Shown here: positions 1-46,700 of the stretch, one piece after another
Layout of the letters: every line of letters begins with the position of its first letter
How positions within the stretch are numbered: position 1 is the stretch's first letter
Notes under the pieces: generated by a model
The model's database searches: none
Told to the model about the DNA's origin: nothing
Seen by the model: only the letters and a program-made list of their open reading frames with translations
NCBI GenBank assembly: GCA_013204105.1
Contig: JABMOM010000010.1
Location: 1 to 46,700, forward strand
Source: Flavobacteriales bacterium
Lineage (GTDB): Bacteria; Bacteroidota; Bacteroidia; Flavobacteriales_G; Salibacteraceae
Reading direction: 5' to 3'
Length of the DNA stretch: 46,700 nt
Made by a program: the position numbers and the translations under genes

Positions 1-74
1 TATTCGGCGAGACTCAATACGCTGTTATTCGCAAGCCCCTCCGCTGTAGTTTATGTCGTAAAATTCTGACCATC
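1..74 (-). pseudogene. Continuation of the propeller gene beyond its stop codon
   Basis: The reading frame of the neighbouring propeller gene continues past its TAG stop (75-77) with clear homology to the preceding repeats: DGQNFTT, a second in-frame stop (TAA), then TTAEGLANNSVLSLAE up to the window edge. The two stops fall exactly where the upstream repeat copies have tyrosine (SKYDGQ and FTTYTT). This is therefore former coding sequence interrupted by two nonsense codons. How far it continues cannot be seen. Confidence 0.7.
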
Positions 75-689
75 CTACTTACTTATTCCACCATGCGTGC
101 CGAACCAAAGATTGCCTGCATCATCCTCAAGAATGCTCAAAACGATATCAGCTCCAAGACCTTGTGAAGTAGTATAAGTGGTGAAACTTTGACCGTCGTA
201 CTTGCTGACCCCTCCGCCATCCGTGCCGAACCAAAAATTGCCATCTTTATCTTCGGCAATGCTGAAAACGTAGTTATTTCCAAGGCCTTGATTGGTCGTA
301 TACGTAGTGAAATGCTGACCGTCATACTTACTTACCCCTCCGCCAATGGTGCCGAACCAGAGATTGCCCTGGTGGTCGCAAATGGAGCTTTTGTCCCCAT
401 AAGTAATTCCGTCCAAAGCAAGACCATCATCGGAATCAAAATTGGTAAATAAGCCCACGCCAGCGCTATGCTGGTCGGTCAGCATCTCACCCGTTAGTAA
501 GCGAGACACGATGGGTGATTTTGTAACCACAGGTGATTTGGCCGCTACCTCTCTAGGAGCAGGGCGAGTGCTACACAGGACTACCGTTGGTTGCAGAATG
601 CCGTGCGTCACCGTATCGGCCGCATGCTGCTGGGCAGTGGCTGCAGCGCCAATAATGAAAAATAAAAAAGCGATTACCTTATTTTTCAT
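75..689 (-). CDS. Two-component-regulator-type propeller repeat protein, probably truncated
   Basis: A 204-residue product from ATG at 689. An upstream in-frame ATG at 716 lies inside the cyclase gene; I prefer 689 because it gives a proper signal peptide (MKNKVIAFLFFIIGAAATAQ) and an ATGA overlap with the cyclase stop, which suggests translational coupling. The C-terminal half holds Reg_prop-type beta-propeller repeats with a 42-residue period (NLWFGT-x-GGGVSKYDGQ-x-FTTYTT). Such repeats normally form large periplasmic sensor propellers ahead of a signalling output. Here the frame stops after the third NLWFGT motif, far short of a full propeller, and homologous sequence continues beyond the stop. 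I infer a recently broken gene, or a sequence error. Its partner was probably the adjacent adenylate cyclase. Confidence 0.7.
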   Translation of the reverse strand: MKNKVIAFLFFIIGAAATAQQHAADTVTHGILQPTVVLCSTRPAPREVAAKSPVVTKSPIVSRLLTGEMLTDQHSAGVGLFTNFDSDDGLALDGITYGDKSSICDHQGNLWFGTIGGGVSKYDGQHFTTYTTNQGLGNNYVFSIAEDKDGNFWFGTDGGGVSKYDGQSFTTYTTSQGLGADIVLSILEDDAGNLWFGTHGGISK

Positions 690-2530
690 CTTGAGTGGGT
701 GTAGTGTGCAAACCACATCTCCATCTTGCCCTTGCCTTTCGCTTCAATCTTTCCTCTGCTTTCAAAAGAGAAGTCAGCATCATCTTTGAGCAACTCATAA
801 GTAGCATGACTCACATTCACCTTACCCACTTCCCCAGCACTTTCCATGCGACTGGCGGTGTTCACCGTATCGCCCCAGATGTCGTATTGGAATTTCTTCA
901 CCCCAACAATGCCAGCTACAACCGGACCGGTATGAATACCAACCCGCATCTCAAAGAACGGAAGCCCCCTAGCCCCTAGCTCCTCGCTCCTAGCTCCTAT
1001 GAAGGCCTGCATCTCAATGGCCGCCAGCACGGTGTTCTTTACCGAATCGTCTGTTGGCACCGGAAGCCCTCCCGCCGCCATGTAGGCATCACCGATGGTC
1101 TTGATCTTCTCGATGCCGTACTTGGCCATGATGCCGTCGAAGGCTTCGAAGCAGGTGTTGATTTCCCTGACCAAATCCTGCGCGCTCAATTTAGCGGAGG
1201 CTTCCGTAAATCCCTTGAAATCAGAAAAGAGGATGCTGACCATGTCAAAATCACGGGCTTCCGCTTTTCCGAATAATTTCAGTTCTTCCGCTATGTCGGC
1301 TGGTAGAATATTGAGCAATAAATTATTGGAGCGTTCCTTTTCCTTCTCAACGATGGCGTTTGACTTTCTAACATATCTCCATCGGCTATAGAAGCCACCG
1401 GAAAGTAACAGAAAGAACAAACCAGAAGCGATGGCTATGTTTCTGGTTTGCTTACCCTTTTGCACTTCTTCTTTGTGTGCTTCTTCCACCAAACGAGCTT
1501 CCTCAGCTTTGGCAGTGCTGTCGGCAAACACTCGCTTGGCGAACTCCATTTGCTGGAGTTTTTTTGTGGTTTCTTCGGTGTTTAGGCTGTCGTCGATCAC
1601 TTGAATTCGCTCTATATACACCAAGGCTTCATTACCCTTACCCATGGCTTTGTAAGTATCATAAAGGCATTGGCATGCTTCCTTTTCCCCTTGCAAGGCT
1701 TTGATCTCTCCGGCAAGATCAAGTCCCCTTTTGCAGAAGTCAATGGCGCTGGGATAATTGCGCTGAACCTTGTGGAGGAATCCAATACTGATCAGGCTAC
1801 CGGCGATGCCTTGTTTTTCACCGATTTCCTCCCTCATGTTTAGCGCCCTTAGGTTGTATTCCATGGCTTTGGAGTAATCGCCTTGCAGGTTGTATATCTC
1901 TCCAATATTAGCCAAGCAGGTTGCAACGCCTCTTTTAATCCCGAACTCTTCCATGGTCTTCAGCGTCTTTTCGAGGTACTCCAATGCAAGGGAATACTTG
2001 CCCTGATCAATATAAATGCCCGCAATGTTACCCAAGCAGCTTGCGACCTCTATTCTTTCATCTATCTCTTCATTGAGCTTTAGCGCCTTTTCATAGTATT
2101 CCAACGCGCGCATGTCGTTGCCTAGCTCTGCATAGATGAGTCCAATGTTATTCAAGCTGATTGCCATGCCTTTTTTATAACCGATCTCTTCCTGAATCTT
2201 GAGGGCTTTTTCATTGTAATCCAAGGCAAGCGGATAGTTGCCTTTTATGTGGTTGGAAGCGCCCTGAATGATAAAGCCCGACGCAGCTGCCTTTGGGTAG
2301 TTGTGCGCCTTAGCATAGCTGTGTAAATCCTCCGCCAATCGCATGGCGCTATCTGGTTTGGAGTACAGAAAACCATTCCAAGTATATTTTTGAAAAGCGC
2401 TGACACGCACAGAGTCGCTTTGGGTCTCATCTTGCCAAACGGTGTAGACGGAGTCTAAGTTGGCTTGGGTTTGGGCTTGAATTGCCAAGGCAAACAGTAG
2501 CGCTGACATGAAAAACAATACTCGCTTCAT
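686..2530 (-). CDS. TPR-repeat membrane class III adenylate cyclase
   Basis: A 614-residue protein expected to make cAMP from ATP. It has a signal peptide (residues 1-20), five or more TPR repeats (about 70-310, with the A-L-x-Y-x-x-K-A-L signature), a short coiled region, one membrane helix (about 363-383) and a class III cyclase domain (about 400-610). Metal-binding aspartates are D437 (LFSDFKGFT) and D481 (TIGDAYMA). Adenine-specifying residues are K477 and D550 (YDIWGD), which argue for adenylate rather than guanylate cyclase. N557 and R561 are the catalytic pair. The layout puts the TPRs in the periplasm and the cyclase in the cytoplasm. An oddity is the loop GARSEELGARG (about residues 512-522), encoded by five tandem heptamers of a family otherwise found between genes. 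The stop overlaps the start of the propeller gene. Confidence 0.93.
   Translation of the reverse strand: MKRVLFFMSALLFALAIQAQTQANLDSVYTVWQDETQSDSVRVSAFQKYTWNGFLYSKPDSAMRLAEDLHSYAKAHNYPKAAASGFIIQGASNHIKGNYPLALDYNEKALKIQEEIGYKKGMAISLNNIGLIYAELGNDMRALEYYEKALKLNEEIDERIEVASCLGNIAGIYIDQGKYSLALEYLEKTLKTMEEFGIKRGVATCLANIGEIYNLQGDYSKAMEYNLRALNMREEIGEKQGIAGSLISIGFLHKVQRNYPSAIDFCKRGLDLAGEIKALQGEKEACQCLYDTYKAMGKGNEALVYIERIQVIDDSLNTEETTKKLQQMEFAKRVFADSTAKAEEARLVEEAHKEEVQKGKQTRNIAIASGLFFLLLSGGFYSRWRYVRKSNAIVEKEKERSNNLLLNILPADIAEELKLFGKAEARDFDMVSILFSDFKGFTEASAKLSAQDLVREINTCFEAFDGIMAKYGIEKIKTIGDAYMAAGGLPVPTDDSVKNTVLAAIEMQAFIGARSEELGARGLPFFEMRVGIHTGPVVAGIVGVKKFQYDIWGDTVNTASRMESAGEVGKVNVSHATYELLKDDADFSFESRGKIEAKGKGKMEMWFAHYTHSR
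965..999 (-). repeat. Five tandem heptamers inside the cyclase gene
   Basis: On the minus strand the array reads TAGGAGC, TAGGAGC, GAGGAGC, TAGGGGC, TAGGGGG, with no interruption. It belongs to the same heptamer family as the arrays around the stop codons at 2982, 4992, 8401 and 11521. Here it is read in a frame that avoids the TAG triplets and encodes part of GARSEELGARG, a variable loop before the conserved FFEMRVGIHTGPV stretch. Confidence 0.85.
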
Positions 2531-2724
2531 TGAACGGTTTCAAATGGTGCATAAGCAATATGAACAAGCATATCCCAAACACAAAGAGGATAGAGCAACC
2601 TGCACAGGATCTTAGCTACAATCAAGAAAGGCCATCAATCTACCAAGTCAGAAGCCACGATTGTTCATCCAATAATATAACAGCATGATAAAACGAGCAC
2701 TAGTGGATTGTGCTAATTATTCTT
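2531..2724. other. Intergenic stretch without recognisable features
   Basis: This is the upstream region of the cyclase gene (minus strand) up to the first repeat words. I see no open reading frame of note, no tRNA and no clear hairpin. The cyclase promoter should lie at its low-coordinate end, but no convincing TAnnTTTG box is visible. Confidence 0.5.
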
Positions 2725-2802
2725 GAGGGGCTGAGGTAGGGATTAGGGAGTAGTAGATTAGTGGATTAGCTCATTGAGGTTGCAGTTGAAATTGAAGTTC
2801 CT
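2725..2802 (+). repeat. Heptamer/octamer array followed by a hexamer array
   Basis: Positions 2725-2776 read as units of 7-8 bases: GAGGGGC, TGAGGTA, GGGATTA, GGGAGTA, GTAGATTA, GTGGATTA, GCTCATTG. Positions 2779-2802 read as hexamers GTTGCA, GTTGAA, ATTGAA, GTTCCT. The same words recur inverted at 7705-7806 and the hexamers again at 8344-8379. Confidence 0.75.
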
Positions 2803-2808
2803 CAAATT

Positions 2809-2906
2809 GTTCTCGATACATCACGCCGTTGGCGTGACACTCGAACTGACAGCCGGAGGGGAAGCCTACAGCGCAATCACTCGAACTAACATCCAGAGAG
2901 GTATCT
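2809..2906. repeat. Hairpin-containing intergenic repeat, copy 1
   Basis: The core is a perfect palindrome, TCACGCC-GTT-GGCGTGA (2821-2837), preceded by TGTTCTCGATACA and followed by CACTCGAACT. A second partial unit (2878-2906) repeats CACTCGAACTAACATCC and continues into GAGGTATCTTCC. A near-identical unit lies at 11364-11425. Compared with that copy, this one carries about 42 extra bases, apparently a partial duplication. It codes for nothing I can recognise. Confidence 0.8.
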
Positions 2907-2909
2907 TCC

Positions 2910-2958
2910 AACTGCGCACTGCGCACTGCTAACTGCCTACTGCTAACTGCCTACTGCC
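2910..2958. repeat. Seven tandem heptamers (AACTGCN-type)
   Basis: Seven consecutive 7-base units follow one another: AACTGCG, CACTGCG, CACTGCT, AACTGCC, TACTGCT, AACTGCC, TACTGCC. The consensus is NACTGCN. A five-unit array of the same type is at 11426-11460, in the same position relative to the flanking repeat words. Confidence 0.88.
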
Positions 2959-2999
2959 CCCTAATCTTCAATCTTTCCGCACTACCCCCCTAGCCCCTC
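2959..2999 (-). repeat. Heptamer array overlapping the stop codon of the TPR lipoprotein gene
   Basis: On the minus strand this holds GAGGGGC followed by CTAGG-type units and then a spacer (GCGGAAAGATTGAAGATTAG) shared with the 11461-11530 locus. The TAG stop of the upstream gene (2982-2984) and its last residues (EGLGG) are encoded by the array itself. Confidence 0.75.
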
Positions 3000-3881
3000 A
3001 ATCACCCCAGCAGCATTCCCATTCCCCGGATTCAACTCCAACGACCTCCGGTAGGCCGCCACTCCTTCCCCTGTTCTACCGAGCTTCAGGAGGCACTCTC
3101 CGTAACTGTCGTAGGTGTTAAAACCTTCTGGAAAAAGCTCGGTGTTGAGTTTGAAAATGTGGAGGGCGTCTTCGTCTTTTTCTTGGAGCATCAGGGTATA
3201 CCCGAGCATGTTGATGCCCTCTTCTGACACGTCGTATTCTGAGTCGGTACCTACTTGGGATTGGATCAGGGCGATGATGTCTTCGGTGGACACCTCTTCA
3301 AACAAGAGTAGCGAAAGGTCTTTGCGGTTGAGTTGCTTCACCTTCTCCTTTTGCTCTGCTAGGGTTTCTACGCCGTATTCTTTGCGTTGGGCATCCGTGA
3401 TTTGGGTAGTATCCATTTCCGAGAGTTGCCATGGCTCATCTTTGATGCGGTGGTATTGCGTGCCGTAGATCTGTAGCTTGCCGATGCTGAGTAAGTAACG
3501 GTCTGTGGCGGCGGCCAAGAGCCATTTGTTGGCCTCTGGATCCAATTCAATGGATTCCTCCATCAGCTTCACGGCCATGCCGTAGGAAGTAGAATCTCCT
3601 CCGTGCTGAAAGACCATGGCGGCGTTTTGGTAATCCTTCGACGTGCGGACCAAGCCTTCCTCCAGCATGTCCAGCACCCTGGCCCTGCGCGCACTGTCTC
3701 GCGATGAAACCACGCTCCAATCGATCTCGGCCGGTTGCCGGTCTCCTTGGTCGTTTTTGTAGATCTCTACCAGTTCTTGGTTGTCTTCTATGGGGGCGGG
3801 CTCACTTTCTGCTGGGGGTGATTTGGGTTGGGTGCAGGCGGCGATCAGAAAAGTGAGGATGAGGAAGGCTAGTTGTTTCAT
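2982..3881 (-). CDS. Lipoprotein with DUF6624-like region and TPR repeats
   Basis: A 299-residue protein of unknown function. The signal peptide ends in a lipobox (LIAAC, lipidated Cys16), so it is membrane-anchored. The middle (about 75-185) contains QNAAMVFQHG and KWLLAAATDRYLLSIGK-like segments and GTQY, which resemble the DUF6624 family as I remember it. Residues about 222-292 form two TPR-like repeats (YDSYGECLLKLGRTGEGV). The last residues EGLGG and the TAG stop come from a heptamer array also present at other gene ends, so the original C-terminus may have been remodelled. It stands between repeat-filled gaps and is probably transcribed alone. Confidence 0.85.
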   Translation of the reverse strand: MKQLAFLILTFLIAACTQPKSPPAESEPAPIEDNQELVEIYKNDQGDRQPAEIDWSVVSSRDSARRARVLDMLEEGLVRTSKDYQNAAMVFQHGGDSTSYGMAVKLMEESIELDPEANKWLLAAATDRYLLSIGKLQIYGTQYHRIKDEPWQLSEMDTTQITDAQRKEYGVETLAEQKEKVKQLNRKDLSLLLFEEVSTEDIIALIQSQVGTDSEYDVSEEGINMLGYTLMLQEKDEDALHIFKLNTELFPEGFNTYDSYGECLLKLGRTGEGVAAYRRSLELNPGNGNAAGVIEGLGG

Positions 3882-3972
3882 TTTGGTGGATCTTGCTGAT
3901 GGAAGAATGCCGTGTTCATGGAATGTCTTATATGTTCTTCAGCGGTAGGTAGAATATAGGTTTTAATGTAGT

Positions 3973-4926
3973 TTATACATTGTTGTGTGTAGATTTTAAT
4001 TCTGTCAAAATTTCTTCTAAATGATTTCTAATTAAGGAGAAGTGTCCTTCATTCTCAAATACTTTGAGTTTTGATTTTGGCAGCTCCTTTTTATAGTAAT
4101 GTCCTCTGTAGGTTGGGGCCATTTTGTCCGATGAGCCATACCAAAGGTTTAGTGGGGAGTGAATTGTATTTAATTCCATCTGCCAATCCGAAACATAAAG
4201 TTTCCATTCTTGAACGACTGCATCTATCCCTTGCCTATAGCTTTCTTTGCTGCCTTCAATAAACTCCCAACCGTATTCAGGATGCTCGGTCATCAACTTT
4301 TTGTCAGGCGCAGGTAGATAGTTTTGAAATTGTTTAATGCGCTTTTCTGGCTTATTCACAAGTCCATCAAAATCATTTTGCATAAACTTTCTCAGTTGTT
4401 TATCATTTTTCCAGCTAGCAAACCAATGAATGAGTTTAACAGGAAACCACATCCCTTTAAGAGTGCCCTTGTAATTGTATGGCGTTGCACCCGCTACAAT
4501 GGAAGCATTCACTATTCTTGATGAATCAGAAATTAGGCAAGCCAAAACGTGTGGTGCACCTCCCGACAAGCCAAATACTGAGTATTTATTTAGTCCAAGG
4601 AAATCTGCTAACTCAGTAATGTCATTTCCCCAATCCAAAAACTGTCTATTTTCTTGATATGTAGAAATCCCGACTCCGGGTCTATCAGGAGAAATTATCC
4701 TAATATTCAATTTCTTAGCAGTGCTATCCATAAATTTTGAGGACAGTCTACTTTCTTGTCCACCATGAAAATAGAATATGGGATAGCCCAATGAATCACC
4801 ATATTCAGCATATCCCAAAATTCTTCCGTCCGATAATTTTATCGTATTCTCCGTTTGCATTGCATGGCAATTATAGTTCATCAAGCCAAATACAAGTACT
4901 CCTAAAACTTTCCATCTTACGTTCAT
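3973..4926 (-). CDS. Alpha/beta hydrolase
   Basis: A 317-residue alpha/beta-hydrolase-fold enzyme of unknown substrate. Visible are the oxyanion-hole motif FYFHGGQESR (51-60), the nucleophile elbow GLSGG with Ser121, the acid Asp267 (YGSSDKMAP) and the general base His295 (NEGHFSL). A hydrophobic N-terminus with Cys20 could be a signal or lipoprotein peptide, but the lipobox is poor. Base composition is odd: three 60-base lines counted by hand gave 30, 42 and 32 percent GC, against 63 percent for a line in the next gene. This suggests acquisition from an AT-rich donor. It is flanked by ordinary genes and no mobile element is visible. Confidence 0.9.
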   Translation of the reverse strand: MNVRWKVLGVLVFGLMNYNCHAMQTENTIKLSDGRILGYAEYGDSLGYPIFYFHGGQESRLSSKFMDSTAKKLNIRIISPDRPGVGISTYQENRQFLDWGNDITELADFLGLNKYSVFGLSGGAPHVLACLISDSSRIVNASIVAGATPYNYKGTLKGMWFPVKLIHWFASWKNDKQLRKFMQNDFDGLVNKPEKRIKQFQNYLPAPDKKLMTEHPEYGWEFIEGSKESYRQGIDAVVQEWKLYVSDWQMELNTIHSPLNLWYGSSDKMAPTYRGHYYKKELPKSKLKVFENEGHFSLIRNHLEEILTELKSTHNNV

Positions 4927-4963
4927 CGTTTTAGTTCTTTACACACGTATGGAGATAAAAGTT

Positions 4964-4994
4964 ACGTGCCTAAGCACCTAGCCCATGACCCCTA
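4964..4994 (-). repeat. Short degenerate heptamer array at the stop codon of the M3 peptidase gene
   Basis: The plus strand reads GTGCCTA, AGCACCTA, GCCCATGACCCCTA, three CTA-ending units of 7, 8 and 14 bases. The last CTA (4992-4994) is the TAG stop of the peptidase gene. It is the weakest copy of the family. Confidence 0.5.
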
Positions 4995-7142
4995 TTCAGG
5001 AACCGGAAATCCACGATCCCGCATCAACGCATCGATCTTAGCATCACGTCCCCGAAACAAACGGTACGCCTCGGCTGGATCGATCGCGTTACGTGGGGCG
5101 AAGAGGTACTTGACGGCCTTGTCTGCCAATGCCTTGTCGTAGAAGCCGTCTGGAGCTTCTGCGAAGGCTTCGGAGGCGTCTGAGGTTAGGACGTCTGCCC
5201 ACATGTAGCCGTAGTAGGCCGTGGCGTAGCCTTCTCCTGAGAAGACGTGGCTGAAGTGTGGCGTTCTGTGGCGCATGGGTAGCTCCTTGGGCATGTTCAT
5301 CTCCATCAAGGTCTTGCGCTCGAAGGCGTCTACGTCGATGTCGGTGGGGTCTGCCAGGTGGAGCTTCATGTCCATGATGGCGGAGCCTAAGTATTCAGTA
5401 GTCGAGAAGCCTTGGTTGAAGGTGGAGGCCTTCTTGATCTTGGCGATCAGCTCTGCTGGCATCGGCTCGCCGGTTTCGCTGTGTACCAAGAAGTTTTCGA
5501 TCACGGCATCGGTAGATAACCAGCGCTCCAGCAATTGGGATTGGAATTCGGTGTAATCGCGCACGCCGCTGTTGAGCGTTGGGTATTTCACGTTGGAAGC
5601 AAAAAAGTGCAGCGCGTGGCCAAACTCGTGGAAGAAGGTGGTGGCGTCGTCCCAAGAGACGAGCAGTGCTTCGCCCGGTGCTGGCTCGATGAAATTTGAA
5701 TTGTTGGATGCCAGTACGTTCTTCTTGCCGTCAAACGTAGTGTAGCTGCGGTAGGTGTTGGCCCAAGCTCCGGAGCGCTTTCCAGGACGTGCATACGGAT
5801 CGAGGTACCACAAGCCGACGTTCTCGCCGGTGTTTTTGTTGGTCACTTCCCACACGCGTACATCTTCTTGATATACGGGAACGGTTCCTTCCGGCAGCGG
5901 CGTAAACTCAAAGTCAAACAGGCGACCTGCGACGTAGTGCATCGCTTCGGTCAATTTATCCATTTGCAAGTATTGCTTCACCTCATCCGAGTTGAGGTCG
6001 TACTTGTCTACCCTTACTTTCTCTGCGTAGAAACGGTAATCCCATGTCTCAATGGTAATACCTGCTCCCTCTTCATCTGCCAAGGCTTGCATGTCGGCTA
6101 CCTCTTCGGCAACGCGTGCGGTGGATGCCTTCCAAACGGCTTCCATCAGGTTCATGGCGTTTTCTGGCGTCTTGGCCATGCGGTTTTGGAGCCTCCATGC
6201 GGCGTAGTTACTATAGCCCATCAAAGCGACCCGCTCCTTTCTCAGGCGAAGGATCTCTGCGATGATGGCATTGTTGTCGTACTCGTCGCCATTGTCTCCT
6301 CTAGAGTAGAAGTTAGACCATACCTGCTGGCGCAATGCACGCTCAGTAGAGTACGTCAAGAAAGGATCCATGGAAGAACGCGTGTTGGTGATGGCGTACG
6401 TGCCTTCTTTACCATTGTCGACGGCCATCTTAGCGGCGGATTTGATGAAACCTTCTGACAGGCCTCCTAATTGATCTTCGGTGAGGAAGGTGATGTAGTT
6501 CTCCTCGTCGTGCAATACGTTGTTGGAAAAATCGGTGTAGAGGCTTGAAAGCTCTTTGTTGATCGCTGCGTAGCGCTCCATTTTTGCTGCGTCCAATTCG
6601 GCACCGCTCATTTCAAAACTTTTGTAGGTCAGGTCAAGCACGCGCTGTTGGTCAGCCGGCAAAGGCTTTTCTTGGGAAGCGCCGTACACTGCCTTGATGC
6701 GCTGGAAGAGGGCTGTGTTCTGTGTGATTTTCGATCGGTACTCCGACAATAATGGGGCTAGTTCGCTTTCCACTTCTCTGAACTCCGGGCTCGACATGTT
6801 GCCGCTGAAGATGCCGTAGTACGTATAGGCTAGGTCCAATGCAGATCCGGCGCGTTCCATTTCTTCGATGGTATTCTCAAAGGTGGCGGGCTCCTCGCTG
6901 TTGGCGATGCTGTCGATCTCATGGAGGTGCAATTCCATTCCTGTAACCATGGCATCCTTTACGTCGGCCACGTTCATTTTATCAAAGGCGGGAACACCAC
7001 CATAAGGTCCTGTCCATTCCTGGAGCAGTGGATTGTCATTCATGGGAGGAGTTTCAGTCATTTCTTGGGATTCTTGATTGCAAGAAGTCACCGTGATGGC
7101 CAGCATAAGAGATGCTGCAGCGCAGAGGAGGTTTCTTTTCAT
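4992..7142 (-). CDS. dcp: M3 family metallopeptidase lipoprotein (peptidyl-dipeptidase Dcp-like)
   Basis: A 716-residue zinc peptidase that should cut dipeptides from the C-terminus of peptides. The signal peptide carries a lipobox (TVTSC, Cys21), so the enzyme is anchored in the cell envelope, as is common for Bacteroidota members. Zinc ligands are H505 and H509 with catalytic E506 in FFHEFGHALH, and E532 in the following helix (DYTEFQSQ). The length and the N-terminal NPLLQEWTGPYGGVPAFDK segment fit the Dcp branch better than oligopeptidase A, although distinguishing the two by eye is uncertain. The TAG stop lies in a short heptamer array. Confidence 0.93.
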   Translation of the reverse strand: MKRNLLCAAASLMLAITVTSCNQESQEMTETPPMNDNPLLQEWTGPYGGVPAFDKMNVADVKDAMVTGMELHLHEIDSIANSEEPATFENTIEEMERAGSALDLAYTYYGIFSGNMSSPEFREVESELAPLLSEYRSKITQNTALFQRIKAVYGASQEKPLPADQQRVLDLTYKSFEMSGAELDAAKMERYAAINKELSSLYTDFSNNVLHDEENYITFLTEDQLGGLSEGFIKSAAKMAVDNGKEGTYAITNTRSSMDPFLTYSTERALRQQVWSNFYSRGDNGDEYDNNAIIAEILRLRKERVALMGYSNYAAWRLQNRMAKTPENAMNLMEAVWKASTARVAEEVADMQALADEEGAGITIETWDYRFYAEKVRVDKYDLNSDEVKQYLQMDKLTEAMHYVAGRLFDFEFTPLPEGTVPVYQEDVRVWEVTNKNTGENVGLWYLDPYARPGKRSGAWANTYRSYTTFDGKKNVLASNNSNFIEPAPGEALLVSWDDATTFFHEFGHALHFFASNVKYPTLNSGVRDYTEFQSQLLERWLSTDAVIENFLVHSETGEPMPAELIAKIKKASTFNQGFSTTEYLGSAIMDMKLHLADPTDIDVDAFERKTLMEMNMPKELPMRHRTPHFSHVFSGEGYATAYYGYMWADVLTSDASEAFAEAPDGFYDKALADKAVKYLFAPRNAIDPAEAYRLFRGRDAKIDALMRDRGFPVPE

Positions 7143-7218
7143 AGGCCGTGAAAGTAATGCTTGCGGAGTATTTGCCCAACAGTTAGAGGGACGGATAGCT
7201 CAAATTGCCATTGAATGC

Positions 7219-7638
7219 TCAAGCATCCAAGCCGTCCAACTTCTCTTTAATCTGATCCATCAGCGTCATCCGCTCAAAGGAAACCGCACCGGCCAACGCA
7301 TCAGCCGTTTCAAGCAAGCGAAGCGCCAATTGCAATCGCGGCTGAGACATCTCCCCCGCAGCTTCCATCTCCGCCGATTCGCGCAGATAGCTCGCCAGCA
7401 GTTCAGAGTGCTCGCTCGTGAAGTTCTTGTCGAGTAAAAAGGCATGCAAGGATTCTGTATCCATCCCAAAAAGGTCGTTCACGTTGAGGTCCAACTGCGC
7501 CTGCAGCTCACGGTCAGCCACCTCCATATCCGGCGGCCCGCCCCCATGCGCTTTGCGATTCAAGAAGTTAGCCACCACCTGGGCGATGGCCTTTCCTACT
7601 CGTTCGATCTCGTCTTTTAGAATGTCGCGGTGCTGCAT
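7219..7638 (-). CDS. Small helical protein of unknown function (DUF6483-like?)
   Basis: A 139-residue soluble, mostly helical, acidic protein without signal peptide. It starts MQHRDILKDEIERVGKAIAQ. The opening segment (a helix with the pattern I-E-x-x-G-x-A-I-A) recalls DUF6483, but I cannot confirm this. Nothing catalytic is visible. The reading frame is supported by good codon structure and by flanking intergenic repeats. It lies 76 bp ahead of the M3 peptidase gene on the same strand and may share a transcript with it. Confidence 0.75.
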   Translation of the reverse strand: MQHRDILKDEIERVGKAIAQVVANFLNRKAHGGGPPDMEVADRELQAQLDLNVNDLFGMDTESLHAFLLDKNFTSEHSELLASYLRESAEMEAAGEMSQPRLQLALRLLETADALAGAVSFERMTLMDQIKEKLDGLDA

Positions 7639-7675
7639 AGTGTTGGGGTCAAAGATGGGGGTTTTGGGGGGAGGC

Positions 7676-7808
7676 GCTAGGGCTGTCGGCTTTCAGCCGA
7701 CGGGAACTTCAATTTCAACCGCAACTGCAACTTCAATTTGCTAATGAGCTATTCACTCTTCACTTTTAGTTTTTCACTTTTCACTAATCAACTACTCCCT
7801 ACTCACCC
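7676..7808. repeat. Mosaic repeat: hairpin, hexamer array, heptamer array
   Basis: From low to high coordinate: a GCTAGG word; a perfect hairpin GTCGGCT-TTC-AGCCGAC (7685-7701); six hexamers AACTTC, AATTTC, AACCGC, AACTGC, AACTTC, AATTTG (7705-7740); CTAATGAGCT; then eight heptamers from ATTCACT through TTTCACT to TACTCAC (7751-7806). Read on the minus strand, the last part matches the words at 2739-2776 (GGGAGTAGT, GATTAGTG, TAGCTCATT). It fills the gap between the genes at 7638 and 7831. Confidence 0.8.
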
Positions 7809-7830
7809 TGCAAAGCAGCCAACGGTCCCC

Positions 7831-8241
7831 TTAACTGTCAGTAGCATTCCTGGGCCAGTTCAGCGCGCTCCATACAACCAAGGCCGTTAGGATGGATTCG
7901 ATGATGGCTAGGAAGACATAGAAGATGAACCACGGTGTGAGGCTTCCAAAGGCTATCAAGATCATCATCAGGGTGAATAAGGAACCAAAGACGATGTTCA
8001 ACCATTTATTGAGCACGGGTTTTACTAGCAAAGACACAACGATCATCAGCGGTGGGATGACCATGATCAAAGAAGCAGCAAACAGGGCCATTGGGGAATG
8101 CAGCACATTCTCTCCCCTGATCAAACTATCCACCTTGCCGGGCGTGTACAATTCAAAATAATCTCCATACAAATAGCAAAAGGTAGCAGCCGTCCACAAT
8201 CCGGCGAGCTTGATTTTTACGTTGATCTCGAAGTCTTTCAT
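7831..8241 (-). CDS. DUF6326 family small membrane protein
   Basis: A 136-residue integral membrane protein of unknown function, with four hydrophobic helices. The N-terminus (INVKIKLAGLWTAATFCYLYGDYFELYTPG) has the pattern I associate with DUF6326. I chose ATG at 8241 because the longer in-frame start at 8301 adds a hydrophilic stretch that does not look like a family N-terminus. The gene ends with TAA, about 20 bases before a repeat mosaic. Confidence 0.82.
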   Translation of the reverse strand: MKDFEINVKIKLAGLWTAATFCYLYGDYFELYTPGKVDSLIRGENVLHSPMALFAASLIMVIPPLMIVVSLLVKPVLNKWLNIVFGSLFTLMMILIAFGSLTPWFIFYVFLAIIESILTALVVWSALNWPRNATDS

Positions 8242-8343
8242 AAGGTGGTTTTTTTGCGTCTCATTTTTGGTGTTATGACGTCTAAGACTCCAGACTAACA
8301 CATTAGTTACAATCCAAATTCCCGATCTCCTATCTAGCCTCCG

Positions 8344-8403
8344 TTTGCAATTGAAGTTGAAGTTGAGATTGCAGTTAAACTCCCTAGCGCCTAGCCCCTC
8401 CTA
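8344..8403. repeat. Hexamer array joined to a heptamer array at the GH92 stop codon
   Basis: Six hexamers TTTGCA, ATTGAA, GTTGAA, GTTGAG, ATTGCA, GTTAAA (8344-8379) run directly into CTA-type heptamers CTCCCTA, GCGCCTA, GCCCCTC (8380-8400). The next triplet, CTA (8401-8403), is the TAG stop of the GH92 gene on the minus strand. Confidence 0.82.
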
Positions 8404-11202
8404 CCAAAGCTCAATCTCATCCACAAATACAAACCCCTCCCCACCATGCCCTTGATGCCACTCGGGGAGTGTTCCGAAATTGTAGGCTTTGACTTTGAGG
8501 AAGGAGGCTTCGGTTGGAGCGGAGAGCGTTGCGGTGAAATCCTTCACTTGTACCTCGTAGTCCTCGGCTCGGACGGTGTTGTCTATCGTTGCCACTAGCT
8601 TGAAATCTACGCCATTGTTGGAGGTATAGAACTCCACCCTGGTCGGCATGAGGATCCAGCTGCGGGTGTCTTGGAGGAAGCCGGCGGAAAGGGTTTTAAA
8701 ACGGTGGGGGCCGTCTAAGGCGATCACGCACTCAAAATCTTGGTCTTGGTAGCCTTGCCAATATCCCTTGCGCCAATTCTCGTCGCCTCGGATGCCGTCT
8801 ATGAGTCCTTCTACTCCGCCTGCTGAATACTGGGGATTGTACTCACAGTTCAGTTGTACCTCCCAGTCGGGGTGCGGGTTCTTGTAGTACCGCGCCTTTA
8901 CCGGGCTGCTGGTCCATTGCTCATCTCCGACCACTTTGCTCGACTGAGCTACGATCGTGCGGCTTTCATGGATCCAAAAGGCGGTGTCGGCCATGCTTTC
9001 GGATAACGTACTGTCTTCGTCCATGAAAGCGTAGGATGCCACTTGCCCCTCAGTGGTAGTGATGGAGATGCGCATGCTGTCGTCAAACGACAACGACTGG
9101 GCAGAAATGACGGGAGCTTGGAGATACGTATTAGCGGTTGCGTCTGCCACGGTAAGCGGCTTCGCATTGTGCTCCTGCAACAAGGTAGCGTGATCGATGA
9201 ACAGGCCGTCTTTCAGTGCGGTAGTGACGCTTTCCCGGTTGAAAGTATTGCCATTTTCCAAGTGCACGGTATAGTCGTCGAGGTAGGGCTCTACCAAGGC
9301 GTACTCGGCACGACCCGGTGTTACCGCGTAGATGCCCATGGCCGACATCACGTACCAAGCGCTCATCTGTCCGCAGTCCTCATTCCCGATCAACCCGTCG
9401 GGCTGGGTGGAATAGAAGTCCTTTAAGATCTGGTGCACCCGTTGCTTGGTTTTTTCGGGTCGTTGGATGAAATTGTAGAGGTAGGCCATGTGGTGGCTGG
9501 GCTCATTGCCGTGGGCGTACTGACCGATAAGACCGGTGATGTCCGCTTGGGTGCGTCCCGTGGTTTGCTCAGAAACACTGAACAATTTGTCCAGCTTGGA
9601 TTCGAAGTCGTCCTCCCCTCCCATCGATGCGATCATACCGGGCACGTCCTGCGGCACGAAGAAGGAGTATTGCCATGCATTGCCTTCGGTAAAGTGGTTG
9701 TTCACCTCCCGCGGTTCGAAGGGGGTCAACCAACCGCCGTTGCTTCGCGGGCGCATCAACTTGGTGGCAGGGTCTAAGAGGTTTCTCCATGCATTCGATC
9801 GCCCTAGGTAGCGTGTCGCCACTTCTTCATTCCCCAGGTGATTCGCCACTTGGGCGATGCACCAATCGTCGTACGCGTACTCCAAGGTTTTCGAAACGCT
9901 TTCATGCTCATCGTCAATGGAGAGGAAGCCTTGTTTTCTGTAAGCCGGAAGTCCGAGGTGATTCCACGTTGCGCTCTTCTGCATGGCTTCCAAGGCCAAG
10001 GCTTGATCAAAGTCGTCGATCCCTTTGGCGAGTGCGTCTGCCATGACGGATACGGAGTGATAGCCAATCATGCAGTCCGTCTCGTTGCTGCACAGTTCCC
10101 ATACCGGAAGTCGACCACCTTGCTGGTACATGGCCAAGAAGGTTTGGATGAAGTCGCGCGTGCGGTCTTGTTCGATGATGGTGAAGAGCGGGTGCAAAGC
10201 ACGGAAGGTATCCCAAAGCGAAAAGACCGTGTAGTAGACAAAGCCCTCAGCTTGGTGGATGGCGTTGTCCATGCCCCGGTAGCGCCCATCTACGTCCATG
10301 GCCACGTTGGGGTGGATCATGGTGTGGTAAAGCGCCGTATAAAAGGTGCCTACCTTCTCAGGGTCATCGTCCTGCACTTCGATCTTTCCGAGCTGATCGT
10401 TCCAAGCCTGCTTGGCAGCGGATCGGGTGCCTTCAAAATCCCACTCGGGCAGTTCTGCTTTTAAATTCCGCTCCGCTCCGTCTTCGTCGGCAAAGGAGAT
10501 GCCCACTTTGGCCATCACCGAGACCACCGCGCCGAAGCGGAAAATGACTTTGGTTGAATCGTTGTTAAACACAGGATCAAAGGCTTGATCGAAGACGATG
10601 TAAGCATAGGTATGCTGATCCCGCGCCCATGCATTGCTCCTCCGTCCGACCGCCACGGTATGCTCATCGACGATGCGGATGTGACCCTCGGTCAGCGGAT
10701 CGCGGTGGCTCAAGTCGAGGACGATGCTGCTCGTGCTTTTCGGGAAGGTGTAGTGATGAAATCCGACGCGCGTGGTGGCGGTGAGTTCGGCTTTAATGCC
10801 ATTGTTCAAAGCGACTTCGTAATAACCTGGTTCCGCTTTTTCATCAGCGTGGGAAAACCCAGCTGCGTATTCAGTCTGTTCAAAGGAAGGCTCCCCCACC
10901 TGCGGCATGAGCAGGATGTCTCCGTAATCGCTCACGCCCGTTCCGCTCAAGTGCGTGTGAGAAAAACCGTAGAGGATGCTATCGCTGTAATGGTATCCAC
11001 TGCATCCCTGCCAGCTGCCGTCCACACGCGTATCCGGCGAAAGCTGAACCATTCCGAAGGGCAACGTAGCCCCCGGAAAAGTATGCCCGTTGAAGTCGGT
11101 CCCTACGAAAGGGTTGACGTGATCAGCGGGTGAGGAAGCGGGCGTGCAGGCTTGCACGAGGAGGCTTAATGCAAGGAGGAGAGGAAAGGATGTTCGTTTC
11201 AT
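8401..11202 (-). CDS. GH92 family alpha-mannosidase lipoprotein
   Basis: A 933-residue glycoside hydrolase of family 92, calcium-dependent inverting exo-alpha-mannosidases that trim mannose from N-glycans or mannans. The lipobox LVQAC (Cys19) predicts surface or envelope anchoring. The N-terminal GH92 sandwich starts at HVNPFVGTDFNGHTFPGA (28-45). The catalytic barrel contains WELCSNETDCMIGYHS (368-383), GNEPSHH (565-571, with the presumed catalytic acid E567) and GNEDCGQMSAW (606-616, with the presumed base Asp). After about residue 690 come a chitobiase-C-terminal-like segment and a discoidin-like module (about 795-933), likely carbohydrate binding. No SusC/SusD pair is visible nearby, so it is not in an obvious polysaccharide utilisation locus. 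Confidence 0.95.
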   Translation of the reverse strand: MKRTSFPLLLALSLLVQACTPASSPADHVNPFVGTDFNGHTFPGATLPFGMVQLSPDTRVDGSWQGCSGYHYSDSILYGFSHTHLSGTGVSDYGDILLMPQVGEPSFEQTEYAAGFSHADEKAEPGYYEVALNNGIKAELTATTRVGFHHYTFPKSTSSIVLDLSHRDPLTEGHIRIVDEHTVAVGRRSNAWARDQHTYAYIVFDQAFDPVFNNDSTKVIFRFGAVVSVMAKVGISFADEDGAERNLKAELPEWDFEGTRSAAKQAWNDQLGKIEVQDDDPEKVGTFYTALYHTMIHPNVAMDVDGRYRGMDNAIHQAEGFVYYTVFSLWDTFRALHPLFTIIEQDRTRDFIQTFLAMYQQGGRLPVWELCSNETDCMIGYHSVSVMADALAKGIDDFDQALALEAMQKSATWNHLGLPAYRKQGFLSIDDEHESVSKTLEYAYDDWCIAQVANHLGNEEVATRYLGRSNAWRNLLDPATKLMRPRSNGGWLTPFEPREVNNHFTEGNAWQYSFFVPQDVPGMIASMGGEDDFESKLDKLFSVSEQTTGRTQADITGLIGQYAHGNEPSHHMAYLYNFIQRPEKTKQRVHQILKDFYSTQPDGLIGNEDCGQMSAWYVMSAMGIYAVTPGRAEYALVEPYLDDYTVHLENGNTFNRESVTTALKDGLFIDHATLLQEHNAKPLTVADATANTYLQAPVISAQSLSFDDSMRISITTTEGQVASYAFMDEDSTLSESMADTAFWIHESRTIVAQSSKVVGDEQWTSSPVKARYYKNPHPDWEVQLNCEYNPQYSAGGVEGLIDGIRGDENWRKGYWQGYQDQDFECVIALDGPHRFKTLSAGFLQDTRSWILMPTRVEFYTSNNGVDFKLVATIDNTVRAEDYEVQVKDFTATLSAPTEASFLKVKAYNFGTLPEWHQGHGGEGFVFVDEIELW

Positions 11203-11277
11203 AGTGTCGGGTCGAAAAATAAGGATTCATTTTTCTCTACGTAGTCACGCCAAAGGAGGAAGCCACCCAAAAGCTGT

Positions 11278-11338
11278 CACTTCGAGTGATCGCACATGAA
11301 ACGAACTCGTTAAAACGGACCTTGCGCGATCGTATCGA
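11278..11338. repeat. Long imperfect inverted repeat
   Basis: The outer arms TCGAGTGATCGC (11282-11293) and GCGATCGTATCGA (11326-11338) pair almost completely, and the centre contains the palindrome AACGA-AC-TCGTT (11300-11311). It stands upstream of the GH92 gene (minus strand) and downstream of the hairpin repeat unit of the methyltransferase locus. Transcribed, it could fold into a long stem. Nothing codes here. Confidence 0.65.
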
Positions 11339-11361
11339 GAAGCTTGACCCCAGTGTTCGGG

Positions 11362-11425
11362 AGTGTTCTCGATACATCCCGCCTACGGCGTGACACTCGA
11401 ACTAACATCCTGGGAGGTATCTTCC
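11362..11425. repeat. Hairpin-containing intergenic repeat, copy 2
   Basis: GTGTTCTCGATACA, then the imperfect palindrome TCCCGCC-TAC-GGCGTGA (11377-11393), then CACTCGAACTAACATCC and GGTATCTTCC. Apart from the hairpin loop and one stem mismatch it matches the unit at 2809-2906. The gap 11203-11520 contains this, the long inverted repeat, two heptamer arrays and no gene. Confidence 0.8.
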
Positions 11426-11460
11426 AACTGCGCACTGCGAACTGCGTACTGCCTACTGCC
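11426..11460. repeat. Five tandem heptamers (AACTGCN-type)
   Basis: AACTGCG, CACTGCG, AACTGCG, TACTGCC, TACTGCC in direct succession. It is the counterpart of the seven-unit array at 2910-2958, and the difference in copy number suggests gain or loss of units. Confidence 0.88.
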
Positions 11461-11530
11461 CCACTCCCTACTAATCTTTGCTCTTCAATCTTTCCGCCCT
11501 AACCCCCTAGCTCCTAGTACCTAGCCCTCC
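11461..11530 (-). repeat. Spacer and heptamer array covering the methyltransferase stop codon
   Basis: The plus strand shows a spacer ending in CTTCAATCTTTCCGC, as at the 2959-2999 locus, followed by CCCCCTA, GCTCCTA, GTACCTA, GCCCTCC. The CTA at 11521-11523 is the TAG stop of the methyltransferase gene, so its final residues (LEG) are encoded by the array. Confidence 0.8.
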
Positions 11531-12159
11531 AACCGCCGCGCCAAAACCACCAAATGCATTTCCGTCACTCCGTTCGCTTTTTTGTAGATGATTTCAAAGG
11601 TCTTGAATACTTCCAAATAAGCCTTTGACAGGTCTTCCATCACACGATCCTTCGCATGGTAGTGGAAGTACGAACGATCACCCGTAGACCCCGTTACAAA
11701 ACCAGATTCCTTCGGATTACCGGGGACGAAGCTTAGGTAGCATACTCCTCCCTTTTGGATGAGGCGGCCACAGGCTGAAATCATTTGCGTGCAATCCTCA
11801 GCGGATAGGTACGGAATGATGAATCCACAGACAATTGCGTTGAAGGATTCTTGCAAGGCTCCAACGTCCCGGGCATCCATTACGCGCGCCTCTGCGCTTG
11901 GAACATTGATGTTGACCCGCTCAATCATACTCGGGGAAACATCTGTTGCGGTTATCTGAAGGGTTGGAACTTTCTTCTGGAGGTATTGGGTGATGTTCCC
12001 TGGCCCGCAGCCTATTTCGAGCAATCTACCCTCTTCCGCGCCCAGTGCATCGCAAAATGCAGCGTAGCTCTCGTGATAGATATCCATGTCCATGAACATT
12101 TGCTCATAGCGCTCGGCGAGCTTATCCCAAGTTTGAATGGTCTCTTTGTAAGGGTCCAT
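11521..12159 (-). CDS. Class I SAM-dependent methyltransferase
   Basis: A 212-residue Rossmann-fold methyltransferase. Motif I is LLEIGCGPG (46-54), which binds S-adenosylmethionine. The acidic end of strand beta-2 is seen in ITATDVSPSMIE, and a motif-III-like segment in GFIIPYLSAEDC. The substrate is unknown. No membrane or signal segment is present, so it should be cytoplasmic. Its stop codon and last residues come from a heptamer array. It sits 14 bp downstream of the lipoprotein gene that follows mnmA, probably in the same transcript. Confidence 0.9.
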   Translation of the reverse strand: MDPYKETIQTWDKLAERYEQMFMDMDIYHESYAAFCDALGAEEGRLLEIGCGPGNITQYLQKKVPTLQITATDVSPSMIERVNINVPSAEARVMDARDVGALQESFNAIVCGFIIPYLSAEDCTQMISACGRLIQKGGVCYLSFVPGNPKESGFVTGSTGDRSYFHYHAKDRVMEDLSKAYLEVFKTFEIIYKKANGVTEMHLVVLARRLEG

Positions 12160-12173
12160 GGTTCTGAGTGCAC

Positions 12174-12842
12174 TTAATACCCCACCACCGTCTGGATCCA
12201 GTACAAACCAGAATCCACCTCGAATTGGGTTTCAATGTGATAATAGCGCTTCTCGACCAAGCCCACGTGCTTGGCATAGCGTTCCTCTGAAAAACGCTTG
12301 GTGATGAAATTATCGGTATCGTTGAGTTGGATGACCCGCAGGGCGCTGTCGAAGCTTAAGCTCCCCAATTGCAATGCTTGATGCACTGCTTCAAATTCAT
12401 AATCGACTTGGTCTGCTGCGCTGAAGGCGTTGGCATCCCAGTCCTCACCGTTCTTGGGTGGGTACACCATCACTACCTCGCGTTGGTTGTTCTCTACCTT
12501 TTCGGTGCGCACACCATCGGTTACCACATAAAAGGATGTCCTGAAAGCGAAGTCGCTGGTGTCGTCCTTTTGCACGTAACGTTCAAATCGATAGGCCGTG
12601 CGCCCCTCCAAATCGGTAAAGGTCTCTACACATTCCTCTCGCATGAGAAAGGAGAAGGAATCCACCGTTGCGGTGAATTCATTGTACACCACGGAGTCTA
12701 CTTTGTACTCAACAGAATTGCCAATCACAAGGGGATAATAAGCATATCCGAAATCGATCTTCGCTTGGTCTTTGTCCTTGCCACAGGCCAACATGCCTAG
12801 CGACATGGCGACAAGCCCGAGGTATCGAACGACCTTAGCCAC
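12174..12842 (-). CDS. Lipoprotein of unknown function, GTG start
   Basis: A 222-residue lipoprotein with signal VAKVVRYLGLVAMSLGMLAC (Cys20). I chose the GTG at 12842 because it gives a complete lipoprotein signal peptide and overlaps the last bases of mnmA. The in-frame ATG-type starts further upstream would run deep into mnmA and bury the signal. The mature protein is beta-rich (YYPLVIGNSVEYKVDSVVYNEF, about residues 31-52) with no family I can name. It sits between mnmA and a methyltransferase gene, all on the minus strand with minimal spacing. Confidence 0.78.
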   Translation of the reverse strand: MAKVVRYLGLVAMSLGMLACGKDKDQAKIDFGYAYYPLVIGNSVEYKVDSVVYNEFTATVDSFSFLMREECVETFTDLEGRTAYRFERYVQKDDTSDFAFRTSFYVVTDGVRTEKVENNQREVVMVYPPKNGEDWDANAFSAADQVDYEFEAVHQALQLGSLSFDSALRVIQLNDTDNFITKRFSEERYAKHVGLVEKRYYHIETQFEVDSGLYWIQTVVGY

Positions 12843-13974
12843 CGGCTTCCATCTTTTTATGGAAGGAAATGGGCATCTCAGTGGAGCGGGCGATGAAGCC
12901 TCCTCCGATAACATCATTGCCATCGTAGAACACAGAACTTTGCCCAGGAGCGATCGCACTTACCGAATGCACGAAGTCTACGCGCAACCTACCATCTGCT
13001 TCATTGAAGACATGGCTCAAGGCGCCTTGGTCTTTGTATCGGATCTTGGTAATGGCTTCCATGCCATCCTCAATGGCTGAAAGCTTTTGAATGTTCTGGT
13101 TCCTGACGTACATCGAATGGCCCATCAGGTTCTCTTCTCTGCCCAAATGCACGGTATTGGTATCTGGATCAATCTTCGTCACAAACATCGGCTCGCCAAA
13201 TGCCTTTCCGAGGCCTTTGCGCTGACCGATGGTGTAGTACGGAAAGCCACGATGCACACCCAAATCCTCACCGGCAGGCCCCACAAACCTTCCTCCTTTG
13301 AGTCGTTCTTCTAGCCCTTCTACCCTTCGGTTGAGGAATCCTCGGTAATCATTGTCGGGAACAAAGCAGATCTCGTAGCTCTCGCTTTTCTTGGCCAAGG
13401 ACTCGTAGCCTTGATCCAAGGCCATCTGGCGGATCTCCGGTTTGGTGAATCCACCCAAGGGAAAACGCGTGCGGGCCAAGGCCTCTTGAGACAAGCCCCA
13501 AAGCACGTAGCTCTGATCCTTGTTCTCGTCCAAGCCTTTGGAAATGATGTATCGTCCGTTCTCTTCGCGCCGATTTGCGTAATGTCCGGTTGCGATGAAT
13601 TCGCAGTCGAGCTGGTCCGCCCGGCGCAGCAGCGCATTCCACTTGATGTGCGTATTGCATTGAATGCATGGATTCGGGGTGCGTCCTGCCAGGTACTCTT
13701 CCACGAAATTGTCGATGATGTGATCACCAAACTCCTCTCGTATATCGAGGATCATGTGATGGAAGCCCTTCTCCACCGCCAGCGCGCGTGCATCGTTGAT
13801 GTCGTCTAAGCTGCAACAGCCCGTTGTCTTGCGATTGCCGCCGGACGTGGCGTAATCCCATGTCTTCATGGTCACTCCAATGACCTCATACCCCTCATCG
13901 TGCAGCATCAACGCCGCGACCGAACTGTCGATCCCACCACTCATCGCCACTAATATTCTTCCTTTCTTGCTCAT
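12835..13974 (-). CDS. mnmA: tRNA-specific 2-thiouridylase MnmA
   Basis: A 379-residue enzyme that installs sulfur on U34 of Glu, Gln and Lys tRNAs, using ATP to activate the base and sulfur from a persulfide relay. The PP-loop motif SGGIDSS (12-18) binds ATP. The two redox cysteines are C106 (NPCIQCN) and C203 (SYEICFV). A conserved GHY (130-132) and the C-terminal beta-barrel (KIDPDTNTVHLGREENL and beyond) are present. Length fits the family. The TAA stop overlaps the GTG of the next gene. Confidence 0.97.
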   Translation of the reverse strand: MSKKGRILVAMSGGIDSSVAALMLHDEGYEVIGVTMKTWDYATSGGNRKTTGCCSLDDINDARALAVEKGFHHMILDIREEFGDHIIDNFVEEYLAGRTPNPCIQCNTHIKWNALLRRADQLDCEFIATGHYANRREENGRYIISKGLDENKDQSYVLWGLSQEALARTRFPLGGFTKPEIRQMALDQGYESLAKKSESYEICFVPDNDYRGFLNRRVEGLEERLKGGRFVGPAGEDLGVHRGFPYYTIGQRKGLGKAFGEPMFVTKIDPDTNTVHLGREENLMGHSMYVRNQNIQKLSAIEDGMEAITKIRYKDQGALSHVFNEADGRLRVDFVHSVSAIAPGQSSVFYDGNDVIGGGFIARSTEMPISFHKKMEAGG

Positions 13975-14119
13975 ATCTCTTTCTCTCTCAACGAAGTTGA
14001 GTCTGCAAAGTTCGAATTAATATGCGAACGCCATCGGCTTTAAGCAGATTCTAGACTTCACCCACTCAAAGTCGCCGACCTGCGCACTTTCCTTACATTT
14101 ATGTTTCAAATCACCCCTT

Positions 14120-14575
14120 ATGGCACTCAAGTACACCTGCGAAATCACGATCAACAAACCGCGCGAAGAGGTCGTTCGATTGATGGACGACCCTGCCAAC
14201 ATGAAACATTGGCAACCCGGATTCATCAGCTTGGAACCTCTAACAGGTACCCCTGGAGAAAAGGGCGCCAAATCCCTTCTGAAATACAAAATGGGCAGGC
14301 GCGACATGGAGATGACAGAAACGATTTCTGAGCGCAACCTGCCCGAAATATTCAGCGCGATTTACGAAGCCGAGAACGTGTGGAACGAACAGATCAATCG
14401 CTTCATTGAAGTGGATGCGTACACGACCAAATGGGTATCTGAAAGTGTGTTCAAAATGGGTGGCCCCATGAAGCTCATGGCATGGCTCATGCCGGGGATG
14501 TTCAAAAAGCAATCACAGCAGTACCTCGGGCATTTCAAGGCTTTTGTAGAAGAAGGGAAATCGTTGGCTAAGTAA
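14120..14575 (+). CDS. SRPBCC family protein
   Basis: A 151-residue START/Bet v 1-like (SRPBCC) fold protein, expected to bind a hydrophobic ligand in a deep cavity; the ligand is unknown. Typical features are the first strand YTCEITINKPREEVVRLMDD, the MKHWQPGF segment and a long C-terminal helix (residues about 120-148). There is no signal peptide. It is a single gene, convergent with the MORN gene. A box resembling the Bacteroidota -7 element (TACATTTA, 14094-14101) lies just upstream of the ATG. Confidence 0.88.
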   Translation: MALKYTCEITINKPREEVVRLMDDPANMKHWQPGFISLEPLTGTPGEKGAKSLLKYKMGRRDMEMTETISERNLPEIFSAIYEAENVWNEQINRFIEVDAYTTKWVSESVFKMGGPMKLMAWLMPGMFKKQSQQYLGHFKAFVEEGKSLAK

Positions 14576-14579
14576 AGGG

Positions 14580-15377
14580 TTACCTCGGTGCGCCGCGCTC
14601 GTAGAATTGACGCTGCAGTTCTTCTTCTGGCATGACATCTTCTTCCTTGAGTTCCACGTCTAGCTTCTCTTTCTTGTAGCCTTCTTCGATCTGTTCTTTG
14701 GTCATTTCGCCATCCTCAAAGAGCTGTTGGATCATGATGCGTCCGTCGTCATCGTACTCAATCCACAATCCGTCCTTGACGGCTGCTACATACTTTCCTT
14801 CGCGGTAAATGGAACCGTCATCGTAGTACTGCTTGAAATCGCCGTCGTAGGTGTTGTCTCTATAGGTTCCTTCTCTCAAAATCTTGCCCGAAGTGGTGTA
14901 CTCCTTGAAAGGGCCGTTCTTCAATCCGTCTACATAGGGCGTTTCTGCCGCTAGTTGACCGTTGAGGTGATAGACTTTCACCAAACCCTCCAGCTTTCCG
15001 TGGCTGTACGGCTCAATCGAGCTCAAGATGGCCTGGTTGTCATAGAAACGCCACTCGCCGTGTTTCTGCTCCGCTTGGTACATTCCTTCGCCCATGATCG
15101 TTCCGTTCTTGTGGAAGAACTTGGCTTCTGAATGCCCTTTTTCCCGGGTTTCTACCTGCGAACTTTTCTCTCCGGTTTCATAGTAATAGAAAAACGTGCC
15201 GACTGGTTTTCCATGTTCAAATTGACCGCGGTATCGGACAAAATCAGACTCGGGATAATTTACTTCCCATTCGCCGTGTTTCTTTCCATCGGCGTCTAAT
15301 GCGTTTGGAGCATCCCCTTGGGCATGGACTTGAAACGCCAGCAATACGACACAAAACAACAGTAGTATTCTTCTCAT
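14580..15377 (-). CDS. Secreted MORN-variant (YwqK-like) repeat protein
   Basis: A 265-residue exported protein from ATG at 15377; a longer in-frame start at 15416 would place charged residues ahead of the signal MRRILLLFCVVLLAFQVHA. The mature part is made of short MORN_2-type repeats with the G-x-W-x-x-Y / G-x-x-x-x-Y-x-x-x-G pattern (HGEWRFYDNQ, DGDFKQYYDDGSIYREGKY, DGLWIEYDDDG). Databases often label such proteins YwqK family antitoxin, but no toxin partner is present and I do not infer one. The C-terminus (about 225-265) is acidic and charged. Confidence 0.88.
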   Translation of the reverse strand: MRRILLLFCVVLLAFQVHAQGDAPNALDADGKKHGEWEVNYPESDFVRYRGQFEHGKPVGTFFYYYETGEKSSQVETREKGHSEAKFFHKNGTIMGEGMYQAEQKHGEWRFYDNQAILSSIEPYSHGKLEGLVKVYHLNGQLAAETPYVDGLKNGPFKEYTTSGKILREGTYRDNTYDGDFKQYYDDGSIYREGKYVAAVKDGLWIEYDDDGRIMIQQLFEDGEMTKEQIEEGYKKEKLDVELKEEDVMPEEELQRQFYERGAPR

Positions 15378-15418
15378 CACGGACAAATGTATGCGCAGTA
15401 ACGAACGATTTGGCAAGA

Positions 15419-15961
15419 TTATTTGGAACTTATCCTCTCCACAAAGTGAAATAAACTGGGCGTGCTGAAATGTTCTGGATCAGAGTGACCGATTCGAACG
15501 CACTGCATACCTAGACGCTTACCAAATTCCATGTCTGAAACGGAGTCCCCAACCATGACCGAACGACTGAAGTCGATTTCAGGAAATTTTTCGCGTGCAT
15601 TGAAGGCCATTCCGGTGTTCGGTTTTCTGCACGGGGGATTGTCCTTTGCCAGACCGGTGCAGTATTGAACCGCATCTATTCTTCCGCCGTGATTGAATAC
15701 CTCGGCGAGCATGAATTGGTGAATGCCCAGCAATTCATTCTCACTCATCAAGCCTTTGCCTACGCCTTGTTGGTTGGTCACGACCACGATCGGACCAAAG
15801 GTGTTGGCGCAGATCTCTAAGGATTTGAGGACTTCAGGTAAGAATTCAAATTCATCGATGTGCTTCACGTAGTCGTTCTGGAGCTTGCGGTTGATCACGC
15901 CGTCGCGGTCCAAGAACAGCGTCCACGAATCATCGATTTTTTGTATCCAATCCTCTGCCAT
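15419..15961 (-). CDS. gmhB: D-glycero-D-manno-heptose-1,7-bisphosphate phosphatase-like (GmhB)
   Basis: A 180-residue HAD-superfamily phosphatase removing the C7 phosphate from heptose bisphosphate in nucleotide-heptose synthesis. The nucleophile and acid are D18 and D20 (FLDRDGVIN). Motif II is VVVTNQQGVGKG and motif III/IV includes CRKPNTGM and MVGDSVSDMEFG. The zinc loop of classical GmhB seems incomplete (YCTGLAKDNPPC has fewer Cys/His). The ATG at 15961 shares its A with the gmhA stop (TGATG), so I use it rather than the TTG three bases earlier. The neighbouring gmhA supports the assignment. Confidence 0.92.
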   Translation of the reverse strand: MAEDWIQKIDDSWTLFLDRDGVINRKLQNDYVKHIDEFEFLPEVLKSLEICANTFGPIVVVTNQQGVGKGLMSENELLGIHQFMLAEVFNHGGRIDAVQYCTGLAKDNPPCRKPNTGMAFNAREKFPEIDFSRSVMVGDSVSDMEFGKRLGMQCVRIGHSDPEHFSTPSLFHFVERISSK

Positions 15962-16533
15962 CAAGCGAACAATTGGGCTTCAATCTCCTCACAGATCACA
16001 TGGCCGATGGTGATGTGCAATTCTTGAATGCGGGCGGTATCGGTTGAAGGAACGCGAATCGCCACATCTGCCAGCGAGGCCATGGCTCCGTCGGACGCAC
16101 CGAGAAAAGCTACGGTGATCATGCCCAGTTCTTTTGCCTTTTGCATGGCCTTGACCACGTTCTTCGAGTTGCCGCTGGTCGATAGTCCTACCAACACATC
16201 ACCCTTCCGCCCCATGGCTTCGGTCATGCGTGCGTAGATCTCATCGTATCCGTAATCGTTGGCTACCGCCGTCACGAAGCTGGAATTGACGTGCAGTGCC
16301 TCAGCGAAGAGGGGCTTTCGGTCTTTCTTGAAACGCCCGCTCAATTCTGCCGCGATGTGCTGTGCGTCGGCGGCGCTTCCACCGTTGCCACAAAAAAGCA
16401 CCTTGCCCTCTGCTTGGAATGTGTTGACCATTGCATCAGCAGCCTGCGCAATTAGGGCTTGCAAATCAGTGTCGGCGAGCATCTGCTCGCGGAGTCGTAT
16501 GGACTCTTCCAGGGCGGACTTCATTCGGTTCAT
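15961..16533 (-). CDS. gmhA: Phosphoheptose isomerase GmhA
   Basis: A 190-residue SIS-domain enzyme that converts sedoheptulose 7-phosphate into D-glycero-D-manno-heptose 7-phosphate, the first step toward ADP- or GDP-heptose. Family motifs are CGNGGSAADAQHIAAELSGRF (phosphate binding), VGLSTSGNSKNV and the C-terminal ITIGHVICEEIE with the catalytic His. The start overlaps the glycosyltransferase stop (ATGA), and the stop overlaps gmhB. No kinase/adenylyltransferase HldE is in the window. Confidence 0.96.
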   Translation of the reverse strand: MNRMKSALEESIRLREQMLADTDLQALIAQAADAMVNTFQAEGKVLFCGNGGSAADAQHIAAELSGRFKKDRKPLFAEALHVNSSFVTAVANDYGYDEIYARMTEAMGRKGDVLVGLSTSGNSKNVVKAMQKAKELGMITVAFLGASDGAMASLADVAIRVPSTDTARIQELHITIGHVICEEIEAQLFA

Positions 16534-17684
16534 GGCGTAAAAGATTCTTGGTAAAACGTATTGAAATGGCCGACAAATGCGTCCCAGGAGAAGCGTTTCT
16601 TCTCCACTTTTATTGCTTCGATGTAGTCATTTTGATCTTGCGTGAGGAAGAAATCAATTTGCTTGGCGATGTCCGATGGATCCGTGGTCGAGAACAAACC
16701 CGTCCTTCCTTCCACGATGAACTCATCCAATCCACCTACACGGGTGATCAAAGCCGGTCGATCAAAGTGGAGGGCCATCTGTGTAATGCCGCTTTGCGTA
16801 GCTGTGCGATAGGTTTGGGTAACCAAGTCGGCAGCCGAAAAGTACAATCCAATATCCTCACTGGGAATGAACTCCGTTTTCAGTACAACGCGGTCCTCCA
16901 TCTTATGTCGTTCGATGATGGCGAAGTACTCGTCCATGCTGTCGTAGCTCTCTCCTGCCACAATGAGTTGAACACCTTTTGCCGCCAAACGCTCATCGCC
17001 TAATGCTTCGAGCAAAAGATCCAGGCCTTTGTACTTCCGAATGAAGCCGAAGAACAAGAGGTAAATACCCTTCGCATCCAGCTGCAATCGTTCCCTGGCT
17101 TCTTGCTTGTCGATTTGTGCCGGCAATTGGTCGTTGATGGGATGCGGAAAGTAGGTTGATGGCAATTTGCTCAGGGCTTTCAAGTCTTTGAGGACGGAGC
17201 TGGACAGGGCCATGAAACCATTGCATCCACCCATAAAATACCATGTAAAGAGGGCGTCCATGAAGCGTTTTTCGTGGGGGATGACATTGTCGGTCAAGCC
17301 GATGATGTTGATGCGTTTCGGCAACAAGCGAGCGATGCTTCCAAAACACGGCGCTAAGAAGGGCAGCCAATAGCGAATGATAACCACATCCGGGTTGAGC
17401 CGCCGAATCTTGTGTGCTGACGCAATCCAGTTGAACGGATTGAAGCTGTGAACCCATCTTCGGATGTCCAGTCCCGCAGGAGCAGGGTCCGAGCTGTATT
17501 GTGTTTTTCCAGGAAAGAGAAGGTCGGGATATTGAACCGTGAAGGTAACGAGGGTAACTTCATTGCCATCGCGCTGAAAAGCACGCGCCATCGCTTCGTT
17601 GGTATCTGCGATGCCACCTCTAAACGGGTGGGCGGGTCCTATGATGACGATCCTTTGTTTTGACACGGGGGGCTCTACTTCCAA
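16530..17684 (-). CDS. Glycosyltransferase family 4 protein
   Basis: A 384-residue GT-B fold glycosyltransferase of GT4 type, cytoplasmic and probably acting on a lipid-linked surface glycan. The acceptor half contains GPAHPFRGGIADTNEAMA (16-33). The donor half has FFGFIRKYKGLDLLLEAL and the nucleotide-sugar binding segment YRTATQSGITQMALHF, followed by VGGLDEFI. The donor sugar cannot be read from sequence, though linkage to gmhA/gmhB makes a heptose plausible. It overlaps the sulfotransferase by 10 bp and gmhA by 4 bp, so the four genes form one operon. Confidence 0.92.
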   Translation of the reverse strand: MEVEPPVSKQRIVIIGPAHPFRGGIADTNEAMARAFQRDGNEVTLVTFTVQYPDLLFPGKTQYSSDPAPAGLDIRRWVHSFNPFNWIASAHKIRRLNPDVVIIRYWLPFLAPCFGSIARLLPKRINIIGLTDNVIPHEKRFMDALFTWYFMGGCNGFMALSSSVLKDLKALSKLPSTYFPHPINDQLPAQIDKQEARERLQLDAKGIYLLFFGFIRKYKGLDLLLEALGDERLAAKGVQLIVAGESYDSMDEYFAIIERHKMEDRVVLKTEFIPSEDIGLYFSAADLVTQTYRTATQSGITQMALHFDRPALITRVGGLDEFIVEGRTGLFSTTDPSDIAKQIDFFLTQDQNDYIEAIKVEKKRFSWDAFVGHFNTFYQESFTP

Positions 17685-18541
17685 AGCGACAGGTCAATAT
17701 TCGTGAATTCACGCGCCAATTCCTCGTTGAACGCTGTAAATCTTGGTTTGAGGTCTTCGATCATTTGCTTGTCGTGTTCGGAAACCTTGGGCATGGCAGT
17801 AGAATTGAACTTCAAGTAGAGCGGAATGATGGCGCTTTCTTGCAACCACTGGGGAACCAAAGGCTGCAATTGCAAGCCGAGTCGGTGCAGTTTGGTACTC
17901 CGCATTTTTCGGGTTTCGTTGCGCTTCATAAAGTCAAAGGAATCGTAGAAGCCCTCGTCGAGTGCTAAGAAACGCGCCAATTGCTTCATTTGCCCTGCCT
18001 TGTCATTGAAGAGCTGCTCGAGTTGCATTACGTACACGCGCTCTTTCCCAAAGCCTTCCACCCAACGCTGCACGTATCGGATGTATTCCCCCCGCATCAA
18101 TGGGTCTCCATCGGTGCCCTCGGTTTCTTTGAGGTAGCTCGAATAGTCCTTATCGAGCACGATATTCCCCAAGCGGTACTTGTTGAATCGAAACTGCGAA
18201 TGCGCGCGTTGAGAAGGTTCCCTGAGGATCAGCACCACTTTAGGTTTGGGGTCAAAGTCGGCGAGATGTTTCAGGGCGTTTTCTTGATAGAGATAGATCG
18301 GCGTTGCCTCCATGATGACCTTGGCATCAGCAGGGCAATGGTCGAAATAGCGCCCATAATTGGATAGGCCGTGTTCGATCACATTGGCGGCTGCATTGAA
18401 ACGCGGATATACCTTATCGTCGAAGTAATGGGTCTCTTTGGTCTTGGATGCGCACACATCTGGATGCGAAGACAGCCACCAATAAATGGAGCTCGATCCG
18501 CTCTTAGGAGCGCCTGCAATGATGGTATTCGGGAGAATCAT
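17675..18541 (-). CDS. Sulfotransferase domain protein
   Basis: A 288-residue PAPS-dependent sulfotransferase. ATG at 18541 puts the 5'-phosphosulfate loop APKSGSSSIYWWL at residues 11-23, as usual for the family. The 3'-phosphate motif is seen in LREPSQRAHSQFRFNKY. No membrane helix is apparent. The position ahead of a glycosyltransferase and the gmhA/gmhB pair suggests sulfation of a surface polysaccharide or glycolipid rather than of a small metabolite (inference). It is probably the first gene of the operon, with a promoter-like box 10-17 bases upstream. Confidence 0.9.
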   Translation of the reverse strand: MILPNTIIAGAPKSGSSSIYWWLSSHPDVCASKTKETHYFDDKVYPRFNAAANVIEHGLSNYGRYFDHCPADAKVIMEATPIYLYQENALKHLADFDPKPKVVLILREPSQRAHSQFRFNKYRLGNIVLDKDYSSYLKETEGTDGDPLMRGEYIRYVQRWVEGFGKERVYVMQLEQLFNDKAGQMKQLARFLALDEGFYDSFDFMKRNETRKMRSTKLHRLGLQLQPLVPQWLQESAIIPLYLKFNSTAMPKVSEHDKQMIEDLKPRFTAFNEELAREFTNIDLSLWK

Positions 18542-18550
18542 AGGCGAGCG

Positions 18551-18558
18551 CAAAGGTA
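18551..18558 (-). promoter_or_regulatory. Likely -7 box for the sulfotransferase-glycan operon
   Basis: On the minus strand this reads TACCTTTG, a perfect match to the Bacteroidota -7 consensus TAnnTTTG, 9 bases before the ATG. The leader would be only a few bases long. A matching -33 TTG was not clear. Confidence 0.45.
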
Positions 18559-18590
18559 GAACCATGAGTTAAGCCGCCGCCAAAATGTAT

Positions 18591-18598
18591 CATATTTG
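18591..18598 (+). promoter_or_regulatory. Possible -7 box for the DUF3667 gene
   Basis: CATATTTG differs from TAnnTTTG only at the first base and stands 30 bases before the ATG at 18629. It would form a divergent promoter pair with the box at 18551-18558. Confidence 0.3.
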
Positions 18599-18628
18599 AG
18601 CCTAGAACATCAACACCGCTATCACAGC

Positions 18629-19360
18629 ATGGAAGGACAAGAACTAGCCAAAGTGGAACCCATTGGGCAATGTGATCATTGCTACAAGCGCTTAGAAACG
18701 GAAAGACTTTCCATCCCCTATTTGTGGAAGGATGCGCTCAACAACCTGTTCAACCTCGAACGCGGGCTGTTTTTTACCTTCTATTGGTTGCTTCGATCCC
18801 CTGCAAAAGTGATCCACACATTCGTAGATGGAAATCGGCATCGCTACATGAATCCGTTTCGGTTTCTGCTGTTTGCCGCCACGTTCATCGTAATCAGCGA
18901 AGCGATTCTGGTAAATACCACGAGTTACACGTTATTCGACGTGGAAGGATCGAACGCCGCCTCTTCAGAGGTTATCGGAGATTTCATGAAGAACTACATG
19001 AACGTCATCATTCTCTTTTCTGTTCCTTTCTACACCCTCGGATCCTGGCTCATTTTTCGCAAACCCAAGTGGAATCTAGCGGAGCACTTGGTCGTCAACG
19101 CCTACGCCATCTCCATGATCGTACTCCTTTCCAGTGTAATTTCACTTATAGCTTATCCTTTCGGCGATACTGTGGCGAGTGGCGTAGAAAGAATCAGTCA
19201 ATTATTGAACTTCTTTTTGGCCTATGTATACATCGTTACCTGGTCTTATAAGTGGTGGAAGGGATTGCTAAAAATGATGTTGTCCTTCTTCATATCCAGC
19301 ATTTTAGCAGGTACATTCCTATTTGGCTTGGGTTACTTATTCAACGTCTTAAATCCTTGA
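18629..19360 (+). CDS. DUF3667 family membrane protein
   Basis: A 243-residue membrane protein of unknown function. A short cytoplasmic head has a CDHC pair (a remnant of a zinc-ribbon-like start) and is followed by the diagnostic helix LWKDALNNLFNLERGLFFTF and the segment RHRYMNPFRFLLFAATF. Four to five hydrophobic helices come after it. I start at ATG 18629; the longer frame would begin with a TTG inside the promoter-like box. The next gene starts one base after its stop, so the two are cotranscribed. Confidence 0.85.
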   Translation: MEGQELAKVEPIGQCDHCYKRLETERLSIPYLWKDALNNLFNLERGLFFTFYWLLRSPAKVIHTFVDGNRHRYMNPFRFLLFAATFIVISEAILVNTTSYTLFDVEGSNAASSEVIGDFMKNYMNVIILFSVPFYTLGSWLIFRKPKWNLAEHLVVNAYAISMIVLLSSVISLIAYPFGDTVASGVERISQLLNFFLAYVYIVTWSYKWWKGLLKMMLSFFISSILAGTFLFGLGYLFNVLNP

Positions 19361-19361
19361 C

Positions 19362-20120
19362 ATGTTCTTTCTTTTCTCCAAAATAGTCAGCTTCCTTTTC
19401 ATGCCTCTCTCTTGGGTCATGCTGCTGCTGGTGATCAGTTTCATCTGGAAAAAACGAGCGCGAAAACTCAGGATCGCAGCCGCTGTAGTGCTCTTTGTTT
19501 TCGGCAATGGTTTCATACTGCACGAGGTAAACCTCCTTTGGGAAGTGCCCGTGACCTCGGATGAAGATGTGGGCCAACATCAAGTAGGCGTGGTCTTAGG
19601 GGGTTACGCGTATTATTCTCCTGAAAACGAACGTGTCACCTTCAGAAACAGCACAGACAGGCTGATGCAAGGTTTGCGCTTACTAGCCGATGGCAAGGTC
19701 AACCACCTCATCCTCTCTGGGGGTTCTGGATATGTGACGCAACCGGAAATGAGGGAAAGCCTGTACGTCGGTCAGTTCTTGCAGGACATGAACATCCCAA
19801 AGCTGGACGTGACCCTAGAAAGTGAATCGAGAAATACGAGAGAGAATGCCATGTACACAGCATCTTTCCTGCAAGAGAAAGGCTGGGACAAGCAACGCAT
19901 CGTGCTGATTACCTCCGCGTACCACATGCGAAGGGCCAAGGCATGTTTTGAGAAACAGGGTATTGAGGTCGTCGTTTTTCCTGCCGACCCCACTACGGGT
20001 GAACGCATGTTTTACCTCGACCATTTGTTGCTTCCCAGCTCGGAGACCTTTTCTCAATGGAACGTCTTGATCCATGAATGGATTGGCTTCATTAGCTACA
20101 AGGCAATGGGCTACGCTTGA
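19362..20120 (+). CDS. YdcF/SanA-like DUF218 membrane protein
   Basis: A 252-residue protein with two N-terminal membrane helices (about 1-28 and 36-55) and a DUF218 (YdcF/ElyC/SanA) domain. Domain motifs are VGVVLGGYAYY, HLILSGGSGY, ESRNTRENAMYT and LITSAYHMRRA. Members of this family are linked to envelope biogenesis in other bacteria, but the biochemical role is not settled. The gene follows the DUF3667 gene with one base between stop and start. Confidence 0.92.
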   Translation: MFFLFSKIVSFLFMPLSWVMLLLVISFIWKKRARKLRIAAAVVLFVFGNGFILHEVNLLWEVPVTSDEDVGQHQVGVVLGGYAYYSPENERVTFRNSTDRLMQGLRLLADGKVNHLILSGGSGYVTQPEMRESLYVGQFLQDMNIPKLDVTLESESRNTRENAMYTASFLQEKGWDKQRIVLITSAYHMRRAKACFEKQGIEVVVFPADPTTGERMFYLDHLLLPSSETFSQWNVLIHEWIGFISYKAMGYA

Positions 20121-20151
20121 TGAAAAAACAGACAACGCAATTATATCTTTA
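20117..20151 (+). promoter_or_regulatory. Likely promoter of the large T9SS protein gene
   Basis: A TTG (20117-20119), 24 bases of spacer, then TATCTTTA (20144-20151), one mismatch from TAnnTTTG. The ATG is at 20189. The TTG overlaps the end of the previous gene, so independent transcription is plausible. Confidence 0.4.
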
Positions 20152-20188
20152 TACGTCTATCAACCACCCTTAACACGCTAACTTCTGC

Positions 20189-23100
20189 ATGCTACGCAAA
20201 CTGTGCTTTCTAGTCCTATTGATCGTTGCGTCCACCGCTGTGGTACGTGCGCAATATTGGATGCAGCGCGGCGGTAGCTTGAATGTGGATGAAGGACTCG
20301 ACGTGGTGGTGGATGACGACGGTAATTCGTACGCCACTGGATATTTCAGTGGGACGGCTGACTTCGGCAACACCAATCTAAGCGCTACTGGATCCACCGA
20401 CATCTTCGTAGCGAAATTGGATGAAGACGGCGAATACGTTTGGGCCGTCAAAGCAGGCGGAAGCGCAACAGACCGCGGGCTTTCGATCGCGCTGGATGAT
20501 TCCAACAACGTGGTAATCACCGGATTTTTCAATGGCACGGCGAGCTTTGGGAGCACCTCCCTAACAGCTGCTGGCCAGCAAGATATATTCATTGCAAAGT
20601 ATTCTACCGGCGGCTCCTTGCAGTGGGCCACGCGCGCCGGTGGAACCGATTCAGACATCGGAAGTGGCATTGCGGTCGATAATGCCAACAACATTGTGGT
20701 CTCCGGAGAATTCAAAGGCTCTTCCACCTTTGGCACCACCACCTTGACCAGTCAGAACGCTTCAACCGACGTATTCATCACCAAGTTGACTCCAGGTGGA
20801 TCCTTCGCATGGACACAACAAGGTTCGGGTGATCAGGCGGACCGCGGAGTTGATGTAGGCTGCGACGGATCCGGCAACATTTACGCCGTTGGATCCTTCA
20901 GCGACACCTTCAGCTTTGACGTGGTACACAACAACCAAATGTTCAACGCGGTGTACGTGGCCAAGTTCAACAGTTCCGGTGTAGAGCAATGGTTCAAGAT
21001 CATCGGCGGGGGCGTCTCGGTGTTTGCTTACGCGATGGATGTGCGCAGCAATGGCGATGTATTCGTCGGCGGAGACTTTTCGGGCAATCTGATCTTCTAC
21101 AATTCCAGCAATACTACCCTCACCAACACCTACGATAACGGCATTTTCGTCGCAAAGTACAACAGCAGCGGATCCACCATTTGGGCCAAACGCAGCGGAT
21201 CAAACAGCGCCATCTCCTGTCGAGGGGTAGCCGCAGATGGCAGTGGAAACGTGTATGCGGTTGGGCATTTCGAATGCAGCTTTGATGAGTACTCGGACGA
21301 ATACGGCGAGGGCATTTTTAGAAACATAGGATTCGGTGACATCTTCCTGACCAAGTTCAACAGCAATGGAAACTTCGGCTGGAGTCGACACATCGGCGGC
21401 GCGAAGGCAGACTACGGACACGGAGTGGACGTTGGCCCCAACGGGAAACCCCACTTTACGGGTAGCTTTCAGAGCAATTTGGTGGTGCCCACGTCTGGCA
21501 ATTTTCTCAGCAGCAACCTCAGCAATTGGAACGAGTCCGACTGCACGGGAAACAATGGCTACTGCAATGATGCCAACTACGGCAGTTTTTACCGCGTGCC
21601 TTCCGACGGAAATTCAGACGTGGTCGTGGCCAACTGCTTCGACCCAAACCGTGAACCGCTCGACTATTTTATTCGGTCTGGATCCGGTTGCGTGAAGGAC
21701 GTGATCCATGCTTGCATCAACGAAGGGTGTCCGGATACCGTAGCGGCGTGTTCCAACGTCATTCTCAACGCTCAAACCAAGACTTGCCCTGGCATCGGCC
21801 CCGCTTACAATTATTCGTGGCAAGGCGGTCAGAATATTGCTCTAGCCTATTACAATAGTCCCGGATACAAATGGCTTCGCGTAAAAACGAAGGATCAATG
21901 CTACGTGGATACGGATACGGTTTGGGTGCATATTCTTCCATCACCTGTCCAACCTTATGTGGAAGATGATGTGGTTGTGAATACGCCCACACCGTTTCCC
22001 GTCAAAGTGGATGTTTGCATACCCGATACCATTCAGCTCACCGGAAGCAACATCGTCACCGACAGCTTTCGATGGGAAGGTCCCGGACTTCCGAGCAACG
22101 GAGTGGCCGACTCCATTATTGATGCAACCGAGACGGGCCTCTACACCTTTTTTGTTGTAGACGAAAATGGTTGCGAAAATTCAACGCAAATTCAACTCGA
22201 ATTTTTCGACCCCTTGGATTCATTTCTATTGAGGGCTTGGATTGAAGACACCATTTACATCTGCGATAACGAGGACGTCGTCATTCAACTGTACGACAGC
22301 ATTGGAAACCCCAACCACCAAACCATCTGCTTTACCGACTCCCAGCCTTATGTGGTCACCACGTGGAATTATTCTCCGAGTACTTGGGTCACGACAGAAG
22401 ACTGCATGACCTTTTTGAACGTGACGCCAGAGGATACAGGTTGGTTCTACTTTGAAGCAACCGTAGTTCGGTACATCCCGTGCGATTCAGATACGTTCAC
22501 GGTGATGGATTCGGTCTACATCGTCCCGATTCCCGCCCCTGAACCACCGCCCAATACGGTGACGATGGTGGGCAGTGCGTATTTCTGTCCTGGTAGTACC
22601 TGTCTACAATATGGAACCGGTGGCGGCGGCCCTGGCACCTTCTCTTGGACGGGTCCGTTTGTGAATGGAATGGACACCGATTCCGTGTGGATTGGTGTGC
22701 CCGGAACGTATACGGTCTACTCCACTGTGTATGACACCAATCAATACGGTTGCGTTGACAGTACCGTGGCGGGAGACGCAAAGTACATTTCAGAAAAACC
22801 CCAGCCGGTGATTACGGCCTCTTCGCTGCTGATTTGCCCCAACGACACCGTTTGGATTACGGTCAGCAACACAGGAGCGTTTCAGGGTTTTCATTGGGAG
22901 GGCCCTAGTGGTCCCATTCCGGGCGACAGCAGTGCGATCATCGCCACCGAAACGGGGACGTACTATTGCAATGTCAATGACTCGGATAGCTGCGACCTCA
23001 CCAGCAATTCGATCATTCTGAGTCAATACTCTACCCCGTCATTGGAGGCTGGAGGTGACGTAGTTATTTGCGATGGCGACAGCCTCACCTTAACGGTAGT

Positions 23101-24424
23101 TTCCAACGCGGGCAGTGAGATCGAGTGGTTGCCACCGCTCAGCGGAAATGGTTTGACACAAGTGGTAACGCAGCCCGGTGTGTACACGTGCAAAATCACC
23201 TCATGCGGCATCGAAACCTACGCGAGTATAGAAGTCTTTCCGTCTTACGTTGAATCAGAAATCACCTACAACGGCGTGTTGTGCTTAGATAGTATCATGG
23301 TGCTCTATGGCACAGACAGCATGTACACCTACGCTTGGAGCAGCAGCAACAGCGGAGCCGACAGCATCGTCATTTCGCAACCCGGAACCTATATCCTGAC
23401 TACTACTGACACCAACGGATGCCAGAAAGTTTCCGATCCCATTACGATTACCATTGATCAAGAGCCTACGGCCATTTCGATTGATGGCTATCCGGTGCTT
23501 TGCGAATTCGATACGATGACCTTGTACGGCAGTAGCAACATGGTGCGCTACCATTGGTCGACGGGCGACACCACCCAAAATATTTTGATCATTGATGACG
23601 GCATGTACACGCTGTGGGCGAAGGACTCAAACGGCTGTCGTGGCTTGTCTGAACCCATCGAGATCACCACTCCCGACACCATCGCCAAATACGATGTGGA
23701 AGGCGACCTCGCTTTTTGCGAAGGTGATTCCGTGATGTTTCGGGCGCGCAAAAAGGGCATGGCAGAATACGTCTGGTTACCAGATTCGACCTTCGGCAGG
23801 ACTATATTCTTCGACACTACGGGCATCTATTGGTTGCACACGACCGACACCTTCGGCTGTGATGCATGGAGCGACACCGTGGAGGTATACATGCAACCCA
23901 ACGAGATCGAAAAACCGATTACCAAAGACACCCTCATCTGCGAAACGCGCCATGCTGCCTTGTATGTCCAGCACAACATCGGCACGTTGAAATGGTCAGA
24001 GAGGCCTTATGGTCGTATTTTCCACGAAGGTCCGTTCTACCTCACGGATGCATTGATGGAGCCCGTGACCTATTACGTTTGGTCAGACTTTGAATTGTGC
24101 CACGGCGATACGGCGCATGTGCATGTCGACACCAAGGACTGTTTCAACGCGCTGGTTCCCAACGTCTTCACACCCAACGGAGATGGAGACAACGACCGGT
24201 TCATCATTTTACTCGAAGAGATTACTTGTTTCCACATCTATATCTACAACCGATGGGGTGTATTGCTGCACGAAGGTCACTCGGTGGACGAAGGTTGGGA
24301 TGGGAACATTCAAAACAGCGGGAAACCTGCTCCAGAAGGGACCTATTATTACCTTGTTGAATATTGTCGGCACGATGCCTCGCGAGCAACAGCCAAGGGC
24401 TTTGTTACCTTGCTCCGTGAATAA
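20189..24424 (+). CDS. Large secreted T9SS protein with SBBP propeller and gliding-motility-type C-terminus
   Basis: A 1411-residue exported protein with a signal peptide (1-21, ending VVRAQ). Residues about 27-435 hold seven SBBP-type repeats (pattern D-R-G-x-x-I-A-x-D-x-x-x-N-x-x-x-x-G-x-F-x-G), enough for a seven-bladed beta-propeller. Residues about 440-1315 are a series of Ig/PKD-like beta modules, with cysteine and tryptophan pairs typical of adhesins. Residues 1320-1411 are a CHU_C/type B T9SS sorting domain, with PNVFTPNGDGDND, YNRWGVLL and GWDGN motifs. The product should be secreted through the outer membrane and kept at the surface. The role is probably adhesion or matrix; the ligand is unknown. 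Confidence 0.95.
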   Translation: MLRKLCFLVLLIVASTAVVRAQYWMQRGGSLNVDEGLDVVVDDDGNSYATGYFSGTADFGNTNLSATGSTDIFVAKLDEDGEYVWAVKAGGSATDRGLSIALDDSNNVVITGFFNGTASFGSTSLTAAGQQDIFIAKYSTGGSLQWATRAGGTDSDIGSGIAVDNANNIVVSGEFKGSSTFGTTTLTSQNASTDVFITKLTPGGSFAWTQQGSGDQADRGVDVGCDGSGNIYAVGSFSDTFSFDVVHNNQMFNAVYVAKFNSSGVEQWFKIIGGGVSVFAYAMDVRSNGDVFVGGDFSGNLIFYNSSNTTLTNTYDNGIFVAKYNSSGSTIWAKRSGSNSAISCRGVAADGSGNVYAVGHFECSFDEYSDEYGEGIFRNIGFGDIFLTKFNSNGNFGWSRHIGGAKADYGHGVDVGPNGKPHFTGSFQSNLVVPTSGNFLSSNLSNWNESDCTGNNGYCNDANYGSFYRVPSDGNSDVVVANCFDPNREPLDYFIRSGSGCVKDVIHACINEGCPDTVAACSNVILNAQTKTCPGIGPAYNYSWQGGQNIALAYYNSPGYKWLRVKTKDQCYVDTDTVWVHILPSPVQPYVEDDVVVNTPTPFPVKVDVCIPDTIQLTGSNIVTDSFRWEGPGLPSNGVADSIIDATETGLYTFFVVDENGCENSTQIQLEFFDPLDSFLLRAWIEDTIYICDNEDVVIQLYDSIGNPNHQTICFTDSQPYVVTTWNYSPSTWVTTEDCMTFLNVTPEDTGWFYFEATVVRYIPCDSDTFTVMDSVYIVPIPAPEPPPNTVTMVGSAYFCPGSTCLQYGTGGGGPGTFSWTGPFVNGMDTDSVWIGVPGTYTVYSTVYDTNQYGCVDSTVAGDAKYISEKPQPVITASSLLICPNDTVWITVSNTGAFQGFHWEGPSGPIPGDSSAIIATETGTYYCNVNDSDSCDLTSNSIILSQYSTPSLEAGGDVVICDGDSLTLTVVSNAGSEIEWLPPLSGNGLTQVVTQPGVYTCKITSCGIETYASIEVFPSYVESEITYNGVLCLDSIMVLYGTDSMYTYAWSSSNSGADSIVISQPGTYILTTTDTNGCQKVSDPITITIDQEPTAISIDGYPVLCEFDTMTLYGSSNMVRYHWSTGDTTQNILIIDDGMYTLWAKDSNGCRGLSEPIEITTPDTIAKYDVEGDLAFCEGDSVMFRARKKGMAEYVWLPDSTFGRTIFFDTTGIYWLHTTDTFGCDAWSDTVEVYMQPNEIEKPITKDTLICETRHAALYVQHNIGTLKWSERPYGRIFHEGPFYLTDALMEPVTYYVWSDFELCHGDTAHVHVDTKDCFNALVPNVFTPNGDGDNDRFIILLEEITCFHIYIYNRWGVLLHEGHSVDEGWDGNIQNSGKPAPEGTYYYLVEYCRHDASRATAKGFVTLLRE

Positions 24425-24454
24425 CATCGTGTAACGCGAGAAATGCCTCCAACT

Positions 24455-25132
24455 ATGAAGATTCTCATCGTCCACGCGCATCCAGAACCGCGTTCGTTTT
24501 GCGCTGCGTTGAAAGACACCGCCGTAAGGTTCTTTGAAAAGAATGGACACGAAGTGGTTGTATCAGACCTCTACCAAATGGGTTTTGACCCTGTAGGTGG
24601 CGCCAATGACTTTACCGAGCGGAAAGACATCGAATACTTCAAATACCAAGCTGAGCAGATGAACGCATACCAAGAGGATCTCTTCTCACCTGAACTGAAA
24701 GTGGAAATGGAAAAGGTCCATACGAGTGACGTCATCATTTTCAATTTCCCCCTCTGGTGGTTCGGCCTACCGGCGATGTTAAAAGGCTGGGTAGACCGCG
24801 TTTTTGCGATGGGTTTCATTTATGGTGCAGGAAAAGGTGTCTACGACAATGGAGCCTACCCAGACAAAAAAGCCTTTGTTACGATGACCACAGGTGGACC
24901 ACAACCCGCCTATAGCGATCAAGGCAAGAATGGCGAATTCGACACCATCCTCTTCCCCATTCAGCACGGCATGCTTTACTTTACTGGGATGACCGTGCTT
25001 CCACCTTTCATTTCTTTTGGTCCTGCTCGGAAGAGCGACGAAGAAAGGCTTGCCGATCTTGCGCGATACGAAGCGTATTTGAGCCAACTAAACCAGCATG
25101 AAGCGATTTACAAAGCATCAAAATCAACATGA
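24455..25132 (+). CDS. Flavodoxin-fold NAD(P)H oxidoreductase (quinone reductase-like)
   Basis: A 225-residue flavodoxin_2-fold protein like the NAD(P)H:quinone oxidoreductase (KefF/MdaB/NQO) group, a cytoplasmic FMN/FAD enzyme reducing quinones with two electrons. Visible motifs are the N-terminal phosphate loop ILIVHAHPEPRSF, the NFPLWWFGLPAMLKGWVDR segment that lines the active site, and TTGGP. I take ATG at 24455 since MKILIVHAHPE is the usual family start; the in-frame ATG at 24443 adds only four residues. Its stop overlaps the next gene (ATGA). Confidence 0.92.
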   Translation: MKILIVHAHPEPRSFCAALKDTAVRFFEKNGHEVVVSDLYQMGFDPVGGANDFTERKDIEYFKYQAEQMNAYQEDLFSPELKVEMEKVHTSDVIIFNFPLWWFGLPAMLKGWVDRVFAMGFIYGAGKGVYDNGAYPDKKAFVTMTTGGPQPAYSDQGKNGEFDTILFPIQHGMLYFTGMTVLPPFISFGPARKSDEERLADLARYEAYLSQLNQHEAIYKASKST

Positions 25133-25446
25133 AAACACGCGCTATCCCAACAGCACTTCCGAAGCTATTCTTACTGCTAGCAATGAGTCTGGCGCTAACT
25201 GCTTGTGAGAAATTCGATATAGAATCAGGGACAATCTACGACTTCGGAGACCCCGCAGTAGATGGATGCGGTTGGGTGATCGAGATTAACCAGATCATCT
25301 ATAAGCCGACGGATCTTCCGATGGCCTATCAAGTGGATGAACTGGAGGTGGAGATAAAATATGCCGTACTAAAGGAATGGGCCAGCTGCGGCAGGGTTGC
25401 AGATGCGTTTAGTCAGGTAGAGCTTCGCAAGATCGACCTACCCTAG
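25129..25446 (+). CDS. Small lipoprotein of unknown function
   Basis: A 105-residue lipoprotein with lipobox LALTAC (Cys26). The mature part has GCGWVIEI, YKPTDLP and LEVEIKYAVLKEW followed by SCG, a small beta-type domain with two Cys sites that recurs in Bacteroidota lipoproteins without known function. It is translationally coupled to the oxidoreductase by ATGA. A short hairpin and a T run follow the stop. Confidence 0.8.
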   Translation: MKTRAIPTALPKLFLLLAMSLALTACEKFDIESGTIYDFGDPAVDGCGWVIEINQIIYKPTDLPMAYQVDELEVEIKYAVLKEWASCGRVADAFSQVELRKIDLP

Positions 25447-25449
25447 TAC

Positions 25450-25477
25450 TCCAAATCTATCGCGTTTGGAATTTTTT
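25450..25477 (+). terminator. Weak intrinsic terminator after the lipoprotein gene
   Basis: TCCAAA (25450-25455) and TTTGGA (25465-25470) form a 6-bp stem around a 9-base loop, followed by ATTTTTT. The stem is short and AT-rich, so this is a modest candidate. Confidence 0.4.
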
Positions 25478-25598
25478 AGGGTCGTTTCGCATCACGGGTG
25501 AGATTCAAATGCATACCGACAATCTATGAAGTCTGCGAGGTCCAGTCGAGAGGATTTGATCACCTGTAATTCCACCTTCAGCTGGTCAAGCTCAAAAC

Positions 25599-28220
25599 TC
25601 AGCCTCCCATGGACGACAACTTATCCTTGATGCTCGCGATGCGCGATGCGGCGTCGTCTCGTTTCTTTTGTTCGGATGCAACCACGGCTTCAGGCGCATT
25701 GTTCACGAAGCGTTCGTTGGACAGTTTCTTCATGACGCTGTTCAGGAATCCTTCTTGGTAGCTCAGTTCCTCTTTCAACTTATCGATCTCTGCTGACGCG
25801 TCGATCAAGCCTTCCAGTGGAACTGAAAATTCTAAGGTGCCCACAATAAAGGATGCTCCTGGGCCTTCTGCATCATCGCCAAAGGCGAGTTCCACATTGG
25901 CCAGCTTAATAACTACATCTGAATAGGCAGCATACCCTCCTTTCTCTCCTTTCTGGATCAGCTTGAGTCCTTCGCGTGGTGACAGATTCTTTTGGGCTCG
26001 AATAGATCGCACTTCTGTGATGACCTGTTTCGCTTCTTCGAATGCTTGAAGCGACTTCGGGTCAAAGGCATCGGCCTTCGGCCAAGAAGCTACGATCACG
26101 CAATCGCCGTCGGGTCGTTCACGTAGGCTTTGGTAGACTTCCTCCGTAATGAACGGCATCATCGGGTGGAGCAATACCATCAATTCCTCGAAGATGGCAA
26201 CCGTAGCCTCCATCGTAGTTCGATCAATCGGCTCACCATAGGCGGGCTTAATAGACTCGAGGTACCACGAGCAGAATTCGTCCCACACCAGCTTGTAGAG
26301 GCTCATCGCGGCATCATTCAAGCGGTACTTTCCGAAATTATCATCGATGGATTCGATCTCCGCTGCGATGCGTTGCTTCATCCATGCAATGGCCTTAGCG
26401 TTCACCGGGTCTTGCTCTTTGTCGCTCACTTCCCATCCTTTGATGAGGCGAAGCGCATTCCAAATCTTATTCGTGAAATTCCTTCCCTGTTCGCAGATGG
26501 CATCGTCAAACGGAATGTCATTTCCAGCAGGAGCCGTCATCAACAATCCCAAGCGAACCCCGTCGGCGCTGTACTTCTCAATCAACTCAATAGGATCAGG
26601 AGAATTGCCGAGGGATTTCGACATTTTCCTGCCCAATTTATCGCGGATGATACCGGTGAAATAGACATTCTCAAATGGGCGCTTTCCTTCAAACTCATAG
26701 CCCGCCATGATCATCCGTGCTACCCAGAAGAAGATGATGTCTGGACCGGTAACCAAGTCATTCGTAGGGTAGTAATAATCCAATTCATCGCGCTTATAGA
26801 ATCCGTCGAAAACGCTGATTGGCCACAACCAAGAGCTGAACCACGTATCCATCACATCCTCGTCTTGCTTGAGTTGTTCCGCCGTGATGCTAGGGTTCAC
26901 TGCTTTTGCCTTTTCCAAGGCCTCTTCTGCCGTCTTGGCGACGACAAATTCATGTTCACCCTCACCGTAATACCACGCCGGAATCCGGTGCCCCCACCAC
27001 AATTGGCGACTGATGCACCAATCCTTGATGTTGTTCATCCAGTGGCGATAGGTGTTGTTGAACTTGGCAGGGTGAAACTTAACCTCACCTTCATCCACTG
27101 CTTTCAATGCCGGTTCGGCCAAGGGCTTCATCTTCACAAACCACTGCAAGGAAAGGCGTGGTTCGATGATGGAGTTGGTCCGCTCGCTGCGACCAATCTT
27201 GTTCTCGTAGCTTTCAACCTTCATCAAGGCACCTGCCTCTTTTAGCATTGGCTCAATCTTCTTCCGCGCGGCAAAGCGATCTTCACCCACCAGGATCTGG
27301 GCAGCATCGCTGAGCGTTCCATTGGCATTCAGAATATCTACTGTCTCTAAGCCGTGCTTTTGGCCGAGTTCGTAGTCGTTTACGTCGTGGGCAGGCGTCA
27401 CCTTCAAGCAACCCGTTCCGAATTCGCGGTCCACATAGTCGTCCAAGATGATCGGAATGGCCCGACCGATCAGCGGAACCAAGGCCTTCTTTCCATGGAG
27501 GTGGGCATAGCGCTCATCTTCGGGATGGATGCAGATGGCGGTATCGCCCAAAATCGTCTCTGGACGTGTTGTGGCGATGGTTACGAAGTCATCGCTTCCT
27601 TCGATTTGATAGCGAACGTGGAAGAGCTTGGATTGCTCTTCGGTGTAGATCACTTCCTCGTCAGAAACGGCCGTCAATGCCTCAGGGTCCCAGTTCACCA
27701 TGCGGTATCCGCGGTAGATGAGGTCCTTCTCATAGAGGTGCATAAAGGTGTCGATGACGCTTTCGTAGTACTTCTCGTCCATCGTAAAGCGCGTACGGTT
27801 CCAGTCGCAACTGGCGCCGAGCTTCTTCAACTGCTCCAAAATGACACCGCCGTATTCTTCCTTCCAATCCCAGGCGTGGCCAAGAAATTCGTCACGGGTG
27901 AGGTCAGACTTCTTGATGCCCTTTTCGCGCAGGCGCTTTACTACCTTGGCTTCTGTGGCGATGGAGGCGTGGTCCATTCCTGGCACCCAGCAAGCGTTCT
28001 TCCCTTGGAGCCGGGCTCTTCGGATGAGGATGTCTTGGATCGTATTGTTGAGCATGTGACCCATGTGCAGCACTCCCGTCACGTTGGGAGGCGGGATGAC
28101 GATTGTGAACGGCTCCTTATCAGGATCCGGTGTTGACCCAAAGAATCCCTTGTCCATCCAGTGGCTGTACCACTTCCCTTCTACCTCTAAGGGGTTGTAT
28201 TTGCTCGAAAGTTCGCTCAT
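25599..28220 (-). CDS. valS: Valyl-tRNA synthetase
   Basis: An 873-residue class I aminoacyl-tRNA synthetase charging tRNA-Val. The ATP-binding signature is HMGH in [16 protein letters not shown], and the KMSKS loop is [14 protein letters not shown]. The connective-peptide editing domain (about 195-330) includes [15 protein letters not shown], which clears mischarged threonine. The anticodon-binding domain and a C-terminal coiled coil (about 800-873) follow. I start at ATG 28220; the longer frame uses a TTG four codons upstream. Length and order are normal. Confidence 0.98.
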
Positions 28221-28246
28221 GATTCTGCTCAAAAATTACGAATTGG

Positions 28247-28254
28247 CAAAGGTA
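28247..28254 (-). promoter_or_regulatory. Likely -7 box for valS
   Basis: The minus strand reads TACCTTTG, a perfect TAnnTTTG match, 26 bases before the valS ATG. Confidence 0.5.
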
Positions 28255-28305
28255 GGATTTCAGCCTGAGGGCGTTCTATGAAATCGAAGATTAGCTCGGT
28301 GGGAT

Positions 28306-28339
28306 TTGCCGGGGAGCGAAGCCTCACCCTTTATCCTTC
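28306..28339 (+). promoter_or_regulatory. Possible promoter of the SpoIIE-type phosphatase gene
   Basis: A TTG (28306-28308), 23 bases of spacer, then TATCCTTC (28332-28339), which has two mismatches in the TTTG part of the consensus. The ATG follows at 28387. Weak. Confidence 0.25.
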
Positions 28340-28386
28340 AGGATTCAGTATCCCGATAATCAACAGGTTTTCGTTATGATTGTGGA

Positions 28387-30456
28387 ATGAAGACTGCCAA
28401 CATCATCGGGATCGTTTCGCTGTGCATGCTCATTATCGGTGAAATTCTCAAGTCTTTCCGATTGCCCGGCGCTGGCATATTGATCATTCTGTCCATGTTT
28501 TTAATGGTGGCCTTTTACGCGCCTCTTCATCTCGTTGCAGCCTTAAAAACGGATCGACTAAAGTGGTTTTCCATCGTTGAATTCGTTTCAATCATACTCC
28601 TCTCATTGTCAGCGGCATTTAAGATTCAACATTGGCCTGGCGGCGGTGTCTTGATCTACTCGTTTTTCGCAATATTCCTGTTGGTATACATTCCCTCTTA
28701 TCTCGTTTATCAGATCAAGAAAAAATCGCATCGAGACAGGCTCGTGTTCAATATCGTCATCGGTGGCATGGTGATTATTTTTTTTAGAATTTACATGGTG
28801 GGAAACGTCAGTAAACGGATACTGGATAGCTACGATTTGGCCATCGTGAAACAATCCGAACTCATTGAAAAAAACTCTACTCGTTCTATAAAACATCTGG
28901 AATCTATTCGGATGCTGGGCGAAGGTGAGCGCTCACAGCAAGCAGTAGAACTTCACAGGCAATCTGATCTTTTACTAAGCTCCATTGATTCGTTACGCAA
29001 TATTTTAATATCCGAGACGGATGGAATTCCTATGGAACAAGCGGACTCCATGTGGATAGGTGAAATCAGAGGTCGAGACAACCACAATATTCCCACCCAA
29101 ATCATGATGGATTTTGGTAAAGGAAACGTGCTACGCAACCGATTAAACAAACACTCAGATTTTGTCAAATCGCTTTTTGAAAAACAGACTTTAATGACCC
29201 TTGAAGACGATTTAACCATTGATACGAGAGATCGATTTGATGCGTGGGAAAAGAAGAGTATTGCTTGGGATACATATATGTTCAACAATGTCCCCTTATC
29301 TGTAATTATTGGCTCACTGTACACCATTCAGCATGAGGTTATACAAGTGGAGAACGCAGCTTTAGAACATATTTTGAATGAAATGGCTTCGGAACAAGGT
29401 GAAAACCTCGCCGCGGTTTTGGCTGAGGTAAATGCAAAGTATGAAGCTCAAGCTCAGGCAAAAGAAATTGCCTTGCTTGAAAAGGAAAAACAACTCAGTG
29501 ATCAAGGACGTCAGGAGAGTGCTGCTGAATTGGAAACGGTAAGGTCCACCATGATCTACCTCATATTGGGTCTCTTGGCATTCTTCATTATGATTTTCTA
29601 TATCGTTCGCAGCAATATTGCCAGAAAGCGACTTAACAAAGAAATAAGCGCTCAAAAAGAAGAAATCGAACAACAGCACGACCAGCTCGAAGAAAAGAAT
29701 CGTGAAATCACGGATTCCATTACTTATGCAAAACGCATCCAGAGCGCCATCCTGCCGCCGGCACGATTAATAAAGGAACACCTCGCATCAAGCTTTGTAC
29801 TGTACAAACCCAAGGATATTGTGGCCGGTGACTTCTATTGGATGGAGTCGATTGAAGAGACGGTGTATTTTGCCGCAGCGGACTGCACAGGACATGGAGT
29901 TCCCGGGGCGATGGTTTCTGTAATTTGTGTCAACGGTCTTAATCGCTCGGTGCGAGAGTTTGGATTGCGCGAGCCTGGTCAGATTTTGGACAAGACCAGA
30001 GAGTTGGTGATTAAAGAATTCGAGAAGAGCGAAGAAGAGGTGCAAGATGGAATGGATATTTCACTTTGCGCACTTAACACCAAGACCAATGCACTTAGAT
30101 GGACAGGAGCGCACAACCCCTTGTGGATTGTACGCAAAGGGGCTGCAGAAATTGAAGAAATCAAAGCAGATAAGCAGCCCATCGGAAAGTACAATCTTGA
30201 AAAACCTTTTACTACCCATTCCGTCCAGCTGGAAAAAGGAGATACGCTTTACATATTCAGCGATGGCTACCATGATCAGTTCGGCGGAGATCGCGGGAAG
30301 AAATATAAAAGCAGTAAGTTCAAATCATTCTTGGTCGAACTCGCTAAAAAACCGATCGGCCAACAACATGAAATACTGGACAAGGAGTTTGAATCTTGGC
30401 GAGGATCACTCGAACAAATCGATGACGTTTGCGTAATAGGTGTTGAGTTCAGCTGA
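28387..30456 (+). CDS. SpoIIE-type protein phosphatase with GldL-like and GldM-like N-terminal modules
   Basis: A 689-residue membrane protein. The C-terminus (about 450-689) is a PP2C/SpoIIE serine phosphatase with metal-binding aspartates D482 (GDFYW), D499 (AADCTGHG), D626 (FSDG) and D679-D680. Two GldL-like helix pairs lie at residues 1-110, each with the PG turn (FRLPGAG at 24-30 and FKIQHWPGGG at 78-87). A fifth helix (121-138) runs into GNVSKRILDSYD, the form in which GldM continues from its membrane helix. Residues 140-335 resemble the first periplasmic domain of GldM, including GKGNVLRNRL and FNNVPLSVIIGSLYTIQHEV. A sixth helix (389-407) and a coiled coil (405-445) lead to the phosphatase. 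I infer a sensor built from gliding-motor parts controlling a cytoplasmic phosphoprotein. Confidence 0.88.
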   Translation: MKTANIIGIVSLCMLIIGEILKSFRLPGAGILIILSMFLMVAFYAPLHLVAALKTDRLKWFSIVEFVSIILLSLSAAFKIQHWPGGGVLIYSFFAIFLLVYIPSYLVYQIKKKSHRDRLVFNIVIGGMVIIFFRIYMVGNVSKRILDSYDLAIVKQSELIEKNSTRSIKHLESIRMLGEGERSQQAVELHRQSDLLLSSIDSLRNILISETDGIPMEQADSMWIGEIRGRDNHNIPTQIMMDFGKGNVLRNRLNKHSDFVKSLFEKQTLMTLEDDLTIDTRDRFDAWEKKSIAWDTYMFNNVPLSVIIGSLYTIQHEVIQVENAALEHILNEMASEQGENLAAVLAEVNAKYEAQAQAKEIALLEKEKQLSDQGRQESAAELETVRSTMIYLILGLLAFFIMIFYIVRSNIARKRLNKEISAQKEEIEQQHDQLEEKNREITDSITYAKRIQSAILPPARLIKEHLASSFVLYKPKDIVAGDFYWMESIEETVYFAAADCTGHGVPGAMVSVICVNGLNRSVREFGLREPGQILDKTRELVIKEFEKSEEEVQDGMDISLCALNTKTNALRWTGAHNPLWIVRKGAAEIEEIKADKQPIGKYNLEKPFTTHSVQLEKGDTLYIFSDGYHDQFGGDRGKKYKSSKFKSFLVELAKKPIGQQHEILDKEFESWRGSLEQIDDVCVIGVEFS

Positions 30457-30486
30457 CATTGAAAATCCTAACGTTCTGTTAAAGGG

Positions 30487-30517
30487 TTGTCTTCAGAAGG
30501 TCACCAGTATAAATTTG
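30487..30517 (+). promoter_or_regulatory. Promoter of the DUF1573 gene
   Basis: TTG (30487-30489), 20 bases of spacer, then TAAATTTG (30510-30517), a full match to the Bacteroidota TTG/TAnnTTTG promoter. The ATG is 25 bases further on, at 30542. Confidence 0.65.
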
Positions 30518-30541
30518 TGGCAACATTAAATTCTAAAACAG

Positions 30542-30979
30542 ATGAAGAAGATTCTACTAGCACTTAGCGTCGCCCTCGTAATGGCATTGGGCGTGCATGC
30601 TCAAGCCGAGATCGAGTTTGAGAAAAACGTACACGACTTCGGAACCATGAAGCAGCACGGAGATGCTTCTACCGAGTTCAAATTCACCAATACGGGTTCT
30701 GAACCATTGATCATTTCGAATGCGAAAGGATCTTGCGGATGTACTGTGCCAGAATGGCCACGCGAACCAATCCAGCCAGGAGAATCGAACGTGATCCGTG
30801 TCAAGTATGACAGTAAGCGCATCGGCCCGATCAACAAGTCGGTAACCATTACATCAAATGGCAGCGAGCAGCCAAAGGTTATCCGCATCAAGGGTAAGAT
30901 AGACGCAGCTCCAAAAGCAGATGAATCTGCGATGCCAGTAAAGGAGCCAGCAGCAGGCGCTCCAAAGGCCAACAACTAG
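30542..30979 (+). CDS. Secreted DUF1573 protein
   Basis: A 145-residue exported protein with a signal peptide (1-20, ending GVHAQ) and one DUF1573 domain, an Ig-like ASH/MSP-type fold (about 22-118). Typical motifs are HDFGTMKQHGDASTEFKFTN, the cysteine pair SCGCTVPEWP and GPINKSVTITSNG. The function is unknown; such proteins are abundant in Bacteroidota periplasm. The C-terminal 25 residues are an Ala/Pro/Lys-rich tail without structure. It has its own promoter and a strong terminator, so it is a single-gene unit. Confidence 0.93.
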   Translation: MKKILLALSVALVMALGVHAQAEIEFEKNVHDFGTMKQHGDASTEFKFTNTGSEPLIISNAKGSCGCTVPEWPREPIQPGESNVIRVKYDSKRIGPINKSVTITSNGSEQPKVIRIKGKIDAAPKADESAMPVKEPAAGAPKANN

Positions 30980-30998
30980 GTCTAGTTTATAGAAAATT

Positions 30999-31038
30999 TA
31001 AAGCCCCGTAGGTAATTCAATACCTGCGGGGCTTTTTT
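30999..31038 (+). terminator. Intrinsic terminator after the DUF1573 gene
   Basis: AAAGCCCCGTAGGTA (31000-31014) and TACCTGCGGGGCTTT (31021-31035) pair over 15 positions with one G-T wobble, loop ATTCAA, then a T run. A strong rho-independent terminator. Its T run also supplies the TTG of the following promoter. Confidence 0.9.
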
Positions 31039-31070
31039 GTGTCCAGACATTTCATCTATGGCTATCTTTG
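31037..31070 (+). promoter_or_regulatory. Promoter of the aminotransferase gene
   Basis: TTG (31037-31039) at the end of the terminator T run, 23 bases of spacer, then TATCTTTG (31063-31070), a perfect -7 box. The ATG is at 31107. Confidence 0.6.
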
Positions 31071-31106
31071 GCCGCCCTCAAATGCATTGACCTAAACCTC
31101 CGGAAC

Positions 31107-32339
31107 ATGCCATTTATCTCAAAGAAAGGTTTCGCCATGCCCGAGTCTCCGATTCGGAAGCTCGTCCCATTTGCTGAAAAAGCCGCTGCTGCAGGCAAAG
31201 AAGTGATTCATCTCAACATTGGACAACCCGATATTGCGACGCCTGAGGTGGCATTAAAAGCGATCCGAAACTTAGATCGTACCGTTATCGAATACAGTCA
31301 CTCGGCAGGATTTGAAAGCTACCGAAGGGGGCTTGCAGAGTACTACAAGGACAACGGAATCGACGTCACCTATGAAGACATCTTGGTAACGAATGGTGGA
31401 TCCGAAGCCATTGTGTTCGCTATGATGACCTGCTTCAATCCAGAGGACGAAGTCATCGTTCCTGAGCCTTTCTACGCGAACTACAACAGCTTTGCAATGC
31501 AAGCTCAAGTTGTCCTTCGCCCCATCACAACCTACCTTAGCGAAGGTTACAAGCTTCCGCCCATCGAGGCCTTCCGCGAACTGATCACCCCACGTACGCG
31601 CGGCATCATCATCTGCAATCCAGGCAATCCGACAGGGTATTTGTACACACAGGAAGAATTGGAAACCCTCAAGCAGATCGTGCTCGAGAACGACCTCTTC
31701 CTCTTCGCCGATGAGGTCTACCGCGAATTTTGCTACGACGGCCGGACACACTATTCCATCATGAACTTAGACGGGCTGGACGACCACGCCATCATCCTAG
31801 ATTCGGTTTCTAAGCGCTACAGTATGTGCGGGTCGCGCGTTGGAGCCCTCGTTTCTCGCAATAAAACCGTGATGAAAACCGCGCTCAAGTTCGCCCAGGC
31901 CCGCTTGAGCCCTCCTACCCTTGGACAGATCGCCAGCGAAGCAGCCTTGCAGACACCCCCGTCTTACTTCGATAACGTGAAAGCAGAATACGTGCAACGG
32001 AGAGACATTCTGGTGGACGGTTTGAACGCGATTGACGGTGTAACTTGCCCCTTGCCTGGCGGCGCGTTCTATGCCATGGCCGAACTTCCCATCGACAATG
32101 CGGAAAAATTCTGTGCGTGGATCTTAGAGCATTTTGAGTACAAAGGCGCAACCGTCATGATGGCGCCAGCTGAAGGGTTTTATGCCTCCCCAGGCCTCGG
32201 TACGCAAGAAGTGCGTCTTGCTTACGTATTGGAAATTCCGAAATTGAAACTGGCCGTTGAAATACTTGAAAAAGCATTGGAAGCATACCCGGGAAGGGTC
32301 GAGAACGCAACCGCATCCAAGGCAGCGCATGGAGCTTAG
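31107..32339 (+). CDS. Pyridoxal-phosphate-dependent class I/II aminotransferase
   Basis: A 410-residue fold-type I aminotransferase related to aspartate aminotransferases. The Schiff-base lysine is K236 (SVSKRYSMCGSR), the PLP-binding asparagine is in NPGNPTG (171-177) and D202 contacts the pyridine nitrogen (FADEVYREF). The start region MPFISKKGFAMPESPIRKL is typical for Bacteroidota members; the TTG-initiated longer frame begins inside the -7 box and is rejected. The exact amino acid substrate is not readable. The last bases overlap the following lipoprotein gene. Confidence 0.93.
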   Translation: MPFISKKGFAMPESPIRKLVPFAEKAAAAGKEVIHLNIGQPDIATPEVALKAIRNLDRTVIEYSHSAGFESYRRGLAEYYKDNGIDVTYEDILVTNGGSEAIVFAMMTCFNPEDEVIVPEPFYANYNSFAMQAQVVLRPITTYLSEGYKLPPIEAFRELITPRTRGIIICNPGNPTGYLYTQEELETLKQIVLENDLFLFADEVYREFCYDGRTHYSIMNLDGLDDHAIILDSVSKRYSMCGSRVGALVSRNKTVMKTALKFAQARLSPPTLGQIASEAALQTPPSYFDNVKAEYVQRRDILVDGLNAIDGVTCPLPGGAFYAMAELPIDNAEKFCAWILEHFEYKGATVMMAPAEGFYASPGLGTQEVRLAYVLEIPKLKLAVEILEKALEAYPGRVENATASKAAHGA

Positions 32340-33159
32340 GCTAATCGGTCTTGCTTTCGCTGTATTGCTCTCAGCGTGCTCAAATGGAAGTGCTGATCAA
32401 AACGCCCAACGCGCCGACGTTGGATCCACGCATGAGCAGCGAACCCCCGCAATCTCGGAGCAGGAGCTAGGCCATCCAGTGCGATACAAGGTCAGAGAAG
32501 GTCACATTTCCTACATCTACAAAGGTCTTCAAGAAGGTACCGAAGAGGTTTACTTCACGGACTACGGCATGGTGGAGATCAAGTTTACCAAGACCGTTCG
32601 CACCAACCCTTTCCAAGAAGGCGAAAACAAAGACGAACAAATTGACCTGACCACCTTGATGCGAGACAGCGCGATCTATGTGGTGGATAACCTTACCCTA
32701 AATGCCCGACGTCTGGACAATGCTCTCTTGTACGAAAGTGCACTGCAAAGCCCAGATCTAGATTTGGATGCGGTGGCCGAAGAGGTGTACCGAAGCCGCG
32801 GTGGCATCATTGTAGACACCCAAAACATTGCAGGAATGCCAGCGGTGAAATGGGTGATCAAGCAAGCCAACTCTACCGAATGGCGCTGGAAGGGAATCAT
32901 GTTGAAGACCATGGTGGAGCTTCCAAGGGCCCTTGTACAAGTGGAGGCAGTCAAGATCGATACTACATCCCCATTGCCAGAAGGGATTTTTGACCTTCCA
33001 AAAGAGGTGAACGTGCAAGAAGGCACCAGCATGAAAAAATGGATGGAAGAACTGAGCAAGCCGATCGAGCGCAAGAAGTTTTTCGACCTCACTGACCCGA
33101 GCAAGCATTATGACAAGCAGGGCAACGTGATTCCGAAAGACTCGCTAGGGGTAGAGTAA
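32329..33159 (+). CDS. Lipoprotein of unknown function
   Basis: A 276-residue lipoprotein starting at ATG 32329, inside the last codons of the aminotransferase gene. The signal is MELRLIGLAFAVLLSAC (Cys17). The in-frame start at 32257 would hide this signal. The mature protein is a mixed alpha/beta chain (YKGLQEGTEEVYFTDYGMVE, VKWVIKQANSTEWRWKGIML) that vaguely recalls lipoprotein carrier folds such as LolA, but no family is certain. Its last 15 bases overlap the namZ-like gene tail to tail. Confidence 0.82.
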   Translation: MELRLIGLAFAVLLSACSNGSADQNAQRADVGSTHEQRTPAISEQELGHPVRYKVREGHISYIYKGLQEGTEEVYFTDYGMVEIKFTKTVRTNPFQEGENKDEQIDLTTLMRDSAIYVVDNLTLNARRLDNALLYESALQSPDLDLDAVAEEVYRSRGGIIVDTQNIAGMPAVKWVIKQANSTEWRWKGIMLKTMVELPRALVQVEAVKIDTTSPLPEGIFDLPKEVNVQEGTSMKKWMEELSKPIERKKFFDLTDPSKHYDKQGNVIPKDSLGVE

Positions 33160-34329
33160 GTACTGCTTACGCTTTGCCCTAAACGCTGATAACTCAGGCT
33201 GCCAAGAAGCGCGAATTTCCTCGGCCGACATGCCAGAAATGATTTGCTTACGCAGCAAGTCAGAACCCGCCAATTTATCGAAGAAGCCATTTTCAAGAAA
33301 GAACTTATCCTTTTGGGGGAAATCGCGGTAGGCATTGACCAACCAATCGAGGATGATCATTTGCTTCTCCTGCACCCGCTTCCCTCCGATCTCACTCAAA
33401 TCCCATCCTAAACAGGGTACACCCTCATGCTTTGGTTGTTTCGCCCCTTCATTGGGCTTGGGCACAAACATGTGCGAACCTACGCTCATGTTGGGGTGAC
33501 CAAATACCTCAAAGGGCGTATCAGTGCCGCGCCCCACTGAAAAAGTGGTTCCTTCGAAAAAGCACAACGAAGGATAGAGCAAGATGCTGTTCATCGTAGG
33601 CAAGTTGGGCGAAGGCTTGACCGGAAGGACGTAGATGTCGTTGTGCGTATAGTTCTCACAGCTAACCACGGTAAGGTCGCACTTCACGCCTCCAGAAAGC
33701 CAGCCTTCTTCATTGATCATGGTAGCGAGCTCTCCCACCGTCATGCCGTGCACAACCGGAATGGGAAGGAGACCCACGAAGGATTCGAAGCCTGGTTTTA
33801 GCATCGGTCCATCTACATAAAATCCATTCGGATTGGGGCGGTCGAGCACGATGAGGGCTACCTTGTTTTCAGCACAAGCCTCCATCACATAAGTCATCGT
33901 TGAGATGTAGGTGTAGAACCGCGCCCCCACGTCTTGGATGTCAAAAATCAGGGTCTCGATCCCCGTGAGGTCCTCCGCAGTCGGCTTCTTGTTGGAACCG
34001 TATAGGCTAACAATGGGCAAGCCCGTTTGCGCATCTTTTCCACTTTCGACTTTCTCCCCCGCATCCGCCTCGCCCCGGAATCCATGCTCAGGTGCAAAAA
34101 CCCTGCGCACCACTACATCATGATCGAGGAGGTAATCCACCAAATGTATTTCGCCGACCATCGAAGTGTGGTTGGCTACAATGCCGACCGAGCCTTCTTG
34201 CAGCATGCTCTTGTATGCTTCCAGGCGCGCTGCGCCCACGGTAACATCATCTGCCGACTTGAACATTGGCTGCCCAGAGGCGCCGATGGAAAAAAAGAAA
34301 AAGGATAAAAGGGTGAGGACTGGTCGCAT
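33145..34329 (-). CDS. namZ: NamZ-like exo-beta-N-acetylmuramidase (DUF1343)
   Basis: A 394-residue exported protein of the DUF1343 family, whose characterised member NamZ removes terminal N-acetylmuramic acid from peptidoglycan fragments; it would act in cell-wall recycling in the periplasm or outside. ATG 34329 gives the signal MRPVLTLLSFFFFSIGASGQ. Family motifs are GIVANHTS, FAPEHGFRGEADAGEKV, IVSLYGSNKKPT, FDIQDVGARFYTYISTM and VLDRPNPNG, in that order. It converges with the lipoprotein gene, the two ends overlapping by 15 bp. Confidence 0.93.
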   Translation of the reverse strand: MRPVLTLLSFFFFSIGASGQPMFKSADDVTVGAARLEAYKSMLQEGSVGIVANHTSMVGEIHLVDYLLDHDVVVRRVFAPEHGFRGEADAGEKVESGKDAQTGLPIVSLYGSNKKPTAEDLTGIETLIFDIQDVGARFYTYISTMTYVMEACAENKVALIVLDRPNPNGFYVDGPMLKPGFESFVGLLPIPVVHGMTVGELATMINEEGWLSGGVKCDLTVVSCENYTHNDIYVLPVKPSPNLPTMNSILLYPSLCFFEGTTFSVGRGTDTPFEVFGHPNMSVGSHMFVPKPNEGAKQPKHEGVPCLGWDLSEIGGKRVQEKQMIILDWLVNAYRDFPQKDKFFLENGFFDKLAGSDLLRKQIISGMSAEEIRASWQPELSAFRAKRKQYLLYP

Positions 34330-34346
34330 GTTCGAGATTCTATGGT

Positions 34347-34354
34347 CAAATTTG
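34347..34354. promoter_or_regulatory. Palindromic TTTG box between the divergent namZ and permease genes
   Basis: CAAATTFormally read as CAAATTTG, this octamer is self-complementary, so both strands present a near -7 box (consensus TAnnTTTG with one mismatch). It lies 17 bases upstream of namZ and 56 bases upstream of the permease GTG. It may serve both. Confidence 0.3.
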
Positions 34355-34410
34355 CACATCTTCACACCCGGCACTGACCGTGCCACGATGAAGTTTTAAA
34401 CACGCAGCCC

Positions 34411-35640
34411 GTGCAATTCGAATGGTTCATAGCGCGCAAAATGATCGGTGGTCGCACCTCCGGTCAAAGCCGTGGTTCCTCTGCGATCGTAAAGATTGCG
34501 GTGGCCGGGATTGCCATCGGTATGGCGGTAATGCTGTTATCGGTCTCGATCGTACGTGGTTTCCAAGAAGAGGTCCGTCAAAAGGTCATCGGCTTTGGGT
34601 CTCACTTGCAAGTTTCTTACTACAACCCACAAAACACTTTGGGTATACGCCCCATGAGTAGCGACCAGGGCTTTGTAGCGGCGATCCAATCGGAGCCCAC
34701 CGTGAAGAACATCCAAGCCTACGCCTACAAAAGCGGCATCATCACGGCAAACGGAGAGATCCAAGGGGTGATGTCAAAGGGCATCGGCAGCGATTTCGAC
34801 TGGGATTTCTTCGACCAGAACATGGTAGAGGGCAGCACCTTCCGCCTACCCAAAGCGGACGAATCAGACAGCATTGTCCTCTCTACGAGCATCGCGAGCA
34901 AGCTGAACCTGAAGCTGGGTGAAAAGGTGACGGTGTCCTATTTTCAAGATGAGAACGAGCGCAAAAGACGCTTCATCATAGGGGGCATCTACGAAACGGG
35001 CATGGAACAATTCGATGGAAGCATCCTCTTGTGCGACATCCGACATATTCAAAAACTGAATGGCTGGGAGTCCGATCAGGTGGCAGGCTTCGAAGTCATC
35101 TTGCACTCCTTTGAAGACCTCGACCTGCTCGATCAGATCATCGCGGATCACATCACCTATGAGTTCAACACCCTGAAGATTACGGACCAGTTCATGGAGA
35201 TTTTCGGTTGGTTAGAATTGCAAGACATCAACGTGATCATCATTTTATCCCTCATGGTGCTCGTCTCTGGCATCAACATGATCTCTGCACTATTGGTCAT
35301 CATCTTGGAGCGCACGAATATGATTGGTCTGCTGAAGGCCATGGGTGCACAAAACGGGAGCATTGGGCGGATCTTCTTGCTCAACGCCGCCTACCTCATC
35401 GTGATCGGTCTGTTGCTCGGAAACATCTTGGGACTGGGCCTTGGCTGGTTGCAACAGGAGTTTCACTTGATCAAGTTGGATCAAGCCAATTACTACGTTG
35501 ACCACGTTCCCGTGCTTTTCCAAAGCGGCACCATTCTACTCATCAATGCGGGCAGCATGCTTGCCTGCCTGGTCATGTTGATCATTCCATCCATGATCGT
35601 GAGTCGGATCGATCCAGTGAAGACGATCAAGTTCAACTGA
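34411..35640 (+). CDS. FtsX/LolC-LolE-type ABC transporter permease
   Basis: A 409-residue inner-membrane permease of the MacB/LolE type. The start is GTG at 34411 (VQFEWFIARKMIGG); there is no usable ATG upstream. One membrane helix (about 27-50) is followed by a large periplasmic domain (about 51-260) and three helices (about 270-300, 320-350, 375-400), the standard four-helix layout. By family it would extract lipoproteins for transport to the outer membrane, together with a LolD-type ATPase that is not in the window. The lipoprotein-rich surroundings are consistent, but the substrate is inferred. Confidence 0.9.
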   Translation: MQFEWFIARKMIGGRTSGQSRGSSAIVKIAVAGIAIGMAVMLLSVSIVRGFQEEVRQKVIGFGSHLQVSYYNPQNTLGIRPMSSDQGFVAAIQSEPTVKNIQAYAYKSGIITANGEIQGVMSKGIGSDFDWDFFDQNMVEGSTFRLPKADESDSIVLSTSIASKLNLKLGEKVTVSYFQDENERKRRFIIGGIYETGMEQFDGSILLCDIRHIQKLNGWESDQVAGFEVILHSFEDLDLLDQIIADHITYEFNTLKITDQFMEIFGWLELQDINVIIILSLMVLVSGINMISALLVIILERTNMIGLLKAMGAQNGSIGRIFLLNAAYLIVIGLLLGNILGLGLGWLQQEFHLIKLDQANYYVDHVPVLFQSGTILLINAGSMLACLVMLIIPSMIVSRIDPVKTIKFN

Positions 35641-35713
35641 TCAACCATCGCCTTGAGAAGCGAGCAGCCGAGGACTAATTTTCCTATCTTTCCCTCCTTA
35701 CAACCCCCACATT

Positions 35714-36589
35714 ATGAAACGTATTCTGCTACCCTTTCTCTTCTGCATTGGAATGATTTCTTCTGCACAGGCACAGACGAAAATCATTTACTACACGTCC
35801 ATGGGAGATTTCATCGTTGAGATGTCAGACTCCTTGACGCCCATCACTTCCGGCAACTTTATATCCTTGGTCGAGGACGGTTTTTACGATGGTCTCATCT
35901 TCCATCGGGTCATCGTAGATTTTGTAGTTCAAGGAGGTGATCCGGATGGCCCGGCTACGGGCCCAGGATATACGATACAGGATGAATTTGATTCTACGGG
36001 CACCCTCAGCAATATTCAGAAGACCATTTCGATGGCCAATACGGGACAGCCCAATTCAGGAGGCAGTCAGTTCTTCATCAACTTGGTGGACAATACTCAA
36101 CTAGACTTTGACAAAGCACCTCTCACGTCAAAGCATCCTGTATTTGGGATGGTCATCGACGGCTTCGATGTTGTGCTCGATATTGGTGATGTTGAAGTAT
36201 ACTCCGGCTCCAAGCGACCGGTGGTAGACGTTTTCATGGACAGCCTGCGGATCTTTGATCCGAACGATACGATTGACACTACTCCTCCGGTTCCCCCACT
36301 TGGAATTCACCCTGCACAGCATAACACGCTGAAGACACGCGTTTTCCCTAATCCCGTTTTGAACTGGAGTGTGGTTACCATTGATGCCTCCCGAAGCGGA
36401 ATGGCCACCGTGAAGATCATCGACCAACTGGGTCGAGAGGTTTCTGCTAAACAAGTGGCCTTGAGAGAAGGAATGAATCGACTGACCGAATTGGGCACGG
36501 AAACACGTTCTCTTGCCCCCGGAGTGTATCATTTAATGATCACGCAAGGCGATAGTAGGTGCCTAGAAAAGTTTGTGGTTGGATCTTAA
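35714..36589 (+). CDS. Secreted cyclophilin-type peptidylprolyl isomerase with T9SS type A tail
   Basis: A 291-residue exported protein. The signal peptide (1-20) ends SSAQAQ. Residues about 22-180 form a cyclophilin domain: FHRVIVDFVVQGGDP, with the catalytic Arg in FHR, SMANTGQPNSGGSQFFINL, and HPVFGMVIDGFDVV. A linker rich in Asp, Thr and Pro follows, and residues about 212-291 are a type A T9SS sorting domain (RVFPNPVLNWSVV, GREVSAKQV, LAPGVYHLMI). The protein therefore should fold proteins at or beyond the outer membrane rather than in the periplasm. A single gene, tail to tail with the next. Confidence 0.94.
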   Translation: MKRILLPFLFCIGMISSAQAQTKIIYYTSMGDFIVEMSDSLTPITSGNFISLVEDGFYDGLIFHRVIVDFVVQGGDPDGPATGPGYTIQDEFDSTGTLSNIQKTISMANTGQPNSGGSQFFINLVDNTQLDFDKAPLTSKHPVFGMVIDGFDVVLDIGDVEVYSGSKRPVVDVFMDSLRIFDPNDTIDTTPPVPPLGIHPAQHNTLKTRVFPNPVLNWSVVTIDASRSGMATVKIIDQLGREVSAKQVALREGMNRLTELGTETRSLAPGVYHLMITQGDSRCLEKFVVGS

Positions 36590-37191
36590 TGTTCGGCGCT
36601 ATTGCCGTGTTGAGCGTTGAAATAAGCAACCATTTCGTGTACATTTTTATAAGTGTACTCCTTCTTTTTCACCTTCTCAACCATGTCTGGATAGTTCGAA
36701 AAGAATTCCTTCATAGCCCCTTTGAACCCGAACATGTAAATCTTGGTGTTTTTTCCTTGATCTTCTCCTTCAATACTCAGCACGCGGGACATGACTGTTG
36801 ATACAATTTGAGTATCAGAATCTCTCGACGTGTAATAATATTCCAAGATCCGCAGCTTATCATCAATCTGTGCATGCATGATCAATCGTTTTCCATCGTA
36901 GCTCGACACGATAAATACATACTTCTCACCACGGTATTCAAACTCTATTCGATCCGCATCGCCCACTCCTATGGTTTCCTTTTCTCCGCTCGGTGCAAGG
37001 TATTCCACCCCTCGTTGCATTGCCATGTAATCCGGAGTTCCATCATCCGAATCAGCAATTGGTATATAGAGCGTTTCCTTCTTTGCTTCTTCTCCTGACC
37101 AAAAGACCTTCGCGGTTGTCGTCCCCCCGTCTTGTCCTTTCATTGATAGTGTCACAAATGCCATGACACAGATTGTAACTAGTTTCTTCAT
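36586..37191 (-). CDS. Secreted protein of unknown family, paralogue 1
   Basis: A 201-residue exported protein from ATG 37191, with signal MKKLVTICVMAFVTLSMKGQ. The longer frame to 37266 would overlap the neighbour and lacks a signal. The C-terminal third (LSIEGEDQGKNTKIYMFGF, FSNYPDMVEKVKKKEYTYKN, FNAQHG) closely matches the adjacent paralogue, while the N-terminal beta-rich part is more diverged. No known family or catalytic motif is recognised. The first line counted is about 37 percent GC, lower than most of the window. Its stop overlaps the end of the cyclophilin gene. Confidence 0.82.
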   Translation of the reverse strand: MKKLVTICVMAFVTLSMKGQDGGTTTAKVFWSGEEAKKETLYIPIADSDDGTPDYMAMQRGVEYLAPSGEKETIGVGDADRIEFEYRGEKYVFIVSSYDGKRLIMHAQIDDKLRILEYYYTSRDSDTQIVSTVMSRVLSIEGEDQGKNTKIYMFGFKGAMKEFFSNYPDMVEKVKKKEYTYKNVHEMVAYFNAQHGNSAEH

Positions 37192-37237
37192 AAAAATAGG
37201 TTTGATAAATTGTGTTTTTGTAGGTTTTTCTCCAGGA

Positions 37238-37846
37238 CTATTGAGCTGCCTTTCCGTGCTTCTCATTGAAGTGCTTCACCATTTCCTCCCAATTGTCATA
37301 AGTGTAATCGCGGTCTTTGACCTTTTGGATCATATCTGGGTAACCAGTAAAGAGGTCCATCATGGATCGACGAAAACCGAGTTGGAATATCTTGGTGTTG
37401 CTGCCCTGATTCCCTCCTTCAACGCTGAGCACACGAAAATTGACGTCGTCGGTTTCAAAGAAGGTTTCTTCGCCGTTGGTCAAGCTGGGATAATATTGTA
37501 AAACACGCAATTTATCTTCTACCTCGCATTGCAGCATGTGGTAGTTGCCGTTGTAGAAGGTGCTGATCATTACGTGCGATTTCTCTCCGTAATCGAAGGC
37601 AATGCGCTTCACTTCTTGGGGCCGGATGTATTGGCGCCCGCCGTTCTCGCCTTCATAAGCGATCTCATCCTGCATCACGCCGAAGGATACAGAATAACTC
37701 CCTGGAGGGTCCAATTCAATGTAGATCTTTTCCTCACTTGCATGTCCGTCTTGCCACATAATGGAGGCCTCTACCATTTGCTTGCTCTGGGCAAACACCC
37801 CCGAGTAAAACAATACCAACGCCGCACCAATGAATCCTTTCAGCAT
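37238..37846 (-). CDS. Secreted protein of unknown family, paralogue 2
   Basis: A 202-residue exported protein with signal MLKGFIGAALVLFYSGVFAQ. It aligns with the adjacent gene over nearly its full length; the best conserved parts are RVLSVEGGNQGSNTKIFQLGF, GYPDMIQKVKDRDYTYDN and FNEKHG near the C-terminus, and VEDKLRVLQYY in the middle. The pair lies head to tail 46 bp apart and arose by tandem duplication. The conserved C-terminal helix pair, with the aromatic YPDM and YTY motifs, looks like the functional core. A promoter-like TATCCTTG is found at 37862-37869 (minus strand). Confidence 0.85.
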   Translation of the reverse strand: MLKGFIGAALVLFYSGVFAQSKQMVEASIMWQDGHASEEKIYIELDPPGSYSVSFGVMQDEIAYEGENGGRQYIRPQEVKRIAFDYGEKSHVMISTFYNGNYHMLQCEVEDKLRVLQYYPSLTNGEETFFETDDVNFRVLSVEGGNQGSNTKIFQLGFRRSMMDLFTGYPDMIQKVKDRDYTYDNWEEMVKHFNEKHGKAAQ

Positions 37847-37939
37847 GATCTAAGTCTTTTAACAAGGATAGCAAATCTTCGCGATGATTTCATTCGACAA
37901 GAAGGAGATCAAGCATTCGTGATTGGATATCGGTAACGC

Positions 37940-37947
37940 TACCTTTG
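37940..37947 (+). promoter_or_regulatory. Likely -7 box for the cysteine/cystathionine synthase gene
   Basis: TACCTTTG, a perfect TAnnTTTG match, 23 bases before the TTG start at 37971. A TTG at 37923-37925 is a possible -33 element, though the 14-base gap is short. Confidence 0.45.
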
Positions 37948-37970
37948 CGCACCTTAAAACACGACAGGAA

Positions 37971-39332
37971 TTGGACATTAAGAACAACATATTAGAGACC
38001 ATTGGCAACACGCCTATGGTTCGACTCAATAGAATCGCGGAAGACATTCCCGGTACTATTCTCGCCAAAGTCGAATACTTCAATCCGGGGCATAGCGTGA
38101 AAGACCGCATGGCCCTGAAAATGGTTGAGGATGCAGAAGCCCGAGGCGACATCAAGCCGGGCGGTACATTGATCGAGTGCACCAGTGGAAATACCGGAAT
38201 GGGACTCGCATTGGCATGCATCGTGAAGGGATACAAGTTGATCTGCACGATGAGCGACAAGCAAAGCAAGGAGAAAGTGGATATCCTGCGCGCAGTGGGT
38301 GCTGAGGTATATGTTTGTCCTACCAACGTATCTCCCGAACATCCTGAATCTTATTATTCTGTCGCAAAACGAAAGAGCGAGGAAATCGAGAATTCATTCT
38401 GGGTAAACCAGTACGACAACCCTTCCAACAGCCTTGCCCATTACGAATCGACTGGACCGGAAATATGGGATCAGACGGATGGGAAAATTACCCACTTTGT
38501 GGTTGGTGTTGGCACTGGAGGAACGATCTCTGGGGTTGGCAAGTACCTCAAAGAAAAGAATCCAGCCATCAAGATCTGGGGCGTCGATTCCTATGGTTCC
38601 GTTTTTAAGAAATACTTAGAAACCGGAGAATTTGACGAAAAGGAAGTGTACAGCTACATCACCGAGGGCATCGGAGAAGACATCCTTCCGAAGAACGTCG
38701 ACTTCGACCTGATTGACCACTTTGAGAAGGTGACCGACCGCGACGGTGCATTGGCAGCGCGCGACTTGGCCAAAATGGAAGGTTTATTCCTAGGTTATTC
38801 CTGTGGTTCAGCCATCCAGGCGGTCCGTCAGATGAAGGATCAGCTCACGGAAGACGATGTGGTAGTGGTGCTCTTCCACGACCATGGTTCGCGTTATGTA
38901 GGCAAGGTATTCAACGATGAATGGATGCGCGAACGCGGCTTTCTCAATGAGGAGAAGCAGTTGGCCAAAGATCTCTTTGCCGATCACAAGGAGCTTCCCT
39001 TGCTCTCTGTAAGCGCAAACGAACCCGTGCACAACGCGGTGGCCCTCATGCGCAAGTTTGGGGTGTCTCAACTCCCCGTTACAGAGCAAGGAAAATTTGT
39101 AGGCAGTATTGATGATGCGCACCTTATCCCTGCTTTAACGGCAGACGCTTCAGCAAAGGACAAAGAGGTGAAGCATTTTATGGGACCAGCGTTCCCGATT
39201 GTGCAGGCTACGGACCCGATCAGCGCGGTTTCCAAGCACTTCAATGCACAGAATGGAGCCGCTTTGGTTGAGCTGGGACAAGGACGCTATCAAATCATCA
39301 CACGGCACGACTTGGTTGCCGCCATGAGTTGA
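37971..39332 (+). CDS. PLP-dependent cysteine/cystathionine beta-synthase with CBS domains, TTG start
   Basis: A 453-residue enzyme. The start TTG at 37971 gives (M)DIKNNILETIGNTPMVRLN, the standard family N-terminus; an earlier in-frame TTG at 37923 lies upstream of the likely promoter box. The PLP lysine is K44 (NPGHSVKDRMALKM), the phosphate loop is TSGNTGMG and a second glycine loop is GTGGTISGVG. Residues about 330-453 are two CBS domains, which in eukaryotic cystathionine beta-synthase regulate activity. This arrangement fits cystathionine beta-synthase (serine + homocysteine) but O-acetylserine sulfhydrylase activity cannot be excluded, so I give no symbol. Confidence 0.93.
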   Translation: MDIKNNILETIGNTPMVRLNRIAEDIPGTILAKVEYFNPGHSVKDRMALKMVEDAEARGDIKPGGTLIECTSGNTGMGLALACIVKGYKLICTMSDKQSKEKVDILRAVGAEVYVCPTNVSPEHPESYYSVAKRKSEEIENSFWVNQYDNPSNSLAHYESTGPEIWDQTDGKITHFVVGVGTGGTISGVGKYLKEKNPAIKIWGVDSYGSVFKKYLETGEFDEKEVYSYITEGIGEDILPKNVDFDLIDHFEKVTDRDGALAARDLAKMEGLFLGYSCGSAIQAVRQMKDQLTEDDVVVVLFHDHGSRYVGKVFNDEWMRERGFLNEEKQLAKDLFADHKELPLLSVSANEPVHNAVALMRKFGVSQLPVTEQGKFVGSIDDAHLIPALTADASAKDKEVKHFMGPAFPIVQATDPISAVSKHFNAQNGAALVELGQGRYQIITRHDLVAAMS

Positions 39333-39335
39333 TCC

Positions 39336-40094
39336 ATGCACGGAAGGCGCACATATCTGTGGATGTTGGTGCTTCCCTTTACCCTATTCTCCTGCACCGA
39401 AGTAGAGCAAGAATCCTCTTCGCGCTATGCCATCTCATGGTTCTACCCGAACAACGATTACCAGCACTGGGTACGTACTCAGGACAGCTCGGCCCAGTTC
39501 ATTGAACTCTACGCACAGGCTTACGAGGACCTGGACTCGGTCCTTTCCACGTGCGATGGACTCATCCTCACCGGTGGATCCGACATCGCCCCTGATCGTT
39601 TCGGCGCTGCAGATAGTCTTGCCGTTTGTGGAAAACCAAACCTTCGGCGAGACAGTGTCGAATTGAAGGCCTTGGAATACGTCAAGCGCACAGGCATACC
39701 GACGCTTGGTGTTTGCAGGGGAATGCAGATGATCAACGTGAGTTTTGGCGGTGATCTTATCCTTGACATTCCGTCTGCTATCGGTAGTCATCAGCACATG
39801 CAGGAAGGCAGCGATGCCCATCATGTCGTCTACGCGACCTCTGCCGAGCGCACACCCTTTGCCGTTGATTCTGCCGAGACCAACAGCAATCATCACCAAG
39901 CCATTGCCGCAATAGGATCGGGGCTCCAGCCGGTGGCTTGGACCTCCGACAGCATCGTGGAAGCGATACATCACACAGAAACGGTTGCTTTTCCTTTTCT
40001 TTGGGGTGTGCAATGGCATCCGGAGCGTATGGCCCCTGATGCGCCGATGTCCAAAGACATCCTTGCTTCCTTCATCAAAGCAACACGAAAATGA
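39336..40094 (+). CDS. Gamma-glutamyl-gamma-aminobutyrate hydrolase family (peptidase C26) lipoprotein
   Basis: A 252-residue class I glutamine-amidotransferase-like hydrolase. The nucleophile is C127 (GVCRGMQMINV), with H228 and E230 (GVQWHPE) completing the triad, and LILTGGSDIAP forms the oxyanion region. Unlike PuuD, it carries a lipoprotein signal (lipobox LFSC, Cys20), so it should act in the cell envelope on gamma-glutamyl compounds, possibly wall peptides or polyglutamate (inference). Its stop overlaps the next start (ATGA). Confidence 0.92.
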   Translation: MHGRRTYLWMLVLPFTLFSCTEVEQESSSRYAISWFYPNNDYQHWVRTQDSSAQFIELYAQAYEDLDSVLSTCDGLILTGGSDIAPDRFGAADSLAVCGKPNLRRDSVELKALEYVKRTGIPTLGVCRGMQMINVSFGGDLILDIPSAIGSHQHMQEGSDAHHVVYATSAERTPFAVDSAETNSNHHQAIAAIGSGLQPVAWTSDSIVEAIHHTETVAFPFLWGVQWHPERMAPDAPMSKDILASFIKATRK

Positions 40095-40873
40095 CCAGCA
40101 GCTCTCAAGACCAAATCGGAAAAACCCTTCTGCTCAGCGCTCCTCCTAAGCGGATCGTCAGCGTTGTTCCCTCTCAAACCGAGCTCCTCAGCGAGCTTGG
40201 CCTCGATGAAGAAGTAGTAGGTATCACTAAGTTTTGCGTACATCCCGAAGCTTGGTTTAGAAACAAGGCGCGCGTTGGGGGCACCAAGTCGATCAACATC
40301 AAAGCGGTGAGGGACTTGGCTCCCGATCTAATCATCGCTAACATGGAAGAGAATACCAAAAAGGATATTGAAGCATTGCAAGCGATTGCTCCCGTATGGA
40401 CCAGCGATATCCGAAACATAGAAGGCGCCTTGGAGATGATCTTAGCCATCGGAGCCCTTGTCAACCGGAATGAACGTGCTGCTGAGATTGCCAACGAGAT
40501 CATAACACGCTTCGAAGCGATCGACATGAAGCAGCACCATGAGCGCATCTTGTATCTCATTTGGAAGGATCCATACATGGCCGCTGGTAGGAATACGTTC
40601 ATCCAGAGCATGCTCGACGCTGCTGGTTATATCAACGCCATCGAGGATCCTGAAAGCCGGTATCCAGAATTAAGCGTCGAGGATATCCAGAAGATCCATC
40701 CAGAAAAGCTATTGCTATCGAGCGAGCCCTTCCCATTCAAACGCAAGCATACCGAAGAAGTCCGTGAAACCTTCCCCGGCATCGAGGTACAAGAAGTAGA
40801 TGGAGAATTGTTCAGTTGGTACGGTTCCCGCATGCTGAAGTCCGCGTCCTATTTCAAGGACCTCCAGTCCTAA
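40091..40873 (+). CDS. BtuF-like helical-backbone metal/cobalamin-binding protein without signal peptide
   Basis: A 260-residue protein with the fold of ABC-transporter periplasmic binding proteins of class III (BtuF/FhuD type): PPKRIVSVVPSQTELLSELG, VGITKFCVHP, a VGGTKSINIKAVRDLAPDLII lobe, then a long helix and the second lobe (LSVEDIQKIHPEKLLLSSEP). Such proteins normally bind cobalamin, haem or siderophores in the periplasm, but this one has no signal peptide or membrane helix and should be cytoplasmic. It is coupled by ATGA to the C26 lipoprotein gene. No transporter genes are adjacent. The ligand is unknown. Confidence 0.88.
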   Translation: MTSSSQDQIGKTLLLSAPPKRIVSVVPSQTELLSELGLDEEVVGITKFCVHPEAWFRNKARVGGTKSINIKAVRDLAPDLIIANMEENTKKDIEALQAIAPVWTSDIRNIEGALEMILAIGALVNRNERAAEIANEIITRFEAIDMKQHHERILYLIWKDPYMAAGRNTFIQSMLDAAGYINAIEDPESRYPELSVEDIQKIHPEKLLLSSEPFPFKRKHTEEVRETFPGIEVQEVDGELFSWYGSRMLKSASYFKDLQS

Positions 40874-40912
40874 GCACTCCATTCGGGCGTTTATCTTTCA
40901 TAGATTTGATGC

Positions 40913-43240
40913 ATGCGATTCGGTCGTTTGCTCATCCTCACATTTTCCACCTTGTTTTCGCTTTCGGCGATCGGACAGTCCGTTGGGCTTGTCCTCAGCG
41001 GCGGTGGCGCATCGGGCTTAGCGCACGTCGGGGTTTTGAAAGCCTTAGAAGAGAGCGGAATTCCGATCGACTACATCACGGGCACTTCGATCGGAGCATT
41101 CGTTGGAGGGTTATACGCCGCCGGATATAGTCCGAATGAAATCGAAAAAATGCTGACCAGCGAGCAATTCCACAGCGTATCGATAGGGGAGATTGACGAT
41201 AAATACGTCTACTATTTCCGTAAACCGATGCCCAACGCGAGTTGGATCAACATAAAATTTACTTCCCTCTCCAGTTTTCTTGAGACTTCAATTCCGACCA
41301 GCTTCATCAATCCAGCGGCCTTGGATCTTGAGTTGATGCGCATGTTCGATCCCGCTAGCCAGGCGAGCCATTACGACTTTGACAGTCTCTTTGTTCCTTT
41401 TCGCTGCTTAGCCTCTGACATTGAAGACAAGGAAAGCGTGCTCTTTAAGGACGGCAATCTCAACATCGCGATTCGCGCAAGTATGACTTATCCCGCCTAC
41501 CTCAAGCCAATCAGGGTGGACGGAAAGCTTTTGTTCGATGGTGGTCTCTACAACAATTTCCCCTCTAACATACTTCGTGAGACCTTTCATCCGGACGTAA
41601 TCATCGGTAGCAACGTCTCATCGAACGAGGATCCCCCTCAGGAAGACGATTTCCTCTCCCAGATTCGCAACATGGTCGTGAGCAAGACGGACTACGGCTT
41701 GGAAGGTGATTCCACCATCATGATCGAGCCTAAAGTTAGCTATGGCACTTTCAACTTCAACCACCTCCAAGAGAACATCGACTCAGGCTACGTAGCGTCC
41801 ATGAGACGCATGGAAGAGATCAAGCAGACCGTTCACCGGCGCATTCACCAAAAGGTCGTTCAGGAGGCGCGTGTGGCCTTTAACGCCAAGAAGAAGCCTT
41901 TGGTCTTCACGGAATACGCCTACGAAGGCTTGACAAAGCCGGAAGCAAAGTATGTCAACCGGATTCTGAAACCGAGAAAAACCGAACGTCTTTCGTTTGA
42001 TCAATTGAAGAATGGGTATTACCGGGTATACGAGAATGAGAAAATCGAGCGCCTCTTCCCCTATTCCCAATACAACGAAGCAGACAGCGCCTTCAAGCTA
42101 ACCTTGAACGTGAAAAAAGAGAAGGACCTCGTCCTTGAATTCGGTGGAAACGTCTCGAATCGCCCCATCAATACTGGATACATCGGTATTGGATATACGA
42201 GCATCAACAATACGGGAACGAGCTTTCACGCCAATGCTTACTTCGGAAAGCTCTATGCATCGATCTTGGCCAAAGCACGCATAGACGTGCCGATTCGATT
42301 TCCCATTTATCTCGAGCCCGTGATTACGATCAATCGCTGGAATTACTTCAACAGCCGGGCAACGTTTTTTGAAGACAATAACTCTCTTTTTCTGATTCAG
42401 AATGAGCAATTCGCCAATCTGAATGCCGCCTTCGCTCTCAGCAATAAAATCAAGTGCAACCTCTCCGGTGGATTGGTACAGCTGCGCGATGATTACTATC
42501 AAACCCCTAGTTGGGGACAGGACGACATCTCCGACAAAACCTTGTTTCAGGGAAGTACAGCTACTGCCTCATTCGAGAAAAACAGCCTCAACGATAAATT
42601 GTATCCGAATGAGGGTTCCTTCCTCAACCTGTCATTGCGCTACACCACTGGCGAAGAGACCTATTCCCCAGGCACGACGTCTCCTGAACAGACCATCCTT
42701 GAGAATAAGCGGCAATGGATCGACGCAAAGTTCACCTACGATGTTTACTATAAATCAAAGGGCACCCTTCGTTTAGGAGCGTACGCTCAAGTCGTTTACA
42801 GTGATCAAGAATTGTTTACCAATTACACGGCCAGTTCACTTCGCTCCCCGGCATTCCAGCCTACGCCAGAAAGTAGAACGCTCTTTCTAGAATCCTTTCG
42901 CGCCTATCAATACGCCGCGTTTGGACACAAGTTCATCTTCAACCTTTACAAGAACGTCGACTTCCGTTTGGAGGGCTATGTATTTCAACCCTACCGCTTC
43001 GTGGTGAATCGCAACGATGAAGGCTTACCTCCAAACGATAAGCGAAGCTTGGAAAAAAGATATACCATCGCCTCTGCCAATGCCGTCTACCGCAGTCCAA
43101 TCGGCCCCGTCAGCTTCGCGGTAAACTACTATTTCAATGTACCGGAGATCAGCTCAGACAACTTGGGAGAACAACGAATTCCACTTACCTTCATCTTCCA
43201 CTTCGGCTATATCCTCTTCAACGATCGAGCGTTAAAATAG
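40913..43240 (+). CDS. Patatin-like phospholipase with outer-membrane beta-barrel (type Vd-like)
   Basis: A 775-residue exported protein. The signal peptide (1-22) ends SAIGQ. The patatin domain (about 24-320) has the oxyanion loop LSGGGASG (28-35), nucleophile S59 (GTSIGAF) and catalytic D209 (FDGGLYNNFP), so it should hydrolyse acyl lipids. It is followed by a POTRA-like domain (about 330-400) and a C-terminal BamA/Omp85-type barrel (about 405-775) of repeated amphipathic strands ending in HFGYILFNDRALK. The architecture matches PlpD-like type Vd autotransporters. A TAGATTTG box overlaps the ATG region (40901-40908), and TATCTTTC lies just before it. Confidence 0.94.
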   Translation: MRFGRLLILTFSTLFSLSAIGQSVGLVLSGGGASGLAHVGVLKALEESGIPIDYITGTSIGAFVGGLYAAGYSPNEIEKMLTSEQFHSVSIGEIDDKYVYYFRKPMPNASWINIKFTSLSSFLETSIPTSFINPAALDLELMRMFDPASQASHYDFDSLFVPFRCLASDIEDKESVLFKDGNLNIAIRASMTYPAYLKPIRVDGKLLFDGGLYNNFPSNILRETFHPDVIIGSNVSSNEDPPQEDDFLSQIRNMVVSKTDYGLEGDSTIMIEPKVSYGTFNFNHLQENIDSGYVASMRRMEEIKQTVHRRIHQKVVQEARVAFNAKKKPLVFTEYAYEGLTKPEAKYVNRILKPRKTERLSFDQLKNGYYRVYENEKIERLFPYSQYNEADSAFKLTLNVKKEKDLVLEFGGNVSNRPINTGYIGIGYTSINNTGTSFHANAYFGKLYASILAKARIDVPIRFPIYLEPVITINRWNYFNSRATFFEDNNSLFLIQNEQFANLNAAFALSNKIKCNLSGGLVQLRDDYYQTPSWGQDDISDKTLFQGSTATASFEKNSLNDKLYPNEGSFLNLSLRYTTGEETYSPGTTSPEQTILENKRQWIDAKFTYDVYYKSKGTLRLGAYAQVVYSDQELFTNYTASSLRSPAFQPTPESRTLFLESFRAYQYAAFGHKFIFNLYKNVDFRLEGYVFQPYRFVVNRNDEGLPPNDKRSLEKRYTIASANAVYRSPIGPVSFAVNYYFNVPEISSDNLGEQRIPLTFIFHFGYILFNDRALK

Positions 43241-43324
43241 GCCAATGCGGCTCCGTGTAATGCCTTTGCCAATTCACGGTGCTTCCAGTCATTTCACGAT
43301 ACGAACCTTCAAAAAACCTTGGGC

Positions 43325-43367
43325 ATAAAAAAGCCCCGTCATTCAGGTAAACCGAATGACGGGGCTT
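43325..43367 (-). terminator. Intrinsic terminator of the rpoC-DUF3467 transcript
   Basis: AAGCCCCGTCATTC (43331-43344) and GAATGACGGGGCTT (43354-43367) form a perfect 14-bp stem with a 9-base loop. On the minus strand it is followed by a T run (complement of the A run at 43327-43332), so it terminates minus-strand transcription. The plus strand has no T run. Confidence 0.9.
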
Positions 43368-43388
43368 GAAGTATTGCGAAGGTTTAAT

Positions 43389-43712
43389 CTATGCCTCTCC
43401 CGTTGGACCGAAGTTCATTGGGAACGGTGCCACACCTCCTTGCTCGACATCCGCGATAGGTCCGTGCTGAGACTCGAACTTTTTGACGTTCTCGTTCAGC
43501 GCTTTCATGAGTCGCTTAGCGTGCTGTGGGGTCAAGATGATCCTTGACTTCACACGAGCCTTTGGTGTGCCTGGCATCATACTGACGAAATCTACGATGA
43601 ACTCAGCAGAGGAATGGGTAATCACGGCCAGGTTGGAATATTCCCCCTGTGCGATCTCCTCGCTCAACTCAATGTTGATCTGTCCTTGCTTTGGTTCTTT
43701 CTCGTCAGCCAT
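43389..43712 (-). CDS. DUF3467 family protein
   Basis: A 107-residue cytoplasmic protein of the DUF3467 family. Typical segments are INIELSEEIAQGEYSNLAVI, SAEFIVDFVSMMPGTPKA and SRIILTPQHAKRLMKALNENV. The function is unknown, and a gene of this family directly after rpoC is the usual order in Bacteroidota. It follows rpoC by 17 bp and precedes a strong terminator, so it is the last gene of the RNA polymerase operon in this genome. Confidence 0.95.
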   Translation of the reverse strand: MADEKEPKQGQINIELSEEIAQGEYSNLAVITHSSAEFIVDFVSMMPGTPKARVKSRIILTPQHAKRLMKALNENVKKFESQHGPIADVEQGGVAPFPMNFGPTGEA

Positions 43713-43729
43713 GTTGCTCTATGCTTAGA

Positions 43730-46700
43730 TTAACCGTTATCTACTTGTTCTTCTACTGGTTGAGGGCTTTCCACACCCACCATCTGATCGTATTCCTCTT
43801 GGCTTCCGACGATGGTGTTGCGATAAGCTTGCAGACCTGTACCCGCTGGGATCAAGTGACCTACGATCACGTTCTCCTTCAGACCAGCAAGGTAATCTTC
43901 CTTACCGCTCACAGCAGCTTCGTTGAGGACCTTCGTAGTCTCCTGGAACGACGCTGCAGAAATGAAGCTTTCGGTCTGGAGAGACGCACGCGTGATACCT
44001 TGAAGGATCGGCTTACCTGTTGCAGGCAACGCCTCACGAGACTCTACGAGTTTCTTGTCCTTGCGGCGAAGGATAGAGTTCTCATCGCGTAGGTTACGCG
44101 CAGAGATGATCTGTCCTGGCACCATGGTCTCAGACTCTCCTGCCTCCGTAACGACTCTCATTCCGAAGATGCTGTCGTTTGCTAAGATGAACTCGACCTT
44201 ATTAGAGATCTGGTTCTCAAGGAAACGTGTATCTCCTGGATCTTCGATGATCACTTTACGCATCATCTGACGAACGATTACCTCGAAGTGCTTGTCGTTG
44301 ATCTTCACACCCTGCAGACGGTACACTTCCTGGATCTCATTGACCAAGTACTCTTGTACAGCTGTAGGACCTTTGATTGCCAAGATATCTGCTGGAGTGA
44401 TGGCTCCATCAGAAAGTGGCTGACCTGCTTTTACGAAGTCGTTCTCTTGAACGAGGATGTGTCGTGACAATGGAACGAGGTACTTCGACTTATCACCCAA
44501 TCGTGATTCGACGATGATCTCTCGGTTACCACGCTTGATCTTACCGAAGGAAACGATACCATCGATTTCAGAAACGATGGCTGGGTTTGAAGGATTACGC
44601 GCTTCAAACAATTCAGTCACCCGTGGAAGACCTCCGGTGATGTCACCAGAAGACTTTCCTCCAGAACGTGGAATCTTCACCAGAATATCTCCAGATCCAA
44701 CCTTGTCGCCTTCGTTCACCATGATGTGCGCTCCTACAGGAATACTGTACGTACGCAACATTTCTCCTTTCGAATCAACAACGTTGATCGCTGGGTTCAA
44801 TGTTTTATCACGGTTATCAATGATCACCTTCTCACGGAATCCTGTCTGCTCATCAGACTCTTCCTTGTAAGTATAGCCTTCTAGGATACTCTCATAGGCA
44901 AGCTTTCCAGCAAATTCGGAGATGATAACAGCGTTGTACGGATCCCAAGAGCAGATCAAGTCACCTTTTGCAACTTCCTTACCTGGCTCCTTGAAGAGCT
45001 CAGATCCGTAAGGGATGTTGTTGGTAGCAATGGTCAATCCTGTTTTCCTATCAACGAGTCGCATCTCAGCCGAACGACCGATAACGATCGTCTGCTTGCT
45101 TCCATCCTTGGCCTTCTTCTCAACGGTGCGCAGCTCATCGATCTCGAGGATTCCTGTCTGCCTAGCGATGATTTTAGATTCGGATGCAATACTTGATGCG
45201 GTACCCCCCACGTGGAAGGTTCGCAGTGTAAGCTGTGTTCCTGGCTCACCGATCGACTGTGCCGCGATGACACCGACGGCTTCACCCATCTTAACGTCCT
45301 TACCGTTTGCAAGGTTCTGTCCGTAACACAACGAGCAGATACCACGTGGCATCTCACAAGTAAGTGCTGAACGGATCTCAACCTCATCGATACCACAAGC
45401 ATCGATTTCAGCTGCGATTTCATCCGAGATGTAACCGCCTGCTTCAACGAGTATTTCGTCTGTTTCAGGGTTGATCACATCGTGCACGGATGTACGTCCT
45501 TGGATACGTTCTGTCAATGACTCGACGATCTCTTCGTTCTTCTTTAGTGCAGACATGTTCAATCCACGAAGGGTTCCACAGTCTTCAGAAGTTACGATGA
45601 CATCCTGAGCAACATCTACCAATCGTCGTGTGAGGTAACCCGCATCCGCCGTTTTAAGTGCAGTATCCGCGAGACCCTTACGAGCACCGTGGGTAGAGAT
45701 GAAGTACTCAAGGATCGAAAGACCTTCACGGAAGTTAGAAAGGATCGGGTTCTCAATGATCTCCCCTCCTTGTGCTCCTGACTTACGCGGCTTGGCCATC
45801 AAACCTCTCATACCTGACAACTGGCGAATCTGTTCTTTCGAACCCCTCGCACCAGAGTCAAACATCATGTATACAGAGTTGAAGCCTTGGTTATCGTTCT
45901 TCAACTTGTTCATCAGCACGTGTGTCAACTTCGAGTTGGTATGCGTCCAGATGTCAATGATCTGGTTGTAACGCTCGTTGTTGGTGATGAGTCCCATGTT
46001 GTAGTTCATCATCACTTCATCCACTTCCTGCTGTGCCTTTGCGAGAAGATCTGTCTTCTCATCAGGAACAATTACGTCAGAAAGGTTAAACGAAAGACCA
46101 CCCTTGAATGCCATGTAGAATCCAAGCGACTTGATATCGTCAAGGAATTTAGCTGTAGCAGCCATTCCACATACCTTCAGCACGCGGCCGATGATATCAC
46201 GAAGCGACTTCTTGGTCAACAATTCATTGATGTATCCTACTTCTTCTGGAACCATCTGGTTAAAGAGGATTCGACCACAAGTAGTTTCCATCAATACACG
46301 CTCACCGTAGTGGTTTACGCGCACCGTAATGACAGAGTGCAGTCCAAGCTTGCCTTCGTTGTGTGCAATGATCACTTCATCTGGAGAGTAGAAGGTCATG
46401 CCTTCTCCTTTCATCGGAAGCTCCTTTGTACCCTGGCGTCCTTTGGTGATGTAGTACAGACCCAAGACCATGTCTTGAGAAGGTACCGCCACTGGAGCGC
46501 CGTTTGCTGGGTTAAGGATGTTGTGAGATGCCAACATCAAAAGCTGTGCTTCCAGAATTGCGGCATGTCCAAGTGGAACGTGCACGGCCATCTGGTCACC
46601 ATAAAAGTCAGCGTTGAATGCAGTACACACCAATGGGTGCAACTGAATCGCCTTTCCTTCGATAAGCTTTGGCTGGAATGACTGGATACCCATTCGGTGA
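43730..46700 (-). CDS. rpoC: RNA polymerase beta' subunit, 3' part (partial)
   Basis: About 989 C-terminal residues of the catalytic beta' subunit; the 5' part lies outside the window, and the frame is open to the edge ([10 protein letters not shown]). Recognisable are [12 protein letters not shown], the funnel/bridge region ([16 protein letters not shown]), the trigger loop ([21 protein letters not shown]), the second zinc site (cysteines in [20 protein letters not shown]) and the C-terminal [21 protein letters not shown] serious anomaly sits near the edge: the active-site motif NADFDGDQMAVH reads [12 protein letters not shown], with codon TAT in place of an Asp codon. The protein ends VEEQVDNG. 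Confidence 0.97.

Follow-up and report, generated by a model that had tools for sequence, protein, structure and literature searches.

The gene at positions 28387-30456 (+) of the window, the whole stretch of 46,700 nucleotides analysed here, encodes what is probably a receptor-type PP2C phosphatase whose membrane and periplasmic half derives from GldLM (PorLM), joined into a single chain. The open frame begins with ATG and predicts a protein of 689 aa, referred to below as the window fusion, which is close to certain to be composed of two GldL segments, one GldM segment and a SpoIIE domain.

Domain organization of the window fusion

The order of the parts is two GldL-type hairpins, a GldM-type helix with the first GldM domain, a returning membrane helix, a coiled coil and SpoIIE/PP2C, located as follows.

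28390..28545, + strand: GldL-type hairpin 1 with the periplasmic turn FRLPGAG (residues 2-53; model helices 2-23 and 29-53, column-by-column alignment with relatives).
28561..28719, + strand: GldL-type hairpin 2 with the turn FKIQHWPGGG (residues 59-111; model helices 59-80 and 86-111).
28735..28803, + strand: GldM-type membrane helix leading into NVSK (residues 117-139; hydrophobic segment 117-142, NCBIfam and PDB GldM matches).
28804..29391, + strand: first periplasmic domain, D1, of GldM/PorM type (residues 140-335; Pfam GldM_1st, VIA structure match).
29536..29610, + strand: returning membrane helix TM6 (residues 384-408; hydropathy 382-413, within the long predicted helix 304-414).
29611..29820, + strand: putative cytoplasmic coiled-coil linker (residues 409-478; inferred from sequence, mostly beyond the folded construct).
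29824..30453, + strand: SpoIIE/PP2C phosphatase domain (residues 480-689; Pfam SpoIIE, SiaA PP2C 6k4e, motifs AGDFY, ADCTGHG, DGMD, SDG and DDVC).

Hydropathy gives six hydrophobic segments at approximately residues 1-27, 20-55, 58-81, 82-111, 117-142 and 382-413, and the recognizable motifs are FRLPGAG (residues 24-30), FKIQHWPGGG (78-87), NVSK (140-143), GKG (244-246) and FNNVP (299-303). A DUF1573 gene (positions 30542-30979, Pfam 1.1e-36) lies 85 bases behind the fusion, and a DUF1573-like gene, identified by sequence, is also found behind the fusion of the nearest relative (L057). Elsewhere in the window are a further signalling protein, a TPR protein with an adenylate/guanylate cyclase domain (686-2530 (-), Pfam 1.6e-57), and a 1,411-aa protein of beta-propeller repeats that carries a CHU_C type IX secretion signal (20189-24424).

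An earlier note, made from the DNA of the window, had read the periplasmic part as the first domain of GldM/PorM, entered by a GldM-type membrane helix running into NVSK. Pfam, hhalign and the predicted fold all agree on the domain, and the helix corresponds to hydrophobic segment 117-142, with GldM matches starting at residues 127 and 140. Residues 181-331 match Pfam GldM_1st (E = 3.4e-17, 63.5 bits against a cut-off of 25), and residues 140-337 match NCBIfam GldM (TIGR03517; E = 7.5e-13, 48.1 bits) over positions 27-231 of the 524 in that profile. The window fusion thus falls below the 180-bit equivalog cut-off that TIGR03517 sets for full-length GldM, which includes domains 2-4. A phmmer search of the PDB aligned residues 127-328 with GldM/PorM 7sat (E = 1.7e-7). 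When the window fusion and its nearest relative were aligned with GldM using hhalign, residues 118-336 matched over 199 columns (probability 99.5%, E = 2.2e-22), and a profile built from 38 module sequences detected GldM 7sau_A in the PDB at 2.2e-28.

The AlphaFold2 model (single chain, residues 1-415, 38 aligned rows; mean pLDDT 84.8, pTM 0.67) consists of two hairpins (four helices), a fifth helix, a GldM-like domain and then one helix, 304-414, that includes the returning segment, with confidence lower (65-74) from about residue 380. In a Foldseek search with this model, the first 17 rows were all GldM/PorM. VIA gave Z 21.5 to 7cmg_A (rmsd 1.7 over 180 residues) and Z 21.3 to 7sau_A, and the best non-GldM chain in that comparison reached Z 10.0. 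The predicted single-chain fold is therefore that of the GldM/PorM first domain, and not that of a CHASE domain or a plain four-helix sensor. An ordinary helical sensor or CHASE domain was ruled out by the VIA fold match and the hhalign profile match.

GldL-type helix pairs had also been proposed for the N-terminal half, and these are clear via the relatives and weak in the window fusion alone. Here, Pfam GldL_N scores below its cut-off (E = 0.022 to 0.58), with no match to hairpin 1, and hhalign of the window fusion and its nearest relative against 17 GldL sequences reports a probability of 95.0, yet over only 18 columns, in hairpin 2. The NCBIfam GldL equivalog TIGR03513 (68.3 bits) does not list the window fusion at E≤10, and six relatives score 22-32 bits. 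A hairpin HMM built for this work gives E = 4e-16 for hairpin 1 and E = 1e-18 for hairpin 2, matches that arise by construction as the window protein is in the HMM seed. The profile of 38 module sequences finds GldL 7sau_C on hairpin 2 (1.1e-5) and 7sax_C on hairpin 1 (0.005). Among 12 module proteins scanned with Pfam, 11 passed GldL_N and 11 passed GldM_1st, and two or three GldL_N stretches were found in 8 of the 12; the misses were L210 for GldL_N (22.2 bits) and L034 for GldM_1st (19.5 bits). The four SpoIIE fusions within this set each have one GldL_N stretch or none. GldL chains were absent from the Foldseek and VIA lists for residues 1-110, which says nothing either way because the GldL hairpins are short. 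As a chance control, the four HMMs built here returned no hits at E≤0.01 on 5,524 ORFs of shuffled letters.

A predicted return through the membrane to a PP2C phosphatase with all of its metal aspartates, as the earlier note had it, is borne out. Residues 491-688 match Pfam SpoIIE (E = 5.2e-21, 75.9 bits against a cut-off of 25), and the set of PP2C aspartates is complete (D482, D499, D554/D557, D626 and D679/D680), including those that we take to bind metal. The SiaA phosphatase 6k4e is the sole solved match to the PP2C domain at E≤0.001 (E = 6.3e-28). NCBIfam SiaA (NF038263) matches residues 414-688 only (E = 1.6e-56, 192.2 bits), below its equivalog cut-off of 700 bits. A membrane sensor, a coiled coil and a SpoIIE domain are common to SiaA, other membrane SpoIIE phosphatases and the window fusion, whereas the sensor half of the window fusion is GldLM-derived. 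Six consecutive SpoIIE genes, 58-65% identical to the phosphatase half, occur elsewhere in the window's genome (G000:C17, approximately 42-55 kb; L002 and L004-L008).

Two SiaC genes (1e-29 and 3e-30; L207:5384-5800 and 6028-6441 (-)) are located upstream of one related GldLM-SpoIIE fusion and on its strand, the gaps being 187 and 227 bases. SiaC was seen beside one of the eight SpoIIE fusions, that locus being the only one covered by the family search, and the window's genome carries two SiaC genes, C25:7321-7671 and C17:216705-217013, on contigs other than that of the fusion. A SiaC-kind substrate for the predicted phosphatase is plausible.

Distribution and forms of the module

The window fusion is not a single oddity but one output of a wide family. 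The possibility of a single-genome oddity was ruled out by related fusions in other genomes and families. The genome of the window encodes two further proteins that align with residues 2-333 or 2-330 of the fusion. One, of 421 aa, has an extra N-terminal domain and adjoins a PadR gene (PadR Pfam 7e-22), and the other, of 365 aa, is the module alone; both pass Pfam GldL_N, with two stretches, and GldM_1st. Intact gldL and gldM genes are found elsewhere in this genome, on contig C40, so the fusion is an addition to separate GldL and GldM. The natural unit of the family is two (or three) GldL segments with one GldM.

A survey of the order found some match, ordinary GldM included, in 30 of 42 genomes. 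When named genomes were scanned, the best 80 of 116 confirmed stretches yielded 79 loci, whose titles all name Bacteroidota. Sorted with the HMMs built here, 51 of these carry the module or two or more hairpins, 27 carry ordinary gldL/gldM or just gldM, and one is a contig-end fragment. Four forms were seen among the 51: an N-domain with two hairpins (and a GldM segment), two hairpins and a GldM segment alone, the SpoIIE type, and an N-domain with three hairpins, nearly always followed by two hairpins with a GldM segment. In a survey of the phylum with a first profile, the full module was present in at least 2 of 395 genomes, with one partial match, a low count that probably reflects the many genomes sampled from outside the class. 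When the class was surveyed (395 genomes), a near full-length module was counted by hand in at least 44 genomes. The survey counts are lower bounds, with at most five candidates scored per genome.

The nearest fusion relative is 58% identical to the window fusion over the module. At least six more SpoIIE fusions, 714-762 aa long, are arranged as hairpin, hairpin, GldM segment, SpoIIE, and come from families f71, f75 (two), f89 and f92 (two), the window's own family being f1. Thus the survey of Bacteroidota suggested by the note finds the fusion in seven proteins beyond the window's, in five families of Bacteroidia in all, with SiaC neighbours at one. In one of these (L211), the second hairpin falls under the threshold of the hairpin HMM. 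When four of the six further fusions were scanned with Pfam, SpoIIE and GldM_1st were over the cut-off in all four and GldL_N in three. In a tree of 90 modules, restricted to proteins whose GldM-domain match spans 140 residues or more, the SpoIIE label needs one change, and one or two fusion events are both possible because the support for a single clade is 51. GldL-type hairpins placed directly on SpoIIE, with no GldM segment, were seen at L110:2735-4132 (-) and L163:3898-5286 (-), each divergent from a PadR-module operon. A 529-aa variant (L053:1634-3223 (-)) has two recognized hairpins, a periplasmic part and, by eye, extra C-terminal membrane helices.

A PadR gene is directly upstream in 43 of the 46 loci, within the 79, that have an N-domain and hairpins. 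Of the three exceptions, L107 lies behind another PadR pair, L109 is at a contig end and L149 has its PadR 1.3 kb away. HAAS-PadR pairs have been proposed as an alternative to two-component systems (PMC11237479), and the module relatives likewise carry an N-terminal three-helix domain, modelled in one of them, directly behind a PadR gene. This N-domain is HAAS-like only: Pfam HAAS matches 0 of 16 and NCBIfam perm_prefix_1 matches 5 of 16 (best 4.8e-8), and a PDB profile search with it gave nothing meaningful. Unlike these pairs, the window fusion lacks such an N-domain and no PadR was seen beside it, and a GldLM-type membrane part is not named in the available part of the HAAS-PadR account (PMC11237479). 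No description of a GldLM-type module fused to SpoIIE or paired with PadR was found in the open-licence literature, searched partly by title, an absence that carries little weight.

The three-hairpin form occurs principally in tandem gene pairs. In all 25 of the pairs found, the first gene has three hairpins and the second has two, and the stop-to-stop frames are separated by -34 to +160 bases (L102-L110, L112, L116, L122, L123, L125, L126, L130, L131, L133, L136, L137, L139, L146, L159, L166 and L169). Each gene normally has one GldM segment, which is under the threshold of the HMM built here in one or both genes of some pairs (e.g. L125, L126, L137, L146 and L169); Pfam, run on one pair, detects three and two GldL_N stretches and GldM_1st in both chains. 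Two three-hairpin genes have no partner (L145:5749-7221 and L168:1904-3340) and are set apart in the tree. The association of a third hairpin with a partner gene (25/0 versus 2/20; Fisher test, p = 2e-11) ignores kinship, and independent events are few because two changes on the tree suffice to explain the three-hairpin genes. The model of a three-hairpin protein (pLDDT 86.1, pTM 0.54) has a three-helix N-domain, three hairpins, a seventh membrane helix and a GldM domain, with Z 23.6 to GldM 7sau_A and Z 21.3 to 7sax_B, the latter including the membrane helix.

Motor residues and proposed function

The FKxxHWPG hairpin, the NVSK membrane helix and the domain 1 fold are common to the GldLM/PorLM motor and the window fusion. 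In contrast to the motor, the module is one chain with two (or three) hairpins per GldM segment, lacks the GldL cytoplasmic domain and GldM domains 2-4, has gained a phosphatase or PadR-linked output, and has lost the motor Glu and Arg. The acidic residue of the second helix had been suspected to be missing, and M40 and F97 indeed occupy the two Glu positions of the window fusion. After clustering at 90% identity, and counting GldL only if beside GldM and reaching the column, the motor Glu is present in 39 of 39 GldL, and Glu or Asp in none of 196 module hairpins (86 proteins). Only one GldL-class hairpin, L173, lacks Glu (it has Pro), and this is a fragment at a contig end with no GldM beside it; two more GldL were left out as their alignments fall short of the column. 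At the Arg of PRQKM before the GldM membrane helix, which we take to be a motor-relevant residue, 56 of 56 GldM have Arg and none of 68 module proteins has Lys or Arg. Unclustered counts, which include some near-copies, are 49/50 GldL against 0/204 hairpins for Glu and 64/64 GldM against 0/71 for Arg. Loss of the Arg in the window fusion itself depends on the alignment because R118 is three positions from that column. The Lys and His of FKxxH are each retained in 193 of 198 module hairpins.

With the residues of the GldLM proton drive gone, the window fusion should not turn by itself, and it is likely to be a receptor rather than a motor. The main argument for a receptor is that two unrelated outputs, PadR and SpoIIE, are found on one membrane module. 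The receptor reading in the earlier note is supported by the use of the module as the membrane part of PadR-paired genes, by the SiaC genes upstream of one fusion and by the two SiaC genes in the window's genome. We propose the following topology, dimer, signal path and substrate. The two GldL hairpins, GldM helix and GldM domain 1 would derive from the T9SS/gliding motor, and two chains would most likely dimerize by way of their GldM-type domains. Either these domains or the helix bundle would be altered by a periplasmic partner, by load or by the state of the envelope. The long helix would relay this change from domain 1, past TM6 and the coiled coil, to the phosphatases, leading them to dephosphorylate a SiaC- or STAS-type regulator.

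Alternatively, the window fusion may co-assemble with the genuine GldLM/T9SS, e.g. by pairing with real GldM, and report motor state or secretion load, which we consider rather unlikely. The 43 module-bearing genomes examined for GldM (39 of the at least 44 with a near full-length module, and four with a partial match) include 41 in which it passes the cut-off. The two misses each have at least 114 T9SS sorting-tail matches and also lack GldL; with the tails so abundant and GldL absent as well, the gldLM loci are probably missing from these two assemblies. Binding of the T9SS regulator PorX to the cytoplasmic part of PorL has been described (PMC5005315) and is a precedent for signalling tied to the motor. 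However, co-occurrence is weak support because GldM is common in Bacteroidia, with many plain GldM matches; the window gene is outside the gldKLMN locus, which is on C40, and its product has no domains 2-4 to reach the GldKN ring. Two similar consecutive genes, GldN-like by eye, follow gldM in the window's genome (L062:9610-10464 and 10522-11421).

That the window fusion operates as a small proton motor, driving the phosphatase by rotation or torque, is very improbable. The module retains the FKxxH Lys and His, and two acidic residues, E19 and E65, remain in the first helices of the hairpins, E65 being common to the nearest relative. However, the family-wide loss at both motor positions argues against a working motor, as does the report that GldL E49 is strictly conserved and that T9SS function depends on it (PMC8986121). 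Arginines R118 and R133 also remain nearby, and a substitute proton path via E19, E65, R118 and R133 is unlikely. A convergent likeness to GldM, with the N-terminal half an ordinary helical sensor, might be considered as the part is helical and identity is low (about 20%), but this is contradicted by the GldM profile and fold matches and by the one order that GldL-type and GldM-type pieces share in 68 proteins (after clustering), leaving it scarcely credible. Finally, though the window's genome is a draft in 46 contigs, an assembly chimera or frame artefact can be dismissed, contradicted by the single open frame, by the nearest relative in another genome with matching architecture and flanking gene order, and by recurrence of the architecture in six further genomes.

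The receptor may, more tentatively, be one of a class of Bacteroidia membrane receptors that evolved from a rotary motor, each a covalently wired, proton-dead GldL5M2 working as a motor in reverse. The motor contains five GldL and two GldM (PMC9389320). The tandem pair would form one complex matching this 5:2 parts list, its operon encoding exactly those parts. The window fusion alone is 2+1 (two hairpins and one GldM segment), and a dimer would have 12 membrane helices, as in GldL5M2, with two TM6 replacing the fifth hairpin. PadR or dephosphorylation could then read out torque, load or the binding of a partner at the GldM-type axle. ZorAB of the Zorya defence system resembles the module in being a 5:2 motor-type complex that relays a signal into the cell, but it is a separate family in which the ion path is kept.

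If the receptor reading is correct, a retired motor serves as the sensor, and the structure of the live motor is already solved. This would offer a route to study conformational change across the membrane in 5:2 motors free of proton flow, and the 3+2 gene pairs, as a natural covalent version of the 5:2 complex, would be useful for fixing subunit positions. It would also point to sensing of the envelope or the T9SS in many uncultured Bacteroidota.
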